This document shows, piece by piece, positions 1 through 48,004 of a stretch of 48,004 nt of DNA (positions within the stretch are counted from its first letter, which is position 1; every line of letters starts with the position of its first letter). Under the pieces are notes generated by a model. It saw nothing but the letters and a program-made list of their open reading frames with translations, had not been told where the DNA came from and did not search any database. The translations under genes were made by a program, and so were the position numbers. The stretch lies in the IMG/VR virus record IMGVR_UViG_3300048839_001569, positions 1 through 48,004 of that record; one strand, written 5' to 3'. This DNA comes from a virus.

Positions 1-140
1 TCCGGCCGGCTGCCAAAGGCGACGACCTTACCAACGCCGATTACAAGCTATTCTATCATGATCATGATCTTGGCCTGCCAAGAATCTGCTGGCAGCCGCT
101 GATCATGTATTTCAACAATCAACGCGTAACTCTTAACTGA
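1..140 (+). CDS. 3' end of a phage protein cut by the left edge
   Basis: The frame is open from base 3 and ends with TGA at 138-140, giving the last 45 residues of a protein whose start lies outside the window. The tail includes AAKGDDLTNADYKLFYHDHD and then GLPRICWQPLIMYFNNQ. The portal gene starts 2 nt downstream. The product has the look of a small conserved Bacteroidota phage protein of about 100 residues. The gene cut by the right edge at 47882 supplies what looks like the matching N-terminal half, so both may be one gene in a circular genome. Joining the edges directly puts the halves out of frame; 1 missing base (or 4, 7 and so on) would restore it. No function is recognised. Confidence 0.7.
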   Translation, partial: RPAAKGDDLTNADYKLFYHDHDLGLPRICWQPLIMYFNNQRVTLN

Positions 141-142
141 TC

Positions 143-1534
143 ATGACAGAACAAAAGGTAAAGATCATAAGGAGCGGCGACAAGGCATTCTGTGCCACCC
201 ATACGGGTGTTTATGCCTTCGATATTGCAGCGTCGTTCAAGGTTGCCAGCCCTTCCGTACTCCCATTCTACACCAATACCCGACAGTTGCAACCGGTTCG
301 CATCGGCGAGTTCGAGATCATTGCCAACGGCCAGGAAAACAGCTATCCGGATGAACTTCGCGAAATCCTGGACGAGAACAACCTCACCCCGGAAATCCTT
401 AACAAGCAGGCACAGCTCCTCTATGGCCAGGGGCCGGCGCTCTACATGGTCAAGTACGAGAATGGGCGCAGGGTAAAGTACTGGATGGAGGATCCACAGA
501 TCCAGGCGTGGCTGGATAGTTGGGATTACGAGGAGTACCTGATGAAATCGTGCATCGAATTCCGCACCACCAACGGCAATTTCACCAAGTACTATCGCAA
601 CCGCGGCGCCAGGATCGGTGAAAATGCCATGATCGCCAAGCTCGAGCATGTTTCACACATGTACTCCCGTCTGGAGTGGCCCGATGACAGCAATCAAATC
701 CATGCCGTGATTGTCGGGGATTTCAAGCAGCCCTGGAAAAACGGCCTCAGACGGTACCCGCTTTTCAATCCCGACAATCCATTTGCCGTTCCGGTTGCCA
801 TGCGATATTCAAATCTCTACTCCTTCGCCCTGGATTATGAATATTCGCGTTCACCGATCCACGGATCACTGAACTGGATCAGGCTCTCGTCATCAATCCC
901 GAAGCTCCTGGCAGCATTCAACGACAACTCGATGGCCATCAAGTACCACATCGAAGTGCCGGCAATATATTGGGAGACGATGAAATCGGAGCTCACCAAT
1001 AAATACCTGGAAAAAGGGCAGGTATTTACCGACGCAATGTTCGAGGCTGAGAAGGACAAGGTCATGTTGAAGTTCTCCCTTGCCCTGAGCGGCAACGATA
1101 AAGTCGGAAAGTTCATCTCCACCGCCTCGATGTTTGATGAGATCGGTAACGAGTATGTCGGGTGGAAGATCACCCCGCTCGATCAGAAGGTCAAGGACTT
1201 TATCGATGCGCAGATCAACATTGCCAACGAAGCGCTGTTCGAGGTAACTTCAGGCATTGGGCTCCATCCTGCCCTGAGCAACCTCTCAAAGGATGGCAAC
1301 CTGCCCAGTGGCAGCGAACAGCTCTATGCATTCAAGCTCTACCTGGCCACCGGTATCGATATCCCTGAATCCATCGTCACCAAGGATATCAACATGGCCA
1401 TCCGTGCCAATTTCCCGGGGAAGAAACTTCGCCTGGGATTCTATCACGATGTCCTTCTGACCGAAGAGGCCACAAACCCAAAGGACAGGGCTAAGAATTC
1501 ATCTTCATCTCAGTTCACAAAAAGAGAGGATTGA
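143..1534 (+). CDS. Phage portal protein (Bacteroidota siphophage type)
   Basis: 463 residues, a usual portal length. The portal is the dodecameric ring at the capsid vertex through which DNA is packaged and ejected. Support comes from overall character and position: a long mixed alpha/beta body, a C-terminal core with SGSEQLYAFKLY near residue 390 followed by DIPESIVTKDIN, and a polar, disordered-looking tail (NSSSSQFTKRED). This ending resembles what I know of portals from Bacteroidota phages. It starts with ATG 2 nt after the previous stop and slightly overlaps the next frame. On a circular map it lies downstream of the terminase genes at 37788-40344, with the accessory cassette between them, consistent with the usual TerS-TerL-portal order. 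The family is assigned by eye, and no catalytic motif exists to confirm it. Confidence 0.7.
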   Translation: MTEQKVKIIRSGDKAFCATHTGVYAFDIAASFKVASPSVLPFYTNTRQLQPVRIGEFEIIANGQENSYPDELREILDENNLTPEILNKQAQLLYGQGPALYMVKYENGRRVKYWMEDPQIQAWLDSWDYEEYLMKSCIEFRTTNGNFTKYYRNRGARIGENAMIAKLEHVSHMYSRLEWPDDSNQIHAVIVGDFKQPWKNGLRRYPLFNPDNPFAVPVAMRYSNLYSFALDYEYSRSPIHGSLNWIRLSSSIPKLLAAFNDNSMAIKYHIEVPAIYWETMKSELTNKYLEKGQVFTDAMFEAEKDKVMLKFSLALSGNDKVGKFISTASMFDEIGNEYVGWKITPLDQKVKDFIDAQINIANEALFEVTSGIGLHPALSNLSKDGNLPSGSEQLYAFKLYLATGIDIPESIVTKDINMAIRANFPGKKLRLGFYHDVLLTEEATNPKDRAKNSSSSQFTKRED

Positions 1535-1536
1535 TC

Positions 1537-2577
1537 ATGATTTTCAACAAAAACAACAACGGGATCGAGGAATTCAAACAGTTCATAGGGTTCATCTACG
1601 CCTCGGTCAACTTCAGCAACCTCACTACCTACATTGAGCTTGCTGAGCGCGAGATCATCGGTGTGATCGGCAAGCAGCAGTTTCAGCAGGCGCTTGACCA
1701 TTATCATTCGGATAATTACAAGCTCTCTGAAAAACAACCGGATCACCCGGAATATGAGCTCCTGGATACCCTGGTCACAAAGGTGCAGCTGCCGGTTGCC
1801 CTTCACGCCTACCGGCGTTACGTTCCATCTAACGACCTTTCGCACAGCGATAAAGGCAGGCAGATCTTCGTTTCAGAAAACGAAAAGCCGGCATTCGACT
1901 GGCAGATACAGCGCGACAATGAAAACCTGCTTCTCCTGGCCAGCGATGCCACGGAGCTTCTGCTTGAATTTCTGGATGACAATATCCTTCAGACCTACAT
2001 GAGTGGTGATCCGATTCTTAAATGGTACCAGGCAGGGATTGTCAACCGCAGGAAGTTCCTTTTCATCCAGAGCGCAAACGATTTTGAAACTGTTTTCCCT
2101 ATCGGGAAAAGCAGACTCTTGTTTAATGCGATGATGCCTCTGATCAAACGGGTCCAGGAGACCGAGATCAGGGCCTGTTTCACAGCCGAAAAATGGAATG
2201 AACTCAAAGTCCACCTGGCAGACTATGACATAACGGACAACGACCTTGACGAGTGGTCAGCCAATGAAGATATCATTGAACGGATCAAGCCGCCCCTGGC
2301 GCTTCTGTCGATGGCCAAAGCGGTTAAAAGGTTCTCCTCGGAGCTTCTCCCTTCAGGTGTATTTTCCAATGAGCTTAGCGCTGTCGAAGGAAAAAAACCT
2401 GCCGGCAAGGTCGATCGCAACGAGATCGCAGCCAGCATCGAGGCCGATGGCCGCAAAGAGCTCCAGAAGCTTCAGGAGTATATGAGCAAACTCACCCTGG
2501 AGCAGGCGGGAGAGACCTATGAGATTGAGACCCGCAGTGATGCGATGGATGAAACACAAAAATACGTGAGGCTGTAA
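1537..2577 (+). CDS. Head-tail connector-like phage protein, function uncertain
   Basis: 346 residues from ATG at 1537 (MIFNKNNNGIEEFKQFIGFI). An in-frame TTG two codons earlier overlaps the portal stop and is less likely. An AGAGAGG stretch about 10 nt upstream could act as a ribosome site. The protein is largely helical and charged, with no transmembrane segment. Directly downstream of the portal, siphophages usually encode connector or adaptor proteins. The text resembles an uncharacterised family (DUF6712-like) that I associate with Bacteroidota phages. Its TAA overlaps the next ATG (TAATG), indicating translational coupling. The structural role is inferred from position. Confidence 0.5.
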   Translation: MIFNKNNNGIEEFKQFIGFIYASVNFSNLTTYIELAEREIIGVIGKQQFQQALDHYHSDNYKLSEKQPDHPEYELLDTLVTKVQLPVALHAYRRYVPSNDLSHSDKGRQIFVSENEKPAFDWQIQRDNENLLLLASDATELLLEFLDDNILQTYMSGDPILKWYQAGIVNRRKFLFIQSANDFETVFPIGKSRLLFNAMMPLIKRVQETEIRACFTAEKWNELKVHLADYDITDNDLDEWSANEDIIERIKPPLALLSMAKAVKRFSSELLPSGVFSNELSAVEGKKPAGKVDRNEIAASIEADGRKELQKLQEYMSKLTLEQAGETYEIETRSDAMDETQKYVRL

Positions 2578-3488
2578 TGCACAAAATCGAGTTTTCACAC
2601 AGCGGAAAAGTCCGGATGATCCCCTCGCAGGTCGAGGAGATGGACGAGCAGCAGTTCGTTTTTTTCATCGACCTGGTGATGAACTACCTTTCTGGCAATA
2701 TCACCATCGAAGCTTTGAAAACAAAGCTCGTTGCCAGGCTTCTCGACATCCGGCTGGGACTGATGGACCCGTTTCTGACAGTGAACGAACGTGAAAATGT
2801 TTATGCCGAAATCTACCGCCTGGGCGAGCTCTGCGAATCATTCTTCGAAGAGATTGACCAGGATGGAAAGAAGGTAAAATCGTTCAGGCTCAATTTCACC
2901 AGGAACTTCATCCCCCGGGTTTGTGGGAAGTATTACGGCCCTGCTGATGCACTGGCCGATATCACATTCTGTGAATACCGCCTGGCCCACAGCTATTATG
3001 TTGCTTACATCAATTCACACGAGGAGCAGGACCTTAACCGCATGATCGCGGTACTTTACCGTCCCCGGAAATCGTGGCTGTGGATCCGCCAGATGCTCAG
3101 AAGCTACGACGGGCAGAAGCGCATCCCGCTTTCTTCAACATCCAATCCCCTGCTCCTGGAAGCCAGGGCCCGGGAGATCGCTTCACTGCCCATGGCCGTC
3201 CGTTACGGGATATTTTTATACTTCTCCGGATGCGAACGCTTTCTATCCGGCGGAACAATCCTGATCGATGGCAGGGAGATCGATTTGTCGGTGATCTATG
3301 AAAAGAGTGGAGAAGATAGCGACTCCCCCGATATCGGGTTGATCGGTATCCTGTACAGCCTGGCAGAAACAAAGGTGTTCGGTTCTATTGCCGAAACCGA
3401 CAACCAGAACCTTTACGACATCATGACCAGGCTCTACCAGGTGGTAAAGCAGGCAAAAGCCATGGAAGCCAAATACAACGAAAAATGA
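2577..3488 (+). CDS. Conserved phage protein of the head/tail block, function unknown
   Basis: 303 residues, starting in a TAATG overlap with the previous stop and itself overlapping the next ATG by 4 nt (ATGA). The sequence is rich in aromatic residues and helices, with no signal peptide, membrane segment or recognised motif. The C-terminal half carries a hydrophobic stretch around VRYGIFLYFSGCERFLSGG but not a clean transmembrane helix. The tight coupling on both sides places it in the portal-connector-holin operon. A tail assembly or neck role is possible from position only. I do not recognise the family. Confidence 0.5.
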   Translation: MHKIEFSHSGKVRMIPSQVEEMDEQQFVFFIDLVMNYLSGNITIEALKTKLVARLLDIRLGLMDPFLTVNERENVYAEIYRLGELCESFFEEIDQDGKKVKSFRLNFTRNFIPRVCGKYYGPADALADITFCEYRLAHSYYVAYINSHEEQDLNRMIAVLYRPRKSWLWIRQMLRSYDGQKRIPLSSTSNPLLLEARAREIASLPMAVRYGIFLYFSGCERFLSGGTILIDGREIDLSVIYEKSGEDSDSPDIGLIGILYSLAETKVFGSIAETDNQNLYDIMTRLYQVVKQAKAMEAKYNEK

Positions 3489-3961
3489 TCGCTATTAGAA
3501 AATACCGTGATCTCTGGCAGTACGTCGCTCAGCACACAGCTGTTGACCGCCACTACTTCCTGCACCTTGAAGCCGATCTGGCATCGGTCATCCGGGATAT
3601 TCCGCAGGGAACCATTTTTCTGCTGGCCACCTTTCCATCCGGTGATTGCCAGTCGCCAAACAACGACGACGTGGAAGAGATCGACACCAACTACGCCTGG
3701 GTGCTTAAAAAGACTGACCAGACGACAATGACCCCTGAAAAGATCATCACTGACATGCATGAGCTGCAGCAGATATTGTCGTCGGTGAAAAGCCTGCTGA
3801 AAAGCATAGCCATGGACACCGACCACCAGACTTCGTTTTCACACGACCTTCATAACCTTCAGCTCAACGGGCTGCATACCGAACCGGAGTACAACCTGTT
3901 CGGATGCAACGGCTGGGGGATGGCATTTTCAATCAAATCACCAGGATTTTTTAACTCGTAA
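3485..3961 (+). CDS. Small phage protein upstream of the holin, unknown
   Basis: 158 residues, coupled to the previous gene through an ATGA overlap and followed after 3 nt by the holin gene. It looks soluble, with an N-terminal segment (YRDLWQYVAQHTAVDRHYFL) and a helical middle that could form coiled coils (ELQQILSSVKSLLKSI). It ends with a Gly/aromatic-rich tail. There are no cysteine clusters or enzymatic motifs. It sits between structural and lysis genes, so a tail-terminator or neck role is possible but not shown. Confidence 0.45.
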   Translation: MIAIRKYRDLWQYVAQHTAVDRHYFLHLEADLASVIRDIPQGTIFLLATFPSGDCQSPNNDDVEEIDTNYAWVLKKTDQTTMTPEKIITDMHELQQILSSVKSLLKSIAMDTDHQTSFSHDLHNLQLNGLHTEPEYNLFGCNGWGMAFSIKSPGFFNS

Positions 3962-3964
3962 ACC

Positions 3965-4450
3965 ATGCTGCTACAGAACCTCAGTCAAACATCTTTCAGC
4001 GCCTTTTGGGGCAAAATATCCGTAGTGTTCATCGCCTATTTTACCCCGATTTCCGAAATGATCCATGTCATGCTGATCTTCCTGGTGGTGGATACCATCA
4101 GCGGCATCTGGGCTTCGCTCAAGAGTGGCGAGAAACTTGAAAGCCGCAAGCTTCGCAAGACAGTGTACAAGTTTCTCTGGTACACCGTGGCTGTGATGGC
4201 AGCATGGATGATGGAGAAGACCTACTCGCTGCACTGGTCCAATATTGCATCGATCGTGGCAGGCTTCATCTGTTTCGTGGAGCTGAAATCAATCTTTGAA
4301 AATATCACCCGCATCACCAACGAACCGGTTTTCATGAAAATCCTGAAGATATTCAAACGCAAGGGAACCGAGACCATCAACGAGATCACAGATGCGGATG
4401 ATGACGAATATTTGCCACGGTATCCACATGGAAAAGATCACGCAAAATAG
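3965..4450 (+). CDS. Phage holin
   Basis: 161 residues. Holins accumulate in the inner membrane and form lesions at a set time, releasing or activating the endolysin. The protein has three or four hydrophobic segments: about 17-32, 35-50 with VDTISGIWASLKSGE, 68-82 and 88-107. A charged cytoplasmic tail ends in DADDDEYLPRYPHGKDHAK. The VDTISGIW..LKSG..ESRKLR pattern is characteristic of the toxin-secretion/phage-lysis holin family (Phage_holin_4 type) common in Bacteroidota phages. Neighbours confirm the role: a CHAP endolysin begins 24 nt downstream and a spanin follows it. Confidence 0.85.
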   Translation: MLLQNLSQTSFSAFWGKISVVFIAYFTPISEMIHVMLIFLVVDTISGIWASLKSGEKLESRKLRKTVYKFLWYTVAVMAAWMMEKTYSLHWSNIASIVAGFICFVELKSIFENITRITNEPVFMKILKIFKRKGTETINEITDADDDEYLPRYPHGKDHAK

Positions 4451-4474
4451 TATCCACCTTTTAATAGACTAAAA

Positions 4475-5038
4475 ATGAGAACCATTCAGCCCGATCTTTT
4501 ATCTTTCATCGACGAGAGGTTGAAAGACAACGAAGCTGCCAGGTTGGCCATAACTGAAAAAGATGCCCGGTCTTTATTTATCCATGCAGCAAAATCCTGT
4601 ATTGGACAAACAGAAAAAGGAGGAAACAACCAGGGGGAGTTTGTAGAATTACTCCAGAAGACAGTTGATAATCGTGCCAGTGGAGAAGCGTGGTGTATGG
4701 CATTTGTTCAAAGCATGATTGCTTATGCAGAGCAGAAAACCGGGATTTCATCACCTGTTTTCTCCTCAGAACATTGTATGACCGTCTGGCGAAAAACGCC
4801 AGCGGATTCGCGGGTAAAGATTCGCCCGCTTCCGGGCGCAATTATTATCTGGCAAAAAGAAACATCGGATTCAGGCCATACCGGCATTGTTCTGGAGATT
4901 CTTGAAAACGACCGGATGAGCTCTATTGAGGGAAATACCGGTAAGAACTTCCGTGACGGGGATGGTATTTACCAAAAAACACGGTCCATGGTAAAGGATG
5001 GACTTATGAAGGTCGTTGGCTTTTTAAAACCTTTTTAA
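4475..5038 (+). CDS. CHAP-domain endolysin
   Basis: 187 residues. CHAP enzymes are cysteine amidases or endopeptidases that cut peptidoglycan peptides. The catalytic set is visible: Cys74 in GEAWCMAF, His135 in SGHTGIV and Glu152/Asn154 in IEGNTG. The spacing and length are typical of a one-domain endolysin. There is no signal peptide, so export depends on the upstream holin. A preceding helical segment of about 40 residues may position the domain. The spanin starts 12 nt after its stop, completing a three-gene lysis cassette. Confidence 0.88.
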   Translation: MRTIQPDLLSFIDERLKDNEAARLAITEKDARSLFIHAAKSCIGQTEKGGNNQGEFVELLQKTVDNRASGEAWCMAFVQSMIAYAEQKTGISSPVFSSEHCMTVWRKTPADSRVKIRPLPGAIIIWQKETSDSGHTGIVLEILENDRMSSIEGNTGKNFRDGDGIYQKTRSMVKDGLMKVVGFLKPF

Positions 5039-5050
5039 TAACCCCTTTTC

Positions 5051-5605
5051 ATGAAAACAGTTGTAAAAGTTCTTTGGTTCATATTCATCGCATCCATCGC
5101 TATCATGGCAGGATTGATGGTTGTTTCAGGCCTTACCGGATGCAAAACCACCAAACAAGTCAACAAACAGGCCGTTAAAGTTGAAAGTAACACTGAAAGG
5201 CAGTCAGAGAAGGATTCGACGGGCAGAACGGAGACTATCCTTGATCGCTATGTTCAGTCGCAGACAACGTTCATTGAAACGATTGATACCGTTGTACGTG
5301 TAATGGTTCCCGTTCCGGATACAGCTGGAGTAACGCAGTGGATTCCGTTTGATGTGCCTGTAATAAAGCACAAAAGGACTGAAAAGAAGGAGTACGCGAA
5401 GGAACAGCAAAAGACTACCCGGCAGGCAGCGGTTTCATCCAGCGAGAAAGAAAAAGAGCAGAAATCAGATGCGACTGAAACGGTTACAAAAGATGTCCAG
5501 CGGTTACAGTTTCCCTGGTGGATCATTGCCCCTGTCGTTGTGATCATCGTCGTGTTGATTGCCACCAGAAAGATCTGGCGCCGGATGATAGGGCCAAGGC
5601 TATAG
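5051..5605 (+). CDS. Unimolecular spanin (outer-membrane lipoprotein with C-terminal TM helix)
   Basis: 184 residues. Spanins connect the inner and outer membranes and disrupt the outer membrane in the last step of lysis of Gram-negative hosts. The N terminus is a lipoprotein signal: a hydrophobic run at about 7-27 ending in the lipobox LTGC with Cys31. It is followed by about 120 polar residues rich in Lys, Glu, Gln and Thr that would span the periplasm. A hydrophobic helix (FPWWIIAPVVVIIVVLIAT, 154-172) and a basic tail (RKIWRRM) would anchor in the inner membrane. A lipobox plus a C-terminal TM in one chain is the u-spanin layout known from coliphage T1. The gene follows holin and endolysin directly. 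Confidence 0.82.
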   Translation: MKTVVKVLWFIFIASIAIMAGLMVVSGLTGCKTTKQVNKQAVKVESNTERQSEKDSTGRTETILDRYVQSQTTFIETIDTVVRVMVPVPDTAGVTQWIPFDVPVIKHKRTEKKEYAKEQQKTTRQAAVSSSEKEKEQKSDATETVTKDVQRLQFPWWIIAPVVVIIVVLIATRKIWRRMIGPRL

Positions 5606-5614
5606 TCTTCTGCC

Positions 5615-5650
5615 TGTCCTTTATCGGGTGCACGAGCGTGAGTAGCATTG
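5615..5650 (+). promoter_or_regulatory. Late promoter-like element, copy 1
   Basis: TGTCCTTTA at 5615-5623, then exactly 19 nt, then TAGCATTG at 5643-5650. It fits G(T/A)CCTTT(T/A)-N19-TAnn(T/A)TTG, found six times in the window and always before structural or late genes. The -7 box departs from TAnnTTTG at one position. The ATG of the next gene lies 15 nt further at 5666. Confidence 0.6.
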
Positions 5651-5665
5651 CATAAATTTTCTGCG

Positions 5666-6187
5666 ATGGGTATCATGAAGCGCCTGCTTGACAGGCAAAT
5701 GGGTGGACGTGGTTCAAGGACTGTTTCCTGGGAAGGGCCTTTCGATATTTCAGTGGATGAGCCAGGTGCAACACAACGATTTGAACGTACCAGGAACATG
5801 GAACTGGTTGAGGCCTTTAACCAGAAGATCATCGCCTGGAGCGATCAGGTTAAAGGTACCCTGCCAGGTTCAATACGCTCTGAAGGCATTAAAGGTTCAA
5901 ATCTGATCCGCAGCCTTCGGGGAACATTCAAGTACGATTACGGGGAAATTTACCGTCTGGGTTTTGCCTTTAAAAGGGAAGGCGTCTTTGTCCACAAAGG
6001 AGTTGGCCGGGGTTATGTCATGCGCGGCAATACTGTGGTAAAGACTTCGAAAACCGAAGGCTTCAACCGAAGGCCAAAGCCCTGGTTCAATCCGGTGATC
6101 GAGGCTAAGATACCAGAGCTGGAGCAGATCATCAGGGAATACACCTCTACCGCAATCATCAATTCATCACGAATCTTTATCCGTTAA
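5666..6187 (+). CDS. Tail-completion-like (gp10-type) protein, putative
   Basis: 173 residues from ATG 5666 (MGIMKRLLDRQMGG). Longer in-frame starts run into the promoter element upstream, so they are unlikely; ATG 5675 is an alternative. The protein is basic. Its centre (RLGFAFKREGVFVHKGVGRG) and end (NRRPKPWFNPVIEAKIPELE) resemble the HK97 gp10-like minor tail or tail-completion family, where a conserved Lys/Arg-rich region precedes a C-terminal helix. The tape measure gene starts 5 nt after its stop, which fits a neck or tail-terminator role. The family call is tentative. Confidence 0.5.
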   Translation: MGIMKRLLDRQMGGRGSRTVSWEGPFDISVDEPGATQRFERTRNMELVEAFNQKIIAWSDQVKGTLPGSIRSEGIKGSNLIRSLRGTFKYDYGEIYRLGFAFKREGVFVHKGVGRGYVMRGNTVVKTSKTEGFNRRPKPWFNPVIEAKIPELEQIIREYTSTAIINSSRIFIR

Positions 6188-6192
6188 CGATC

Positions 6193-9100
6193 ATGGCATC
6201 AAAAACGACATTGTCAGACTACAGGTTTTCAATCTTTATCAACAACGACCAGGCAAAGCGATCGCTGGTCGAGATGGAAAAGGTAATGCAGGGTTACGAG
6301 GCCGAGCTCTCTAAGCTCGTAAGGGAAAAGAAAAAGGATACCGATGAATATCGTAACGCCAAAAAGGCCTACGATAATCATCTTGAGGCCATGAAAAAGG
6401 TGCGCCAGGAAGCCGGGCTTCAGGCGTTGTCATTAAAAGAGCTCAAATCGCTTCGGGCCCAGCTCAACAATGAACTGGCCAGGGTAGTCCCAGGATCAGA
6501 GAATTTTAAAAAAATAGGCGTCGAAATTGGCGAGGTAAACAACCGCATTAACCAGCTCCAGAACGGGGCAAAGAATACCGGGCTCTCGTTTGGCAAGCTC
6601 GCTGACGGGTTCAACCGGTACTTTGCCATCGTAGGCGCAGGAATAGCGGCCCTTTCAGGGTTCGCGTTCACCATCAAGGAGATGATCACCGCCCAGGGAG
6701 AGCTGGACGACAGCCTGGCAAACATCCGGAAATCGACCGGGATGACAGCCGCCGAAGTTCAGAAACTCAACAGCGAGCTAGGAAAGATCAATACCCGTAC
6801 ATCGAGACAGGAGCTGCGCGAGATGGCCGTTGTGGCCGGACAGATCGGGGTGGCAAAGGATGATGTATTTGCCTTCGTTGAATCGGTGGACAAACTCAAC
6901 GTCGCCCTGGGCGATGAGTTTACCGGTGGCGCCGAAGAGGTTGCCAAGCAGATGGGCATGATGCGAAACGTGCTCACCGATATGAAGACCGGAAATATTG
7001 CCGACGACATGATGCGCCTGGGTAATGCCATCAATACCCTGGGCGCGGCAGGTTTTGCCACCGGCCCGGTGATGGCCGACTTTGCCAGCCGTATCGGCGG
7101 CATTGGCATCAGCCTTGGATTAAGTTCCGATGAAGTGCTTGGCCTTTCAGCCACTCTTCAGGAACTTAATGTCAATGCCGAACGGGGCGGTACTGCCGTG
7201 GTGAAGATACTCCAGAAGATGACCACCAACACCGACACCTTTGCCAAAATCGCCGGAGTTCCACTGCAGGAGTTTACCGACCTTGTAAATACCGATCTGT
7301 ACGGGGCCTTCATGAAGGTAATCGAGGGCTCCAATAAAGGAGGTACCAGCGCCACCGCGCTGGCGGGTATTATCAAAGAGCTGGAGATATCGGGTGTGGG
7401 CGCTTCTGAAATCTTCGCGAAACTTGGCAACAATACCGACATGGTTGCCGAAAAGGTAGGCATGGCCGGAAAAGCCCTGCAGGGAACGGATTCGATAATG
7501 AAGGAATTCGACATTAAAAATGCTACCCTGGGCGCCACTATGGATAAGCTCCGCAAGGACTTCTACAATCTGATCACCCTGCCGGGAGTAACTGAGTTTT
7601 TTAAGAACCAGGTCTATCATGTCGTGCAATTAGTCAACTGGTTGAAGGATCTTCCTCTGATCATCGAGAAATACAAGATCGCGCTGATTGCCATCGCGGG
7701 TGCTACCGGCGTATGGATAGCGGCATCAACCAGGTCGATGCAGATAGCCGTGCTGAATAATCTTTTATTGAAGGAAGGCATTGGGTTAAAAATTAAACAA
7801 GCCATTGCCACTTTACGTGCAGCATCAGCCCAGGAAATATTTAACAAGGTTCTAAAGGCAAATCCTTTAGGTATTATTATCACTGCAATTACAACCCTTA
7901 TCGGGCTTATTGCAGCATACGATAAATACAACTCCAAAGCGCTGGCCACTGAACGCATGAAAGCAAGCGCAACCGTTTTGCTTGCAAATGCAAATAATAA
8001 ACTTGAGCAATCTTACAGCCAGCTCCAGAAGCAAGTCAGTGCGATGAATACATTGTCGCAGCAAGAAAAGGTTAATCTTCAGGAGACTTTAGACCTTAAA
8101 ATTAAAAATGCCGAAGCTGATCTTATTGCGGCAAAGGCAAGAAGGGATGCAATTGGCAAACAAGCCGGATCAACAATTACGACCTGGCAAGGCATCAAGG
8201 CGGCTTTCTCAGCCCCAGGAGCTGATGAGAACAGAAAAGTTACTGATTACTACAAATGGGAAAACGCGAAAGAGGCCACAGAACCATTTAATGACGGGAT
8301 CAACCAGATGCAACAATCCCTGGAGAAGCTCAAGGCAATGAAATCGGAAATCTTAAGCGTCGTCAATGCTGAGAGCGCTGCAGATAAAATTGTCGCGAAA
8401 ACCCAGGAAGCCCTTACCGAAAAACTTTCGAAATACCAGACCGCGCTTCGCAACACCACTGCAGGCAGTGAGGAATACAGCCGCATCCAGGGCAAAATCA
8501 AGGAAACCAATAAGGAGCTGGCGAAGTTCAATTCAGATCAATCGGAGCCTGATAAGGTGAAGAAGCTGAAGACGGAGTATGAGAAACTTGGCGATGCTAT
8601 TAAGGAGCTCACTGATCAGCTTCAGTCGGAGGTTAGCAAAAACCCTGAAAAAGCTGCTGCCATTGCTAAGGAAATAACCTCCCTGCAAAAACAAAAGAAA
8701 GCTATTGATGATCTTGTGACATCATACTTAAACCTCAATAACCAGGAAGAGATCATTGTTAAGCAGGGCTTTGAGGCTTTTTCATCAAATTATGATGAGA
8801 TTTTTAAATTCAGGAAAGAAGCAGGTATTGTTACGGCCAACGAGATTGCCTCATACGAAATCTACAAGCTCAAGCAAACAACGGCATGGGCTTTGGCGAA
8901 TGAAAAAGATCGTGCCGCGGCAATAAAAAAAATCAGGGAAGATGCCGGGTTAACCGTTTTGCCAGACGGAGAATCAATTGAAGAATGGACCCCTGATAAT
9001 TACGCTGGCAATAAAAAGAAGGAAGATGAAGAGCAGGGGGAAGCTTTGGGTAAGGCCGGAGGCATTGGAGCAAAAGTAGGCCAATGGGCTGAAAAGGCTA

Positions 9101-9969
9101 AAAAATTCATCAATACCTATGTCAATCCGGTCATGGATGGTATCATCCAGATTGATCAGTTGATGAGCCAAAAAGAAAACCAGCAACTTGAAAGAGACCG
9201 CTTCAACAATGAGGAGAAAAAGAAAAATCTGAAAAGGCAGCTGGATGCAAAACTGATAAGCCAAAAGCAGTACGACGCCGGCGTTGCTAAACTTGATCAG
9301 GAAATGGAAGCGAAAAAACGTGAGCTTCAGGTCAAGCAGGCAAAAAGGCAAAAGGTAATATCGTTAACCCAGGCAATCATCAATACTGCATTATCAGTTA
9401 CATCCGCACTATCAATGCAGCCATTCATTGTCGGTTTGGTCATGTCTGTGCTTGCTGCCGCTCTTGGCGCTTTTCAGATTGCCACCATTTCCAATACTTC
9501 AGTCCCTGAAGCTGCCAAAGGCCGCTACAACAGGTTCATGAAAACCCGCCAGGCCGCAATGGGCAGATACGATGTTCTGGGCGAAGACGACAATAAACAA
9601 TACCGGGGGGTGCCACTTGTCAAAAACCCCGAATCCGGGGTCTATGACCGGCCAACATTGTTTGCCGAAACCGGACGTGAGATCATCCTCAATCCAAAAC
9701 ACACCGAGAACCTGATGAGGTTCCGGCCTGACCTGGTTGAGGCGATCATGTCAGTTCCGCAGAGATATGCCGGCGCATATCCTGCTTTCTCATCATCGGA
9801 TAGACAGCAGCCATCAGCAATGACCATCCGGTTCGACCAGGAAACCCTGGACGAAATGCGATCATTCCGCGAACAGCTAAAAAAGCCGGTCAGAGCAGGA
9901 GTGCTCTACGATGACCTTATGGAATCGATGGACACCGTTTCAATGATCGAGAAGTCCGCAACCCGGTAA
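6193..9969 (+). CDS. Phage tail tape measure protein
   Basis: 1258 residues. Tape measure proteins are chaperoned into the growing tail and set its length, about 0.15 nm per residue, which predicts a tail near 190 nm. The N-terminal 130 residues are strongly coiled-coil (MEKVMQGYEAELSKLVREKK). Hydrophobic segments occur at about 143-165, 495-515, 555-575 and 1080-1100. Residues 175-460 carry the repeated Ala/Gly-rich pattern (TGMTAAEVQKLNSELGKINT, MAVVAGQIG) of the TP901-type domain. Long helical stretches fill residues 620-900 and 1000-1060. No lytic transglycosylase or peptidase motif is visible. Single-frame continuity over 3.8 kb and position just ahead of the tail-tip genes support the call. 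Confidence 0.9.
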   Translation: MASKTTLSDYRFSIFINNDQAKRSLVEMEKVMQGYEAELSKLVREKKKDTDEYRNAKKAYDNHLEAMKKVRQEAGLQALSLKELKSLRAQLNNELARVVPGSENFKKIGVEIGEVNNRINQLQNGAKNTGLSFGKLADGFNRYFAIVGAGIAALSGFAFTIKEMITAQGELDDSLANIRKSTGMTAAEVQKLNSELGKINTRTSRQELREMAVVAGQIGVAKDDVFAFVESVDKLNVALGDEFTGGAEEVAKQMGMMRNVLTDMKTGNIADDMMRLGNAINTLGAAGFATGPVMADFASRIGGIGISLGLSSDEVLGLSATLQELNVNAERGGTAVVKILQKMTTNTDTFAKIAGVPLQEFTDLVNTDLYGAFMKVIEGSNKGGTSATALAGIIKELEISGVGASEIFAKLGNNTDMVAEKVGMAGKALQGTDSIMKEFDIKNATLGATMDKLRKDFYNLITLPGVTEFFKNQVYHVVQLVNWLKDLPLIIEKYKIALIAIAGATGVWIAASTRSMQIAVLNNLLLKEGIGLKIKQAIATLRAASAQEIFNKVLKANPLGIIITAITTLIGLIAAYDKYNSKALATERMKASATVLLANANNKLEQSYSQLQKQVSAMNTLSQQEKVNLQETLDLKIKNAEADLIAAKARRDAIGKQAGSTITTWQGIKAAFSAPGADENRKVTDYYKWENAKEATEPFNDGINQMQQSLEKLKAMKSEILSVVNAESAADKIVAKTQEALTEKLSKYQTALRNTTAGSEEYSRIQGKIKETNKELAKFNSDQSEPDKVKKLKTEYEKLGDAIKELTDQLQSEVSKNPEKAAAIAKEITSLQKQKKAIDDLVTSYLNLNNQEEIIVKQGFEAFSSNYDEIFKFRKEAGIVTANEIASYEIYKLKQTTAWALANEKDRAAAIKKIREDAGLTVLPDGESIEEWTPDNYAGNKKKEDEEQGEALGKAGGIGAKVGQWAEKAKKFINTYVNPVMDGIIQIDQLMSQKENQQLERDRFNNEEKKKNLKRQLDAKLISQKQYDAGVAKLDQEMEAKKRELQVKQAKRQKVISLTQAIINTALSVTSALSMQPFIVGLVMSVLAAALGAFQIATISNTSVPEAAKGRYNRFMKTRQAAMGRYDVLGEDDNKQYRGVPLVKNPESGVYDRPTLFAETGREIILNPKHTENLMRFRPDLVEAIMSVPQRYAGAYPAFSSSDRQQPSAMTIRFDQETLDEMRSFREQLKKPVRAGVLYDDLMESMDTVSMIEKSATR

Positions 9970-9972
9970 ACC

Positions 9973-10008
9973 TGTCCTTTATCTTTTTCCGTGGGCAAAA
10001 TAAGTTTG
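9973..10008 (+). promoter_or_regulatory. Late promoter-like element, copy 2 (leaderless geometry)
   Basis: TGTCCTTTA at 9973-9981, a 19-nt spacer, and TAAGTTTG at 10001-10008, a perfect TAnnTTTG -7 box. The ATG of the next gene follows after 4 nt at 10013, so transcription would begin at or next to the start codon. About 45 nt here match the element before the right-edge gene at 47842-47877 almost base for base. Confidence 0.72.
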
Positions 10009-10012
10009 CCGC

Positions 10013-11569
10013 ATGGAGATCACGAAAAAACCCTTTAAGGTAGCTTTTGCCGGTAACCCGATGCGCTACCTTCTCTCACCCGAAACAGGTGGCGGTGGCG
10101 GATGGGAGGAGACGCTGTCAATCGTTCAGATTGAATTCACTGCTATTGATGATATCCCAAATCATTCTATGACGGTTGAAATGATGGGCAACAGCCGGTC
10201 GTTCACCCTGAAATCCGATCCGACCGACAAAGACCACCTTCCGGTTGCAGATTCGGCATGGAACGCGGCCCGATGGGCGCAGGCATGCTACGAATACATC
10301 CTCAACGATGCCGAACTGGTAGGAGCTTACGAGATAGCCCTCGACGCGGCCATCATCACCCTGATGGCCCGTGTGGCATCGGAAGATTACGACTGGACAG
10401 TCGGCTCTTCAAATATAAATGGTGTAACCATCACCACCCTTCAGGGCGGCGCTGCCGGAACACCGGGCACTGTTGAAGGGGTCAGAATGCAGGTTTGGAA
10501 AAACGGGACCACCAAGATCGGGGAAGACTATAAACCCCTTGAAGCATCCGGAACCGTGAAGTTCGAGGTGCAGGAATACATCTATGCCAGCCTGCTGATG
10601 TCAGAACCCCCGAGGTTTCACCTGGTGGCCGGGAGCGCATTCGCGATCTATTGGTGGTATGCGGATTATCAGATGAAATACCGCACAGTTTTCTGTGATA
10701 AGGTTGACGGGGAGTTTTCCCCACGGACATATACCGATCCGGACAACTCCTTCTGCTATGCACTGCCCGGTGGGTTGAACCGTGAAGACCTGGTTGCTAA
10801 CAATGCCGGCAACGTAAACTGGTTTAACCTCACTGCAACGAAAAAGAAATTTCTGACCTGGACACCACCCTCCAGGGTGACCGATAAATCGGAAACCCAC
10901 AGCCTTTTCTTTTTCTTCCAGGATCCCGCATACGCTTCGTTCCGATACAAGGCAAACCTTTTCACCGCCGAAACCGGTTCACAGGTTTACCTGACAAACC
11001 TCATCGGGATCAACCAGTTTACAATGATCGAACTGCTGGCCGGTTACGATCAGCTGCAGCTCGGTAACTACCACCAGGGGGCGGTGATCCGCTGGCAGCT
11101 CTACCTGGTGGACCCCTCAGACAATATCATCTCCGATGTCAGGGAGTTCTCCCTGGATGATCAGTACCATGAGAACATCCGGTACTTCCGCTTTAGAAAC
11201 AGCTGGGGTACCTACGATTCGTTCCGCTGCACCGGCGTTGTTGAAGCTGCAGTGGAGCATGACCGCGAAAAGGTTGCCTACGCGAGCGACGAAACCGAAA
11301 CCGCCTACAACGCACCCGGCAGCTACACAATGATCAAGGAGGCGCAGAGCTTCAAGGCCAATAGCGGATGGCTCTCGAAAGATTACCTGAACTACCTACG
11401 GGATTTCATGCTTTCGGCCGACATCTACGAGGTGGAAGAGGGCAGGCTTTTAAAATGCCTTCTCACATCGAAGAAAACAGCGATGTGGAAGGATAAATCC
11501 TACAACTACTCACTGGCCTTTGAGTACGAAAGGGGATATGAAGATTTTTTTTTTCAAGGATTAGAATGA
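10013..11569 (+). CDS. Tail-tip/distal tail structural protein
   Basis: 518 residues, beta-rich and aromatic, without membrane segments or enzymatic motifs. It begins MEITKKPFKVAFAGNPMRYL and ends in a segment (KSYNYSLAFEYERGYEDF) of the kind seen in Bacteroidota phage tail proteins between the tape measure and the fibre. It lies directly downstream of the tape measure gene and behind its own late promoter-like element. That placement fits a distal-tail or baseplate-hub role. Its 3' end holds a run of 10 T just before the stop, so the C terminus (FFFQGLE) depends on that run being read correctly. Confidence 0.6.
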   Translation: MEITKKPFKVAFAGNPMRYLLSPETGGGGGWEETLSIVQIEFTAIDDIPNHSMTVEMMGNSRSFTLKSDPTDKDHLPVADSAWNAARWAQACYEYILNDAELVGAYEIALDAAIITLMARVASEDYDWTVGSSNINGVTITTLQGGAAGTPGTVEGVRMQVWKNGTTKIGEDYKPLEASGTVKFEVQEYIYASLLMSEPPRFHLVAGSAFAIYWWYADYQMKYRTVFCDKVDGEFSPRTYTDPDNSFCYALPGGLNREDLVANNAGNVNWFNLTATKKKFLTWTPPSRVTDKSETHSLFFFFQDPAYASFRYKANLFTAETGSQVYLTNLIGINQFTMIELLAGYDQLQLGNYHQGAVIRWQLYLVDPSDNIISDVREFSLDDQYHENIRYFRFRNSWGTYDSFRCTGVVEAAVEHDREKVAYASDETETAYNAPGSYTMIKEAQSFKANSGWLSKDYLNYLRDFMLSADIYEVEEGRLLKCLLTSKKTAMWKDKSYNYSLAFEYERGYEDFFFQGLE

Positions 11570-11628
11570 TCTCCACCATCATTTCAATCCGGATATACAG
11601 CGATGACTACTCTTTAGACTACAGTTAA
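11566..11628 (+). CDS. Possible 20-residue ORF coupled to the tail gene
   Basis: An ATGA overlap with the previous stop opens a 20-codon frame (MISTIISIRIYSDDYSLDYS) that ends with TAA 2 nt before the next ATG. It exactly fills the gap between two tail genes. Because a run of 10 T lies 15 nt upstream, the same residues could instead be a C-terminal extension of the preceding protein after slippage. No family is recognised, and this may be no gene at all. Confidence 0.2.
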   Translation: MISTIISIRIYSDDYSLDYS

Positions 11629-11630
11629 CA

Positions 11631-12008
11631 ATGACATTCCAGCAGGTTTACGATCTGATCAAAGCAGCGCTGACACTTCGCCCTGAAGGTACGAAAGTAC
11701 AGGTTCAGGACCACGAAGCGGCCGAGCTTGCAATCCTGCAATACATTGAGGATTTCAAGTCATCGGCATCCGGAAATGTTGTTCGTGAGGCGCATGCATC
11801 TGCAACAGCAGGGGCAAACTGTAACCTTACCTGGAGCGAAGCATTCACCGATGTAAACTATTCCTATATCGTCAACGGGTTCGATGCCCGCGGGAACCCG
11901 GTCGAAATTCTGCTCATCAGCAAGTCATCCACCAAAATAGTTGTTAAAACCCTCGTGAACGCAACGCTCACCGCTATCGCGAGGCCTTACGGAGGTGAGC
12001 CATCCTAA
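11631..12008 (+). CDS. Small tail-associated beta protein
   Basis: 125 residues. The N-terminal half is helical ([20 protein letters not shown], then an acidic helix). The C-terminal 70 residues look like a small beta-sandwich ([20 protein letters not shown] followed by [19 protein letters not shown]). It lies between the distal tail gene and the fibre gene, so it is probably a fibre adaptor or a short receptor-binding accessory. Its stop is 11 nt before the fibre start. No catalytic motif is seen. Confidence 0.5.
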
Positions 12009-12019
12009 ACCAAATCGTT

Positions 12020-15000
12020 ATGAAACGCCTGATTTCAATCTTCTCTGTCCTGATGCTGATGACCTTCACGGCCATATCGCAGAACAGGACCTTCGACACC
12101 ATCTCCTTCATCCAGGGAGGACAACTCTACAAGATTGTTTTGCACCAGGACAGCCTGTTGCTGAACAATATCTGGTACTACAGTTATACCGGAAGTCCCT
12201 GGGCCAGCACCGCAGGATCGCTGGTGCCACCTTACCCGTCTGGATCATACTGCGATTCTTCAACTGTCCAGGTCAGAAAAGGCAATTTGATCCTTGGGGA
12301 TTTCTCCTCCGATCAGAATCAGCAGATCACTTTCACCGGTGATGGCAGTGAGGTTTACAGGATAAAGAATGATGCAGATAATAGTATTCTGAGAATTGAC
12401 AATTTCACGGATAGTAAAGGTATCTACATGACCTCAGCCGGTTTGGGGATCAATACCACCAACCCGACCACGGCACTTCACGTCAACGGAGTTGTTACTG
12501 CTGATGGAGGGAGCAGCACGAGCTGGAATGCCAAGGAACCGGCCGTTGGAACCGGTACAACCAACCAGTATTACCGGGGCGATAAAACGTGGCAGAACTT
12601 GCAGTGGACGCCGGTGGGCAGCGATATCAACCGTGAATCCGGAAAGGTTGCCATCGGGACAACGAACATACTGGCAGATTTTAACGTGTTTGGTAAAACG
12701 AAGCTTGGGAAAGGACAGTCAGCTCAGACATACACTGTAGATATCTGTGGGCATTTGAATTTTGAACCGGTTCCTAATCCAACTGATGCAGAGATAACAC
12801 CAATGATTATTACAAACAATGGTGAAGGAAATATAGAAGCTGGAATATACTATTATTGCGTAATGTACTACACGAGTGAAGGAACAACTGGTAGAAATGG
12901 ATTGACTTCCTCACTTTACCCGAGCATACAACTTAATACGAATTCAAAGGTTTTAATTTCAAATATTCCAACTTCATCTGATAAAAGAGTACTTGGCAGA
13001 AAAGTATATCGATCTCAGGCAGGAACAACAAATGATGTCAACTATTTATATTTGATTGGAATTATACCTGATAATACGACGACAACATACATAGATAATA
13101 GTCCAAGATCTACAGCCGAGACTGATTTTTTGTATCGAAAACCAAACACAACAGCAGGAATTCAATACTTTAACAAAACAAAAATGTCCCAGGTTAACGA
13201 GTATTATACCAGTTTTGGATACAGAGCATTACAATCTTTATCAAAGGGTTCACTTTGTACAGCATTTGGTGCGGAAACGTTGTCGCAAAACACATTAGGA
13301 GAATCAAATCATGGATTTGGTTATGCTGCTTTACAAAGCTTAACAATTGGTAATTCAAATTGCGGGTTCGGAGACAAAAGTTGTCAAGGTAATATCACCG
13401 GAAGCAATAATTGCTCATTTGGTAACATTTCACTGAGAAATACCACAGCGTCGTCATATAGTTATAATTCTGCATTTGGGCATGGATCTCTTTCGTCACT
13501 GTCAGAAGGCAATAGTAACAATTCTGCACTTGGGGCTTTAGCAGGAGCAGGGTCACAAGCAATAGGAGGAACTTACATTGGATTTTATGCTGGATATAAA
13601 ACTTCTCCATCTAACATAGGAAATTATAACACAGTCATCGGTTACTCTTCCGGTCAGGCTTTAGGTCCAGGTCATAGAAACATTCTTCTTGGCTACGACA
13701 TTGAACTGGCATCGCCAACAACCTCCGACCAGCTAAACATCGGCAATACCCTGTTCGCTACCGGGATGACCGGAACGGGATCCACGATATCGCCGAATGG
13801 CCGTGTAGGGATTCTGACCACCAATCCTGCCACCACGCTCGATGTCTCCGGGGTGATCACCGCCACCGGTGGCAACAGTACCAACTGGAATACTGCCTAC
13901 AGCTGGGGCAACCACGCCTCACAGAATTATATGCAGGACCCGACAGATGAATTTGGAGATATGGTCTACAATAATGGGAACGGCCAATTGAATTCCCTGC
14001 ATACAGAAGGTATTGCGGGACTTGTTTTAAGGACCGATGTCAATGGTGGGCCTGCATGGGAAACCCCATCCTGGGAGCCATCCATCACCAAATCCACCGG
14101 GTACGCTAAGTGGAACGGATCAGCCTGGACATTTGCCAATGATTCATATTCCCTGTCAGGTCATGACCATTCAGGGACCTATGAACCTGCCATTGGCGTC
14201 GGTACCACGAACCAGTTTTTGAGGGGAGATAAGACGTGGCAGAGCATCCCTTTAAGTCAATGGACAACAAACGCAAGTGACATCTATTATAATTCAGGCA
14301 ATGTTGGAATAGGTATTACCAATGCTTCCGAGGCCAAATTAAGGATTGCAACTAATAGCAGCAGCCCTGGGTTATATGTTACGAATACACAGGGGTGGGG
14401 TGTATATTCAAATACCTCCAGTGATGCGGGGTATTTTATCAGCTCATCCGGGGTTGGGGTGTATGGCGAATCTTCATCTGCATACGGCATACGTGGTAAA
14501 TCCACCTCCGGAGTCGGAGGATACTTTACTTCATCTATAAATCACGCGGTGCAGGGCATTGCTTCAGCGAGCGGCTCAGGCCTTTATGGTAAATCCACCT
14601 CCGGAATAGGGGTGTATGGTGAATCTAATTCAATCGGAGTTTATGGAAAGGTACTGAGCAATAATTCATATGCCGGTTATTTCGACGGAGGAACCAGCGC
14701 CAATGCGGCTGTTTATGGAAACGGAGGCGTTTATGCCGGTTATTTCACAAGCGCCTATCACGGGATTTTCGTCAGCGCAGGGAATGTTGCAGACAGGAGG
14801 GCAGCAGTATTTACCGGAGGCAATGTAGGTATAGGCCTGACTAATCCTGCAGCAGATGTCAAGCTTCACGTCAAAGGCAAAACCCGCATTGACACCATCC
14901 CGGTTCTGGCTTCGGTCCCATCATACGCCATGGCCCCTGATGCCAATGGCGTGCTGAGCAAGTATGCCTGGCCGGCGCCTGTTGACACCACATCGCTTTC

Positions 15001-15622
15001 CTCACGGATCGACAAAAAGGTAAGCATTGAAGATTCGACAACCGTTTTTGTTACTCCAACACAGCTGACCAACTCCCTGGGATGGATAAAATCAGGGAGC
15101 AATGTTTACAAAGGTTCAGGGAAAATGGGTATCGGAACAACAAACCCCGTCAGCACTGCGCACATCGATGGAGCGCTCAGAGTGACCGACACGACACGAA
15201 TGCAGGGGAAGGTGTATGCGACTGGTTTACCTGAATCGGATACCTCAAAATACACGCTTGTTTACAACATAGCCAACGGGGAGATCAAGGCTGAACCAAA
15301 GGAAAGGGTTGTTTACAGGGTTGGTTTTGACAACAGCCAGACCGTTATCTCCAACGAATGGTTTGCCCGTACACTCTTTATTACAGTAGATGGAAATAAT
15401 GCCGACCTCACAAGCGGAATAGAAGGTGGTTTTTACGACGGGCAGATAATGACAATCGTAAACGTAGGAAGCGATTATTCTGCTTTTTATTACACGACAG
15501 ATAGAAATCAGATAACGGACACAGCCGGTAATTTTCACGAACTAGGAAAAGGCCAGGCTATTACCGTTGTTTGGGAACCGGAATCCTCATCATGGTATCT
15601 TATTTCAAAAACACCCAATTAA
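12020..15622 (+). CDS. Large tail fibre/receptor-binding protein with signal-peptide-like start
   Basis: 1200 residues. Residues 1-20 ([20 protein letters not shown]) look like a cleavable Sec signal followed by QN, which is odd for a virion protein. Repeats of the form [16 protein letters not shown] and [19 protein letters not shown] recur. Residues about 390-560 form 14-20-residue repeats with AFG or GFG and Asn, as in left-handed beta-rolls of trimeric adhesin heads. Residues about 780-950 repeat (V/I)YG(E/K)S and AGYF motifs. The C-terminal 100 residues look like a separate beta-domain. Bases 12700-13690 (residues about 228-557) are much richer in A+T than their flanks, suggesting an inserted block. 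A host-receptor role is inferred. Confidence 0.75.
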
Positions 15623-15623
15623 T

Positions 15624-15845
15624 ATGAACCCGATCATGAAATGGGCAGCCGGTTTCTTCGAAGATCAGAAGGGCGGCGCCTCAAGCAAAAGAGTAGGATT
15701 TTACTGGGCGTTTGCCCTGTTTACTTACATGGTAATAGCTTCGGTAAACGGCCGTGCCGTGAACATGGAAATCTTTTACTCTACCCTGGGCATCATCCTG
15801 CTTGGGTATGGGTTGATCCGCAGCGAGTTCACCCGAAAACAATAA
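15624..15845 (+). CDS. Small two-helix membrane protein
   Basis: 73 residues from ATG 15624, 1 nt after the fibre stop. An upstream in-frame extension would lie wholly inside the fibre gene. Two hydrophobic segments, about 25-40 (YWAFALFTYMVIAS) and 48-64 (IFYSTLGIILLGYGLI), are joined by a short polar loop, with charged ends (FFEDQKGG, RSEFTRKQ). It could be a second holin, an antiholin or a membrane factor for DNA entry. It stands apart from the main lysis cassette, so none of these is certain. Confidence 0.55.
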   Translation: MNPIMKWAAGFFEDQKGGASSKRVGFYWAFALFTYMVIASVNGRAVNMEIFYSTLGIILLGYGLIRSEFTRKQ

Positions 15846-15849
15846 CCCC

Positions 15850-17490
15850 ATGCTCCGACTGAAAATAGCAGGCCAGTACGTTGACCTTCCGAATGATTTC
15901 TCGTTCACCATGAACATGAAATCACCGGTGTTCAACGACATCGGAAATTTCTCCTACCCTTTCAGGATCCCGGCAACGGCACGGAACGCCATCATCCTGG
16001 CATTTCCACACCGGTTGCCGAACACCGGGAACCCCTACAGGGATATCGATAGCCGCTTCGAGTGGAACGGGATCACCCTGTTTGCCGGTATCGCGAGACT
16101 GAAAACAGTTTCAGATAAATCCTATGAAGGGGCCGTCTTCGACGGTAACGGCGATTTTTATTATCAGCTCAAGAACCGGCAGCTGCAGCAGATCGACATG
16201 GGAGAGATGGTGTTTTCGGATGAGGCGACGGCTTTGGCCTATCTGAACAGCACCATTCCGCTTTGCTATCCGGACGTTCCACTGGCATGCCCGCAGGTGT
16301 ATAATGAAAACTATTTCGATCCGCCAACGTCGAATTCCCAGCTCAAATACTTTAATTACAACTACCCTGGGATGCTTCTGCAAACATCAAATACAAGCGA
16401 AAGAACCATCCTGGTGCCAATGCTCTATTTAAGGTATGTTCTTGCGAAACTATTTGCGGGGTTATCCTATGAACTCGATGACCAGATGTTTACCTCGCAT
16501 GCTGATTTCAATAAGCTTGTGCTTTTCAATTCTACATGCTGCAATAATGCAGGGGTCAACTTTCCTGAAAGGTTTCCATCTAATTATTCGTTAAGCCACC
16601 TTACTTTCAACCAGCATGTCCCACGGCTTCCTGTCGTCGAATTCATGAAAGGTCTCGAAAATATGTTTGGGTTGGGAATGTTCGTTGACAACACATCCCG
16701 CAAGGTCAGACTAATCAAGCTGGAGAGTATCATCAACAACTCGTCTTACGATGATTTCTCAAAGAATGTTATTTCAAAATCGTTCGAAAGCGAAGAGGCA
16801 AAAACAGGGTATAAGTTTCAAATGACCCTCGATGGAGATGATACCGCAGCCCAGGTTATGACAGACTTTGAAGACAAGATCGCGGCTCTATATTCCGGGT
16901 CTGTGAAAGACCTGTCGTATCTCCCGTCGTTTCCGATCGGGGAGATCGGAAGCATATACTACGTTGAGGACCTGATGGAGTTCTACCAGATGAACACGGC
17001 AAAAAACTGGGTCGTGAATTCACTGCTTAGCCTTTTACGGACAAGGTTTTTTTTCCGGACAGGTGAGCAATCGCTGGAAACAAAGTTCTCAGTTCCATGG
17101 AACGATGGCAATAAAATGATCGTTACCAATGCGATGGAAAAGTATAAGGAGATCACCCCAAGGCTTTTTTTTACAGAGTATGTAAATCCCAGCTTACCGC
17201 TATTGGGGCTGCATGGTACAGACCATACCGCGAACTTTTCTCTGTATTACCCTTGGGAAAACGGACTGTTCAATAAATTCTGGCTCGATTTCATGCAGTT
17301 CAGGGCAAACGCCAAATTGGTTAAAATTCAACGGCAGATGGATTTTTCCGAGCTTCGCGATTTCGATTTTTCAAGGAAAATAATGGTGGACGGCGTTAAG
17401 ATGCTGGTCAGATCACTCCAGGTGACCATCAAGAAAGACAGGATCATGCCGGCTACATTGGAGTGCTATACGGTTGACAACGATGTTTAG
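15850..17490 (+). CDS. Tail baseplate/hub structural protein
   Basis: 546 residues starting 4 nt after the small membrane gene. The N terminus (LKIAGQYVDLPNDFSFTMNM, then an NIGNFSYPF-like stretch) and the C terminus (SRKIMVDGVKMLVRSLQVTI) resemble the long tail-tip proteins that close the tail operon in Bacteroidota siphophages. It is beta-rich, with a pair of adjacent cysteines (STCCNN) around residue 233 and no enzyme motif. It is the last gene of the rightward tail block; a separate promoter and RNA leader follow. The exact baseplate component is not resolved. Confidence 0.6.
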   Translation: MLRLKIAGQYVDLPNDFSFTMNMKSPVFNDIGNFSYPFRIPATARNAIILAFPHRLPNTGNPYRDIDSRFEWNGITLFAGIARLKTVSDKSYEGAVFDGNGDFYYQLKNRQLQQIDMGEMVFSDEATALAYLNSTIPLCYPDVPLACPQVYNENYFDPPTSNSQLKYFNYNYPGMLLQTSNTSERTILVPMLYLRYVLAKLFAGLSYELDDQMFTSHADFNKLVLFNSTCCNNAGVNFPERFPSNYSLSHLTFNQHVPRLPVVEFMKGLENMFGLGMFVDNTSRKVRLIKLESIINNSSYDDFSKNVISKSFESEEAKTGYKFQMTLDGDDTAAQVMTDFEDKIAALYSGSVKDLSYLPSFPIGEIGSIYYVEDLMEFYQMNTAKNWVVNSLLSLLRTRFFFRTGEQSLETKFSVPWNDGNKMIVTNAMEKYKEITPRLFFTEYVNPSLPLLGLHGTDHTANFSLYYPWENGLFNKFWLDFMQFRANAKLVKIQRQMDFSELRDFDFSRKIMVDGVKMLVRSLQVTIKKDRIMPATLECYTVDNDV

Positions 17491-17510
17491 TCCATAGGAT
17501 AAAAATATTA

Positions 17511-17541
17511 TTTATTGCATTGCTTTATCATAGTATATTTG
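17511..17541 (+). promoter_or_regulatory. Promoter for the antirepressor leader
   Basis: TTTA at 17511-17514, a 19-nt spacer and TATATTTG at 17534-17541 match the Bacteroidota -33/-7 arrangement. Unlike the late elements it lacks the GTCC upstream of TTTA. The predicted start is near 17545, just ahead of the structured leader. Confidence 0.55.
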
Positions 17542-17544
17542 TAA

Positions 17545-17640
17545 CTCTATCTGACGATGGCCCCGTCAGTATCTAACCAGGAAACTTAATGCCTTGCCGA
17601 GTAGGGGGCCATCCCGAAAGGCAGGGCTTATTTTTTAACC
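17545..17640 (+). ncRNA. Structured leader or small RNA with loop-loop pairing and terminator
   Basis: Hairpin 1 is CTGACG (17551-17556) with CGTCAG (17564-17569) and loop ATGGCCC. Hairpin 2 is GCCTTGCC (17591-17598) with GGCAGGGC (17620-17627), eight pairs including one G-U, followed by TTATTTTTT, so it resembles an intrinsic terminator. The hairpin-2 loop contains GGGCCAT (17606-17612), a perfect 7-nt complement of loop 1, allowing a kissing interaction. The antirepressor frame begins 35 nt further on. It could be an attenuator for that gene or a stand-alone small RNA. I do not recognise a named family. Confidence 0.6.
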
Positions 17641-17674
17641 AGACCTGCATTGCAAACTTTTAATCTAAATCACT

Positions 17675-18207
17675 ATGAACAAGCGTGTTACAAATTTTCT
17701 GGAATTCAACGGCAAAACCATGCTTTTTTTGTCGGAAAACGGGTGTATTGGGTAGCATTAAAGCCTGTTTGTGAGGCTCTTAATGTTGAATATACCCGCA
17801 TTTTTAAAAACGTGAAGGCCGACCCTATTTTAGGACCTGCATTGGCTATACAGCCAATGCAGATATCCGGCGACGACCAGGTCAGGCAGATGGTTTGCCT
17901 GCCGGAATTTCTGATCTACGGATGGATTTTTTCGATTAAAAGCTCATCGAAGGAACTGATCCTTTACAAACAGGAGTGCTACAAAGCCCTGTTTGAATAC
18001 TTCCATGGAGCCATTACCGCACGCAAAGAACTGATCAAAGAAAAGGCATCAATCCAAAAAGAACGCCTGGCGCTTGAATCAGAACTGCGAAGCACAGTTA
18101 CCTTCAACCGCTTCGAACAACTCAAAGCCAGCGAAGCCAGAATCGGGATCCAACTCAAAAAACTGGACAACGAGGAATTTGAAAACCAGATGACGCTTTT
18201 TTCATGA
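17675..18207 (+). CDS. P22-type antirepressor (P22_AR_N-like), apparent -1 frameshift near 17740
   Basis: The natural start is ATG 17675 (MNKRVTNFLEFNGKTMLFLS, then ENG), but that frame stops at 17755. The rest is in the -1 frame: VYWVALKPVCEALNVEYTRI and on to stop 18207, including MVCLPEFLIYGWIFSI and a C-terminal coiled coil (KEKASIQKERLALESELR). One extra G in the GGG at 17741-17743 would join the halves as ENGVYWVALKP. Alternatively, ribosomes could slip at T-TTT-TTG (17725-17731). The continuous second frame could also start at TTG 17650. P22_AR_N proteins bind and inactivate prophage repressors. A second homologue lies at 29919. It may be a disrupted gene, a base error or programmed frameshifting. 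Confidence 0.65.
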
Positions 18208-18210
18208 TCC

Positions 18211-18239
18211 GGGGCGTCCCCTTTCAGGGCGGGCTTTTT
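18211..18239 (+). terminator. Possible terminator after the antirepressor
   Basis: CGTCC (18215-18219) can pair with GGGCG (18227-18231), followed by GGCTTTTTG. It sits just after the antirepressor stop at 18207. The stem is short, so this is a moderate call. Confidence 0.45.
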
Positions 18240-18310
18240 GCTGCAATTCCTCTTTCGCTTCGCTCACTGCGGGATTTACGCTCCAATCCCTGACGCGAAA
18301 AAAAACAAAG

Positions 18311-18335
18311 ACCAAACATACGTGTTTGGTTTTTG
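18311..18335 (+). terminator. Intrinsic terminator
   Basis: ACCAAACA (18311-18318), tetraloop TACG, TGTTTGGT (18323-18330), then TTTT. It is a perfect 8-bp stem with a T tract. A run of A upstream makes it usable in both directions. It isolates the antirepressor unit from the membrane-anchored gene that follows. Confidence 0.75.
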
Positions 18336-18372
18336 TTTAAATTGCGGGGGTCTAACCTTAAAACCTAAAGCT

Positions 18373-19017
18373 ATGTTCTGGATTGTTTCAATTTTGTTTT
18401 TCGTATTCATTATTATTTGGTTGGCGTTCCGTAAAAAGGAAACAGGCCAGCCAGGCCAAGCAAGCACGGCGCAGCCAGCTGGCCATCATCCGTTAGAAAT
18501 AGAAACCAATCAGCCGGAAGAGCCTAATGAGCCACCTCGTAAGTTCTATGACCGAGAGCAATACTTTACAGACTACAGTTACCTTTCTCCATCAGAGGCA
18601 CGAAAAGAATTTAATGAATTAAAAGAAGCTGGAGAGTATCTTGATTTTGATGATTACGGAGGTTACATGAACGCTATTCATGCAAATTCTGACGACGCGA
18701 AGATTGAAAAAATTGAAAGAATGAGCCCCGAGCAATGTTTAAAATGGTTTCAAACAAAAACAGATCAGGGCGATTGGATAACATCAGCTGTTTTCGAGGC
18801 TATTTCTGAAAAATTAAAGCCTTATCATGAGGAGTATTTATTGAAGGAAATGGATAATATTACGCCAGGGAGAATTGAAGGGTGGGTAAATGCCAGAAAA
18901 AAAGAGGGTTATTTCTTTAGTTATAATGCATACATGAAAGCTGAGAAAATATTTCGTGGCGAAATCGACAACAGGAAAAAAGGCAAAAAAGATACTCCGG
19001 AAGTAAATACTCCATAA
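18373..19017 (+). CDS. Membrane-anchored protein of unknown function
   Basis: 214 residues from ATG 18373; an open frame upstream crosses a terminator hairpin, so that ATG is preferred. Residues 2-20 (FWIVSILFFVFIIIWLAFRK) form one N-terminal membrane helix followed by a basic stop. Then comes a Gln/Pro/Glu-rich linker and an acidic helical cytoplasmic domain of about 150 residues with repeated short helices. The gene is A+T-rich compared with the tail genes and is flanked by a terminator and a new promoter, the pattern of a lysogenic accessory gene. A role in superinfection exclusion is possible but not supported by any motif. Confidence 0.5.
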   Translation: MFWIVSILFFVFIIIWLAFRKKETGQPGQASTAQPAGHHPLEIETNQPEEPNEPPRKFYDREQYFTDYSYLSPSEARKEFNELKEAGEYLDFDDYGGYMNAIHANSDDAKIEKIERMSPEQCLKWFQTKTDQGDWITSAVFEAISEKLKPYHEEYLLKEMDNITPGRIEGWVNARKKEGYFFSYNAYMKAEKIFRGEIDNRKKGKKDTPEVNTP

Positions 19018-19023
19018 AAGCTA

Positions 19024-19053
19024 TTGACTTTCTCGTTTTAAGGATTACCTTTG
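19024..19053 (+). promoter_or_regulatory. Bacteroidota-type promoter
   Basis: TTGAC starts at 19024 and TACCTTTG lies at 19046-19053, with 19 nt between TTG and the -7 box. This is the best-matching host-type promoter in the window. It directs a transcript into the structured leader at 19098-19175. Confidence 0.72.
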
Positions 19054-19097
19054 TAGCGTTCAAATCTATAGTCCAATGCTTAATCAACTTCTACATA

Positions 19098-19175
19098 GGG
19101 GAAAACCCTGTGGCTCTGGTACCCGAAAGGATCCAGCGGTTCTATAGAGCCGGAACAAGCCTCAGGGTTTTTCCC
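19098..19175 (+). ncRNA. Three-way-junction leader RNA
   Basis: The outer stem pairs 19098-19110 (GGGGAAAACCCTG) with 19163-19175 (CAGGGTTTTTCCC), 13 pairs with one G-U. It continues after a mismatch with GGCT/AGCC (19112-19115 with 19158-19161). Inside are two hairpins. One has CTGG/CCAG (19116-19119 with 19133-19136), then CC/GG around CGAAA. The other has CGGTTC/GAGCCG (19137-19142 with 19147-19152). An AGGAGG-containing segment and the ATG at 19192 follow. It may be a cis-regulatory leader. I cannot assign a known riboswitch class. Confidence 0.6.
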
Positions 19176-19191
19176 ATTTAGGAGGTTCAAA

Positions 19192-19434
19192 ATGGCAAGT
19201 CAAAACGATTGCTTGTTACTCACTTCAGATGTGTTCAAATATCTGAAAGACCTGGCCGAAGAGCCGGAAAAATCACAAAGAAACATTTTAAAGGCCATCC
19301 TGGCGCTGCACCAGATGGAATCGGTACGGGAGGACGATTTCTTTCTCCACTCGGTCGATTTCTTTGTTGAGCTCTACAAACTCAACAACCTGCTCACGGC
19401 TCTCATCGAGGCAAAGGAAGGGGGCAAGGCATGA
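19192..19434 (+). CDS. Small helical protein, first gene of a three-gene unit
   Basis: 80 residues, acidic and almost entirely helical, with no cysteine clusters or membrane segment. An AGGAGG sequence about 8 nt upstream is one of the few good Shine-Dalgarno sites in the window. The gene follows a strong host-type promoter and the structured leader, and its stop overlaps the next ATG by 4 nt. Expression from such a promoter next to the integrase suggests a lysogenic or early accessory function. I do not recognise the family. Confidence 0.5.
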   Translation: MASQNDCLLLTSDVFKYLKDLAEEPEKSQRNILKAILALHQMESVREDDFFLHSVDFFVELYKLNNLLTALIEAKEGGKA

Positions 19435-19694
19435 GCACAAAAATTATTTCAACCAACCAGGCTATCCGGGCAATCAACAGGCAGCTGCGGCAGATCACTG
19501 AATTCAGAGATCGCTGCGTTGCGTTCGAAAGCCAGGATGATCAGGGATGGAAATATGTAACCATTCACAGCGTAGGCCAAAACAAGGTGTTTGTTGCAGG
19601 CTTTTCTCCGTTTTCGAAAAAGAGCTACCTCGAGATTCCTGACATCGAATCGGACGATTTTCTGAAACAAGCATCAAATTCCGTTGGATCATGA
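19431..19694 (+). CDS. Small protein, second gene of the unit
   Basis: 87 residues, overlapping both neighbours by 4 nt (ATGA). The first 30 residues are helical and basic (TNQAIRAINRQLRQITEFRD). The rest looks beta-rich (WKYVTIHSVGQNKVFVAGFS). That layout is compatible with a small nucleic-acid or protein-binding domain but not diagnostic. Translational coupling suggests that the three products of this unit act together. No known family is recognised. Confidence 0.45.
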   Translation: MSTKIISTNQAIRAINRQLRQITEFRDRCVAFESQDDQGWKYVTIHSVGQNKVFVAGFSPFSKKSYLEIPDIESDDFLKQASNSVGS

Positions 19695-19948
19695 AAGACT
19701 TCACCGTATTGTTTAATTCTTTCATGCGAAAGTTCCCGCCTGTACTCTCTGCAGCGTCAGCCACGCTGAAGCTCACCACCGGCGAGATCATGGATTGCTT
19801 TGAAAACTTCTGGCCCGGGATTGATATTACTGCCGAATTATTTGTGCAGCACATGATTGATAAGGGTTATCAGTACGAACCCTTTGAAGTAAACGACCGT
19901 ATTGTATTTTACTGGCTGATTGGTTCAGATGAAAAAAATGGCGGTTAG
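19691..19948 (+). CDS. Small protein, third gene of the unit
   Basis: 85 residues, ATGA-coupled to the previous gene and ending 1 nt before the convergent integrase stop. The middle (TTGEIMDCFENFWPGIDITA, then ELFVQHMIDKGYQYEPFE) is a compact helical domain, and the end (DRIVFYWLIGSDEKNGG) is a short strand with a charged tail. The pattern vaguely resembles a winged-helix fold, which I cannot confirm. No intrinsic terminator separates it from the integrase gene, so the two transcripts may run into each other. Confidence 0.45.
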   Translation: MKDFTVLFNSFMRKFPPVLSAASATLKLTTGEIMDCFENFWPGIDITAELFVQHMIDKGYQYEPFEVNDRIVFYWLIGSDEKNGG

Positions 19949-19949
19949 C

Positions 19950-21134
19950 TTACATAGCCTCTATATCCGGGAAGTGTCTGGTAAAGTAATCGCTTGGCGA
20001 GTTGTTAAACTTTTCCAGGTACTCCTGTGTCTGGTCAAGGCTGTGGTGCCTGGCCTGAAGCTGGATGTCCCTTGTGCTTACCTTGTGTTCAATGGCTGTC
20101 CCGACACCGGTATGCTTGAGCGAATAGATGTTTTTCTCGAGCCCGACTTTCGTGCAGAATTTTTTCCATGCCTCAGCTATCCTGGTAGGGGCGCAATACT
20201 TTGGCGATCTTCTCTGATACCTGCCAAAAACAAAGTAACTGCCAGGGTAGTTTAAATCGAAGTTCAATAAAATGCGTTGAAAAGGAACCGGAATCACCAC
20301 GATTTCGGTTTTTTTGTTTTTCGACACTTCTCCGGGCAAGGTGATGATGCCTTTTCGAAGATCGATATTTTCAACCTTTAGCCTGGCAAGCTCCTGCGGA
20401 CGGATAAAGCAGTAAAATATCATGCAGGCGCAAACATACAGATCGTAATTGTATGTCGGCAGATGTTTGGTCATCACCTTTATTTCAGAAGGAGTGAAGG
20501 AGATGATCTTCGATTCCGTTTTTGGCAGCCTCGTAATTTTTTTGAACGGGTTAGCGCGGATAAATTCACGCTCTAAAAGAACATTGAAAAGGGTGACCAT
20601 GGCCGTGATCCGGTTGTTGTAAGTCCGGTTCGAGTGTTTGAGCTTGATCTTTGTCCAGTCCATGAACTCCTGGGCATGGTGGTAAGTGAAATCTTCGACG
20701 CTTCGTTTGTCAAGTTCTTTCATCACGAGCCATTTCCGGAAGGTGGCGATATGATGTTTGTAAGTGCTCGAAGTTCTTTGCCTGACGGAGCTTTCTTTCA
20801 GTTCCTGGACAAAGTTGAGTGCAGTCAGCAATCCCACGAACCTTTTCTCGATCAGCGAAAAAGGGCTCCAGCCCTCATTCAGCTTCGCGTTCAGCTCCTG
20901 CATAATAAGGTGTGCCTTCTCCCTTCGTCCGCTGGAGGTCTGGATCCTCGAAGAAATTGAATGAAGGAACCTTTGGTACTTGTTTGTTTCAGGGTTCAGG
21001 TATGAATAAAACACATACCACCTCTGGGTTAAATCGCCATCTGCATCATAAAGGCGAGGTTTTTTGAATTTTTCTTTCATTTTTTTCATAATTATCCCCG
21101 TTAAATTTTGATACAAATGATACAATTGTTTCAA
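19950..21134 (-). CDS. int: Tyrosine integrase (site-specific recombinase)
   Basis: 394 residues from the first ATG; a start at about 21089 (MKKMKEKFKKPRLYDADGDL) would avoid the arm-site repeats. It performs attP x attB strand exchange through a 3'-phosphotyrosyl intermediate. An arm-binding region, then a SAM-like core-binding domain (about 95-190), precede the catalytic domain. The catalytic Arg is in IRPQELARLK, the second box is YSLKHTG, the third His is in ARHHSLDQ and the nucleophile is the Tyr of TQEYLEKF. In box II the usual H-x-x-R reads Y-x-x-K, a variant I associate with Bacteroidota integrases. It is convergent with the three-gene unit and points away from attP. Confidence 0.9.
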   Translation of the reverse strand: MKQLYHLYQNLTGIIMKKMKEKFKKPRLYDADGDLTQRWYVFYSYLNPETNKYQRFLHSISSRIQTSSGRREKAHLIMQELNAKLNEGWSPFSLIEKRFVGLLTALNFVQELKESSVRQRTSSTYKHHIATFRKWLVMKELDKRSVEDFTYHHAQEFMDWTKIKLKHSNRTYNNRITAMVTLFNVLLEREFIRANPFKKITRLPKTESKIISFTPSEIKVMTKHLPTYNYDLYVCACMIFYCFIRPQELARLKVENIDLRKGIITLPGEVSKNKKTEIVVIPVPFQRILLNFDLNYPGSYFVFGRYQRRSPKYCAPTRIAEAWKKFCTKVGLEKNIYSLKHTGVGTAIEHKVSTRDIQLQARHHSLDQTQEYLEKFNNSPSDYFTRHFPDIEAM

Positions 21135-21370
21135 AAAAAAAGCTGTAATATATTGATAGTCAATTTATTACAGCTATTTTGTAGCGGGGGGAGGATACAA
21201 TATTGATTTGTATTTACCTGTATTTCAATACGTTAGAAAATAAAAAAGCCTCTGAAACGTCAATGATTTCCCCATTTTGATACAGTTTTTGATACAGTTT
21301 TCGGCTCTTAATGAATTGATTTATCTTTTATTGCAAAGATTCGGCTTGAAAAAAAATTGATACAGTTTTT
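21105..21370. other. attP: attP region: tRNA-like core and integrase arm sites
   Basis: The minus strand near 21197-21180 reads TATCCTCCCCCCGCTAC, like the 3' end of a tRNA (T-stem CCTCC, acceptor CCCCGCT), possibly the initiator tRNA-Met of a Bacteroidota host. On both sides lie direct repeats suited to integrase arm binding: TTGATACAGTTTT at 21277, 21289 and 21357, and TGATACA at 21109 and 21118. GGATACA also touches the core at 21193. The integrase gene starts at the left edge of this region. An undivided core flanked by arms implies a non-integrated or circular genome. The tRNA identity is inferred from memory. Confidence 0.6.
21131..21175 (-). terminator. Leftward terminator between repressor and integrase
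   Basis: On the minus strand AGCTGTAATA (21175-21166) pairs with TATTACAGCT (21150-21141), a perfect 10-bp stem with a 15-nt loop, followed by a run of T (A tract at 21133-21140 on the plus strand). It would stop repressor transcripts before the integrase gene. Confidence 0.6.
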
Positions 21371-21474
21371 AGTCGGGTTACAAAATTTCATCCCTTATTC
21401 AATCTTTCGCAGCTTTTCAGCGTTAACACTGTTACCCTCTTGTAATGGGGGCAGGGGGTTGCTATAGGCTACCA

Positions 21475-21801
21475 CTAACCTATGTGTTTGCTTTTAACTT
21501 CATATTTCTGCTTTAAGCTCTCGATCTGGTCCACCAGGGCCGAGTTGATTTTTTTCTGAAACTCAACCTCCCTTCTGCACTCAGCGATCTCTTTCCGCTC
21601 AGGAAAAAACTCATCATCATCCCACCAATAGGAGATCGACACTCCCAAAGCTTTCGATAATGACTCAAGCATCTTCACATTCATGGTTTGATTTTCGATC
21701 ATTTGATCAAAACCATAGCGGCTTTTCCCAACCATTGCACTGAGGGATTTCTTTGCTATTCCCCTTTTCTTTATTAGCTCCTCTATTTTATTGTATTCCA
21801 T
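21475..21801 (-). CDS. CI-like XRE-family repressor
   Basis: 108 residues. An N-terminal helix-turn-helix of the XRE type is readable at about 7-60 (KKRGIAKKSLSAMVGKSRYG, then FDQMIENQTMNVKMLESLSK and ALGVS). A C-terminal coiled coil follows (EIAECRREVEFQKKINSALV, then DQIESLKQKYEV) that could mediate dimerisation. There is no S24 self-cleaving domain, so induction by RecA is unlikely. Inactivation by the antirepressors at 17675 or 29919 is a plausible alternative. It is divergent from the Cro-like gene across a 163-nt control region, the usual lysis-lysogeny switch layout. Confidence 0.8.
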   Translation of the reverse strand: MEYNKIEELIKKRGIAKKSLSAMVGKSRYGFDQMIENQTMNVKMLESLSKALGVSISYWWDDDEFFPERKEIAECRREVEFQKKINSALVDQIESLKQKYEVKSKHIG

Positions 21802-21814
21802 GACATTAGAATTA

Positions 21815-21846
21815 TATGTGTATCTGGACTTAATTTAAATGACAAA
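21815..21846 (-). promoter_or_regulatory. Possible repressor promoter
   Basis: On the minus strand TTTG (21846-21843) is followed after 20 nt by TACACATA (21822-21815). The -7 box is poor, but it lies 13 nt before the repressor ATG. A weak maintenance promoter that needs activation would look like this. Confidence 0.3.
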
Positions 21847-21873
21847 TATTCCTGAAAAAAAAGCCAGAAAAAC

Positions 21874-21905
21874 TTGACATTCGATGCAGATATTAATTAC
21901 TTTCG
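21874..21905 (+). promoter_or_regulatory. Rightward early promoter
   Basis: TTGACA begins at 21874 and TACTTTCG (21898-21905) differs from TAnnTTTG at one base, with a 21-nt gap after TTG. It faces the Cro-like gene and early operon, so it is the likely target of the repressor. No clear operator dyad is visible by eye. Confidence 0.6.
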
Positions 21906-21964
21906 CATTCCAATAATAACACAAAGATAATACAGTAACAATCTAAAGTAAATACTATTTAAAT

Positions 21965-22210
21965 ATGACTGCAACGAAACTTGACAAGAGGACCCTTAAG
22001 AAGCTCTATTATGACTTGCCATACGGAGCATCCGGTGTGATTCAAAAGAGGCTGTCAGCCCGGGGGTTTGAATTTGCCGCATCGTATATCAGGGCCGTTT
22101 TGAACCCCGACGACCACCGGATGAACACAATCATCATCGACGAGGCTATTGCCTACCGCGATGAAGTTGCAGCAGAAACCACCCGCCGCGCTCAGGCTAT
22201 TCTGAAATGA
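21965..22210 (+). CDS. Cro-like small DNA-binding protein
   Basis: 81 residues. The first 45 residues read as a helix-turn-helix: LPYGASGVIQKRLSARGFEF followed by AASYIRAVLNPDD, the position where Cro and XRE proteins carry the recognition helix and a following loop. A C-terminal helix (DEAIAYRDEVAAETTRRAQA) could dimerise. It is the first gene of the rightward early operon and divergent from the CI-like repressor, the classical cro position. The next ATG overlaps its stop by 4 nt. Confidence 0.65.
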   Translation: MTATKLDKRTLKKLYYDLPYGASGVIQKRLSARGFEFAASYIRAVLNPDDHRMNTIIIDEAIAYRDEVAAETTRRAQAILK

Positions 22211-22296
22211 AGCCAAAACCTGAAAATAATATTGGCGGTATGCTGCTTTTGCTGGCATGGCTTATCGTAATAATAAACCTGTTTTTAAATTCTTGA
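22207..22296 (+). CDS. 29-residue membrane peptide
   Basis: A short frame coupled by ATGA to the Cro-like gene. Residues 11-27 (GMLLLLAWLIVIINLFL) form one clean transmembrane helix after a polar N terminus (MKPKPENNIGG). It ends 3 nt before the LuxR-like gene. Its tight placement in the early operon suggests it is translated. A role in membrane-level exclusion or in regulation of an inner-membrane protein is possible but not shown. Confidence 0.5.
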   Translation: MKPKPENNIGGMLLLLAWLIVIINLFLNS

Positions 22297-22299
22297 CCT

Positions 22300-22848
22300 A
22301 TGAAAATTCCAGCAGGATTATCGGATGCCAACATGGAGATTTTTGCCCTGGACGGGCAGCTCCACTTTATCAAGAATGGCCGGAGCCATTCCATCGATCA
22401 ACTCGACGATGCCGATCTGGCAATATTCAGAGAGTTACTCGACAGCGATCAGAAAGCCCTCAGCTGCATCGAGGAGATTGGGATCATCAATCCTATTGAA
22501 CAGATCAAGCAATACCTCTTTTGCAACTTCGGTTCATTCGACGAACGGGCAGACCTCACTTCTGAGGGAGTTACGATCCGGGAGTACTGGGAGTGTGGCA
22601 AGCGGGGAAAATGTCAGTTTGAAGGCCGGTTGTGCAGCCTTCCATCCGGGAAACATGGCCAGCTCACGCCTCGGGAGATTGCAGTCATCAAGCTGATCGG
22701 AGAAGACCTTCCGGACAAGATCATTGCCGACCGGCTGAACATTGCCTTCAACACTGTTTGCGCACACCGGATGAACATTGAACATAAGCTTGATGTTCAC
22801 ACCAAAGTCGGGATCGTCATCTGGGCAAAAGAAAGGGGCATCATCTGA
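22300..22848 (+). CDS. LuxR-type HTH transcription regulator
   Basis: 182 residues. The C-terminal 60 residues are a GerE/LuxR helix-turn-helix: LTPREIAVIKLIGEDLPDKI from residue 122, then IADRLNIAFNTVCAHRMNIE and a closing helix. The middle has cysteines at 75, 99, 105 and 112 (YWECGKRGKCQFEGRLCSLP) that could bind zinc or sense redox state. It lacks a receiver domain. Similar Cys-plus-LuxR proteins occur early in Bacteroidota phages. As the only sequence-specific activator seen in the early operon, it is a candidate regulator of the late promoter family, which is inferred. Confidence 0.75.
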   Translation: MKIPAGLSDANMEIFALDGQLHFIKNGRSHSIDQLDDADLAIFRELLDSDQKALSCIEEIGIINPIEQIKQYLFCNFGSFDERADLTSEGVTIREYWECGKRGKCQFEGRLCSLPSGKHGQLTPREIAVIKLIGEDLPDKIIADRLNIAFNTVCAHRMNIEHKLDVHTKVGIVIWAKERGII

Positions 22849-23018
22849 TGGATCCCAACTTTGAATTGAACGACATGGAAGAGGTCTTCTCAGCAATCGA
22901 GATCGAGGACATGGACCACGCCAGAAGGCTTCAGGAAAAAAGCAAAAGATTAGCCGTCAAATTTTTCACAACTCTACAACAGCAACAACAGAATGAGCAA
23001 GACAATGATGGAGAATAG
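22848..23018 (+). CDS. 56-residue acidic helical protein
   Basis: The start ATG overlaps the LuxR stop (TGATG), and the frame ends 26 nt inside the next gene. The sequence is acidic and helical (NDMEEVFSAIEIEDMDHARR), with a polar tail of glutamines. Overlap on both sides and the even use of codons support a real small gene. It has no recognised domain, and its position suggests an accessory partner of the replication or regulatory proteins around it. Confidence 0.45.
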   Translation: MDPNFELNDMEEVFSAIEIEDMDHARRLQEKSKRLAVKFFTTLQQQQQNEQDNDGE

Positions 23019-23427
23019 CCACATCTCCCCCCAGATAGCAGAAATATTACACCGTTACGGAATCCGCTGGAAAGCGTCAGCCTGGTGGTGCTTCAATAAA
23101 ATATCCAGGAAGTACTCGCTTGAGAATAAACTCAAGCCTTTCAATAAAAACTTCAACTTTTTGCCCGCCTATAACATTGCCGAACTGGGGCATCTGATCC
23201 CCTATGATCAGTACAATTCCATGAAGGTGATCAAACTGCCAAATTCATTCTACAAAGTGCAGTTTGAGGATGGGAAGTGGCTCACATTTCCATCTGAAGT
23301 GATGGCCCGTGGCCACTACTTAGTTCATCTGCTGGAGACAAAGAAAGTAACGGTTCTGGAAGTGAACCGCCCAGCCGAGGCTGTCCAGGTGCCAATCTTT
23401 AACCCAAATGAAGCTGTTAAATTATGA
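22993..23427 (+). CDS. Conserved early phage protein, unknown
   Basis: 144 residues. It contains two similar strand-rich stretches (FNFLPAYNIAELGHLIPYDQ; FYKVQFEDGKWLTFPSEVMA), and its N terminus starts with a short helix and WKASAWWCF. There is no cysteine cluster or nucleotide-binding motif. Its start lies in the tail of the 56-residue gene, and its stop overlaps the next ATG by 4 nt, placing it in the primase operon. A replication accessory role is possible from position only. Confidence 0.5.
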   Translation: MSKTMMENSHISPQIAEILHRYGIRWKASAWWCFNKISRKYSLENKLKPFNKNFNFLPAYNIAELGHLIPYDQYNSMKVIKLPNSFYKVQFEDGKWLTFPSEVMARGHYLVHLLETKKVTVLEVNRPAEAVQVPIFNPNEAVKL

Positions 23428-23792
23428 TATCAGAAATCAGGTTCAGTCGTAATTGGAACAACAAGCTTTCCTGCGACTACTTTACTACATACAGGTTAAA
23501 GAGCGAGAGGTTCCACATCGGTGAGACGTTCAGGATCATGCTGGGCGGAAAGCTTTTATTCTATGCCGACGTGGTTGAAATTCAGCACACGTTTCTCGAT
23601 CATGTGAGCGATATGGATACGCTGATCGACGCCGGGATGTCAGCCTCTGATTTCAGACAGATGCTCAAGACGATGTACAAATCCTATGACATCGATTGGA
23701 GCACCCGTGCCATCAGCAGGATCCTGTTCAAGCGACTGCCCAACCAGCGCGATATGATGAAAAAGCAAACATCTGAGGCTCATTCAGCATGA
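23424..23792 (+). CDS. Conserved early phage protein, unknown
   Basis: 122 residues, ATGA-coupled to both neighbours. The first 60 residues are beta-rich (RFHIGETFRIMLGGKLLFYA), and the end is helical and basic (SRILFKRLPNQRDMMKKQTS). The hydrophobic pattern suggests a small domain that could bind nucleic acid or the primase encoded immediately downstream. Direct coupling of its stop to the primase start is the strongest clue. No family is recognised. Confidence 0.5.
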   Translation: MISEIRFSRNWNNKLSCDYFTTYRLKSERFHIGETFRIMLGGKLLFYADVVEIQHTFLDHVSDMDTLIDAGMSASDFRQMLKTMYKSYDIDWSTRAISRILFKRLPNQRDMMKKQTSEAHSA

Positions 23793-26700
23793 TTACCAAC
23801 ATTGCCGAAATTAAGGATGCCGTCCAGATACAGGACATCATCGGGGGATTTCTTTCGCTTCAGAGAAAAGGGGTCAACCTGATCGCATGTTGCCCGTTTC
23901 ACAACGAGAAAACCCCTTCGTTCATGGTAAACCCGGCGAAGGGATTTTTCAAATGTTTCGGATGCGGTAAATCTGGCGACGCCATCGAGTTTCTCAAGGA
24001 ACACGAAGGCATGACCTATCCCGAAGCGCTCAGGTTCATCGCCGATTTTTACAAGATTCCGGTGGTCACTGACGCTGATCAGGCTGAGTATGCCGAGAGC
24101 GAAAAGCGCCGGGATGCAATTTTGCAGGTACTGAAATTCGCCCAGGGCTATTTCAGCGGCAACCTGGCAAAGAATAAAGATGCCACCGGCTATCTTGTAA
24201 AACGGGATTTTATCGATGTTGCTGAAACCTTCGGCATCGGTTTCGCTGAATTGGGCAACGAACTGATGACCACACTCCGTCAGAAAGGTTTCAGCGCTGA
24301 CGTGCTGGAGATGGCCGGCCTTATCCGAAAAAACGAGCAGGGCCATTATTATGATGTGTTCCGCAAACGGATCATGTTCCCGTTTTTCGACCGCTCGGGA
24401 CGCGTGATCGGGTTCACCGGCCGGATAATCGAGCAGGGAAAGAACGAGGCAAAATACCTCAATAGCCCGGAAACGGACGTTTTCAAAAAGGAAAAGCTCC
24501 TTTATGGACTGTTCCAGTCCAAACGAGAGATCGCGAACCAGCATGACTGTTACCTGGTAGAAGGTCAGGCCGACATGATATCCTGGTACCGGTCAGGGAT
24601 CACCAATGTTGTGGCAGCTTCGGGAACCGCCCTGAGCGAACACCAGGTGAAGATGATCAAGGCGTTCACCCACCGGCTGACCATGATCTACGATGGCGAT
24701 GCAGCCGGCTTGAACGCCATGATCAAGAACATCCGGATTCCCCTGCAGCTGGGGCTGGATGTTTACCTGGTTGTATTGCCATCTGGCGAGGATCCCGATT
24801 CGTTTGTGCGCAAATACGGCGCTGAGTTCGTCCGGAAGTACATCAAGGAAAACCGCAGGGATATCGTGACCTTCCGGATTCAGATCGCAAAGGAAGAGAT
24901 CGCAGCCGATCCGCTGCAGAAAGCACACCTGATCAAGGAGCTGATCTCCCAGATCGCCCTGATCGGCAATGAAGAAACCAGGTCCTATCTTCTTGAAACG
25001 ATCAGTCAGAACCTGGGAACCTCAAGGGATGACCTTGAAAAGAATTTAAAGAAGCAGCTCCCACCGGTTGACACTGAGGAGAAAGGCTTCTACGGCCTCG
25101 ATGCCTCTGAGCAGCAGATCACCGACGCAGGTTTTGCCATCCTGTTCGATGACCCGCAGAAGGTTGTCGAAAGTCACGCCATGGGCCGTGAGAACGCAAT
25201 CAGTTTACCAAATGCTAAACTTCGCAGGGACGACTATTCACGCCTTGGAAAATTGACAAAAACTGTCAAAATCCACGGCCTGAAAAATGTTGTCGATGAA
25301 AATGACTGTGAGCTGCCACTGTCCGAAACAGGCAGGTTGCTCACCGAATCCGCGATGGTGGTCATGGTTCATGATAATGAAGATCATACCACCATCGACA
25401 CAGAAACCGGCGATGTAACTCAGAATGATCATTATGATGACTTTCTTGACTTCTATGTCGAAGGTCTCAGGCGCAAGCTGATACTGTCACCGGATACAAA
25501 GCGCAGCAAGAAGTTCGTGGAGATGGTGGCCGAGTTCCTCTCCAGGCTCGACAACACCATCATCCACATCAAGACCAACGAGATCGCCAAGAAGTTCGGT
25601 CTTACCCAGGCCGCCTTCAGCAAAGTACTGAGGCCGTTTATTGAGAAACGGAAAAACATTGCCGCGCAAAAGCAGGAGCAGGTAGTGATCGACGAACAGC
25701 AATATGTGTTCGATATTGCACATTTGCCCGAATACGTTGACCAGGTTTTTTTCCAGCGATACGGTTTTTTCCCGGCTCAAAACAAGACCGGGCACAAGAT
25801 GTTCTACGTATTCAGGACGCTGGACAATACCCTGGTCAAGGTTGGAAATTTCTTCATGGAACCCCTGTTCCAGGTTCATGATCCCGATCCGAACAACAAC
25901 AAACGTTTCGTGAAGCTCTACCACTCAGAACTCAACAAAGAAGAGTATGTCGAGTTCAAAAGCGCCGACATGATCGAGATGGGCCCGTTCCGCAAGTTTT
26001 TGTGGAACGTGGGATCCTACCTGTTCACAAATGGTAAACAGTATCATCACGAGAAGATCCTCGAAAGCATAGCCCTCCAGTTTCCCCGTTGCACGGAACT
26101 CCGTGTATTCGGGTGGCAGCCGGAGGGCTTTTTTGCTTTCAGCAACGGGATCATCACCGATGGAGCTTTCACATCTGTGGATGAACTCGGACTGGTAAAG
26201 TTCAAAAAAGACACCTTTTACCTTCCGGCGTTTTCAGCAATTTACAAAGATCAGAGGGCAGATTCAGACCGGTATGAATATGACCGCTTCTTAGTGTACA
26301 AAGCTGATGGACGAACCACCTGGAAGGAGTGGAGTGATCTGATGGTAAAAGTCTATAAGCAGAACTGTAACGGGATGTGGGCTTTTTTATTTACAATCCT
26401 TTCCGCTAACCGTAGCATCATATTTCCGATTGACCGGTTGTTCACATCCATCTTCTTTATCGGTCCAACGGAAAGCGGAAAATCCAAAATAGCGGAAAGC
26501 ATCCGGGCGCCATTCATGCACGGTGCCCCTCTGTTCAACCTGAACAGTGGTACAGATGCCGCCTTCTTCACCTCCCTTGAAAGGTTCCGGGATATCCCGG
26601 TGATCTTCGAAGAGTACAACGATTACCAGATTTCAGATGTGAAGTTCCAGGGACTGAAGGCAGCCGTGTATGACAACGAAGGGAAACAGAAGCGCAAGGA

Positions 26701-27712
26701 TGCCTCCAGCAAGGATATCGACGTGAGCAAGGTAAACTGTAGCCCTGTCCTGCTTGGGCAGGAAGGACCGGAGCGCGACGATGGCGCCCTTGGGAACCGG
26801 GTAGTGCAGAAACATGTACCAAAAAAGGATGACTGGACAGATATGGAAGTAGCAATGTTCAAAGATCTGAAAGACCGTGAACGGGATGGGCTGAGCAACA
26901 TCGCCATGGCGATCATCAGCCAGCGGCCGATCGTTCACAAACACTTTGCAGCTTACATGCGCGATGCGCAGCGGCAGGTAAAGGAAGATATCAAGCGTGA
27001 AGGCGGAACATTCCAGACCAGGGTGATCAATACCGTGAGCCTGTTTATCGCCATCGCGAAGCTTTGGGAGGATCATGTGAAGGATCTGCCGTTGCCTTTT
27101 TCATACCTCGATTTCTACGAGGATGCCAAGCGTCAGATCGTTCGGCAAAGCGAAGACCTGAGCACAAGCAACCGGTTGAGTGTTTTCTTCGATACGATAT
27201 CGATGCTCTACACCCAGGGTCAGATATTATATGGCCGTGAGTTCGACATCTCGACGGAAAAAAAGATCACTGTTCAGAAATCAAAAACAGAAACCGACGA
27301 GATTCACTGGAATGGTGCCGATAAGCGGATTCTGTTTCTGATCGTCAACGATGTCATCCAGGCCTATCAGAAACTCCACTCCAGCGAAAGTCTGAAGCTG
27401 AACGCCCTTCGCATGTATTTGAAGGACCATCCGGCCTACATCGGTCAGATCAAGAGCCACCGGTTCAGCTACGACGTAGAAACATGGGAAACCGATCCGG
27501 TAAGCCAGGTATCCCGCAGGATCGTCAAAAAAGCTGAGCGAAACACGAGCTGCATTGCCCTTGACTATGATATTATCGAAACCATGGGGATCGATTTGCA
27601 ACGGTTCAAGCCGGAACCTTCATTTTTCGATTCAGGAACGTTGGAACATTCATACCAGCAGCCTGCTAATTTGTCAGTCGCCCAACCCGTCCAAAATGAG
27701 ATTCCTTTCTGA
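23789..27712 (+). CDS. DnaG-type primase fused to a C-terminal P-loop ATPase
   Basis: 1307 residues. It starts with a CHC2 zinc ribbon (Cys35, His38, Cys56, Cys59 in CCPFH..CFGCG), then the DnaG catalytic core and a TOPRIM fold with Glu258 (LVEGQADM) and the Asp302/Asp304 pair in YDGDAAG. The C-terminal half has a Walker A motif (FIGPTESGKSK, about 889-899) and an acidic FEEYNDY that may serve as Walker B, in an AAA+/SF3-like ATPase. The long region between (about 430-800) has no obvious motif. Such primase-helicase fusions prime and unwind at a phage origin. A cluster of short repeats directly downstream is a candidate origin. It ends a run of overlapping early genes. Confidence 0.85.
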   Translation: MITNIAEIKDAVQIQDIIGGFLSLQRKGVNLIACCPFHNEKTPSFMVNPAKGFFKCFGCGKSGDAIEFLKEHEGMTYPEALRFIADFYKIPVVTDADQAEYAESEKRRDAILQVLKFAQGYFSGNLAKNKDATGYLVKRDFIDVAETFGIGFAELGNELMTTLRQKGFSADVLEMAGLIRKNEQGHYYDVFRKRIMFPFFDRSGRVIGFTGRIIEQGKNEAKYLNSPETDVFKKEKLLYGLFQSKREIANQHDCYLVEGQADMISWYRSGITNVVAASGTALSEHQVKMIKAFTHRLTMIYDGDAAGLNAMIKNIRIPLQLGLDVYLVVLPSGEDPDSFVRKYGAEFVRKYIKENRRDIVTFRIQIAKEEIAADPLQKAHLIKELISQIALIGNEETRSYLLETISQNLGTSRDDLEKNLKKQLPPVDTEEKGFYGLDASEQQITDAGFAILFDDPQKVVESHAMGRENAISLPNAKLRRDDYSRLGKLTKTVKIHGLKNVVDENDCELPLSETGRLLTESAMVVMVHDNEDHTTIDTETGDVTQNDHYDDFLDFYVEGLRRKLILSPDTKRSKKFVEMVAEFLSRLDNTIIHIKTNEIAKKFGLTQAAFSKVLRPFIEKRKNIAAQKQEQVVIDEQQYVFDIAHLPEYVDQVFFQRYGFFPAQNKTGHKMFYVFRTLDNTLVKVGNFFMEPLFQVHDPDPNNNKRFVKLYHSELNKEEYVEFKSADMIEMGPFRKFLWNVGSYLFTNGKQYHHEKILESIALQFPRCTELRVFGWQPEGFFAFSNGIITDGAFTSVDELGLVKFKKDTFYLPAFSAIYKDQRADSDRYEYDRFLVYKADGRTTWKEWSDLMVKVYKQNCNGMWAFLFTILSANRSIIFPIDRLFTSIFFIGPTESGKSKIAESIRAPFMHGAPLFNLNSGTDAAFFTSLERFRDIPVIFEEYNDYQISDVKFQGLKAAVYDNEGKQKRKDASSKDIDVSKVNCSPVLLGQEGPERDDGALGNRVVQKHVPKKDDWTDMEVAMFKDLKDRERDGLSNIAMAIISQRPIVHKHFAAYMRDAQRQVKEDIKREGGTFQTRVINTVSLFIAIAKLWEDHVKDLPLPFSYLDFYEDAKRQIVRQSEDLSTSNRLSVFFDTISMLYTQGQILYGREFDISTEKKITVQKSKTETDEIHWNGADKRILFLIVNDVIQAYQKLHSSESLKLNALRMYLKDHPAYIGQIKSHRFSYDVETWETDPVSQVSRRIVKKAERNTSCIALDYDIIETMGIDLQRFKPEPSFFDSGTLEHSYQQPANLSVAQPVQNEIPF

Positions 27713-28018
27713 TCAGGAGAAAAAAATCAAATGAAATTTTTGAAGGCAAAAAACCGCACCAACGTTCCAACGTTCCAAAAATTACAACAATGAAAACATA
27801 TAACCTTATAAATCATATTGTTAATTATTTTAAATTCTGTTGGAACATGTTTTTACCGTTGGAATCTGTTGGAATCGCTATTCGTGGAAAACTCATTTCC
27901 GTTGGAATCATTTTTCGTTCCAACCGCGAACTTTATGATTCCAACGCATTTGCAGTAATTGATTATCAATATGATAAACCAATTTCAAGCCACTTGTTGG
28001 AATGTTGGAGCGGTGGAA
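27635..28018. repeat. Cluster of GTTGGAA repeats (candidate replication origin)
   Basis: GTTGGAA occurs on the plus strand at 27640, 27839, 27858, 27868, 27901 and 27996, with near-copies GTTGGAG at 28004 and GGTGGAA at 28012. Its complement TTCCAAC occurs at 27765, 27918 and 27939, plus GTTCCAA at 27772. Between copies is an A+T-rich tract (27781-27838). The first copy is inside the end of the primase gene. An open frame of 84 codons at 27790-28044 runs through the repeats but looks non-coding. Iteron-like clusters beside a primase-helicase gene often mark origins; an operator array is the alternative. Confidence 0.65.
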
Positions 28019-28055
28019 CCAAAAATAACACCCCCGGTAACTAAAAAAATTTTTT

Positions 28056-28298
28056 ATGAGAATCGAAAAAGACGGATGGGCCTACTATGACAAATTGCCA
28101 GATGGATTTCACCAGGCAAAACTTGAGGATTTTGTCATCAACGGACGCAGGAGAATAGGGATGATTTTTCTCATCCAATGGGTATCGAAACCAATTTACC
28201 AGGAGTGCAAGGTTACGGACACGCTTACCAGCAGCTTTCTTAAACCCTTCATCGACGAAAACAGAGTTTTTGTAAACAATAACACCCTTAACCTATGA
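28056..28298 (+). CDS. Small conserved phage protein, unknown
   Basis: 80 residues, first gene after the repeat cluster, ATGA-coupled to the Gp37/Gp68-family gene. It looks like a small mixed fold with aromatic and basic residues (EKDGWAYYDKLPDGFHQAKL; NGRRRIGMIFLIQWV). It ends in an Asn-rich tail. There is no motif for an enzyme. It may be an early nucleic-acid-associated protein but is not recognised. Confidence 0.45.
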   Translation: MRIEKDGWAYYDKLPDGFHQAKLEDFVINGRRRIGMIFLIQWVSKPIYQECKVTDTLTSSFLKPFIDENRVFVNNNTLNL

Positions 28299-28903
28299 AC
28301 AGATCAAACATTGAATTTTGCGATTACACCTGGAACCCGATCGTGGGGTGCAATATCGGGTGCTCATACTGCTATGCGAAGAGATTCGCTACCAGGTTCT
28401 CCAGGAACCCGGACTTCACTCCATCCTTTTTTCCGACCAGGCTTGATGAGCCATCGACGGTTCAGAAACCATCCCGGATCTTCGTCTGCTCGATGGCCGA
28501 CATCTTTTCGCCTGGCATTTGTATCGACTGGATTGATCAGATCATTGCCGTGATCCGGAAAAACCCTCAGCATACTTTCCAGATGCTGACCAAAAGGCCA
28601 ATCGGCTACCGTGGTTTTGATTGGCCTCATAACGTTTGGCTGGGCACTTCCATTGAGGAAGAAAAGCATTCGAAACGAATTGAGCTGCTTTCTTCCTGCG
28701 GGTGCAAACACATGAGCTTTGCCCTGGTTGAGCCTCTGATGGGGCCGATGCACAACGTTGACTTCTCTGGCATCGATATGCTTTTCGTTGGCGCCATGAC
28801 CGGTCCCGGAGCACTTGTTCCAAAGCCGGAATGGATCGCATCGATCAAACATCACAACATCGTGTGGAAAGAAAACATCAAAAAATATCTGGAGGCAGCA
28901 TGA
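28295..28903 (+). CDS. Phage Gp37/Gp68 (DUF5131) family protein, radical-SAM-like
   Basis: 202 residues. The N terminus has WNPIVGCNIGCSYCYAKRFA, a C-x3-C-x2-C motif (Cys19, Cys23, Cys26) of the radical-SAM type that would hold a [4Fe-4S] cluster. Later segments (RIFVCSMADIFSPG; FQMLTKRPIGY; VWLGTSIEEE) match the DUF5131/Gp37-Gp68 family known from mycobacteriophages and many other phages. The natural reaction is unknown. In several genomes this family sits next to a three-Cys-motif partner (TcmP); no such protein is seen here. At about 200 residues it is somewhat short. Confidence 0.8.
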   Translation: MNRSNIEFCDYTWNPIVGCNIGCSYCYAKRFATRFSRNPDFTPSFFPTRLDEPSTVQKPSRIFVCSMADIFSPGICIDWIDQIIAVIRKNPQHTFQMLTKRPIGYRGFDWPHNVWLGTSIEEEKHSKRIELLSSCGCKHMSFALVEPLMGPMHNVDFSGIDMLFVGAMTGPGALVPKPEWIASIKHHNIVWKENIKKYLEAA

Positions 28904-29136
28904 CGAAAGATGAAAAAATGAAAGCTGTTAAGCAGGGCCGAACAGTTTTGAGAGCGCAGTTTAACTGGCGCAATGAAATTTGGATCATCGTGGAATATAC
29001 TGCGATCAGGGGTGGATGGCGCAAATGGGATTCAAGTAATCACTATGTCATGTATGACCCCAAAAGCCGTGAATCCTGTGAAAACGTAATTGATAAGCTT
29101 GCTGCTTCTGATCCTAAAATTGTACATGACAAATGA
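28900..29136 (+). CDS. Small basic phage protein
   Basis: 78 residues from ATG 28900 in an ATGA overlap with the previous gene. A longer frame upstream lies inside that gene. The sequence (KAVKQGRTVLRAQFNWRNEI, then a WIIVEYTAIRGGWRKW stretch) is beta-rich and basic, suggestive of a small domain. Its stop overlaps the next ATG. No family is recognised; its neighbour is a radical-SAM-like protein, so it might be an accessory of that enzyme. Confidence 0.45.
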   Translation: MTKDEKMKAVKQGRTVLRAQFNWRNEIWIIVEYTAIRGGWRKWDSSNHYVMYDPKSRESCENVIDKLAASDPKIVHDK

Positions 29137-29357
29137 AAAAAGTTAAATCGAATCAACAAACAGCTGTAAGAGTTCTTGAACAGTTGGAAAACCAACTGTT
29201 AAACGGAATAGCATCCGAATATAAACAGGATATTTTAAATGATATTAAAGAGGAACTTCATGAGGTTCAGCAAGCTCTTAAATGGGCAAGAAGGGTTGGT
29301 AAATTAAAGAGACAATATTGGATAACCTCCTTGCGAACAAGACACCTGCCTCCATGA
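29133..29357 (+). CDS. Small coiled-coil phage protein
   Basis: 74 residues, coupled to both neighbours. Residues 8-55 form a helical, amphipathic segment (TAVRVLEQLENQLLNGIASE, then KQDILNDIKEELHEVQQALK), likely a coiled coil. The C terminus is basic (RRVGKLKRQYW). It is A+T-rich like the following small genes. Function is unknown. Confidence 0.45.
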   Translation: MKKVKSNQQTAVRVLEQLENQLLNGIASEYKQDILNDIKEELHEVQQALKWARRVGKLKRQYWITSLRTRHLPP

Positions 29358-29563
29358 AAGTCCTTAAAGCAACGAATTATTTCCGTGAAAGAACACCTTC
29401 TCAGCAACAACAGCTAAAAGCTCATTACGAGCGCATCATCGGCCTTGCGAAGGGCGATATCCCCGGACCGGAAAGTGGAAAATTAAAGCACATGATTCCG
29501 CATTGGGAAAAAGGTTTGAAAATGCTTAATGAAATTATAAACGAAAGGAGACAAAATGTGTAA
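29354..29563 (+). CDS. Small basic phage protein
   Basis: 69 residues from ATG 29354, whose ATGA overlaps the previous stop; 12 more codons are open upstream, but that start would lie inside the previous gene. The protein is basic and helical (RERTPSQQQQLKAHYERIIG; KLKHMIPHWEKGLKMLNEII). Its 3' end overlaps the next gene by 8 nt. There is no known motif. Confidence 0.45.
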   Translation: MKVLKATNYFRERTPSQQQQLKAHYERIIGLAKGDIPGPESGKLKHMIPHWEKGLKMLNEIINERRQNV

Positions 29564-29816
29564 TTGTATTAAAGAATTGGAATATAGGCTATTAAATGCT
29601 TTTCCTGAGAAAAACAAAAAAAAGGTAATATCCTACAGCTTTCCAGGCGGCTTTCTCTTAAATGGTGAACGAATTTATAGTGTACCCCTTATTCAGAAAA
29701 TTAAAGACCAAGAGAAAACATATGAGGTAGATGTAACAATTAGTTATTGCCCATTTTGTGGAGAAGCACTTAGACATCATATTGAAGGTAAACAACAAAC
29801 ACTCGTTCACATGTAA
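29556..29816 (+). CDS. Small zinc-ribbon-like phage protein
   Basis: 86 residues. Cysteines at the N terminus (MCNCIKELE) and the pair CPFCG near residue 70 could bind a zinc ion together, a layout common in small phage proteins with nucleic-acid or protein-binding roles. The middle is beta-rich (SYSFPGGFLLNGERIYSV). It ends 15 nt before the attenuator-like leader of the antirepressor gene, closing this run of small genes. Confidence 0.5.
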   Translation: MCNCIKELEYRLLNAFPEKNKKKVISYSFPGGFLLNGERIYSVPLIQKIKDQEKTYEVDVTISYCPFCGEALRHHIEGKQQTLVHM

Positions 29817-29831
29817 CGAAACTCCCGTGAT

Positions 29832-29905
29832 GACCGGGTGGTTGAAGGCACAACGTTCTTTATTCCGTGCGATCAACCCTTTCAGGTGCCGGAAAGGGTT
29901 TTTTT
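29832..29905 (+). promoter_or_regulatory. Attenuator-like leader of the second antirepressor
   Basis: Hairpin A pairs GGTTGA (29840-29845) with TCAACC (29873-29878) and GCAC (29848-29851) with GTGC (29867-29870). Hairpin B pairs AACCCTTTC (29875-29883) with GAAAGGGTT (29892-29900) and is followed by 7 T, a clear intrinsic terminator. They share 29875-29878, so only one can form at a time. The hairpin-B loop also has GTGCC (29886-29890), complementary to GGCAC (29847-29851). The gene begins at 29919. Confidence 0.65.
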
Positions 29906-29918
29906 AAGAAACCTCTAA

Positions 29919-30497
29919 ATGAAACAGAAAATGGAAACAGTGAAAACAATTGCAAGAGTGAATGATGTTTCGATCGTGATGATCGACAACAATGAACAAA
30001 TGGTGCCGATTCGTCCAATTTGCCAGGCGTTAGGAATTGACGAAGATGTACAATGGAGAAAAATAATGAACGACGAAATTTTAAGTTCAGTTGCCACCCT
30101 GAGCGTGGCAACTGGTGCAGACGAAAAGAGGTATAAAATGAGCTGCATTCCGTTCAAATTTGTGTTTGGATGGTTGTTTACAATCAATCCGAAAAACGTA
30201 AAACCGGAGGCGCAGGAAGCCGTTTCCAAGTATAGGCTTCAATGTTACAACGTTCTTTTCAAACACTTCACAGATCAATCTGAATTCCTTATGCAAAAGC
30301 AGAACGCGCTTGAGAAACAGATCGAAGAGGTTGACAGGATCAGGTTTGATTTTAAGAACACGAAAATGAAGCTGGACGAAGCCAGGCAAATCCTCAACCA
30401 GATCAAGGAGATGACCTTCGAACAGTGGCAGATCAACAAAAGCCAGCTCAAAATTGATTTCCCGGTATCTTCTCCCGATCAGGCCGATGAGGACTAA
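29919..30497 (+). CDS. P22-type antirepressor (P22_AR_N-like), intact
   Basis: 192 residues; ATG 29931 (METVKTIARVND) is a second possible start. It shows the family layout: an N-terminal beta region (DVSIVMIDNNEQMVPIRPIC, then QALGIDEDVQW), the conserved YKMSCIPFKFVFGWLFTINP, then YRLQCYNVLFKHF. A C-terminal coiled coil follows (ALEKQIEEVDRIRFDF). P22_AR_N proteins inactivate phage repressors by binding. It is a distant homologue of the frameshifted gene at 17675. Expression is probably controlled by the attenuator-like leader just upstream. Confidence 0.75.
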   Translation: MKQKMETVKTIARVNDVSIVMIDNNEQMVPIRPICQALGIDEDVQWRKIMNDEILSSVATLSVATGADEKRYKMSCIPFKFVFGWLFTINPKNVKPEAQEAVSKYRLQCYNVLFKHFTDQSEFLMQKQNALEKQIEEVDRIRFDFKNTKMKLDEARQILNQIKEMTFEQWQINKSQLKIDFPVSSPDQADED

Positions 30498-30526
30498 ATA
30501 ATTAATAACCCACAAAAAGTCACAAT

Positions 30527-31246
30527 ATGAAAATCGAAATAGCGCCAGCAACAGGAAGACCAGAACCACAATTCACGGTCATAGCAGAATCACAAATCGA
30601 AAAGTTGATTCTGAAAACTTTTATCGATATAAAACAGGATTCAAAGAGCGAGCTGCAGTTTCATCTGCATGGTTCTTGCAGGTCCCAGGATAACAGCGGG
30701 ATCACCTCTTTCAACTTTGGATGGATAGTTAAATCAGATGTGCAATATATTGCACCGGCTGAAGCTGATCAGGAGCCTCCGGTCACCGCTTCCGTCATTG
30801 ATACCGATCCGGAACCGGATGCTGCTTACAGTCGCATAGTTCCGGAGGCTCATCCACCATCCAGCCTTGACCGCAGGCGTGATCATGGTACTGCTACCTG
30901 CCTGAATCCAGAATGTGGCAGAACATTCACCAGGAAACGTGAGGATCAGAAATGCTGCAATTCAAGTTGCCGTGCAAGATATCAGACAAAGAAGTACCGG
31001 AGTGAAAAGAAACACCAGAACGTAAAGAGAGAAGAACCACAAGCGCCGGAGGAACCTGATCCGGCGCCTGACCCTATGTACTTCGATAATCCTGCTATCG
31101 AAACCGGTGAAGTTCCGGAGGATTGCATGCCAGACCTTGTAGAAGCAACGCCGGAACCGGTTTCTGACCAATCTAAAGAGCAAGTTCCACCCTGGTATCG
31201 GAAACGATTCAATATTCATACAGGCTTCAGGGAAGAGCATTTCTGA
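30527..31246 (+). CDS. Zinc-finger phage protein
   Basis: 239 residues. Residues about 124-148 carry a four-cysteine finger (CLNPECGRTFTRKREDQKCC, then NSSCRARYQ). It is flanked by acidic, proline-rich disordered segments (EADQEPPVTASV; EEPQAPEEPDPAPDPM). The N-terminal 75 residues look like a small folded domain. It sits between the early antirepressor and the first late promoter-like element, so it could be a late-gene regulator or replication factor. That is inference; only the finger is directly visible. Confidence 0.55.
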   Translation: MKIEIAPATGRPEPQFTVIAESQIEKLILKTFIDIKQDSKSELQFHLHGSCRSQDNSGITSFNFGWIVKSDVQYIAPAEADQEPPVTASVIDTDPEPDAAYSRIVPEAHPPSSLDRRRDHGTATCLNPECGRTFTRKREDQKCCNSSCRARYQTKKYRSEKKHQNVKREEPQAPEEPDPAPDPMYFDNPAIETGEVPEDCMPDLVEATPEPVSDQSKEQVPPWYRKRFNIHTGFREEHF

Positions 31247-31279
31247 CCTTTTTATCCCAGTTTTTCAACTTTAACTTTG
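31245..31279 (+). promoter_or_regulatory. Late promoter-like element, copy 3 (leaderless geometry)
   Basis: GACCTTTT (31245-31252), a 19-nt spacer and TAACTTTG (31272-31279), a perfect -7 box. The next ATG is 4 nt later at 31284. It begins at the very end of the zinc-finger gene. Confidence 0.65.
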
Positions 31280-31283
31280 AATC

Positions 31284-31820
31284 ATGCAACAGGACAACAG
31301 ACCGACGATCACCATAAAACTCAAGCCTAACCTGCACGAATTCATCAAACGCAAGCTTGATGAAGAGGACTATGCCACAAAGCTTAATATCGTAGGGACG
31401 ATCATCAGGCCCTTTCTTTCGATCAGACCGGTGGGTACCGATCCCGATCTGACCACCGGGCCTGAATACATTACCCTTCGCCTGCCTTACTTTGATGATC
31501 TGAATATCCGCAATGGTACGGTCTATATGTCAGACGAAAATCAGAAGCACTTTGAAAAGATTCTGGACGCACATTTCAAAGAGCTTTTCTACAACTACGT
31601 CGATGATAAAGTCCGCTATCTCAGGAAAGAGTACACTACCAAGGGAGCTATCAAAAAAAGTATCCTGCAGTTCTGCTCCGACTATAACCTCTCCTTCGAT
31701 ACGGTTACATATGATATGCTGAAGAAATCATACTACCGCCGGCGTAAAAAAATCACCAAAAAACCCCCCTTTTTTAGCAGTATGTTGTCCCTGAACTGTC
31801 CCCTGTTTTTTTTAATCTAA
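31284..31820 (+). CDS. Conserved phage protein, first late gene
   Basis: 178 residues. It starts with a strand-rich, basic segment (RPTITIKLKPNLHEFIKRKL) and ends in helices with a strongly basic run (KKSYYRRRKKITKK), suggesting nucleic-acid binding. The last 14 residues (FFSSMLSLNCPLFFLI) come from a stretch with A, C and T homopolymers, so the true C terminus is uncertain. It is preceded by a leaderless-type late promoter. It might be a late regulator or a packaging accessory; no family is recognised. Confidence 0.5.
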   Translation: MQQDNRPTITIKLKPNLHEFIKRKLDEEDYATKLNIVGTIIRPFLSIRPVGTDPDLTTGPEYITLRLPYFDDLNIRNGTVYMSDENQKHFEKILDAHFKELFYNYVDDKVRYLRKEYTTKGAIKKSILQFCSDYNLSFDTVTYDMLKKSYYRRRKKITKKPPFFSSMLSLNCPLFFLI

Positions 31821-31827
31821 ACCTGCC

Positions 31828-32283
31828 ATGAGCCTTTCAAAAAACCTTAACCTCCTGACCTTAATTTGTAAAATCGAAATCATCAGCCTTGAGGATGTCG
31901 ATTCAATTGTCAATACAACTGACAGATATCATGTAGCCGTGACACTTAAATCCGGGAAATCCTGGACGCAGGTTTACTTTACCCCCGGAACGGAGGATTT
32001 ATCAATAAAGGTAAAGGATAATGATGCAGGAATTATTTCTGAACTATCGTTCAAATCAGTTTTCCCAGGTGTGGCAGATGGCAACTTTCAATCGTTTGAC
32101 AGCTTTACAGACCGTCCACTTCTGGTGAAGTTTCACTGTTCAACAGGCGAAAAAATTCTCCTGGGCCGGTTGGGAAACGGTGCAAAACTGAATGTAAGCA
32201 GACAGCTTTCATACAAATCATCCGGTTCAGTGTTGGAAATTTCCTGGTCTTATCCAACACCATACGCGCTCGTAAGCGATTAA
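31828..32283 (+). CDS. Conserved phage structural-type protein, unknown
   Basis: 151 residues, beta-rich throughout (RYHVAVTLKSGKSWTQVYFT; LSYKSSGSVLEISWSY), with no membrane segment or cysteine cluster. It starts 7 nt after the previous stop and precedes a late promoter-like element and the prohead protease. It is likely a virion or capsid-associated protein from context; the family is not recognised. Confidence 0.45.
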   Translation: MSLSKNLNLLTLICKIEIISLEDVDSIVNTTDRYHVAVTLKSGKSWTQVYFTPGTEDLSIKVKDNDAGIISELSFKSVFPGVADGNFQSFDSFTDRPLLVKFHCSTGEKILLGRLGNGAKLNVSRQLSYKSSGSVLEISWSYPTPYALVSD

Positions 32284-32296
32284 TCCAGGCTTTTTC

Positions 32297-32332
32297 AGTC
32301 CTTTTGCGGTTTTTCAATACAATATAATATTG
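32297..32332 (+). promoter_or_regulatory. Late promoter-like element, copy 4
   Basis: AGTCCTTTT (32297-32305), 19 nt, TAATATTG (32325-32332). The -7 box is one base from TAnnTTTG. The protease ATG is 20 nt downstream at 32353. This probably drives the protease and capsid genes. Confidence 0.55.
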
Positions 32333-32352
32333 TGCCATCAATCTGGCGCAAT

Positions 32353-33228
32353 ATGTTGGACCGTGTTTTTGCGATACTTGGCAGTGAATGGCTGATCCAC
32401 CAGGATACAGCCATTTCCTATTTGCCCGTATTGATGGCTTTCATGAAAGGCCAGGACTTCCTTCTCAAAAAGTATGAGGAGAATCCCAATAACGTCTATT
32501 CAAAGGCAACCGGTTCACAAATCTTCACTGCCGGCAGGTGGGACCTCGAAGATCAATCCATGCCTGAAAACAGCGTGGCCATCCTGTCGTTACAGGGCCC
32601 GCTTGGAAATTGGGACTACAGCGATCTGTTCAACTCCCTTCGCAAGGTGAAGATGAACGACCGCATTAACTCCGTGTTGCTTCAGGTCAATTCGCCTGGC
32701 GGGATGATTTCAGGCCTCGAGATGGTCACAAACTCAATCAGCCTGCTGGGAAAACCAACTGTTGTGGTGATCACCGGTATGGCGGCGTCAGCTGCGATGT
32801 GGGTCGCATCTTCGGCTTCATATCGGGTAGCACTGAGCAAGCTTGACCTGGTTGGGTCAATCGGAACAGTATTATCCTTTCGGGACTTTTCCGGTTTGTT
32901 CGAAAAGCTCGGGATCAAGAGTGAAGATGTCTATGCAACCAAGTCAACCCGCAAGAATGAATTCACGCGCCGTTACAAGGATGGAGACACCGAGGCCATG
33001 CAGCAGTTCGTGGACTTCGCAAACGAAGTGTTCCACCAGGCCATCATGAACAACCTTGGCATCAAGGAGGATTCTGAAGCTCTGACCGGCGCCATCTTTT
33101 ACGCTGAAAAGGCGCTGGAGCTCGGGCTGATCAACGAGATTTCATCCCTTGATGCAGCACTGGAAAAAGCCTATCTGTTAGGACTTAAGAATAAAATCAT
33201 TGTTTCATCCAAATCATTAAACTTTTAA
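32353..33228 (+). CDS. S49-family (SppA-like) prohead protease
   Basis: 291 residues from ATG 32353 (MLDRVFAILGSEWLIHQD); a GTG seven codons upstream overlaps the promoter and is unlikely. S49 peptidases use a Ser-Lys dyad. The nucleophile is Ser about 146 in GMAASAAMWVAS, and the general base is probably Lys about 197 in YATKSTRKNEF. NSPGGMISG supplies the oxyanion-hole glycines. There is no signal peptide. Position directly before the capsid gene indicates processing of the scaffold region during prohead maturation. Confidence 0.85.
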   Translation: MLDRVFAILGSEWLIHQDTAISYLPVLMAFMKGQDFLLKKYEENPNNVYSKATGSQIFTAGRWDLEDQSMPENSVAILSLQGPLGNWDYSDLFNSLRKVKMNDRINSVLLQVNSPGGMISGLEMVTNSISLLGKPTVVVITGMAASAAMWVASSASYRVALSKLDLVGSIGTVLSFRDFSGLFEKLGIKSEDVYATKSTRKNEFTRRYKDGDTEAMQQFVDFANEVFHQAIMNNLGIKEDSEALTGAIFYAEKALELGLINEISSLDAALEKAYLLGLKNKIIVSSKSLNF

Positions 33229-33230
33229 CC

Positions 33231-35399
33231 ATGAAAAAACTCACGACCCTCGTCCTTGCATTGCTCGGTATCCAGGCATTTGCGCTGGATAAGGACGGTA
33301 AGGTCCAGATGTCAGACGAGCAAATGCAGACCCTGAAGACCGAATTCGGCGACCAGTTCACCGAAAAGTTCATCCAGGCAGTCAACAAAGACCCACAGGG
33401 CAATGCCACAGATCCCGTGGCCGTGACGGAAATGGTTGAGGCCATGACCGAGCGGCTTCAAACCCTTGCGCTGCAGAACCAGCAGCTCCTTTCGTCCAGA
33501 CAGAAAACGGAATCCGACCTTATGGCTGAAAAAGCCGAGAATACCCGTCTTAATGGTGTGATCACCGAGAAGGATGGAATCATCGCGACCCTGTCGAAAA
33601 AACCCGAAGAAGAACCGCCTGCCAACAACACGAACATGAAAACCGACCCAAAATCCTGGACACCGTCCGGAAAAGATTCCCACCTGTTCGGAATGAGCGG
33701 GATGGGCTTTTTTGCTATCGACGAGGCACACCCGTACAACCGCCGCGCATATGCAGCCATCGCCGCCCAACACGGCCTGGAGATCATTGCCCCCCGTGCC
33801 GCGAGTTCGCTTGACTATTCATCCCTGAAAACCGACCTCGGGGAATACTACCGCGTCCGTAAACAGGAGCGGATTCAGAGTTTCCTCCAGAGCCTTCCCT
33901 CCCTGACCTCCATCTTCCCGCTGGAATCCGGATATCAGGATCAGGCCGCCCTGGTGAACTTCTTCATCACCAATGAGTTTTCCCAGGCTGATTCCACTGC
34001 CCTTGGCAGTTCATTCGACAACGTGGTCAAAGGCGCGTACAAGTTCGAGCCTGAAGTGCTGACCATGTACGACGTGATGTTCGCCCACAAGTTCACCCAG
34101 CTCAAGGAGCTCGAAAAGAACTGGCTGGGATACCTCAACCGCGAAGGATCATCCACCATGAAGTGGTCGTTCATCGAGTTCATTCTCGTTGAAACAGCCA
34201 AAAAGCTCAAGAACGAGCAGGAGCTTCGCCGCATCCGCGGGATCCGCAAGAACCCGACTGTCAACGTTGCCGGTTCCTCGATGCAGGCTGCAAATGGTCT
34301 GATGAAGTTCATCAAGAACCAGATCGCAGCTTTCAAAATCAAGCCCTTCGCCATGGGTGAATGGACATCTTCGACTATTGCCGCCTATGTGGCTGACGGA
34401 ACGAAGCTGGTTCCGGAAGTTCTCCGGGATTCTGGCCGTGTGGTACTCTACATGAGCACCGACGCCCTGAGCGATTACCACAAAAATCTCGAAACGCTCT
34501 ATGGCGTGAACCAGGACTACAAGCCGAACCTCTCCTACGTGAAGGAGTATCCATCCGTGAAGATCGTTACGGTACCGAACATGGCGCCCTCCAAGCGCAT
34601 GATCTGGACCATCGAGGGCAACATTGCCCTGTTCGAGGATCAGCCCGGTGAGATGCTCAACTTCAACATCGAGCAGCAGGACTGGAGCCTGAAGGTTTGG
34701 TCGAACTGGCGTGAATCCGTATGGGCCTACATGGTAGGACGCAAGTACTCATCTGATGCCGAGATGCCGGACGATTACTCAACCCAGCTGATCTTCTGCA
34801 ACGATGTGGATGAGCCTGCCGATTTCTACATCGCCATGGATGCCAATGACACCACCCCATCGGTGGCAAATCATACCTCCCTGGTGACTGTCGCCAATTC
34901 ACAGGCCACTGCCATCACCGACATCGATGATGCGGCCGTTGGTCAGGAGATCAGGCTGAAGTGTGGTAATTCCACAAACGCTTCCACCATTGCAGCCAGC
35001 GGAAAGTTCTCCCTGCTGACCGCGGCATGGAATCCTTCGGTGGGAGATGTGCTCTATCTGAAGAAACGTTCCGATGGCAAGTTCATCGAGCTCAAGCGCG
35101 AGAACGTGACCAGCACCGCCATTGCCTTCACTGCCAATGACACCACCCCGAGCGTAACCGGTGGCGATAAGTTCATCACTGTTGCCAACTCCGGCGCCAC
35201 CGCCATCACCAACTTCGACGATGCAGTCACCGGCAAGGTGTACACCATCTACGGAGGATCCAGCACCAACGCTGCAACAATTGCCAACAGCGGCAACTTC
35301 GTGCTGACCGCGGCAATGACCCTGAGCGCAGGTACCTGGATCACCCTGCAGAAATCTGCATCCGATTCCAAGTTCTACGAAATCAGCCGCAGCGCATAG
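33231..35399 (+). CDS. Major capsid protein with N-terminal scaffold region and C-terminal repeated domain
   Basis: 722 residues. The first 20 (MKKLTTLVLALLGIQAFALD) look like a signal peptide, but the helical, acidic region up to about 130 suggests an internal scaffold removed by the S49 protease. Residues about 135-520 are the capsid body (from about MGFFAIDEAHPYN onward). The last 190 hold two tandem copies of a domain of about 90 residues, each beginning NDTTPSV and with STNA.TIA.SG in the middle. The same kind of domain ends the next gene. Decoration of the capsid surface is a reasonable inference. It starts 2 nt after the protease stop. Confidence 0.75.
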   Translation: MKKLTTLVLALLGIQAFALDKDGKVQMSDEQMQTLKTEFGDQFTEKFIQAVNKDPQGNATDPVAVTEMVEAMTERLQTLALQNQQLLSSRQKTESDLMAEKAENTRLNGVITEKDGIIATLSKKPEEEPPANNTNMKTDPKSWTPSGKDSHLFGMSGMGFFAIDEAHPYNRRAYAAIAAQHGLEIIAPRAASSLDYSSLKTDLGEYYRVRKQERIQSFLQSLPSLTSIFPLESGYQDQAALVNFFITNEFSQADSTALGSSFDNVVKGAYKFEPEVLTMYDVMFAHKFTQLKELEKNWLGYLNREGSSTMKWSFIEFILVETAKKLKNEQELRRIRGIRKNPTVNVAGSSMQAANGLMKFIKNQIAAFKIKPFAMGEWTSSTIAAYVADGTKLVPEVLRDSGRVVLYMSTDALSDYHKNLETLYGVNQDYKPNLSYVKEYPSVKIVTVPNMAPSKRMIWTIEGNIALFEDQPGEMLNFNIEQQDWSLKVWSNWRESVWAYMVGRKYSSDAEMPDDYSTQLIFCNDVDEPADFYIAMDANDTTPSVANHTSLVTVANSQATAITDIDDAAVGQEIRLKCGNSTNASTIAASGKFSLLTAAWNPSVGDVLYLKKRSDGKFIELKRENVTSTAIAFTANDTTPSVTGGDKFITVANSGATAITNFDDAVTGKVYTIYGGSSTNAATIANSGNFVLTAAMTLSAGTWITLQKSASDSKFYEISRSA

Positions 35400-35400
35400 A

Positions 35401-35443
35401 GCCGAACGGGGAAGGCGTCTGACCTGAGCGCCTTCCCCACGGC
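35401..35443 (+). other. Strong hairpin after the capsid gene
   Basis: GGGGAAGGCG (35408-35417) pairs with CGCCTTCCCC (35429-35438), a perfect 10-bp stem extended outward by GCC/GGC. There is no T tract, so it probably stabilises or processes the capsid mRNA rather than ending it. Confidence 0.6.
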
Positions 35444-35479
35444 TTATGCCAGTCTTAACAATCAACCAACAAAAAAGTC

Positions 35480-36292
35480 ATGACTTACGTAAAAGTTGAT
35501 ATCGCGAAGCCCGGAGACAACAAAGGAGTGGGCGGCGACAAAAAGGACAAAATCATCATCATTGACACGGACGACATCCAGACCATGCCTTCGCGGGATG
35601 GTAACGGTATTGTCATCGTGGACGACATCGTGATGAAGGAAGGAACATACATGACCAAAGTGTATGCAACCCTTGATTCGATAAAAACAGGCGCCGATTC
35701 AGAAGGCGATCCTGACGCAAAGGGCGTCATGCAGAACGTTGAATTCTCGCACCCGGGCGACAGCCAGGAGATCAGGGAATTCCGCGCGAACTGGATGAAC
35801 AAGAACATGCTCATCATCGTTGAGCGTTGTTCATCGACCATCAAAAACCTCTTTGGAACCCCCTGCGCCCCGATGCAGATGGTCTATAAGGCCGAGGATG
35901 ACAAGGATAAGAACAAAACAACGTTCACCTTCAAGTCAACCCAGAAAGGCCCCGACATTGCCATCTACGAAGGAACCCTTACCCTCAGCTCACCGGTTGC
36001 AACCGTTGCCGCAAATGCCACATCGGTTAACCTGGCATCCGGCCCCGGCCGTTACCAGCTGACCAGTGGAACCTCTGCAGCTGCGACCATCACTACCTGC
36101 TCCAATGCAGTGGATGACATGGTCTTTACACTGGTTGGATCGGGAGGCGCGTACCCCTCGACAATCACAGGTACTGACTTCCTGCTGAGTGAGGGAACCG
36201 CATGGAGCGCCATCGCCGGAGCAGAGATCACCTTCAAGGCGTTCAAGTCCGGAGCCAGCGCGTGGAAGTTCATCGAGCTGAGCCGCAAGTAG
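35480..36292 (+). CDS. Major tail tube-like protein with C-terminal added domain
   Basis: 270 residues. The body (about 1-175) is beta-rich and charged (DKIIIIDTDDIQTMPSRDGN; EFRANWMNKNMLIIVERC) and fits the tail tube protein that normally follows the capsid in this kind of phage. The last 90 residues (from about TLTLSSPVATVAANATSVNL, ending WKFIELSRK) echo the repeated C-terminal domains of the capsid. It is followed by a strong terminator. A capsid-associated role cannot be excluded. Confidence 0.55.
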   Translation: MTYVKVDIAKPGDNKGVGGDKKDKIIIIDTDDIQTMPSRDGNGIVIVDDIVMKEGTYMTKVYATLDSIKTGADSEGDPDAKGVMQNVEFSHPGDSQEIREFRANWMNKNMLIIVERCSSTIKNLFGTPCAPMQMVYKAEDDKDKNKTTFTFKSTQKGPDIAIYEGTLTLSSPVATVAANATSVNLASGPGRYQLTSGTSAAATITTCSNAVDDMVFTLVGSGGAYPSTITGTDFLLSEGTAWSAIAGAEITFKAFKSGASAWKFIELSRK

Positions 36293-36323
36293 CATACCCG
36301 TTTCTCTGTTTCATAGGTGACCA

Positions 36324-36358
36324 AACGTCGGGGACTTGTTTCCCGGCGTTTTTTTTTG
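36324..36358 (+). terminator. Intrinsic terminator of the capsid-tube operon
   Basis: AACGTCGGG (36324-36332) pairs with CCCGGCGTT (36342-36350), 9 bp including one G-U, followed by 9 T. The next late promoter-like element begins at its last T. Confidence 0.8.
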
Positions 36359-36392
36359 TCCTTTTCACTTGTGGAATGTGGCTATATGTTTG
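36357..36392 (+). promoter_or_regulatory. Late promoter-like element, copy 5
   Basis: TGTCCTTTT (36357-36365), 19 nt, TATGTTTG (36385-36392), a perfect -7 box. It overlaps the end of a terminator and lies 31 nt before ATG 36424. It probably drives the packaging operon. Confidence 0.65.
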
Positions 36393-36423
36393 CCGCCTCA
36401 TTCAATGTGATAAAATATTCATC

Positions 36424-36744
36424 ATGAAAAGCAAGATCGAAGCCTACTTCAAACATGACCGCACATACCGTAACGGTGTGAACCTTATTCTGGAGTTCTC
36501 TCCGAACATCGCCATCAAGCGCCAGTTGAACGTTCAGCCCGAGAGCTCATACATGACCGGGATTGTCTTTGAAGAGCTCAGAAGACTGGCCGGAATTACC
36601 AGGCAGCAGCTGGATGATATCCTTCAGCTACCGGTAGCCCCTGTTCAGCCTGAGCAGGCAGTTGAGCCCGCACAGGAACCTGTGCAAGACCAGGAATCAG
36701 AAGATGATCCTGCCCAGGAAAAAAAAGGGCGCCGCAAAAAGTAA
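36424..36744 (+). CDS. Small phage protein with disordered acidic tail
   Basis: 106 residues from ATG 36424; an open frame upstream crosses the terminator and is not a start. Residues 1-60 are a mixed fold (KSKIEAYFKHDRTYRNGVNL). The last 40 are Gln/Glu/Pro-rich and end in a basic KKGRRKK. The pattern suggests a small scaffold or adaptor. It leads the terminase operon. No family is recognised. Confidence 0.5.
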   Translation: MKSKIEAYFKHDRTYRNGVNLILEFSPNIAIKRQLNVQPESSYMTGIVFEELRRLAGITRQQLDDILQLPVAPVQPEQAVEPAQEPVQDQESEDDPAQEKKGRRKK

Positions 36745-36791
36745 ACCTGAACTCAGTACCGGCATTCCGGATCAGAGAGGAATTCCCGTTT

Positions 36792-37226
36792 TTGCGGCTG
36801 TCAACCTGCCCGGCTGAGTTGAAGATTTTAGTAGCTGACATGCTCACGGCCTACGATACCTATCGTAAAAGCCATGAGCTTTTGTTCGTTGCATCTGATC
36901 GTGAGCAGCTTGACCAGGCGACCAGGGCAACGGTTGAAAATTTCCTTGAAAACAGAGCGATCTGGAGGGAGCTTTTTCATTATCGCGAGAAAAATTCACT
37001 TTTAGGGAAACATCCCATCTTCTCCTGGATGAAAAAGCAGGAAGAGATCAGGCGGCTACGGATCCCCGAACTGGTCAAGCGCAAGATCAGGCTGGAGAAT
37101 AACCTGATCCGTCTGAGGTCAAAGATCAGAACTCAGCCCGATAATCCCAATACGATGAAACGTAAATCCATTATTGCTTCTCATCAGCGTGAGCTTGCAG
37201 AAGTAAACCGGCTTCTTTCTATATGA
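36792..37226 (+). CDS. Coiled-coil phage protein, possible non-ATG start
   Basis: 144 residues from TTG 36792, or 129 from ATG 36837. The frame stays open and protein-like upstream to about 36747 (NSVPAFRIREEFPFLRL leading into STCPAELKILVADM), so translation could begin at CTG 36747. Two helical regions follow, with a basic coiled coil (KRKIRLENNLIRLRSKIRTQ). The stop overlaps the next ATG. I recall similar proteins next to terminase genes in Bacteroidota phages. A role in packaging is possible. Confidence 0.5.
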   Translation: MRLSTCPAELKILVADMLTAYDTYRKSHELLFVASDREQLDQATRATVENFLENRAIWRELFHYREKNSLLGKHPIFSWMKKQEEIRRLRIPELVKRKIRLENNLIRLRSKIRTQPDNPNTMKRKSIIASHQRELAEVNRLLSI

Positions 37227-37813
37227 AATACTTCTCCCTAGACGACCTTGAAGACCCGGTGGAAGAAAAGCCATCCACCTCGGGAATCCATGTCGAAAAA
37301 TTCCTTCAGCTTCATGAAGAGAAGATATCTTCAGTCAAGGAATTAACCGGACGCCTGCCCCTGCCGGGTGAAATTTACTTTTTATGGACTGTGAAATCTT
37401 TCAATGCCTTCACCTTCATTCCCCAGATCATCCGGGAGCATGGAGTGATCGACGAACTGATCCTCTCTACCTATTCGATCAATATCCGGATCATCGATGC
37501 CCTGGCGAGGCTGATCGATAAAAAACTGATTCATCAGGTCTCTATGATCATCAGCGATTCGATCAAGACCCGGCTGCCAAAAGTCTATGATCACCTCATG
37601 GTGCTGGTGGAGCAGAAACCGGTCCGCGTCCGGTACGCCTGGACACATGCCAAGATCTCCCTGATCAGATCAGGGGAAAATTATTATGATGTGGAAGGAT
37701 CAGGCAACTGGGGTGAAAATGCAATGCACGAGCAGTATATCATAATCAACTCGAAAAAAACTTTTGAATTCAGAAAAAAAGAGATCAATGGAATTAACGC
37801 CATCGCAGTATAA
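37223..37813 (+). CDS. PLD-superfamily-like protein next to terminase
   Basis: 196 residues. The C-terminal 60 residues carry an HKD-like pattern: HAKISLIRSGENYY (about 142), then EGSGNWGENAMHEQ, where H-x-K, GSGN and E match the phospholipase D/nuclease family. Only one HKD copy is present, so a dimer would be needed. The N-terminal half resembles an alpha/beta domain (FNAFTFIPQIIREHGVIDEL, then ILSTYSINIRIIDALA). It overlaps the small terminase start. A DNA-processing role in packaging or host DNA attack is inferred. Confidence 0.6.
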   Translation: MKYFSLDDLEDPVEEKPSTSGIHVEKFLQLHEEKISSVKELTGRLPLPGEIYFLWTVKSFNAFTFIPQIIREHGVIDELILSTYSINIRIIDALARLIDKKLIHQVSMIISDSIKTRLPKVYDHLMVLVEQKPVRVRYAWTHAKISLIRSGENYYDVEGSGNWGENAMHEQYIIINSKKTFEFRKKEINGINAIAV

Positions 37814-38684
37814 AGAGATCGAAACTCTCTCTGCCATTAACTACTCGGTGAAACAGATCGCCATGTACCTTGATGTCGATCACAAACTCTTCGCCAGAGA
37901 GTTCTACAACATGGATTCGAAGGTCCGCTACCATTATGAACGTGGCCGGCTGGTCGCCCAGGCTGAGATCGACAAGGCCAACCTCAAACGGGCCAAGGAT
38001 GGAAATCTTACCTCCATCCAGCAGTGGAAGAAGGATTCCACATACCACAAAATCGACAACCTCAAAAAACAGACCTTTTACGACGAGGAGAAAACTGACT
38101 ACGAGAACCTTCAGGCCCTCATCGAAAAAGGCCAGGTTAAAAACCTGCCTGATACGCTGGTTGTCTATTACGAGCAGATCGATTTCATCCGGTGCCTCTA
38201 TAACAAATACGAGAGCAAAAGCTACATCGTCAACGCGGTGGTAAAACAGTGGCCGATGCTTTCAAAGATCAACGCCACCAACCTCTATTACGAGACACTC
38301 AATTTCTTCAACCTTGACAACCAGGTTAAAGTTGAAGCCTGGGCAAATATTTACGCTGACAAGCTGGACAATATGGCCCGGATATGTTTCGAGCTCAATG
38401 ACTTTGAAACAGCCAGGAGGCTCACCATGGATGCTGCCGAGCTTCGTGGTGTTGGAAAGGAGAAACCGCCCGAAGTTCCGGATGAACTTCTGGACCGCAG
38501 GCCGGTATTCTATACCATCCGCAGCGAAGATATCGGCATTCCCCGGGAAGACCGTAACAAACTCGCTGCCTTTATCGATGCGCTTGAGGTGACCGAACGG
38601 GAGAAAACCCGTCTCAAACGTGAAGCCCTCATTGAAGATGTACCCTATGAAGCCGTGACCGATGAGCCGAAAGATAACAAGTGA
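37788..38684 (+). CDS. Terminase small subunit (putative)
   Basis: 298 residues from ATG 37788 (MELTPSQYKEIETLSAINYS); an in-frame TTG 8 codons earlier is less likely. The N-terminal 60 residues form a helix-turn-helix-like region (SVKQIAMYLDVDHKLFAREF) as in DNA-recognition domains of small terminases. The rest is helical. It overlaps the large terminase gene by 23 nt, the usual arrangement. It is longer than many small subunits, so extra functions are possible. The assignment rests mainly on position and the HTH-like N terminus. Confidence 0.65.
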   Translation: MELTPSQYKEIETLSAINYSVKQIAMYLDVDHKLFAREFYNMDSKVRYHYERGRLVAQAEIDKANLKRAKDGNLTSIQQWKKDSTYHKIDNLKKQTFYDEEKTDYENLQALIEKGQVKNLPDTLVVYYEQIDFIRCLYNKYESKSYIVNAVVKQWPMLSKINATNLYYETLNFFNLDNQVKVEAWANIYADKLDNMARICFELNDFETARRLTMDAAELRGVGKEKPPEVPDELLDRRPVFYTIRSEDIGIPREDRNKLAAFIDALEVTEREKTRLKREALIEDVPYEAVTDEPKDNK

Positions 38685-40344
38685 GCAGGCCGATATCCGG
38701 TATTCCAACTGGATATCCACCCTGGTTGATCTGATCAAACCGGCCAACCTCTATTTTTTTGGAGGCCGCGGAACTGCCAAAAGCACGGAAATCCTTGCAA
38801 AAAGGTCAATCGATGTGATCTATGATATGCCCAGGGCCAGCTTTGCTTTTGTTTCAGATACCTATGTCAACCTGATGACCAACATTATCCCGGCCATCCT
38901 GGTCGGATGGGAGGGGAGAATGAAGTTTCTGGAAAACTATCATTTCGTGGTTGACCAGCCGCCGCCGTCACATTGGAAAAGACCGCTGATCAAAACCTTT
39001 TCCTACAAACACACCATCTCAACCTTCAATGGTTGTAAATTCTTTCTCACATCGCTTGACCGGCCATCGGCCAATGCAGGGATTTCAGTTGTCCACCATT
39101 TCGGGGATGAAGCCAAGTACCTTCAGTGGGACAAACTCAACAAACTGTTTCCAACCCTTCGTGGTGATCACAATCTCTACGGCCACTCCCATTACTTCAT
39201 GGGCCAGACCTTCTGTAGTGACATGGCCGATCCCACGGTAGGGGAAAGCGACTGGATGCTGCGCATGGAGGAAAAGATGGATAAACAGAGGATCCAGCTG
39301 ATCATCCAGACAGCGTTAATCCTCAACGAGATCAACCTGGAGCTCTACCAGGCACAGCTGGATCATGTCGATGACCGCACCCTTGAAAACATCCGGAGAA
39401 AAAAGGTCCGCTGGGAGGAACGCATCCGCAAAATACGCCAGGACAGCACATTCTTCTATATCGTCAGCTCATTTGCCAATGCAGATATCCTTACCCTGAA
39501 GTATTTCGAGAACCTGCTATCTACCCTCACCTTCGAAGAGTTCAAGACTGCAGTGCTCTCGATCCGCAAATCCCTGGAGAAGGGCGCAAGGTTCTACGGC
39601 GCCTTGTGTGAAAAGCACTTCTACCTTGATGGTTATGACTACGAGTACTACGATAAGTTCGGTATCCGTGACAACATCACCCAGACTTCCCAGGGATTGC
39701 GACACATCCTGCATGACCGCCCCCTGGAGGGCGGATTCGATGCAGGCAATATGATGTCGCTGGTTATCGGGCAGGAGAATGGCAATACATTCCGTGTCCT
39801 GAAAGGATTGTACACCATTACCCCGGAATGGATCAGGGAGCTGGGGGATAAGTTCATAACATTCTTTGGCCCTCACAAACGTAAGGTACTGCATCTCTAT
39901 CATGACCGCTCTACCAATGCATACCGCAAGAGCGGGCGGGACTTTGCCACGCAGCTCAAGCATGACATAGAGTTCGACCGCAATGGCAACCGCACAGGAT
40001 GGATGGTACAGCTCATGAGTGTGGGACAGGGCAACATCACCCACGCTGATGAGTTCAACCTGATGAACATCATGATGGGTGAGAAGGATAACCGATTGCC
40101 ACGCCTGCTGATCGATCAGTTCGAGTGTAAGGAGCTTAAGAGCCAGCTCGAGGTCACACCCGTAACCAAGTCAACCAAGGGCGAGATACAGAAGGTCAAG
40201 GCAGGGGATAAGCTTATTGCATCCCGTTTGGCCATGGAATCTACCAACTTCACAGATGCATTCAAGTATCTGTTGTGCAGGCCTAAGTGGCTGGCCATAG
40301 CCAGGCAGAAGAAGGCCATCACGTTCAATTCCCTCAACAGTTAA
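38662..40344 (+). CDS. Terminase large subunit
   Basis: 560 residues. It is the ATPase-nuclease that packages DNA. The Walker A motif is FGGRGTAKST (about 33-42), with the acidic FGDEAKYL at about 147-154 and a nuclease-type GGFDAGNMMS near residue 360. The later HDRSTNAYRKSG and GDKLIASRLAMEST fit the nuclease domain. The start ATG lies inside the small subunit gene. It is followed by a strong hairpin at 40357-40378. On a circular map the accessory region and then the portal gene follow. Confidence 0.88.
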   Translation: MSRKITSEQADIRYSNWISTLVDLIKPANLYFFGGRGTAKSTEILAKRSIDVIYDMPRASFAFVSDTYVNLMTNIIPAILVGWEGRMKFLENYHFVVDQPPPSHWKRPLIKTFSYKHTISTFNGCKFFLTSLDRPSANAGISVVHHFGDEAKYLQWDKLNKLFPTLRGDHNLYGHSHYFMGQTFCSDMADPTVGESDWMLRMEEKMDKQRIQLIIQTALILNEINLELYQAQLDHVDDRTLENIRRKKVRWEERIRKIRQDSTFFYIVSSFANADILTLKYFENLLSTLTFEEFKTAVLSIRKSLEKGARFYGALCEKHFYLDGYDYEYYDKFGIRDNITQTSQGLRHILHDRPLEGGFDAGNMMSLVIGQENGNTFRVLKGLYTITPEWIRELGDKFITFFGPHKRKVLHLYHDRSTNAYRKSGRDFATQLKHDIEFDRNGNRTGWMVQLMSVGQGNITHADEFNLMNIMMGEKDNRLPRLLIDQFECKELKSQLEVTPVTKSTKGEIQKVKAGDKLIASRLAMESTNFTDAFKYLLCRPKWLAIARQKKAITFNSLNS

Positions 40345-40356
40345 CCACAATGCACA

Positions 40357-40378
40357 CAGAACCCCTTGCGGGGCTCTG
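40357..40378 (+). terminator. Hairpin after the terminase gene
   Basis: CAGA and CCCC pair with GGGG and TCTG around TTGC, with one mismatch in the stem. It lies 13 nt past the terminase stop but lacks a T run, so termination may be imperfect or may need a factor. Confidence 0.4.
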
Positions 40379-41285
40379 TAACAGGTGGGATATTCCCAAA
40401 GTGTCTGTGCATGTGTGGGACTTTTTCCGCCTGCACAGGGCCGCGCTCATATATCCGGCCCTGAAAAATCAATGAACGTGCCTGTCTGATGCCGGGCAGG
40501 TCGGCGGAGCGGGGACTTTGTCCCCGGGGGGAAAAGAAAAAAGAAGGTTTAAGGGCTGAAACCCTTATTAATTAAGGATTTCAGTAAAATATTTTACCTT
40601 ATTTGTTGTGTGTTTTTGGGCAAATGTTCACAAAAATGGACTTCTTTTTTCTTTGTTACTATGTGACAAAGAAAAAAGAAGCAAAAAAGAAAGCACAAAG
40701 GGGCTGCTTTTTGCGACAAAAAGCAAGCAAAAGCCAACGCACAGCGCGATATAAATGCCATAATCCCGGCCTTTTTTTTATTTTGGTCATCAAATGGTGT
40801 TCACTCCCAAAGCGGTTTCCGGTTTGTAACGGCTCTGTTTTCGGGGATGCCCGGTCGCCTTGTCCGGCTTTTTGTCACGGTCTTTTTTTCGGGCCTGCTG
40901 ATGGCGGATTTCCATTTTTCCCGTGGTTTTTCACCAGTGTTAACATACCTGTATCATTGCCAACCGTGGTGGTTGGCCAGTGGCAACCCTTGCAGGTAAA
41001 CGGCCATTGTCTTTTCGGTATGCCGGGGATGTCTCCTTTTGGGCGACCATGCTGATCTGCCGGCACGGCCTGTTTTCTTCCGATGGTGTTTTTACGTTTT
41101 CAAGGACTGTGTTTGAGGTCTAATTCTATGCTAAGTTATCGGCCCATTCCAGGGTGAAAGCGCTGCTCATTCAAGGATTTTCCCGGCATATCCTCATTTC
41201 TTTCCGGTATTCCAGTTCCTCCTTGAGTGCCCCTCCATGTTCCTGATTTCACTTGCATATAATTTAACCCTCTAAAAACACAGTC
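40379..41285. other. Long non-coding region with inverted repeats
   Basis: About 900 nt with no convincing gene on either strand; short open frames here have no recognisable protein character. Inverted repeats include GGGGAC/GTCCCC near 40520, a 16-bp perfect one (40641-40656 with 40666-40681, 9-nt loop), and TGCTTTTTG/CAAAAAGCA at 40705-40725. The part from about 40740 to 41250 is T-rich on the plus strand with no clear promoter. It may hold a small RNA, a decayed gene or a packaging site. I see no more in it. Confidence 0.5.
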
Positions 41286-41603
41286 ATGAAAACGTTCGAA
41301 AAACACTACATCGGAAAAGGAAAACAGGTCGAAGGCCTGCAAATCGCAAAGGTCACCTGCAAACTGGATGACATCCTGAAGCATACCCACGAATTCAAAG
41401 GCGATGTTTACATCTGCTTCGAAGTTGCCAAGATGCTCAACACCGACAGATTTGGTAATGATTTCACGGTCTATGTCAACAAGTTGGTGGAAAAAGCCGA
41501 CCCGCCGAAAAATGAAAAACCCGCCACCAAGGCAGCGATGAAACCGAAAAAGGAGACCACGAAAAAAGCAAAGGACAAGAACGACGAGGAGATCCCCTTC
41601 TAG
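41286..41603 (+). CDS. Small phage protein with acidic-basic tail
   Basis: 105 residues. It begins MKTFEKHYIGKGKQVEGLQI and has a small folded region (AKVTCKLDDILKHTHEFKGD) up to about residue 70, then a low-complexity Lys/Pro/Glu tail ending DEEIPF. The DEEIPF-like acidic end resembles the C-terminal tips of SSB-type proteins that recruit partners, and the front resembles small conserved proteins of Bacteroidota mobile elements. A single-strand DNA or replication accessory role is plausible but unproven. A terminator follows. Confidence 0.6.
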   Translation: MKTFEKHYIGKGKQVEGLQIAKVTCKLDDILKHTHEFKGDVYICFEVAKMLNTDRFGNDFTVYVNKLVEKADPPKNEKPATKAAMKPKKETTKKAKDKNDEEIPF

Positions 41604-41609
41604 GGACAG

Positions 41610-41634
41610 AGCCGGTGAAAACCGGCTTTTTTTT
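41610..41634 (+). terminator. Intrinsic terminator
   Basis: AGCCGGT (41610-41616), GAAA tetraloop, ACCGGCT (41621-41627), then 8 T counted from the last stem base. It lies 7 nt after the 105-residue gene. Confidence 0.85.
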
Positions 41635-41760
41635 GTTCGTTCACGGTAGTGTTTATAAATCCTGGACGGATTGTTCAAAATTATTGGCAAAAATGGCTTC
41701 ACTTTTCAATGTTTCCCCGATTAACCAGCAAAAGCACATCAAAGAGTGACTGAATTTTAG

Positions 41761-41791
41761 CAAAGGTACCTACGGAAAATAAAACGGTCAA
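41761..41791 (-). promoter_or_regulatory. Leftward Bacteroidota-type promoter
   Basis: On the minus strand TTGACC begins at 41791 and TACCTTTG lies at 41768-41761, 20 nt after TTG. It points away from radC toward the terminator at 41634. No leftward gene is visible, so a short antisense or small RNA is the only product I can suggest. Confidence 0.45.
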
Positions 41792-41857
41792 GGGCGCCGG
41801 TGGCGCCTTTCAGGTTCTTTCACCCCGCCTTCGGCGGGATGACCCTAACCCTTGACC
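41786..41857 (+). ncRNA. Three-way-junction RNA/inverted-repeat element upstream of radC
   Basis: The outer arms GGTCAAGGG (41786-41794) and CCCTTGACC (41849-41857) pair perfectly. Inside are two hairpins: GGCGCC-GGT-GGCGCC and CCCGCC-TTC-GGCGGG. It could be an RNA of the radC leader or a mobile palindromic repeat. The left arm also contains the -33 box of the leftward promoter. Confidence 0.55.
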
Positions 41858-41881
41858 TAATTTATTTCTCCCCGGTGTGGC

Positions 41882-41908
41882 TGATGGCAAAAATTCAGTA
41901 CTAACCGC
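41882..41908 (+). repeat. Leader motif shared by two intergenic regions, copy 1
   Basis: TGATGGCAAAAATT, then ACTAACCG at 41900-41907, before radC (ATG 41938). A near copy (TAATGGCATAAATT, then ACTAACCG) lies at 47309-47333 before another gene. The spacing differs by 1 nt. Confidence 0.45.
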
Positions 41909-41937
41909 GGCCAAACGGCTGCATAAAACTATCAGCT

Positions 41938-42663
41938 ATGGAAACATTATCAAAGATCAACGAATCGCTGACTTACCAGGGTGGACTTCCCATGAGCGCA
42001 TGGGCAGAGGATGACATCCCAAGCAACAAAATGCTGCTCAAGGGAACCAATAGCCTTTCAAACGCTGAACTGCTCAGTATTATCATCGGCAGCGGGATCG
42101 ACGGGGAAAACTCCCTGGACATTGCCATGAGGGTACTTTCATCCTGCGGCAATAATCTCTGCGAATTCTGGAAGCTGGGGATTAACGAACTGAAACAGAT
42201 CAGGGGCATCGGTGAAAAACGTGCCCTGCAGATCGTTTCATTGTTCGCCCTGGCAGGCAGAAGGATCGAAAGCGAAGCAATGCAACGGGAGAAGATCAAA
42301 TCCAGCCGGGATGCCTTTCAACTGCTGCGCACTTCAATGAGCGATATCCCTTACGAAGAGTTCTGGGTCCTGATGCTCAACAAAGCCAACAGAGTGCTCA
42401 GAAAAGTTAAAATTTCAGAAGGAGGCATCTCCGGAACGGTGGTTGACCCGAAAAGAGTCTTCAAAAGCGCCCTTGATCATCATGCGGCAGCAATTATCCT
42501 TGGGCACAACCACCCATCTGGATTGCTTACACCCAGCGAAGCTGACCTGAAGCTTACAAAAAGGCTGGTCGAAGCCGGCAGGTTGATGGAGATCGCAGTG
42601 CTGGATCACATCATCGTTGGCAGTGATCAGTACTATTCATTTGCTGATGAAGGGACGCTTTGA
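41938..42663 (+). CDS. radC: RadC-family JAB/MPN protein
   Basis: 241 residues. It has an N-terminal helix-hairpin-helix (LKQIRGIGEKRALQIVSLFA, about 83-102) and a C-terminal JAMM metal site: Glu in YEEFWVLMLN, then HNHPSGLLTPSEAD (His about 190, 192, Ser 194, Asp 203). RadC proteins carry this fold widely on phages and mobile elements; their biochemical role is still poorly defined, and a link to recombination or stress on replication is often suggested. A terminator follows immediately, so it is its own transcription unit. It is a cargo gene, not needed for virion structure. Confidence 0.88.
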   Translation: METLSKINESLTYQGGLPMSAWAEDDIPSNKMLLKGTNSLSNAELLSIIIGSGIDGENSLDIAMRVLSSCGNNLCEFWKLGINELKQIRGIGEKRALQIVSLFALAGRRIESEAMQREKIKSSRDAFQLLRTSMSDIPYEEFWVLMLNKANRVLRKVKISEGGISGTVVDPKRVFKSALDHHAAAIILGHNHPSGLLTPSEADLKLTKRLVEAGRLMEIAVLDHIIVGSDQYYSFADEGTL

Positions 42664-42667
42664 GGTG

Positions 42668-42694
42668 AGCCCCGGGAAACCGGGGCTTTTTTTT
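42668..42694 (+). terminator. Intrinsic terminator after radC
   Basis: AGCCCCGG (42668-42675), GAAA, CCGGGGCT (42680-42687), then a run of 8 T counted from the last stem base. It insulates the next cassette from upstream transcription. Confidence 0.9.
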
Positions 42695-42723
42695 CTTAGC
42701 TGTTCAAAAATAACATTAAAATA

Positions 42724-42755
42724 TTTGTGTAATATCATATATGATATTATATTTG
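42724..42755 (+). promoter_or_regulatory. Operator-controlled promoter of the IbrAB-like cassette
   Basis: TTTG at 42724-42727 and TATATTTG at 42748-42755 form a Bacteroidota promoter with a 20-nt spacer. A perfect palindrome TAATATCATATATGATATTA (42730-42749) fills the spacer and reaches into the -7 box. A dimeric repressor bound there would block RNA polymerase. The XRE protein encoded last in the cassette is the likely binder. Confidence 0.72.
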
Positions 42756-42808
42756 TTGAATAATCAATAACCCTGGCGGCAACAGGAAAACAATGCGGCA
42801 GATAAACA

Positions 42809-43192
42809 ATGACAACAAATCAAATCTTCGAAGCAAACCAGGTACTTACCCTGGCGATTGCCAAAAAACTCATTGGAAAAGTAATTGCGATCACAAATTG
42901 TGAGTATAAAGGCAACCGTCCTTCAGTAAGGAAATTCAAACTCACTGCTATTATCAGCGAATATGAGGTGGCTCGGCAAACTAAGGTTACAGGCTATGAA
43001 TCTCAGGCAGATTATTGGGAAAAGATGGTCCCGGAGGCTGTAAAAAGAGGTAAAAGCCACATGGTGCTTATTGGTGAAGGTGACAAGCCATATGCTACAT
43101 GCAGAGTTGTTGGTGGCTATTACCCTGAACCTACTTTCCATGGCTCAGATGAGGATCGTGAAATCTATTATCTGGTCTGTGATGATAATTAA
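42809..43192 (+). CDS. First cassette protein, unknown
   Basis: 127 residues, about 53 nt downstream of the cassette's promoter. It has a helical N terminus (QIFEANQVLTLAIAKKLIGK) and a beta-rich rest (HMVLIGEGDKPYATCRVVGG), ending FHGSDEDREIYYLVCDDN. The pattern suggests a compact binding domain. No family is recognised. It overlaps the next gene by 11 nt. Confidence 0.5.
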   Translation: MTTNQIFEANQVLTLAIAKKLIGKVIAITNCEYKGNRPSVRKFKLTAIISEYEVARQTKVTGYESQADYWEKMVPEAVKRGKSHMVLIGEGDKPYATCRVVGGYYPEPTFHGSDEDREIYYLVCDDN

Positions 43193-43511
43193 GTGCTATT
43201 CTGTACGCCTGAAAAGCCTTGTCAGCATATCCGACAGGGCTTTAAAGGCGACGGCTTTTGATGGGTCAGAGGCTATTATCCCCAAAAGTCAGGTTATTGG
43301 ACCAGACCTTGACGTGGTTAAGGCAGAAGCATACTGGATTACTGCTTGGATACTTGAGAAAAAAAAATTACAGTATTCAACGAAAAAGCAAGGTCTGTTC
43401 AACCTTTCGAAAAGGAAGGTTATTGTAAAGAATGATATTAAAATTGAAATTCACATACCAAAAAAAATTAATCCTTTAGAAAACAATATCATTGATCAAT
43501 TAAAAAAGTAA
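43182..43511 (+). CDS. Second cassette protein, unknown
   Basis: 109 residues from ATG 43182, inside the end of the previous gene; a longer frame would overlap it much more. It begins with a strand-rich part (KCYSVRLKSLVSISDRALKA) and continues to a basic C terminus (NLSKRKVIVKNDIKIEIHIP). The first half faintly resembles the start of a SNF2-associated or RNA-binding beta domain, but I cannot name it. A+T content rises here. Confidence 0.45.
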   Translation: MIIKCYSVRLKSLVSISDRALKATAFDGSEAIIPKSQVIGPDLDVVKAEAYWITAWILEKKKLQYSTKKQGLFNLSKRKVIVKNDIKIEIHIPKKINPLENNIIDQLKK

Positions 43512-43516
43512 CTACT

Positions 43517-43789
43517 ATGGAAAAATTAACAAAAATCGAAAGCCTTGAGTTAGCAAAAAAAGTAGCAAATCATTTTTTTGACTTGGGTTATAATGAACGG
43601 GAATTATTAGAGATGGACAAGCATGAGTTGTCTGTAAAAATGGATAATCCGGCAATTTCAAACATGCCTGACAGAGTGTCTATGTATGATGGACATGATA
43701 TTGAAGAGGAGGATACATTTGACTATTTTCAAACACTTGTAAAATTTGAATATGTTATTAGAAGAAGAAAAAGCGAGATTACTTCCTGA
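43517..43789 (+). CDS. Third cassette protein, unknown
   Basis: 90 residues, helical and acidic (SLELAKKVANHFFDLGYNER; DMEEEDTFDYF-like segment near residue 65). Its 3' end overlaps the ATPase gene by 38 nt, so it probably is co-translated. No motif is recognised. A small partner or regulator of the ATPase is plausible by position. Confidence 0.45.
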   Translation: MEKLTKIESLELAKKVANHFFDLGYNERELLEMDKHELSVKMDNPAISNMPDRVSMYDGHDIEEEDTFDYFQTLVKFEYVIRRRKSEITS

Positions 43790-44987
43790 CCAGGTAAATG
43801 CAAAAGGGCACCTATCAGATTGGAAGGTGGGTGCCCTTTTCATGGAAGCCGGAACAGGAAAAACAAGGATAGCAGTGGAAATCGCAAATGAAACAAATTG
43901 CGATTTAATTGTATGGATAGGCCCATTGCAGACTCTTCGACAAAAGTTTAACGAATCAACCGTAATACATGAAATCGAGCGTTGGGGAGGGTTCAATGCA
44001 AATGTGATTTACACTGGGATAGAGAGTTTGCAAAGTTCAGACAGAATTTACATGAATTTGCGAAACAGCATTATTTCTGCATTAAATCCCATGATCATCG
44101 TTGATGAAAGCTTGAAAATTAAAAATGCAGATGCTAAAAGAACAAAACGATTGTTGGAATTGTCAAATCATGCAAAATATAAGCTAATCCTAAATGGAAC
44201 CCCTATTACAAGAAATCTCTTGGATTTAAAAACCCAAATGGATTTCCTTTCGTGCAGTATTTTAAATATGAGCGATACAGAGTATAAAAATACCTTCTGC
44301 AAATACATGAGGGTAACAAAATACTTTGGAGGTAACAAAAGGTACACAAAGGAATTTATTACTGGCTTTGAAAACATTGATTATTTGTACAGTTTAATAA
44401 GACATTATGTCTTTGAGTGTGATCTTAATCTATCAGTTAGTCAGATGTACGCTACAATCAGATATGCTATTTCAGATGACCTACTTGATGAATATCAAAG
44501 GTTAAAAGAAAAGTATTTGGATGATGAAATGATGCAGTGGAGAAATAACAATATATTTCTTGAATTAACTCAAAAGATGCAGCACATATATTGCTGTACT
44601 GACGATAAATTTTTAGCATGTGAAAATCTGTTCAAAGAAATTGATCAGGAGCGCACAATCATTTTTTGTAAGTTTATAAAAAGCAGAATAGAATGTGAAA
44701 AGAGATTTCCCAAGGCAACAGTTCTCAGCTACCAAAAGGAATCGTTTGGACTTAATTTACAGCATCTTTCAAATACGATTTACTTCGATAAAAATTGGGA
44801 TTATGCACTGAGAATTCAAAGCGGAAGACGGACATTCAGGACCGGTCAAGAGTATAATTGCAGGTATTTTGATCTTACCGGAAATGTAGGACTTGAGCTG
44901 TTGATAGATGCTAATATAAAAAAGAAGACAAGTATGGCTGAATACTTTAAGGGAAAAACAAAAACAGATTTAAAGAAAGTATTATGA
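43752..44987 (+). CDS. Compact SNF2-type helicase-like ATPase
   Basis: 411 residues from ATG 43752. SNF2 proteins move along or remodel DNA using ATP. Motif I is MEAGTGKT (31-38), motif II is DESLKIKN (Asp118-Glu119-Ser120 in place of DEAH), motif III is LNGTPITRN, motif V-like is SFGLNLQHLSNTIYFD, and motif VI is QSGRRTFRTGQ (about 354-364). It lacks extra N- or C-terminal domains and is about half the usual size. It overlaps the upstream gene and is ATGA-coupled to the PP-loop gene. The region is A+T-rich compared with the structural genes. Confidence 0.8.
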   Translation: MLLEEEKARLLPDQVNAKGHLSDWKVGALFMEAGTGKTRIAVEIANETNCDLIVWIGPLQTLRQKFNESTVIHEIERWGGFNANVIYTGIESLQSSDRIYMNLRNSIISALNPMIIVDESLKIKNADAKRTKRLLELSNHAKYKLILNGTPITRNLLDLKTQMDFLSCSILNMSDTEYKNTFCKYMRVTKYFGGNKRYTKEFITGFENIDYLYSLIRHYVFECDLNLSVSQMYATIRYAISDDLLDEYQRLKEKYLDDEMMQWRNNNIFLELTQKMQHIYCCTDDKFLACENLFKEIDQERTIIFCKFIKSRIECEKRFPKATVLSYQKESFGLNLQHLSNTIYFDKNWDYALRIQSGRRTFRTGQEYNCRYFDLTGNVGLELLIDANIKKKTSMAEYFKGKTKTDLKKVL

Positions 44988-46258
44988 ATGTTTATGAGGC
45001 CGCCCAGAAGAGATTACGCTTTATATTCTCAGAGTTTGACAACATCTATGTGTCATTTTCAGGAGGAAAAGATAGTGGTGTGCTGCTGAACCTTTGCATC
45101 GATTACATCCGAAATCACAGCCTGAATGTAAAACTTGGAGTCTTTCACATGGATTACGAGGCCCAGTACCGCATGACAACAGACTATGTGAATGATACTT
45201 TGAGCCAAAATGTAGATATGATTGATGTTTTCCGGTGCTGTGTTCCGTTCAAGGTGCCAACCTGTACATCCATGCACCAGGATCACTGGCGTCCATGGGA
45301 GGAGTCAAAGCGTGACATTTGGGTTTCTGATATTCCCGAAAAGTGTTTTCAGCGTGATGATTTCCCGTTTTTCCGTGACAATATGTGGGATTACGAGTTT
45401 CAGGAGAAGTTTAGCCAGTGGCTTCATGAACGCAACCACGCCGGAAGGACCGCCTGCCTGGTCGGCATCCGCACCCAGGAATCCTTGAACCGGTGGCGTG
45501 CCATACACAGCGACCGGAATTACCGCAACTACAATGGTCTGAACTGGACCAAGGAGGTATTCACTAATGTTTTCAACGCCTATCCGATCTATGACTGGCT
45601 CACCACCGACGTATGGACCGCTAACGCACGTTTTGGATGGTCATACAACAGACTATACGATCTCTATCACCGGGCAGGCGTACCGCTGGAGAAGCAGCGG
45701 GTGGCCAGCCCATTTCTTTCGGCAGCGCAGGACAGCCTGAAGCTCTACCGGGTGATCGAACCAGATACCTGGGGTAAGCTCGTAAGCCGGGTGAACGGGG
45801 TAAACTTCACTGGTATCTACGGCGGGACCACTGCCATGGGGTGGAACTCCATTAAGTTGCCTTCCGGGCATACCTGGGAAAGCTATATGCACTTCCTACT
45901 TTCCACGCTGCCTGAAGATACCCGGGCCAACTACTTGGATAAATTATCCGTATCTATTCGATTCTGGAGAGAAAAGGGCGGGTGCCTGTCAGCGCATACT
46001 ATTGAAAAGCTAAAAGCGTCAGGAGTAAAGTTTGAAACAGCAAAGGATACGAATTACAAGACATCGAAGATCCCAGTAAGAATGGAATACATTGATGAGA
46101 TTGACATCGCTGAAGCGAAGGAAATACCGACATTCAAGCGAATGTGTATCTGCATCATGAAGAACGACCATCTATGCAAGTATATGGGATTTTCGCTTAA
46201 CAAAAACGAAATGGCTCGAAGGAAGAATATTATGGAAAAATATAAAGCATTGCTATGA
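44984..46258 (+). CDS. ibrA-like: IbrA-like PP-loop protein (PAPS-reductase family, DUF3440)
   Basis: 424 residues. The PP-loop SGGKDSGV (Ser26-Asp30 and on) binds ATP as in PAPS reductases, TilS and ThiI. Further segments fit the DUF3440/IbrA group: LVGIRTQESLNRWRAI and NRLYDLYHRAGVPLEKQRVA, the long C-terminal domain with SGHTWESYMHFLLSTLP, and a late cluster of cysteines (FKRMCICIMKNDHLCK). IbrA was named as a regulator of immunoglobulin-binding proteins in E. coli; its enzymatic reaction is unknown. It resembles DndC in fold. The 5' half differs in base composition from the A+T-rich ATPase gene. Confidence 0.82.
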   Translation: MNVYEAAQKRLRFIFSEFDNIYVSFSGGKDSGVLLNLCIDYIRNHSLNVKLGVFHMDYEAQYRMTTDYVNDTLSQNVDMIDVFRCCVPFKVPTCTSMHQDHWRPWEESKRDIWVSDIPEKCFQRDDFPFFRDNMWDYEFQEKFSQWLHERNHAGRTACLVGIRTQESLNRWRAIHSDRNYRNYNGLNWTKEVFTNVFNAYPIYDWLTTDVWTANARFGWSYNRLYDLYHRAGVPLEKQRVASPFLSAAQDSLKLYRVIEPDTWGKLVSRVNGVNFTGIYGGTTAMGWNSIKLPSGHTWESYMHFLLSTLPEDTRANYLDKLSVSIRFWREKGGCLSAHTIEKLKASGVKFETAKDTNYKTSKIPVRMEYIDEIDIAEAKEIPTFKRMCICIMKNDHLCKYMGFSLNKNEMARRKNIMEKYKALL

Positions 46259-46758
46259 ACAGTCCAGTTTACAACGTCAGGGCGGTACCCCTGGAGAAAA
46301 TCAGGGCCAACAGCTATAATCCGAATGCTGTGGCCCCACCCGAAATGAAGCTGCTGGAAAAATCGATCCTGGAGGATGGCTATACCATGCCGATCGTGTG
46401 CTATTACTTGCCGGATGAAGACCTCTACGAAATCGTGGATGGCTTTCATCGATACACGGTGATGAAGAACAACCTGGTGATAAGGGATAGAGAGAATGGC
46501 TTGATGCCGGTCGTCGTAATTGAAAAAGATATCACCAACAGGATGGCTTCTACCATCCGGCACAACCGTGCACGCGGATCACACGACATCGACCTGATGA
46601 GCAGCATCGTTTCGGAACTCACCAAGGCAGGAATGTCGGACGCCTGGATCATGAAAAACATTGGTATGGATGCAGATGAACTATTACGGCTTAAGCAAAT
46701 CACTGGCCTCGCAGAACTTTTTAAAGATAAAGAATTTTCAAAATCGGTTGAATTATGA
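46255..46758 (+). CDS. ibrB-like: IbrB-like ParB/Srx-fold protein
   Basis: 167 residues. The ParB-type catalytic or binding core includes IRANSYNPN (about 16-24), LEKSILEDGYTMPIV, and the signature VDGFHRYTV (about 61-69), which corresponds to the GERR or DGQHR box of ParB and DndB families. The C terminus is a helical HTH-like part (AGMSDAWIMKNIGMDADELL, then RLKQITGLAEL). ATGA overlaps link it to the IbrA-like gene and the XRE gene. The pair IbrA-IbrB is a known neighbourhood in prophages. Confidence 0.82.
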   Translation: MNSPVYNVRAVPLEKIRANSYNPNAVAPPEMKLLEKSILEDGYTMPIVCYYLPDEDLYEIVDGFHRYTVMKNNLVIRDRENGLMPVVVIEKDITNRMASTIRHNRARGSHDIDLMSSIVSELTKAGMSDAWIMKNIGMDADELLRLKQITGLAELFKDKEFSKSVEL

Positions 46759-47039
46759 ATGACCCTGTTATTATTGAAGCAAGGCGGATGCTACTTGCAT
46801 ATTTAAACGAATTGGCAAAAGAAAAAAAATTGAGCACTTATAAAATTGCCGAAATGACTGGTATTACGCAGTCAAACGTCTATAGAATTCTAAACGGGAG
46901 ATACCCACCAACGCTTGATACGTTTTTATTGCTGTGCCAAAAGTTAGACTGCTATATTTTTATAGTAGATAAAAATGCTGAAGACGACCTGGTAGATAAA
47001 ATGAAACAAAGATGGCGACGATCATTTGATGAATCTTGA
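46755..47039 (+). CDS. XRE-family HTH regulator of the cassette
   Basis: 94 residues. A helix-turn-helix of the XRE type is visible at about 22-60 (LSTYKIAEMTGITQSNVYRI, then LNGRYPPTLDTFLLLCQKL). It is coupled by ATGA to the IbrB-like gene and is the last gene before the terminator. An autorepressor that binds the palindrome at 42730-42749 is the simplest reading. The gene is A+T-rich. Confidence 0.75.
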   Translation: MNDPVIIEARRMLLAYLNELAKEKKLSTYKIAEMTGITQSNVYRILNGRYPPTLDTFLLLCQKLDCYIFIVDKNAEDDLVDKMKQRWRRSFDES

Positions 47040-47089
47040 TCATGCCAATTCATTATCTGACTAAGTTGAATATCTGATTTCATAATCGG

Positions 47090-47116
47090 GGTCCTGGGAA
47101 ACCGGGACCTTTTTTT
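47090..47116 (+). terminator. Intrinsic terminator of the cassette
   Basis: GGTCCTGG (47090-47097), GAAA, CCGGGACC (47102-47109) with one G-U pair, then 7 T. It closes the IbrAB-like unit. Confidence 0.85.
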
Positions 47117-47153
47117 ATTCTCGTAAGGTGGGCCGGTTATAAAAAATTTATAG

Positions 47154-47266
47154 CAAAGTTAACCTCATGAAAATATCATGTCACTAAAGGCGGCCGATCA
47201 TATTGCTGATCACGGGAAATTGATCGGCCGCCCTTCGGGTTCATTCAGATTTTCATGCTGAAAATC
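47154..47266. other. Intergenic region with inverted repeats and a leftward -7-like box
   Basis: On the minus strand TAACTTTG (47161-47154) could be a -7 box, but no good -33 box is seen. A 12-bp perfect inverted repeat joins GGCGGCCGATCA (47189-47200) and TGATCGGCCGCC (47221-47232). A second one joins GATTTTCA (47248-47255) and TGAAAATC (47259-47266). The layout resembles that upstream of radC (leftward -7 box, then inverted repeat, then the shared leader motif). Confidence 0.4.
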
Positions 47267-47308
47267 GTGACCTGAACCTTTGTTCCAGAATTTTCATTCC
47301 GGTTGGTT

Positions 47309-47333
47309 TAATGGCATAAATTTTCACTAACCG
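47309..47333 (+). repeat. Shared leader motif, copy 2
   Basis: TAATGGCATAAATT, then ACTAACCG at 47326-47333, upstream of ATG 47379. It is a near copy of the motif at 41882-41907 before radC. Confidence 0.45.
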
Positions 47334-47378
47334 GCGAGCCAGATGCCAAAATAAGCCTCCAGGGCAGGAGCAGAACGA

Positions 47379-47783
47379 ATGACCAAAGCAGTAGCAGAAG
47401 TTACAAAGCAGATCACTGACAAGATCGGTGGTAACGGTAATGGAAACGGCAAAGAGCAGAAAGCCGATCAGAGCCAGACATCAGTGGCAGCAGCTCTTCC
47501 GGCTCCGGAGATCAGGAAGGAGCTCTCGATTGTCGAAAAAATCCTAAAGATCGAGAACCTGCAGCTGGTGATCAGCAAGCGGCAGAAGCTCATCGAAACA
47601 CATTCACAGCTGGAGCGCTTCCAGATCGGATCGAATGAGTTCAACTGCTCGATGAAACTGTCGGATTCAGACGGCAATGTCTTCACAACGACGTTCACCC
47701 CCGGCATCAAGAAGGTGATCGAATTCCTCAAGGCTTCGTTCGAAAAAAGTATCGAAGAGACCGAAGGACAGATCAACTTCTAG
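47379..47783 (+). CDS. Phage protein before the right-edge gene, unknown
   Basis: 134 residues. It starts with a basic helix and a Gly/Asn linker (KIGGNGNGNGKEQKADQSQT), then a helical coiled-coil-like part (SIVEKILKIENLQLVISKRQ) and a beta-rich end (GNVFTTTFTPGIKKVIEFLK). No enzymatic or membrane motif is present. It ends 1 nt before a very strong terminator. It may be an early accessory or a late small protein; I do not recognise it. Confidence 0.5.
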   Translation: MTKAVAEVTKQITDKIGGNGNGNGKEQKADQSQTSVAAALPAPEIRKELSIVEKILKIENLQLVISKRQKLIETHSQLERFQIGSNEFNCSMKLSDSDGNVFTTTFTPGIKKVIEFLKASFEKSIEETEGQINF

Positions 47784-47784
47784 A

Positions 47785-47825
47785 AAAAAGGAGTTCCGCC
47801 CCCAGGGGCGGAACTCCTTTTTTTT
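47785..47825 (+). terminator. Very strong intrinsic terminator
   Basis: GTTCCGCCCC (47793-47802) pairs with GGGGCGGAAC (47805-47814) and the stem extends outward through AAAAAGGA/TCCTTTTT, ending in 8 T. It insulates the following late promoter-like element. Confidence 0.9.
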
Positions 47826-47841
47826 GCTGCGCCAGAAAAGT

Positions 47842-47877
47842 TGTCCTTTATCTTTTTCCAGGGTCAAAATAAGTTTG
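47842..47877 (+). promoter_or_regulatory. Late promoter-like element, copy 6 (leaderless geometry)
   Basis: TGTCCTTTA (47842-47850), 19 nt, TAAGTTTG (47870-47877), a perfect -7 box, then 4 nt and ATG 47882. It nearly repeats the element at 9973-10008, including the same ATGGA start. Confidence 0.72.
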
Positions 47878-47881
47878 CTGC

Positions 47882-48004
47882 ATGGATGTAGCAGAAACCA
47901 TCGATCTCTTTGCGGCCATTAAGCAGATGAGGGAAATATCCCAGCAAGGGGGTTTTTTCTCTTTCGGCCATGCCACGTATAACCGTGACACCGACCGGTG
48001 CGAC
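47882..48004 (+). CDS. 5' end of a phage protein cut by the right edge
   Basis: 41 codons from ATG 47882 (MDVAETIDLFAAIKQMREIS, then QQGGFFSFGHATYNRDTD) with the frame still open at the window end. It follows a leaderless-type late promoter. The N-terminal helix followed by SFGHATYNR fits the same small protein family that the left-edge gene completes. On a circular map it would lie immediately before the portal gene. A single gene split by the edges is likely but not proven. Confidence 0.7.
   Translation, partial: MDVAETIDLFAAIKQMREISQQGGFFSFGHATYNRDTDRCD

Follow-up and report, generated by a model that had tools for sequence, protein, structure and literature searches.

The window analyzed here is a whole 48,004-base virus record. 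A protein encoded at 33231-35399 is 47% identical over its full length to a protein of Bacteroides phage BT-TP2 and resembles, less closely, proteins of Cellulophaga, Flavobacterium and Porphyromonas phages; the host is therefore probably a Bacteroidota bacterium. The window further encodes an integrase and a weak match to a Cro/C1-type HTH, which together point to a temperate phage. At 29919-30497, an intact reading frame matches the antirepressor domain P22_AR_N (PF10547, 9.3e-27) and, in PHROGs, the Ant family phrog_524 (5.3e-30). Comparison with two related loci (L015 and L085) indicates that the start matching the relatives (METK..) is probably 29931, not 29919. This gene and its leader comprise the following features:

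29824-29838, + strand: small CCCG/CGGG hairpin (predicted fold), upstream of hairpin A
29840-29878, + strand: hairpin A, target-like, GGTTGA/TCAACC with an upper GCAC/GTGC stem
29847-29851, + strand: GGCAC, putative kissing site in hairpin A, complement of the B loop
29875-29905, + strand: hairpin B, intrinsic-terminator-like, with a 9-bp stem, an 8-nt loop and 7 T
29886-29890, + strand: GTGCC, putative antisense element in the B loop
29919-30497, + strand: antirepressor ORF (P22_AR_N, phrog_524 Ant), likely true start 29931

The hairpin elements from which the initial annotation derived a two-hairpin attenuator are thus all certain to exist where it placed them. In hairpin A, GGTTGA (29840-29845) pairs with TCAACC (29873-29878) and GCAC (29848-29851) with GTGC (29867-29870), whereas hairpin B is built by pairing of 29875-29883 with 29892-29900 around the loop AGGTGCCG. 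Both the sharing of 29875-29878 between the 3' arm of A and the 5' arm of B and the complementarity of the B-loop GTGCC to GGCAC in hairpin A were confirmed, so that the leader reads as A arm, 1 base, site, A arm, B arm, 2 bases, complement, 1 base, B arm. Hairpin B has the shape of an intrinsic terminator, with a 9-bp stem containing 4 G-C pairs that runs at once into a U tract (T at 29899-29905), which suggests that it terminates transcription. As annotated, it stands directly before the intact antirepressor, the end of the U tract lying 13 nt from 29919 and 25 nt from 29931, and relatives keep such a hairpin. No TAnnTTTG box, the Bacteroidetes promoter consensus, was found on the + strand of 29500-29940, and the antirepressor is therefore most likely reached by read-through of hairpin B.

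Hairpin A folds over 43 nt with -13.5 kcal/mol, matched by 4 of 200 shuffles, and hairpin B with -11.4 kcal/mol, matched by 6 of 200, while the stability of the entire 141-nt leader is not unusual (z -0.87). Further predicted pairings would engage the same bases: an extension of the 29824-29838 hairpin competes for GGTT at 29840-29843, and GGCAC itself can alternatively pair within hairpin A. Folding of the growing transcript favored complete hairpin A until 29897 and the terminator from 29900 onwards. In the final fold, the terminator state reached -25.2 kcal/mol and complete A with a shortened B -21.9 kcal/mol, loop-loop pairing being left out of both values. Because the terminator state is the more stable one, the two hairpins would compete, but unevenly.

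These properties bear on a plain attenuator, in which hairpin A, when complete, would act as an antiterminator by withholding AACC from the terminator, the position of a ribosome or a ligand decides, and the loop complementarity is due to chance. The 4-nt overlap, the order in which the competing folds prevail and the stability of A alone (above that of 196 of 200 shuffles) are in line with it, whereas the advantage of about 3 kcal/mol for the terminator state is not. Neither of its two signals, both put forward in the initial annotation, is favored by the data. We rejected a ligand riboswitch, since no riboswitch family matched; indeed, Rfam returned no C4-clan, riboswitch or leader family at 29500-30200 even at a relaxed threshold, where the only matches fell far below cut-off. 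Likewise, a ribosome-position switch was rejected on the grounds that the upstream ORF stops at 29816, 23 nt 5' of hairpin A (though in two relatives, L085 and L094, the site falls in the last codons of such an ORF). The remaining proposal, a small RNA (which, we suggest, may be the terminated leader itself), fits the RNA-RNA recognition to which the comparisons below point.

We searched for relatives of the leader and of the gene that it precedes. The leader had no blastn match in INPHARED and the exact terminator sequence none in viral contigs; the antirepressor's own peptides found no close relative, and none was verified for a second antirepressor of the window (see below). Antirepressor relatives were reached only through a four-sequence alignment (A1), which yielded 80 loci from viruses and 80 from genomes; a protein search was positive in 8 of 393 genomes. 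Upstream regions were inspected at 104 of the 160 loci, and many of these leaders lacked a hairpin; any terminator-like match was present in 33 of 120 antirepressor leaders, many of these being AT-rich. By sequence, then, such a unit is absent from most antirepressor leaders.

Among the relatives, those nearest in protein sequence (L085-L098, 56-65% identity) share with the 29832-29918 leader an identical order of elements at similar spacing; in these relatives it runs AACC, 1 base, CCCTTG or CCCTTA, about 11 bases, GGTT, and then a hairpin, of 10 bp in most, whose 8-base loop ends in CAAGGG or TAAGGG and which stands 18-34 bases before the start codon. A clear T tract follows in some leaders of this type, for example L094 and L308. 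In an alignment of 12 sequences, the proposed A stem, kissing helix and B stem formed standard pairs in 99.6% of 240 cells, and double changes affected 4 of 20 pairs (3 of the B stem and 1 of the kissing helix), whereas slid-partner controls paired in 28-58% of cells with zero double changes. Within the L085 set, 1 of 6 kissing pairs varies, possibly through one event. The compensatory changes anticipated by the initial annotation therefore occur in related leaders; for the leader at 29832-29918 there is no covariation because no homologue of it was found. The CCCTTG kissing site of L085 and L094 coincides in part with the final codons of an upstream ORF, whose translation could mask the site.

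In these closest relatives, the 3' arm of A ends before the 5' arm of B begins, yet the complement between loop and site is kept. The overlap of arms is thus special to the copy in the window and is not supported as the main principle of the switch geometry, of which the complement between B loop and upstream hairpin is the part that recurs. Together with the fold energies and the lack of support for either signal, this makes the plain attenuator an unlikely explanation.

Exchange of loop and site was also evident elsewhere. A Flavobacterium contig carries two antirepressor loci about 15 kb apart (L112 and L132, the latter with an interrupted antirepressor frame), whose nearly identical leaders differ in an exchanged pair, CTCCC/GGGAG versus CTACC/GGTAG. 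Among 299 genomes of its genus, the L112 leader matched only itself and this paralogue over most of its length, other matches being short fragments near threshold. On these comparisons, selection for loop/site pairing is reasonably supported for the L085-L098 and L112/L132 leaders. At L036, GTGGCAGTT pairs with AACTGCCAC (p 0.004). Four further leaders share a distinctive hairpin with AGTA opposite GAA, presumably a sarcin-ricin-like internal loop, and combine it with different pairs: AATGCAG/CTGCATT in L015, GATGCCG/CGGCATC in L016, GATGCAA/TTGCATC in L031 and GACGCAT/ATGCGTC in L139. Separately, L025 and L054 carry long branched hairpins about 150 nt before the antirepressor start that resemble the c4 cloverleaf by eye and had no Rfam match.

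The window itself contains two further units of comparable design:

17534-17541, + strand: TAnnTTTG promoter-like box of the second unit
17551-17569, + strand: second-unit hairpin A, CTGACG-ATGGCCC-CGTCAG
17591-17636, + strand: second-unit hairpin B, GAGTA/GAAA internal loop and T tract
17650-18207, + strand: second antirepressor (P22_AR_N), listed open frame
19046-19080, + strand: third unit, TAnnTTTG box (19046-19053) and weak hairpin with the site TCTATAG (19065-19071)
19103-19172, + strand: third unit, Rfam c4-2 RNA, 42.8 bits (cut-off 41)

In the second unit (17551-17636), hairpin B (GAGTAGG..CCCGAAA) carries 9 nt complementary to its hairpin A, and a kissing-hairpin scan retrieved it as the only + strand match in the window with at least 6 T in 7. 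It belongs to the GAGUAGG/CGAAA class described below and precedes the second antirepressor (P22_AR_N, 1.7e-11). The latter has an upstream ATG at 17675 in another frame and is interrupted near a T7 tract (17724-17730), which may reflect phase variation, slippage or an error in sequencing. At a relaxed Rfam threshold, matches to this unit lay far below cut-off. In the third unit, the c4-2 loop CTATAGA (19142-19148) is complementary over 7 nt to 19065-19071; this c4-2 has the upstream site alone, with no downstream site, and precedes an 80-aa ORF without Pfam match (region 19046-19434). The three pairs in the window are unrelated to each other, the longest cross match being 3 nt.

How far the GGCAC/GUGCC complement exceeds chance depends on what is asked of it. 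Alone, a 5-nt complement between loop and upstream sequence has p 0.237 over a 110-nt search, and p 0.049 when distance is restricted. When hairpin A at the spacing of the relatives is included, a constraint chosen post hoc, after the relatives were seen, the value is 0.011 over 5000 dinucleotide shuffles; of 13690 real 89-mers taken from the phage, 143 contain the combination. Function of this pair is therefore argued from that post hoc geometry (p about 0.01) and from the company it keeps. Slightly less likely than the plain attenuator is that hairpin B is simply an ordinary, somewhat leaky constitutive terminator for the upstream genes, letting some transcripts through into the antirepressor, in which case hairpin A and the loop match would have no function: the p value of 0.237 for the loop match alone agrees with it, as do the 6 terminator-like sites in the region versus a shuffle mean of 4.6, but it is opposed by the p of about 0.01 with geometry and by the two other window units and the relatives, which have the same geometry. 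We consider it improbable that the leader chiefly gives rise to a small RNA acting in trans on an mRNA elsewhere, of another phage or of this one, with the antirepressor being incidental. The occurrence of loop complements in the window (GGCACCT once, at 43807; CGGCAC at four places) is in line with it, but matches this short are expected by chance, and related units precede regulated genes and pair with their own leader. GGCAC is absent between 29906 and the start codons at 29919 and 29931, leaving no second site at the antirepressor start, and 6-nt complements of the B loop are located elsewhere.

The case for kissing hairpin loops as the working part of such leaders is strongest in the GAGUAGG/CGAAA sister class. 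We scanned viral contigs with the patterns GGAGTAGG-N8-12-CCGAAACC and GAGTAGGG-N5-9-CCCCGAAA, which put no condition on the loop or the upstream sequence. The scan gave 131 matches, 33 of them with an outer stem of at least 6 bp and a T-rich tail. A perfect 6-8 nt loop complement was found upstream in 32 of these 33 terminator-shaped members, the sole exception (L315) being cut by the contig end. Slightly looser limits yielded 37 matches, reduced to 26 nonredundant members; 25 of them had the complement, in 21 different sequences, while pairs swapped between members as a control (650 pairs) reached 6 nt in 6.8% and 7 nt in 0.3%. Flanking bases closed a stem of at least 4 bp around the site in 25/25 cases, versus 48% with shuffled flanks. 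A TAnnTTTG box lay upstream in 16 of the 26 members (at 41-58 nt in 12), and the site was repeated just before the start codon in two. A complement was also present in 28 of 94 matches without terminator shape, some of which do belong to the class but have a bulge in the outer stem, for example L351, a repeat of the L031 contig. These sequence data strongly support selection of sister-class leaders for loop/site pairing. The strong statistics belong to this class and not to the 29832-29918 leader.

The class precedes genes of several kinds. Among 24 downstream proteins of at least 60 aa (20 scanned with Pfam, 10 with PHROGs, 7 with both and L345 with neither), six resemble replication initiators or helicase loaders (L319, L392, L394, L437, L363 and L388), as do, more weakly, L330 and L419. 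Others match HTH_36 (L321), a primase-helicase (L318), VapE/primase (L391), a helicase (L355), Mom modification (L328), HNH (L410; weakly L366 and L380) and GIY-YIG/NUMOD3 (L315); the remaining genes received no function from these scans. Since it precedes Mom-like, GIY-YIG and HNH genes (L328, L315, L366, L380 and L410), the class may travel with homing endonucleases. A wider kissing-hairpin scan of the collected loci returned 366 matches, 51 of them with at least 6 T in 7, mostly away from antirepressors.

No class member matched Rfam 15 at its cut-offs (17 + 15 loci scanned, both sets including plain leaders). A covariance model built from two members (R1) found L016 (E 0.006) and missed the second unit of the window and L139; the loops, being unequal, prevented a MAFFT alignment for additional models. 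Cellular genomes showed no enrichment of the exact pattern: it matched 2 of 395 in the Bacteroidota, against 10 for a reversed control, and none of 6 others, a result that lends no support to prevalence in prophages. The leader at 29832-29918 shares the class layout of upstream-hairpin loop complement, T tract and gene, with 5 nt, and its hairpin B is plain, lacking the GAGTA/GAAA internal loop. It is thus a plain-hairpin variant with five pairing bases, for which no homologue was found and which lies outside the Rfam C4 clan.

The c4-2 RNA offers a parallel. Of 395 Bacteroidota genomes, 11 match its model (RF02944), 10 of them above cut-off, with up to 6 copies each. At 30 loci, a loop complement of at least 6 nt was found upstream in 28, downstream in 25 and on both sides in 24, against 27% and 29% in swapped-pair controls. 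Bacteroidota c4-2 therefore has a P1-like two-site layout, and in most cases an ORF of about 77 aa follows it. Loops differ among L173-L202, with matching sites upstream and near the start codon of this ORF (MSTNTLSKETELRL...). A 2017 paper on 224 candidate RNAs is reportedly the source of c4-2. We found no description of the sister class in the literature searched, which was mostly open-access and did not cover that presumed source.

Three known phage systems resemble the leader in part. Passages of PMC4825925 describe the P4 CI RNA, complementary to seqA upstream and seqC downstream, as a leader RNA that keeps the P4 replication genes off through premature termination. A complement to a site just upstream may be a common trait, although the 5 nt of GGCAC/GUGCC do not reach significance unless the geometry is included, and sister-class units also stand before replication genes; in contrast, no sequence relation is shown, site and complement are hairpin loops here, hairpin B is itself terminator-like, and a second site downstream occurs in only 2 of 26 nonredundant sister-class members and not in the window unit. 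In P1/P7, c4 is an antisense RNA that acts on ant mRNA through pairing sequences probably in loops, according to a portion of PMC12197685; c4 and c4-a1b1 are also among the RNAs named in part of PMC2864571. The leader likewise lies upstream of an antirepressor, and c4-2 itself is present in the window, but the leader is outside the C4 clan (C4, c4-a1b1 and c4-2) and has one simple hairpin, with no site at the antirepressor start codon. Finally, IsrK is, in further passages of PMC4825925, a terminated leader RNA before the Gifsy-1 antirepressor anrP, with read-through into the gene and trans action. Unlike what we propose, IsrK is described there as activating translation of the read-through mRNA, its complementary RNA lying downstream; the window leader has no Rfam match. 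Two-hairpin attenuators and riboswitches share the alternative hairpin that overlaps a terminator arm, whereas no aptamer family is found here and the recurring feature is loop-loop complementarity.

Taken together, the elements in the window, the layout and compensatory loop/site exchanges of the relatives and the two further units lead us to favor, with a probability of about 0.55, a kissing-hairpin attenuator that keeps the antirepressor off. We propose that it works in the manner of P4 CI RNA or P1 c4, rather than as a plain two-hairpin or ligand switch. Polymerase arriving from the upstream genes would transcribe first hairpin A and next hairpin B, usually stopping at the U tract of the latter. 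The B loop GUGCC would recognize GGCAC of hairpin A either on the same nascent transcript (in cis) or when supplied by previously terminated copies of the leader RNA (in trans). Abundant leader RNA, as in a lysogen, would hold the leader in the stopping state, whereas entry of the phage into a cell without leader RNA, or a signal that breaks the pairing or favors complete A, would allow transcription into the antirepressor, which would then inactivate the repressor. Both the sign of this effect and the action in trans are inferred by analogy with the P4 CI and P1 c4 RNAs. The overlap of arms in the window copy would add direct competition between A and B.

The feature that recurs is a loop recognizing a hairpin just upstream, coupled to a terminator-like stem, in units that stand before genes launching lytic growth or calling for tight control for other reasons. 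To our knowledge, little is known of lysogeny control in temperate Bacteroidota phages. We see about even odds that Bacteroidota phages have an undescribed family of small kissing-hairpin terminator RNAs serving as immunity modules with sequence specificity. Each module would join a target hairpin and a matching-loop terminator to a promoter or to an operon leader; exchange of 5-9 complementary bases would alter its specificity, allowing several orthogonal switches per phage. If so, the window would hold three modules, and such switches would act on antirepressors, replication genes and homing endonucleases. The sister class makes a clear, testable RNA family. Should the leaders work as proposed, immunity would be readable from short loop sequences in genomes, mutual exclusion between phages would become predictable, and a set of mutually orthogonal RNA regulators would become available for Bacteroidota.

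Follow-up and report, generated by a model that had tools for sequence, protein, structure and literature searches.

A mobile phage gene cassette joining a compact SNF2-type ATPase, tail-bearing small proteins and an IbrA/IbrB pair, with a probable role in counter-defence

Among the described systems closest to the locus reported here, the IbrA/IbrB pair was reported as an activator of eib genes by Sandt 2002, going by the title of that paper, which PMC10763512 and PMC10434257 cite. AcrIIA5 of phage D4276 is an experimentally proven inhibitor of Cas9 (PMC6060171), and Cas-derived viral anti-CRISPRs are likewise known; for example, AcrIB4 resembles the C-terminus of Cas8b, according to the section of PMC13131331 that cites Katz 2024. 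In the open-access literature, searched for IbrA/IbrB, DUF3440 and PAPS reductase together with ParB and SNF2, no study of the present cassette was found. The cassette probably serves as a counter-defence machine, of a kind previously undescribed; the newness concerns the assembled system, and each enzyme is from a known family.

The window, that is, the whole stretch of DNA analysed, comprises 48,004 nucleotides of IMG/VR virus record IMGVR_UViG_3300048839_001569 and belongs to a temperate phage (integrase and repressor present). The cassette lies at 42.69–47.12 kb between two terminators, with seven ORFs and the following features.

42667..42688, + strand: intrinsic terminator (9-bp GC stem and T run) of the RadC-like gene that precedes the unit; marks the left boundary of the insertion
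42710..42745, + strand: sigma-70-like promoter, predicted by consensus match only (two overlapping matches, 9/12)
42730..42749, no strand: 20-bp perfect palindrome TAATATCATATATGATATTA, covering the -10 region; candidate XRE operator
42809..43192, + strand: A127, gene 1, an accessory ORF
43182..43511, + strand: B109, gene 2, tail-bearing small protein and candidate adaptor (ATG at 43182; phrog_5809, E=5e-42)
43443..43508, + strand: C-terminal tail IEIHIPKKINPLENNIIDQLKK of B109, from the alignment and the tail profile
43517..43789, + strand: C90, gene 3, doubtful or accessory ORF without a tail, in a variable slot between B109 and SNF2
43755..44987, + strand: compact SNF2-type ATPase, gene 4 (ATG; TTG at 43746)
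44984..46258, + strand: IbrA, gene 5, PP-loop (SGGKDSG) PAPS-reductase-like enzyme with DUF3440 (PF11922, 3e-91; PF01507, 9e-12)
46255..46758, + strand: IbrB, gene 6, ParB/Srx-fold protein with a VDGFHR box (ParB_N, 3e-6; phrog_2159, 1e-77)
46755..47039, + strand: XRE/HTH_26 protein (HTH_26, E 5e-9), candidate autorepressor
47088..47111, + strand: intrinsic terminator (10-bp stem and T run); right edge of the unit

All seven ORFs were confirmed between the two terminators, downstream of the promoter that overlaps the palindrome, and their junctions show, in order, overlaps of 11 nt, none (a 5-nt gap), about 35 nt, and 4, 4 and 4 nt. An earlier sequence-only reading had described seven mostly overlapping genes, which stands, with four junctions of at least 4 nt, which becomes five of the six; the strong flanking terminators that it proposed are borne out at 42667–42688 and 47088–47111. 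In relatives L309 and L310 the site is empty, in that homology ends at 42661 and resumes at 47143 and the whole unit is absent. The core of B109–SNF2–IbrA–IbrB (genes 2, 4, 5 and 6) recurs in dozens of phages with its 4-nt overlaps conserved. Among 80 viral IbrA loci, in which the DUF3440 PP-loop protein is followed by the ParB-fold protein in all but one (79 of 80), SNF2 occurs in 58 and B109 in 41–48, and of a further 71 loci with B109, 66 also contain SNF2 and IbrA, the remainder lying mostly at contig ends; the loci so counted are phylogenetically non-independent. Because the core recurs in this manner and the unit is cleanly absent from L309 and L310, the cassette is not a chance grouping: it is a mobile gene cassette, common to many unrelated phages. 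The self-contained unit and the SNF2/IbrA/IbrB association that the sequence-only reading had put forward are thereby both upheld, with mobility added. The unit sits here between RadC and portal, and in streptococcal phages between the lysis genes and cro.

The same co-occurrence search divides the leading genes. Relatives of A127 are scarce (2 of the 80 IbrA loci by BLASTP, 6 by clustering) and domain and family profile searches gave it no family match; similarly, C90 has no family match above noise and no relatives among the 80 loci. Since neither is widely conserved, the supposed three distinctive leading unknowns reduce to one conserved protein, B109, which does recur with SNF2, IbrA and IbrB, and two accessory ORFs. 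The model of B109 has a pLDDT of 85.6; against the PDB it found nothing better than E 0.6, and against BFVD weak matches only, to uncharacterised phage proteins. At the promoter, the palindrome at 42730–42749 is the longest perfect one in the window (local P about 0.001 by Markov shuffle), and relatives of the XRE protein lie near IbrA in 17–34 of the 80 loci. The XRE protein presumably binds the palindrome and probably keeps this promoter repressed; with this candidate operator over the -10 region it would form a plausible switch.

The ATPase matches PF00176 (E 2e-10) and phrog_62 (E 5e-59) and carries motifs I, II (DESLKIKN), III (LNGTP), V (GLNLQ) and VI (RRTFRTGQ), whose GKT, DE, NGTP, NLQ and R..G columns are invariant or near-invariant across the family; the nearest solved structure is the SSO Snf2/Rad54 core 1z63 (E=3e-25). 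Its DES motif II, once thought distinctive, hardly varies across the family and retains the Asp-Glu pair. The AlphaFold model of IbrA matches CysH, CysD and FAD synthase, and the IbrA family has one invariant cysteine (C388) and two nearly invariant ones. IbrB was aligned to Noc, ParB and SerK. Three functional assignments for these proteins were rejected: a SerK/SbnI free serine kinase, in which IbrB shows a VDGxHR-like box and lacks the catalytic Glu30 (Asn24/Ala25 there); ParABS partition, as IbrB has VDGFHR instead of the GERR CTP box and the cassette is without ParA; and a Mom-like modification, for which a GNAT-like gene beside chromosomal IbrA/IbrB gave no firm Pfam or PHROGs match, and profiles found no match to Mu Mom.

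B109 has a C-terminal tail of about 22 residues, HxPEKxxPxxxNxIxeLKR. A profile built from B109 alone retrieved 46 other unique small proteins at E<1 among 45,173 ORFs (two further matches, on a cut contig, merely duplicating L124), and all matches but one chance-level ORF lay within 2 kb upstream of SNF2, a region that makes up 6% of the sequence. A degenerate tail pattern run against 2.9 million viral contigs matched six, all of them cassettes. At least one tail protein is present in 95 of 113 distinct SNF2 cassettes, and apart from the same chance-level ORF none is found in the 101 IbrA loci without SNF2; in Firmicutes cassettes a shorter version, EVxxxLKR, was seen by eye only and was not scored by the profile. 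The tail is conserved as peptide and not as DNA, its invariant leucine being encoded by TTA, CTT, CTG or TTG, and two observations rule out an artefact of DNA or ribosome coupling: this codon usage, and the presence of the tail on genes not directly adjoining SNF2. The bodies that bear it fall into seven families, mutually unrelated except for one pair in HHalign comparisons of small alignments; some may be distant homologues, because B109 and two other tail families share an [IW]xPKS-like short motif. We infer that the tail-bearing proteins dock on the SNF2 protein through this peptide. This shared tail and the diversity of the adaptors are the distinctive features of the cassette, and the sequence-only reading had missed them.

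One tail-protein family is homologous to the C-terminus of Cas8c/Csd1 (Pfam E 1.4e-9, above cut-off; PADLOC Cas8c 7e-10), the region that corresponds to Cas11c, the small subunit of type I-C. In 12 of 13 cassettes the member of this family ends in the tail; in loci without SNF2 an HTH domain takes the place of the tail (3 of 3). Moreover, acrIIA5 lies directly upstream of adaptor–SNF2–IbrA–IbrB in D4276, CHPC877, CHPC1062, L322 and L323; the operons fronted in this way belong to Streptococcus thermophilus phages. Cas11c-like and Acr genes are both absent from the window and occur in relatives, and the adjacency of acrIIA5 may reflect nothing more than the clustering of accessory genes at one locus. 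Because cassettes of relatives carry known or likely CRISPR inhibitors, the cassette probably acts in counter-defence, and these genes lend indirect support to the earlier suggestion that it blocks host defence.

The best explanation, to which we give close to an even chance, is a mobile accessory operon of phages, built around a motor that takes exchangeable adaptors and most likely used for counter-defence during infection. A minimal SNF2 ATPase, motor only, would act with small proteins supplied in trans from genes just ahead of it, whose unrelated N-terminal bodies would each bind a different target and whose common C-terminal tail would dock on SNF2. In relatives, the Cas11c-like body would enter type I-C Cascade as a mimic, and the motor, fuelled by ATP, would then strip that complex from the DNA or remodel it there; in the window, B109 is the only tail-bearing candidate adaptor. 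IbrA (ATP-pyrophosphatase/adenylating fold) and IbrB (ParB/Srx fold) would form a second, separable enzymatic pair travelling with the motor, and the motor model leaves their role unexplained, since they also occur without SNF2. The stripping activity, the counter-defence function and the IbrA/IbrB chemistry, like tail–SNF2 binding, are what we infer. More tentative is the fuller version, a retargetable machine in which interchangeable tail-docked adaptors, a Cas11c mimic among them, bring one SNF2 motor to different immune complexes of the host, which it evicts from the phage DNA, and in which IbrA/IbrB are a modifying enzyme pair coupled to it.

A chemical reading of the same genes appears unlikely. 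In it, IbrB would choose sites in phage DNA, SNF2 would expose the DNA, IbrA would adenylate and sulfurate it there (or modify it in another way), and phage DNA so modified would escape restriction. The IbrA PP-loop fold is like that of DndC (weak PADLOC and NCBIfam matches), the VDGFHR box of IbrB resembles the DGQHR/Srx class as known in general, SNF2 weakly resembles DpdE, and Fusobacterium phage phiFN37 has an IbrA–ParB–small protein–SNF2 set near ParB, TGT and queuosine-transporter genes. However, no DndD, DndE or cysteine desulfurase was recognised among cassette proteins or recurrent neighbours, IbrA has the single invariant cysteine in place of a DndC-type Fe-S/cysteine set, and the PADLOC DndC match (4e-6) spans 80 residues only; the earlier proposal of DndC-type modification fails on these points, and membership of Dnd phosphorothioation was rejected for its missing partners and wrong cysteine pattern. 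For DndA, a desulfurase of the host could stand in. A TGT-like DpdA is absent from the window cassette and its recurrent neighbours, with TGT nearby only in phiFN37, and DNA modification leaves the shared tail, the Cas11c-like adaptors and the AcrIIA5 neighbours unexplained.

It is less probable still that SNF2 helps replication or transcription by clearing proteins or RNA polymerase off phage DNA, with IbrA/IbrB as gene activators: the title of Sandt 2002 speaks for it, with IbrAB activating prophage eib genes in E. coli ECOR-9, as does the likeness of the SNF2 core to Rad54 and to chromatin and RNAP remodelers, but the cassette occupies accessory spots (RadC–portal; lysis–cro in streptococcal phages), not replication modules, and is cleanly lost in L309/L310. 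Least likely is that the prophage uses the cassette for defence or superinfection exclusion, with other phages as the target and tail adaptors as sensors; an operon that is complete in itself, repressor included, in a temperate phage and the similarity of SNF2 to ZorD would suit this reading, whereas cassettes occur in phages described as virulent (e.g., D4276; PMC6060171), an anti-CRISPR is co-located, the core has no recognised nuclease or toxin effector, and PADLOC 2.0 gave no match to a known defence system, only generic motor, PP-loop and HTH matches.

If the motor with exchangeable adaptors is the true reading, counter-defence would here be driven by ATP, in contrast to the inhibitors reviewed in PMC13131331, which are stoichiometric or enzymatic, and DUF3440 and IbrA/IbrB, unexplained since 2002, would gain a testable setting. 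Should the tail prove to be a docking tag, every tail-bearing small protein becomes a candidate binder of a host complex, and the tail could for that reason serve as a search tool for new anti-defence proteins.

Compared with known systems, the cassette shares with the E. coli pair the same two families, DUF3440 and ParB, in adjacent and phage-borne genes (PhiR5_2), whereas that pair is without SNF2 and tail proteins. Dnd (DndABCDE) also places a PP-loop enzyme beside a ParB-superfamily protein, but the cassette has an SNF2 motor instead of DndA, DndD, DndE and the Dnd-type cysteine set; the Dpd 7-deazaguanine cluster likewise combines ParB-like (DpdB) and SNF2-like (DpdE) proteins, but the cassette is without the TGT (DpdA), and its likeness to DpdE lies in generic motor motifs only. 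With the SNF2/Rad54 family (SSO Snf2 core, Rad54, Mot1/RapA-like strippers) the cassette protein shares full motor motifs and, as proposed, the removal of proteins from DNA, yet at about 410 aa it has no accessory domain, such domains apparently being separate genes with a docking tail. Finally, the adaptors are small phage proteins like AcrIB3 and AcrIB4 (Katz 2024, as cited) and AcrIIA5, the last itself part of streptococcal versions of the operon. Homology to a Cas subunit is found not in the window but in relatives, where the Cas8c-C-terminus/Cas11c-like member, a candidate inhibitor by sequence, would be the type I-C counterpart of AcrIB4; unlike in the Cas-derived anti-CRISPRs, the Cas-like domain here is tagged with a tail that is common to unrelated proteins, and it stands beside SNF2 and IbrA/IbrB.

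Genes for an integrase, a phage repressor, a primase and a tape measure protein mark the 48,004-base virus record as that of a temperate tailed phage. In this genome, two strong terminators flank seven ORFs (A127, B109, C90, SNF2, IbrA, IbrB and XRE) that overlap by at least 4 nt at five of the six junctions. The window DNA matches two relatives retrieved via terminase (L309 and L310) until 42661, at the end of a RadC-like gene, and resumes at 47143 with no cassette between; the cassette is therefore a discrete, mobile insertion, which bears out the self-contained seven-gene unit proposed in the sequence-only reading. Further features of the window are as follows:

143-1531: gene with homologues in L309/L310
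30740-30755: perfect palindrome of 16 bp, GTGCAATATATTGCAC
41286-42663: 105-aa gene and RadC-like gene, in swapped order in L309/L310
42730-42749: 20-bp perfect palindrome in the cassette promoter region, the longest of the window
47884-48004: ORF cut by the window end

The homologues of the cut ORF and of the gene at 143 adjoin in L309/L310, which suggests circular permutation or terminal redundancy of the record.

The cassette recurs. An IbrA search of viral contigs returned 207 relatives, and IbrB accompanies IbrA in 79 of the best 80, SNF2 in 58 and B109 in 41; a search with B109 added 71 loci, 66 of which hold SNF2 and IbrA, the remainder lying mostly at contig ends. A 4-nt overlap is kept at the SNF2-IbrA and IbrA-IbrB junctions in most loci. 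Neither A127 nor C90 is generally conserved. When loci are compared in pairs, SNF2 identity shows only a moderate correlation with IbrA identity (r = 0.51, 57 loci), so there has been partial reshuffling of the two halves. Annotated carriers include Streptococcus phages D4276, CHPC877, CHPC1062 and Pika, Lactobacillus phiAQ113 and Fusobacterium phiFN37. Gene order differs in phiFN37 (IbrA, ParB, tail-like protein, SNF2; contig L299, 7.8-12.5 kb), where the neighbours are another ParB-like gene, a TGT-like gene and a gene for a queuosine precursor transporter; these may form a set for 7-deazaguanine DNA modification. In seven loci (L008, L013, L015, L043, L059, L074 and L075), a conserved protein of 67-68 aa (MKxFNLxxAKxGxxVxTKxGK...) lies between SNF2 and IbrA.

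IbrA/IbrB form a separable module, found without SNF2 in marine-type phages and, in bacterial genome loci (mostly Bacteroidales), preceded by a conserved protein of ~140 aa in 74 of 80 cases. This protein, perhaps of GNAT-like fold, makes up a cellular three-gene operon with IbrA-IbrB on chromosomes of Bacteroides and related bacteria (L218-L297). Phages that have IbrA/IbrB alone frequently carry a ~147-aa protein (AWIGQAAC...LSDEQ; L020 3711-4154, L300 7543-7941), a look-alike of which adjoins the IbrA/ParB pair of Mycobacterium phage Gaia.

From locus to locus, small proteins encoded upstream of SNF2 share the ending xxxHxPEKxxPxxxNxIxeLKR, which in B109 of the window reads IEIHIPKKINPLENNIIDQLKK. 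When the C-terminal ends of 45,173 ORFs were scanned with a profile made from B109 tails alone, 46 other unique proteins matched at E < 1. All lie upstream of SNF2 by no more than 2 kb, in a stretch amounting to 6% of the sequence, apart from two duplicates of a known cassette on a cut contig (L318) and one chance-level ORF. Without their tails, the bodies group by BLAST into seven families, of which HHalign links only two. Codons at invariant tail residues vary freely (leucine as TTA, CTT, CTG or TTG), so the tail is conserved as a peptide and not as DNA; a degenerate DNA pattern of it matched six contigs among 2.9 million, each of them a cassette. One to three tail proteins occur in 95 of 113 distinct SNF2 cassettes, the other 18 being mostly Firmicutes-type with a shorter ending, EVxxxLKR, seen by eye, whereas no convincing tail protein is present in any of 101 IbrA loci without SNF2. 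It is therefore SNF2, and not IbrA/IbrB, that the tail accompanies, and SNF2 is its likely partner.

One adaptor body family is the Cas8c/Csd1 C-terminal domain (Pfam E = 1.4e-9, above cut-off; PADLOC Cas8c 7e-10), a part that other work has identified as the small subunit Cas11c. This body occurs in 13 cassettes on viral contigs, flanked by B109 and SNF2 wherever the contig shows both, and bears the tail in 12; in three SNF2-less loci (two near-identical), an HTH domain replaces the tail in every case, as it does in a copy downstream of SNF2 in L206. The constant body with a C-terminus that changes with context constitutes a natural control. The fusions to XRE/HTH (L347, L348, L349 and L206 7190-7669) are candidate autoregulated anti-CRISPRs. 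There is precedent in viral Cas homologues that serve as anti-CRISPRs, among them AcrIB4, similar to the C-terminus of Cas8b (PMC13131331, citing Katz 2024). Moreover, in five streptococcal loci the gene directly preceding the adaptor-SNF2-IbrA-IbrB run is acrIIA5, and Cas9 inhibition has been proven for the AcrIIA5 that D4276 encodes (PMC6060171). In other Streptococcus-type phages (L325, L326, L327, L328 and L302 3825-4337), its place before the adaptor-SNF2 pair is taken by a candidate anti-CRISPR of 170-192 aa whose C-terminus reads WGYKPEGSLRVSDHWNFGENGEHCPT...HLIKKF or nearly so.

The best-supported reading is that the cassette is an accessory operon for counter-defence, built of a motor and exchangeable adaptors, in which the adaptors would dock to the SNF2 motor and the motor would evict immune complexes. 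Blocking of host defence had been one option of the earlier reading, and it gains indirect support from the Cas8c homology and acrIIA5 adjacency in related cassettes. DNA modification, another such option, may apply, but the cassette does not qualify as a Dnd or a Dpd system in tests of membership.

Among the enzymes of this putative counter-defence operon, SNF2 (~410 aa) has the full set of motor motifs and lacks any accessory domain; its motif II, DES, is near-invariant in the family and retains Asp-Glu. The IbrA model matches folds of PAPS reductase, ATP sulfurylase and FAD synthase, SGGKDSG is invariant in the family, and an adenylating enzyme is likely. A DndC-like sulfur transferase is unsupported, given a single invariant cysteine. 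The fold of IbrB is of the ParB/Srx type, VDGFHR takes the place of GERR, and the catalytic Glu found in SerK is missing.
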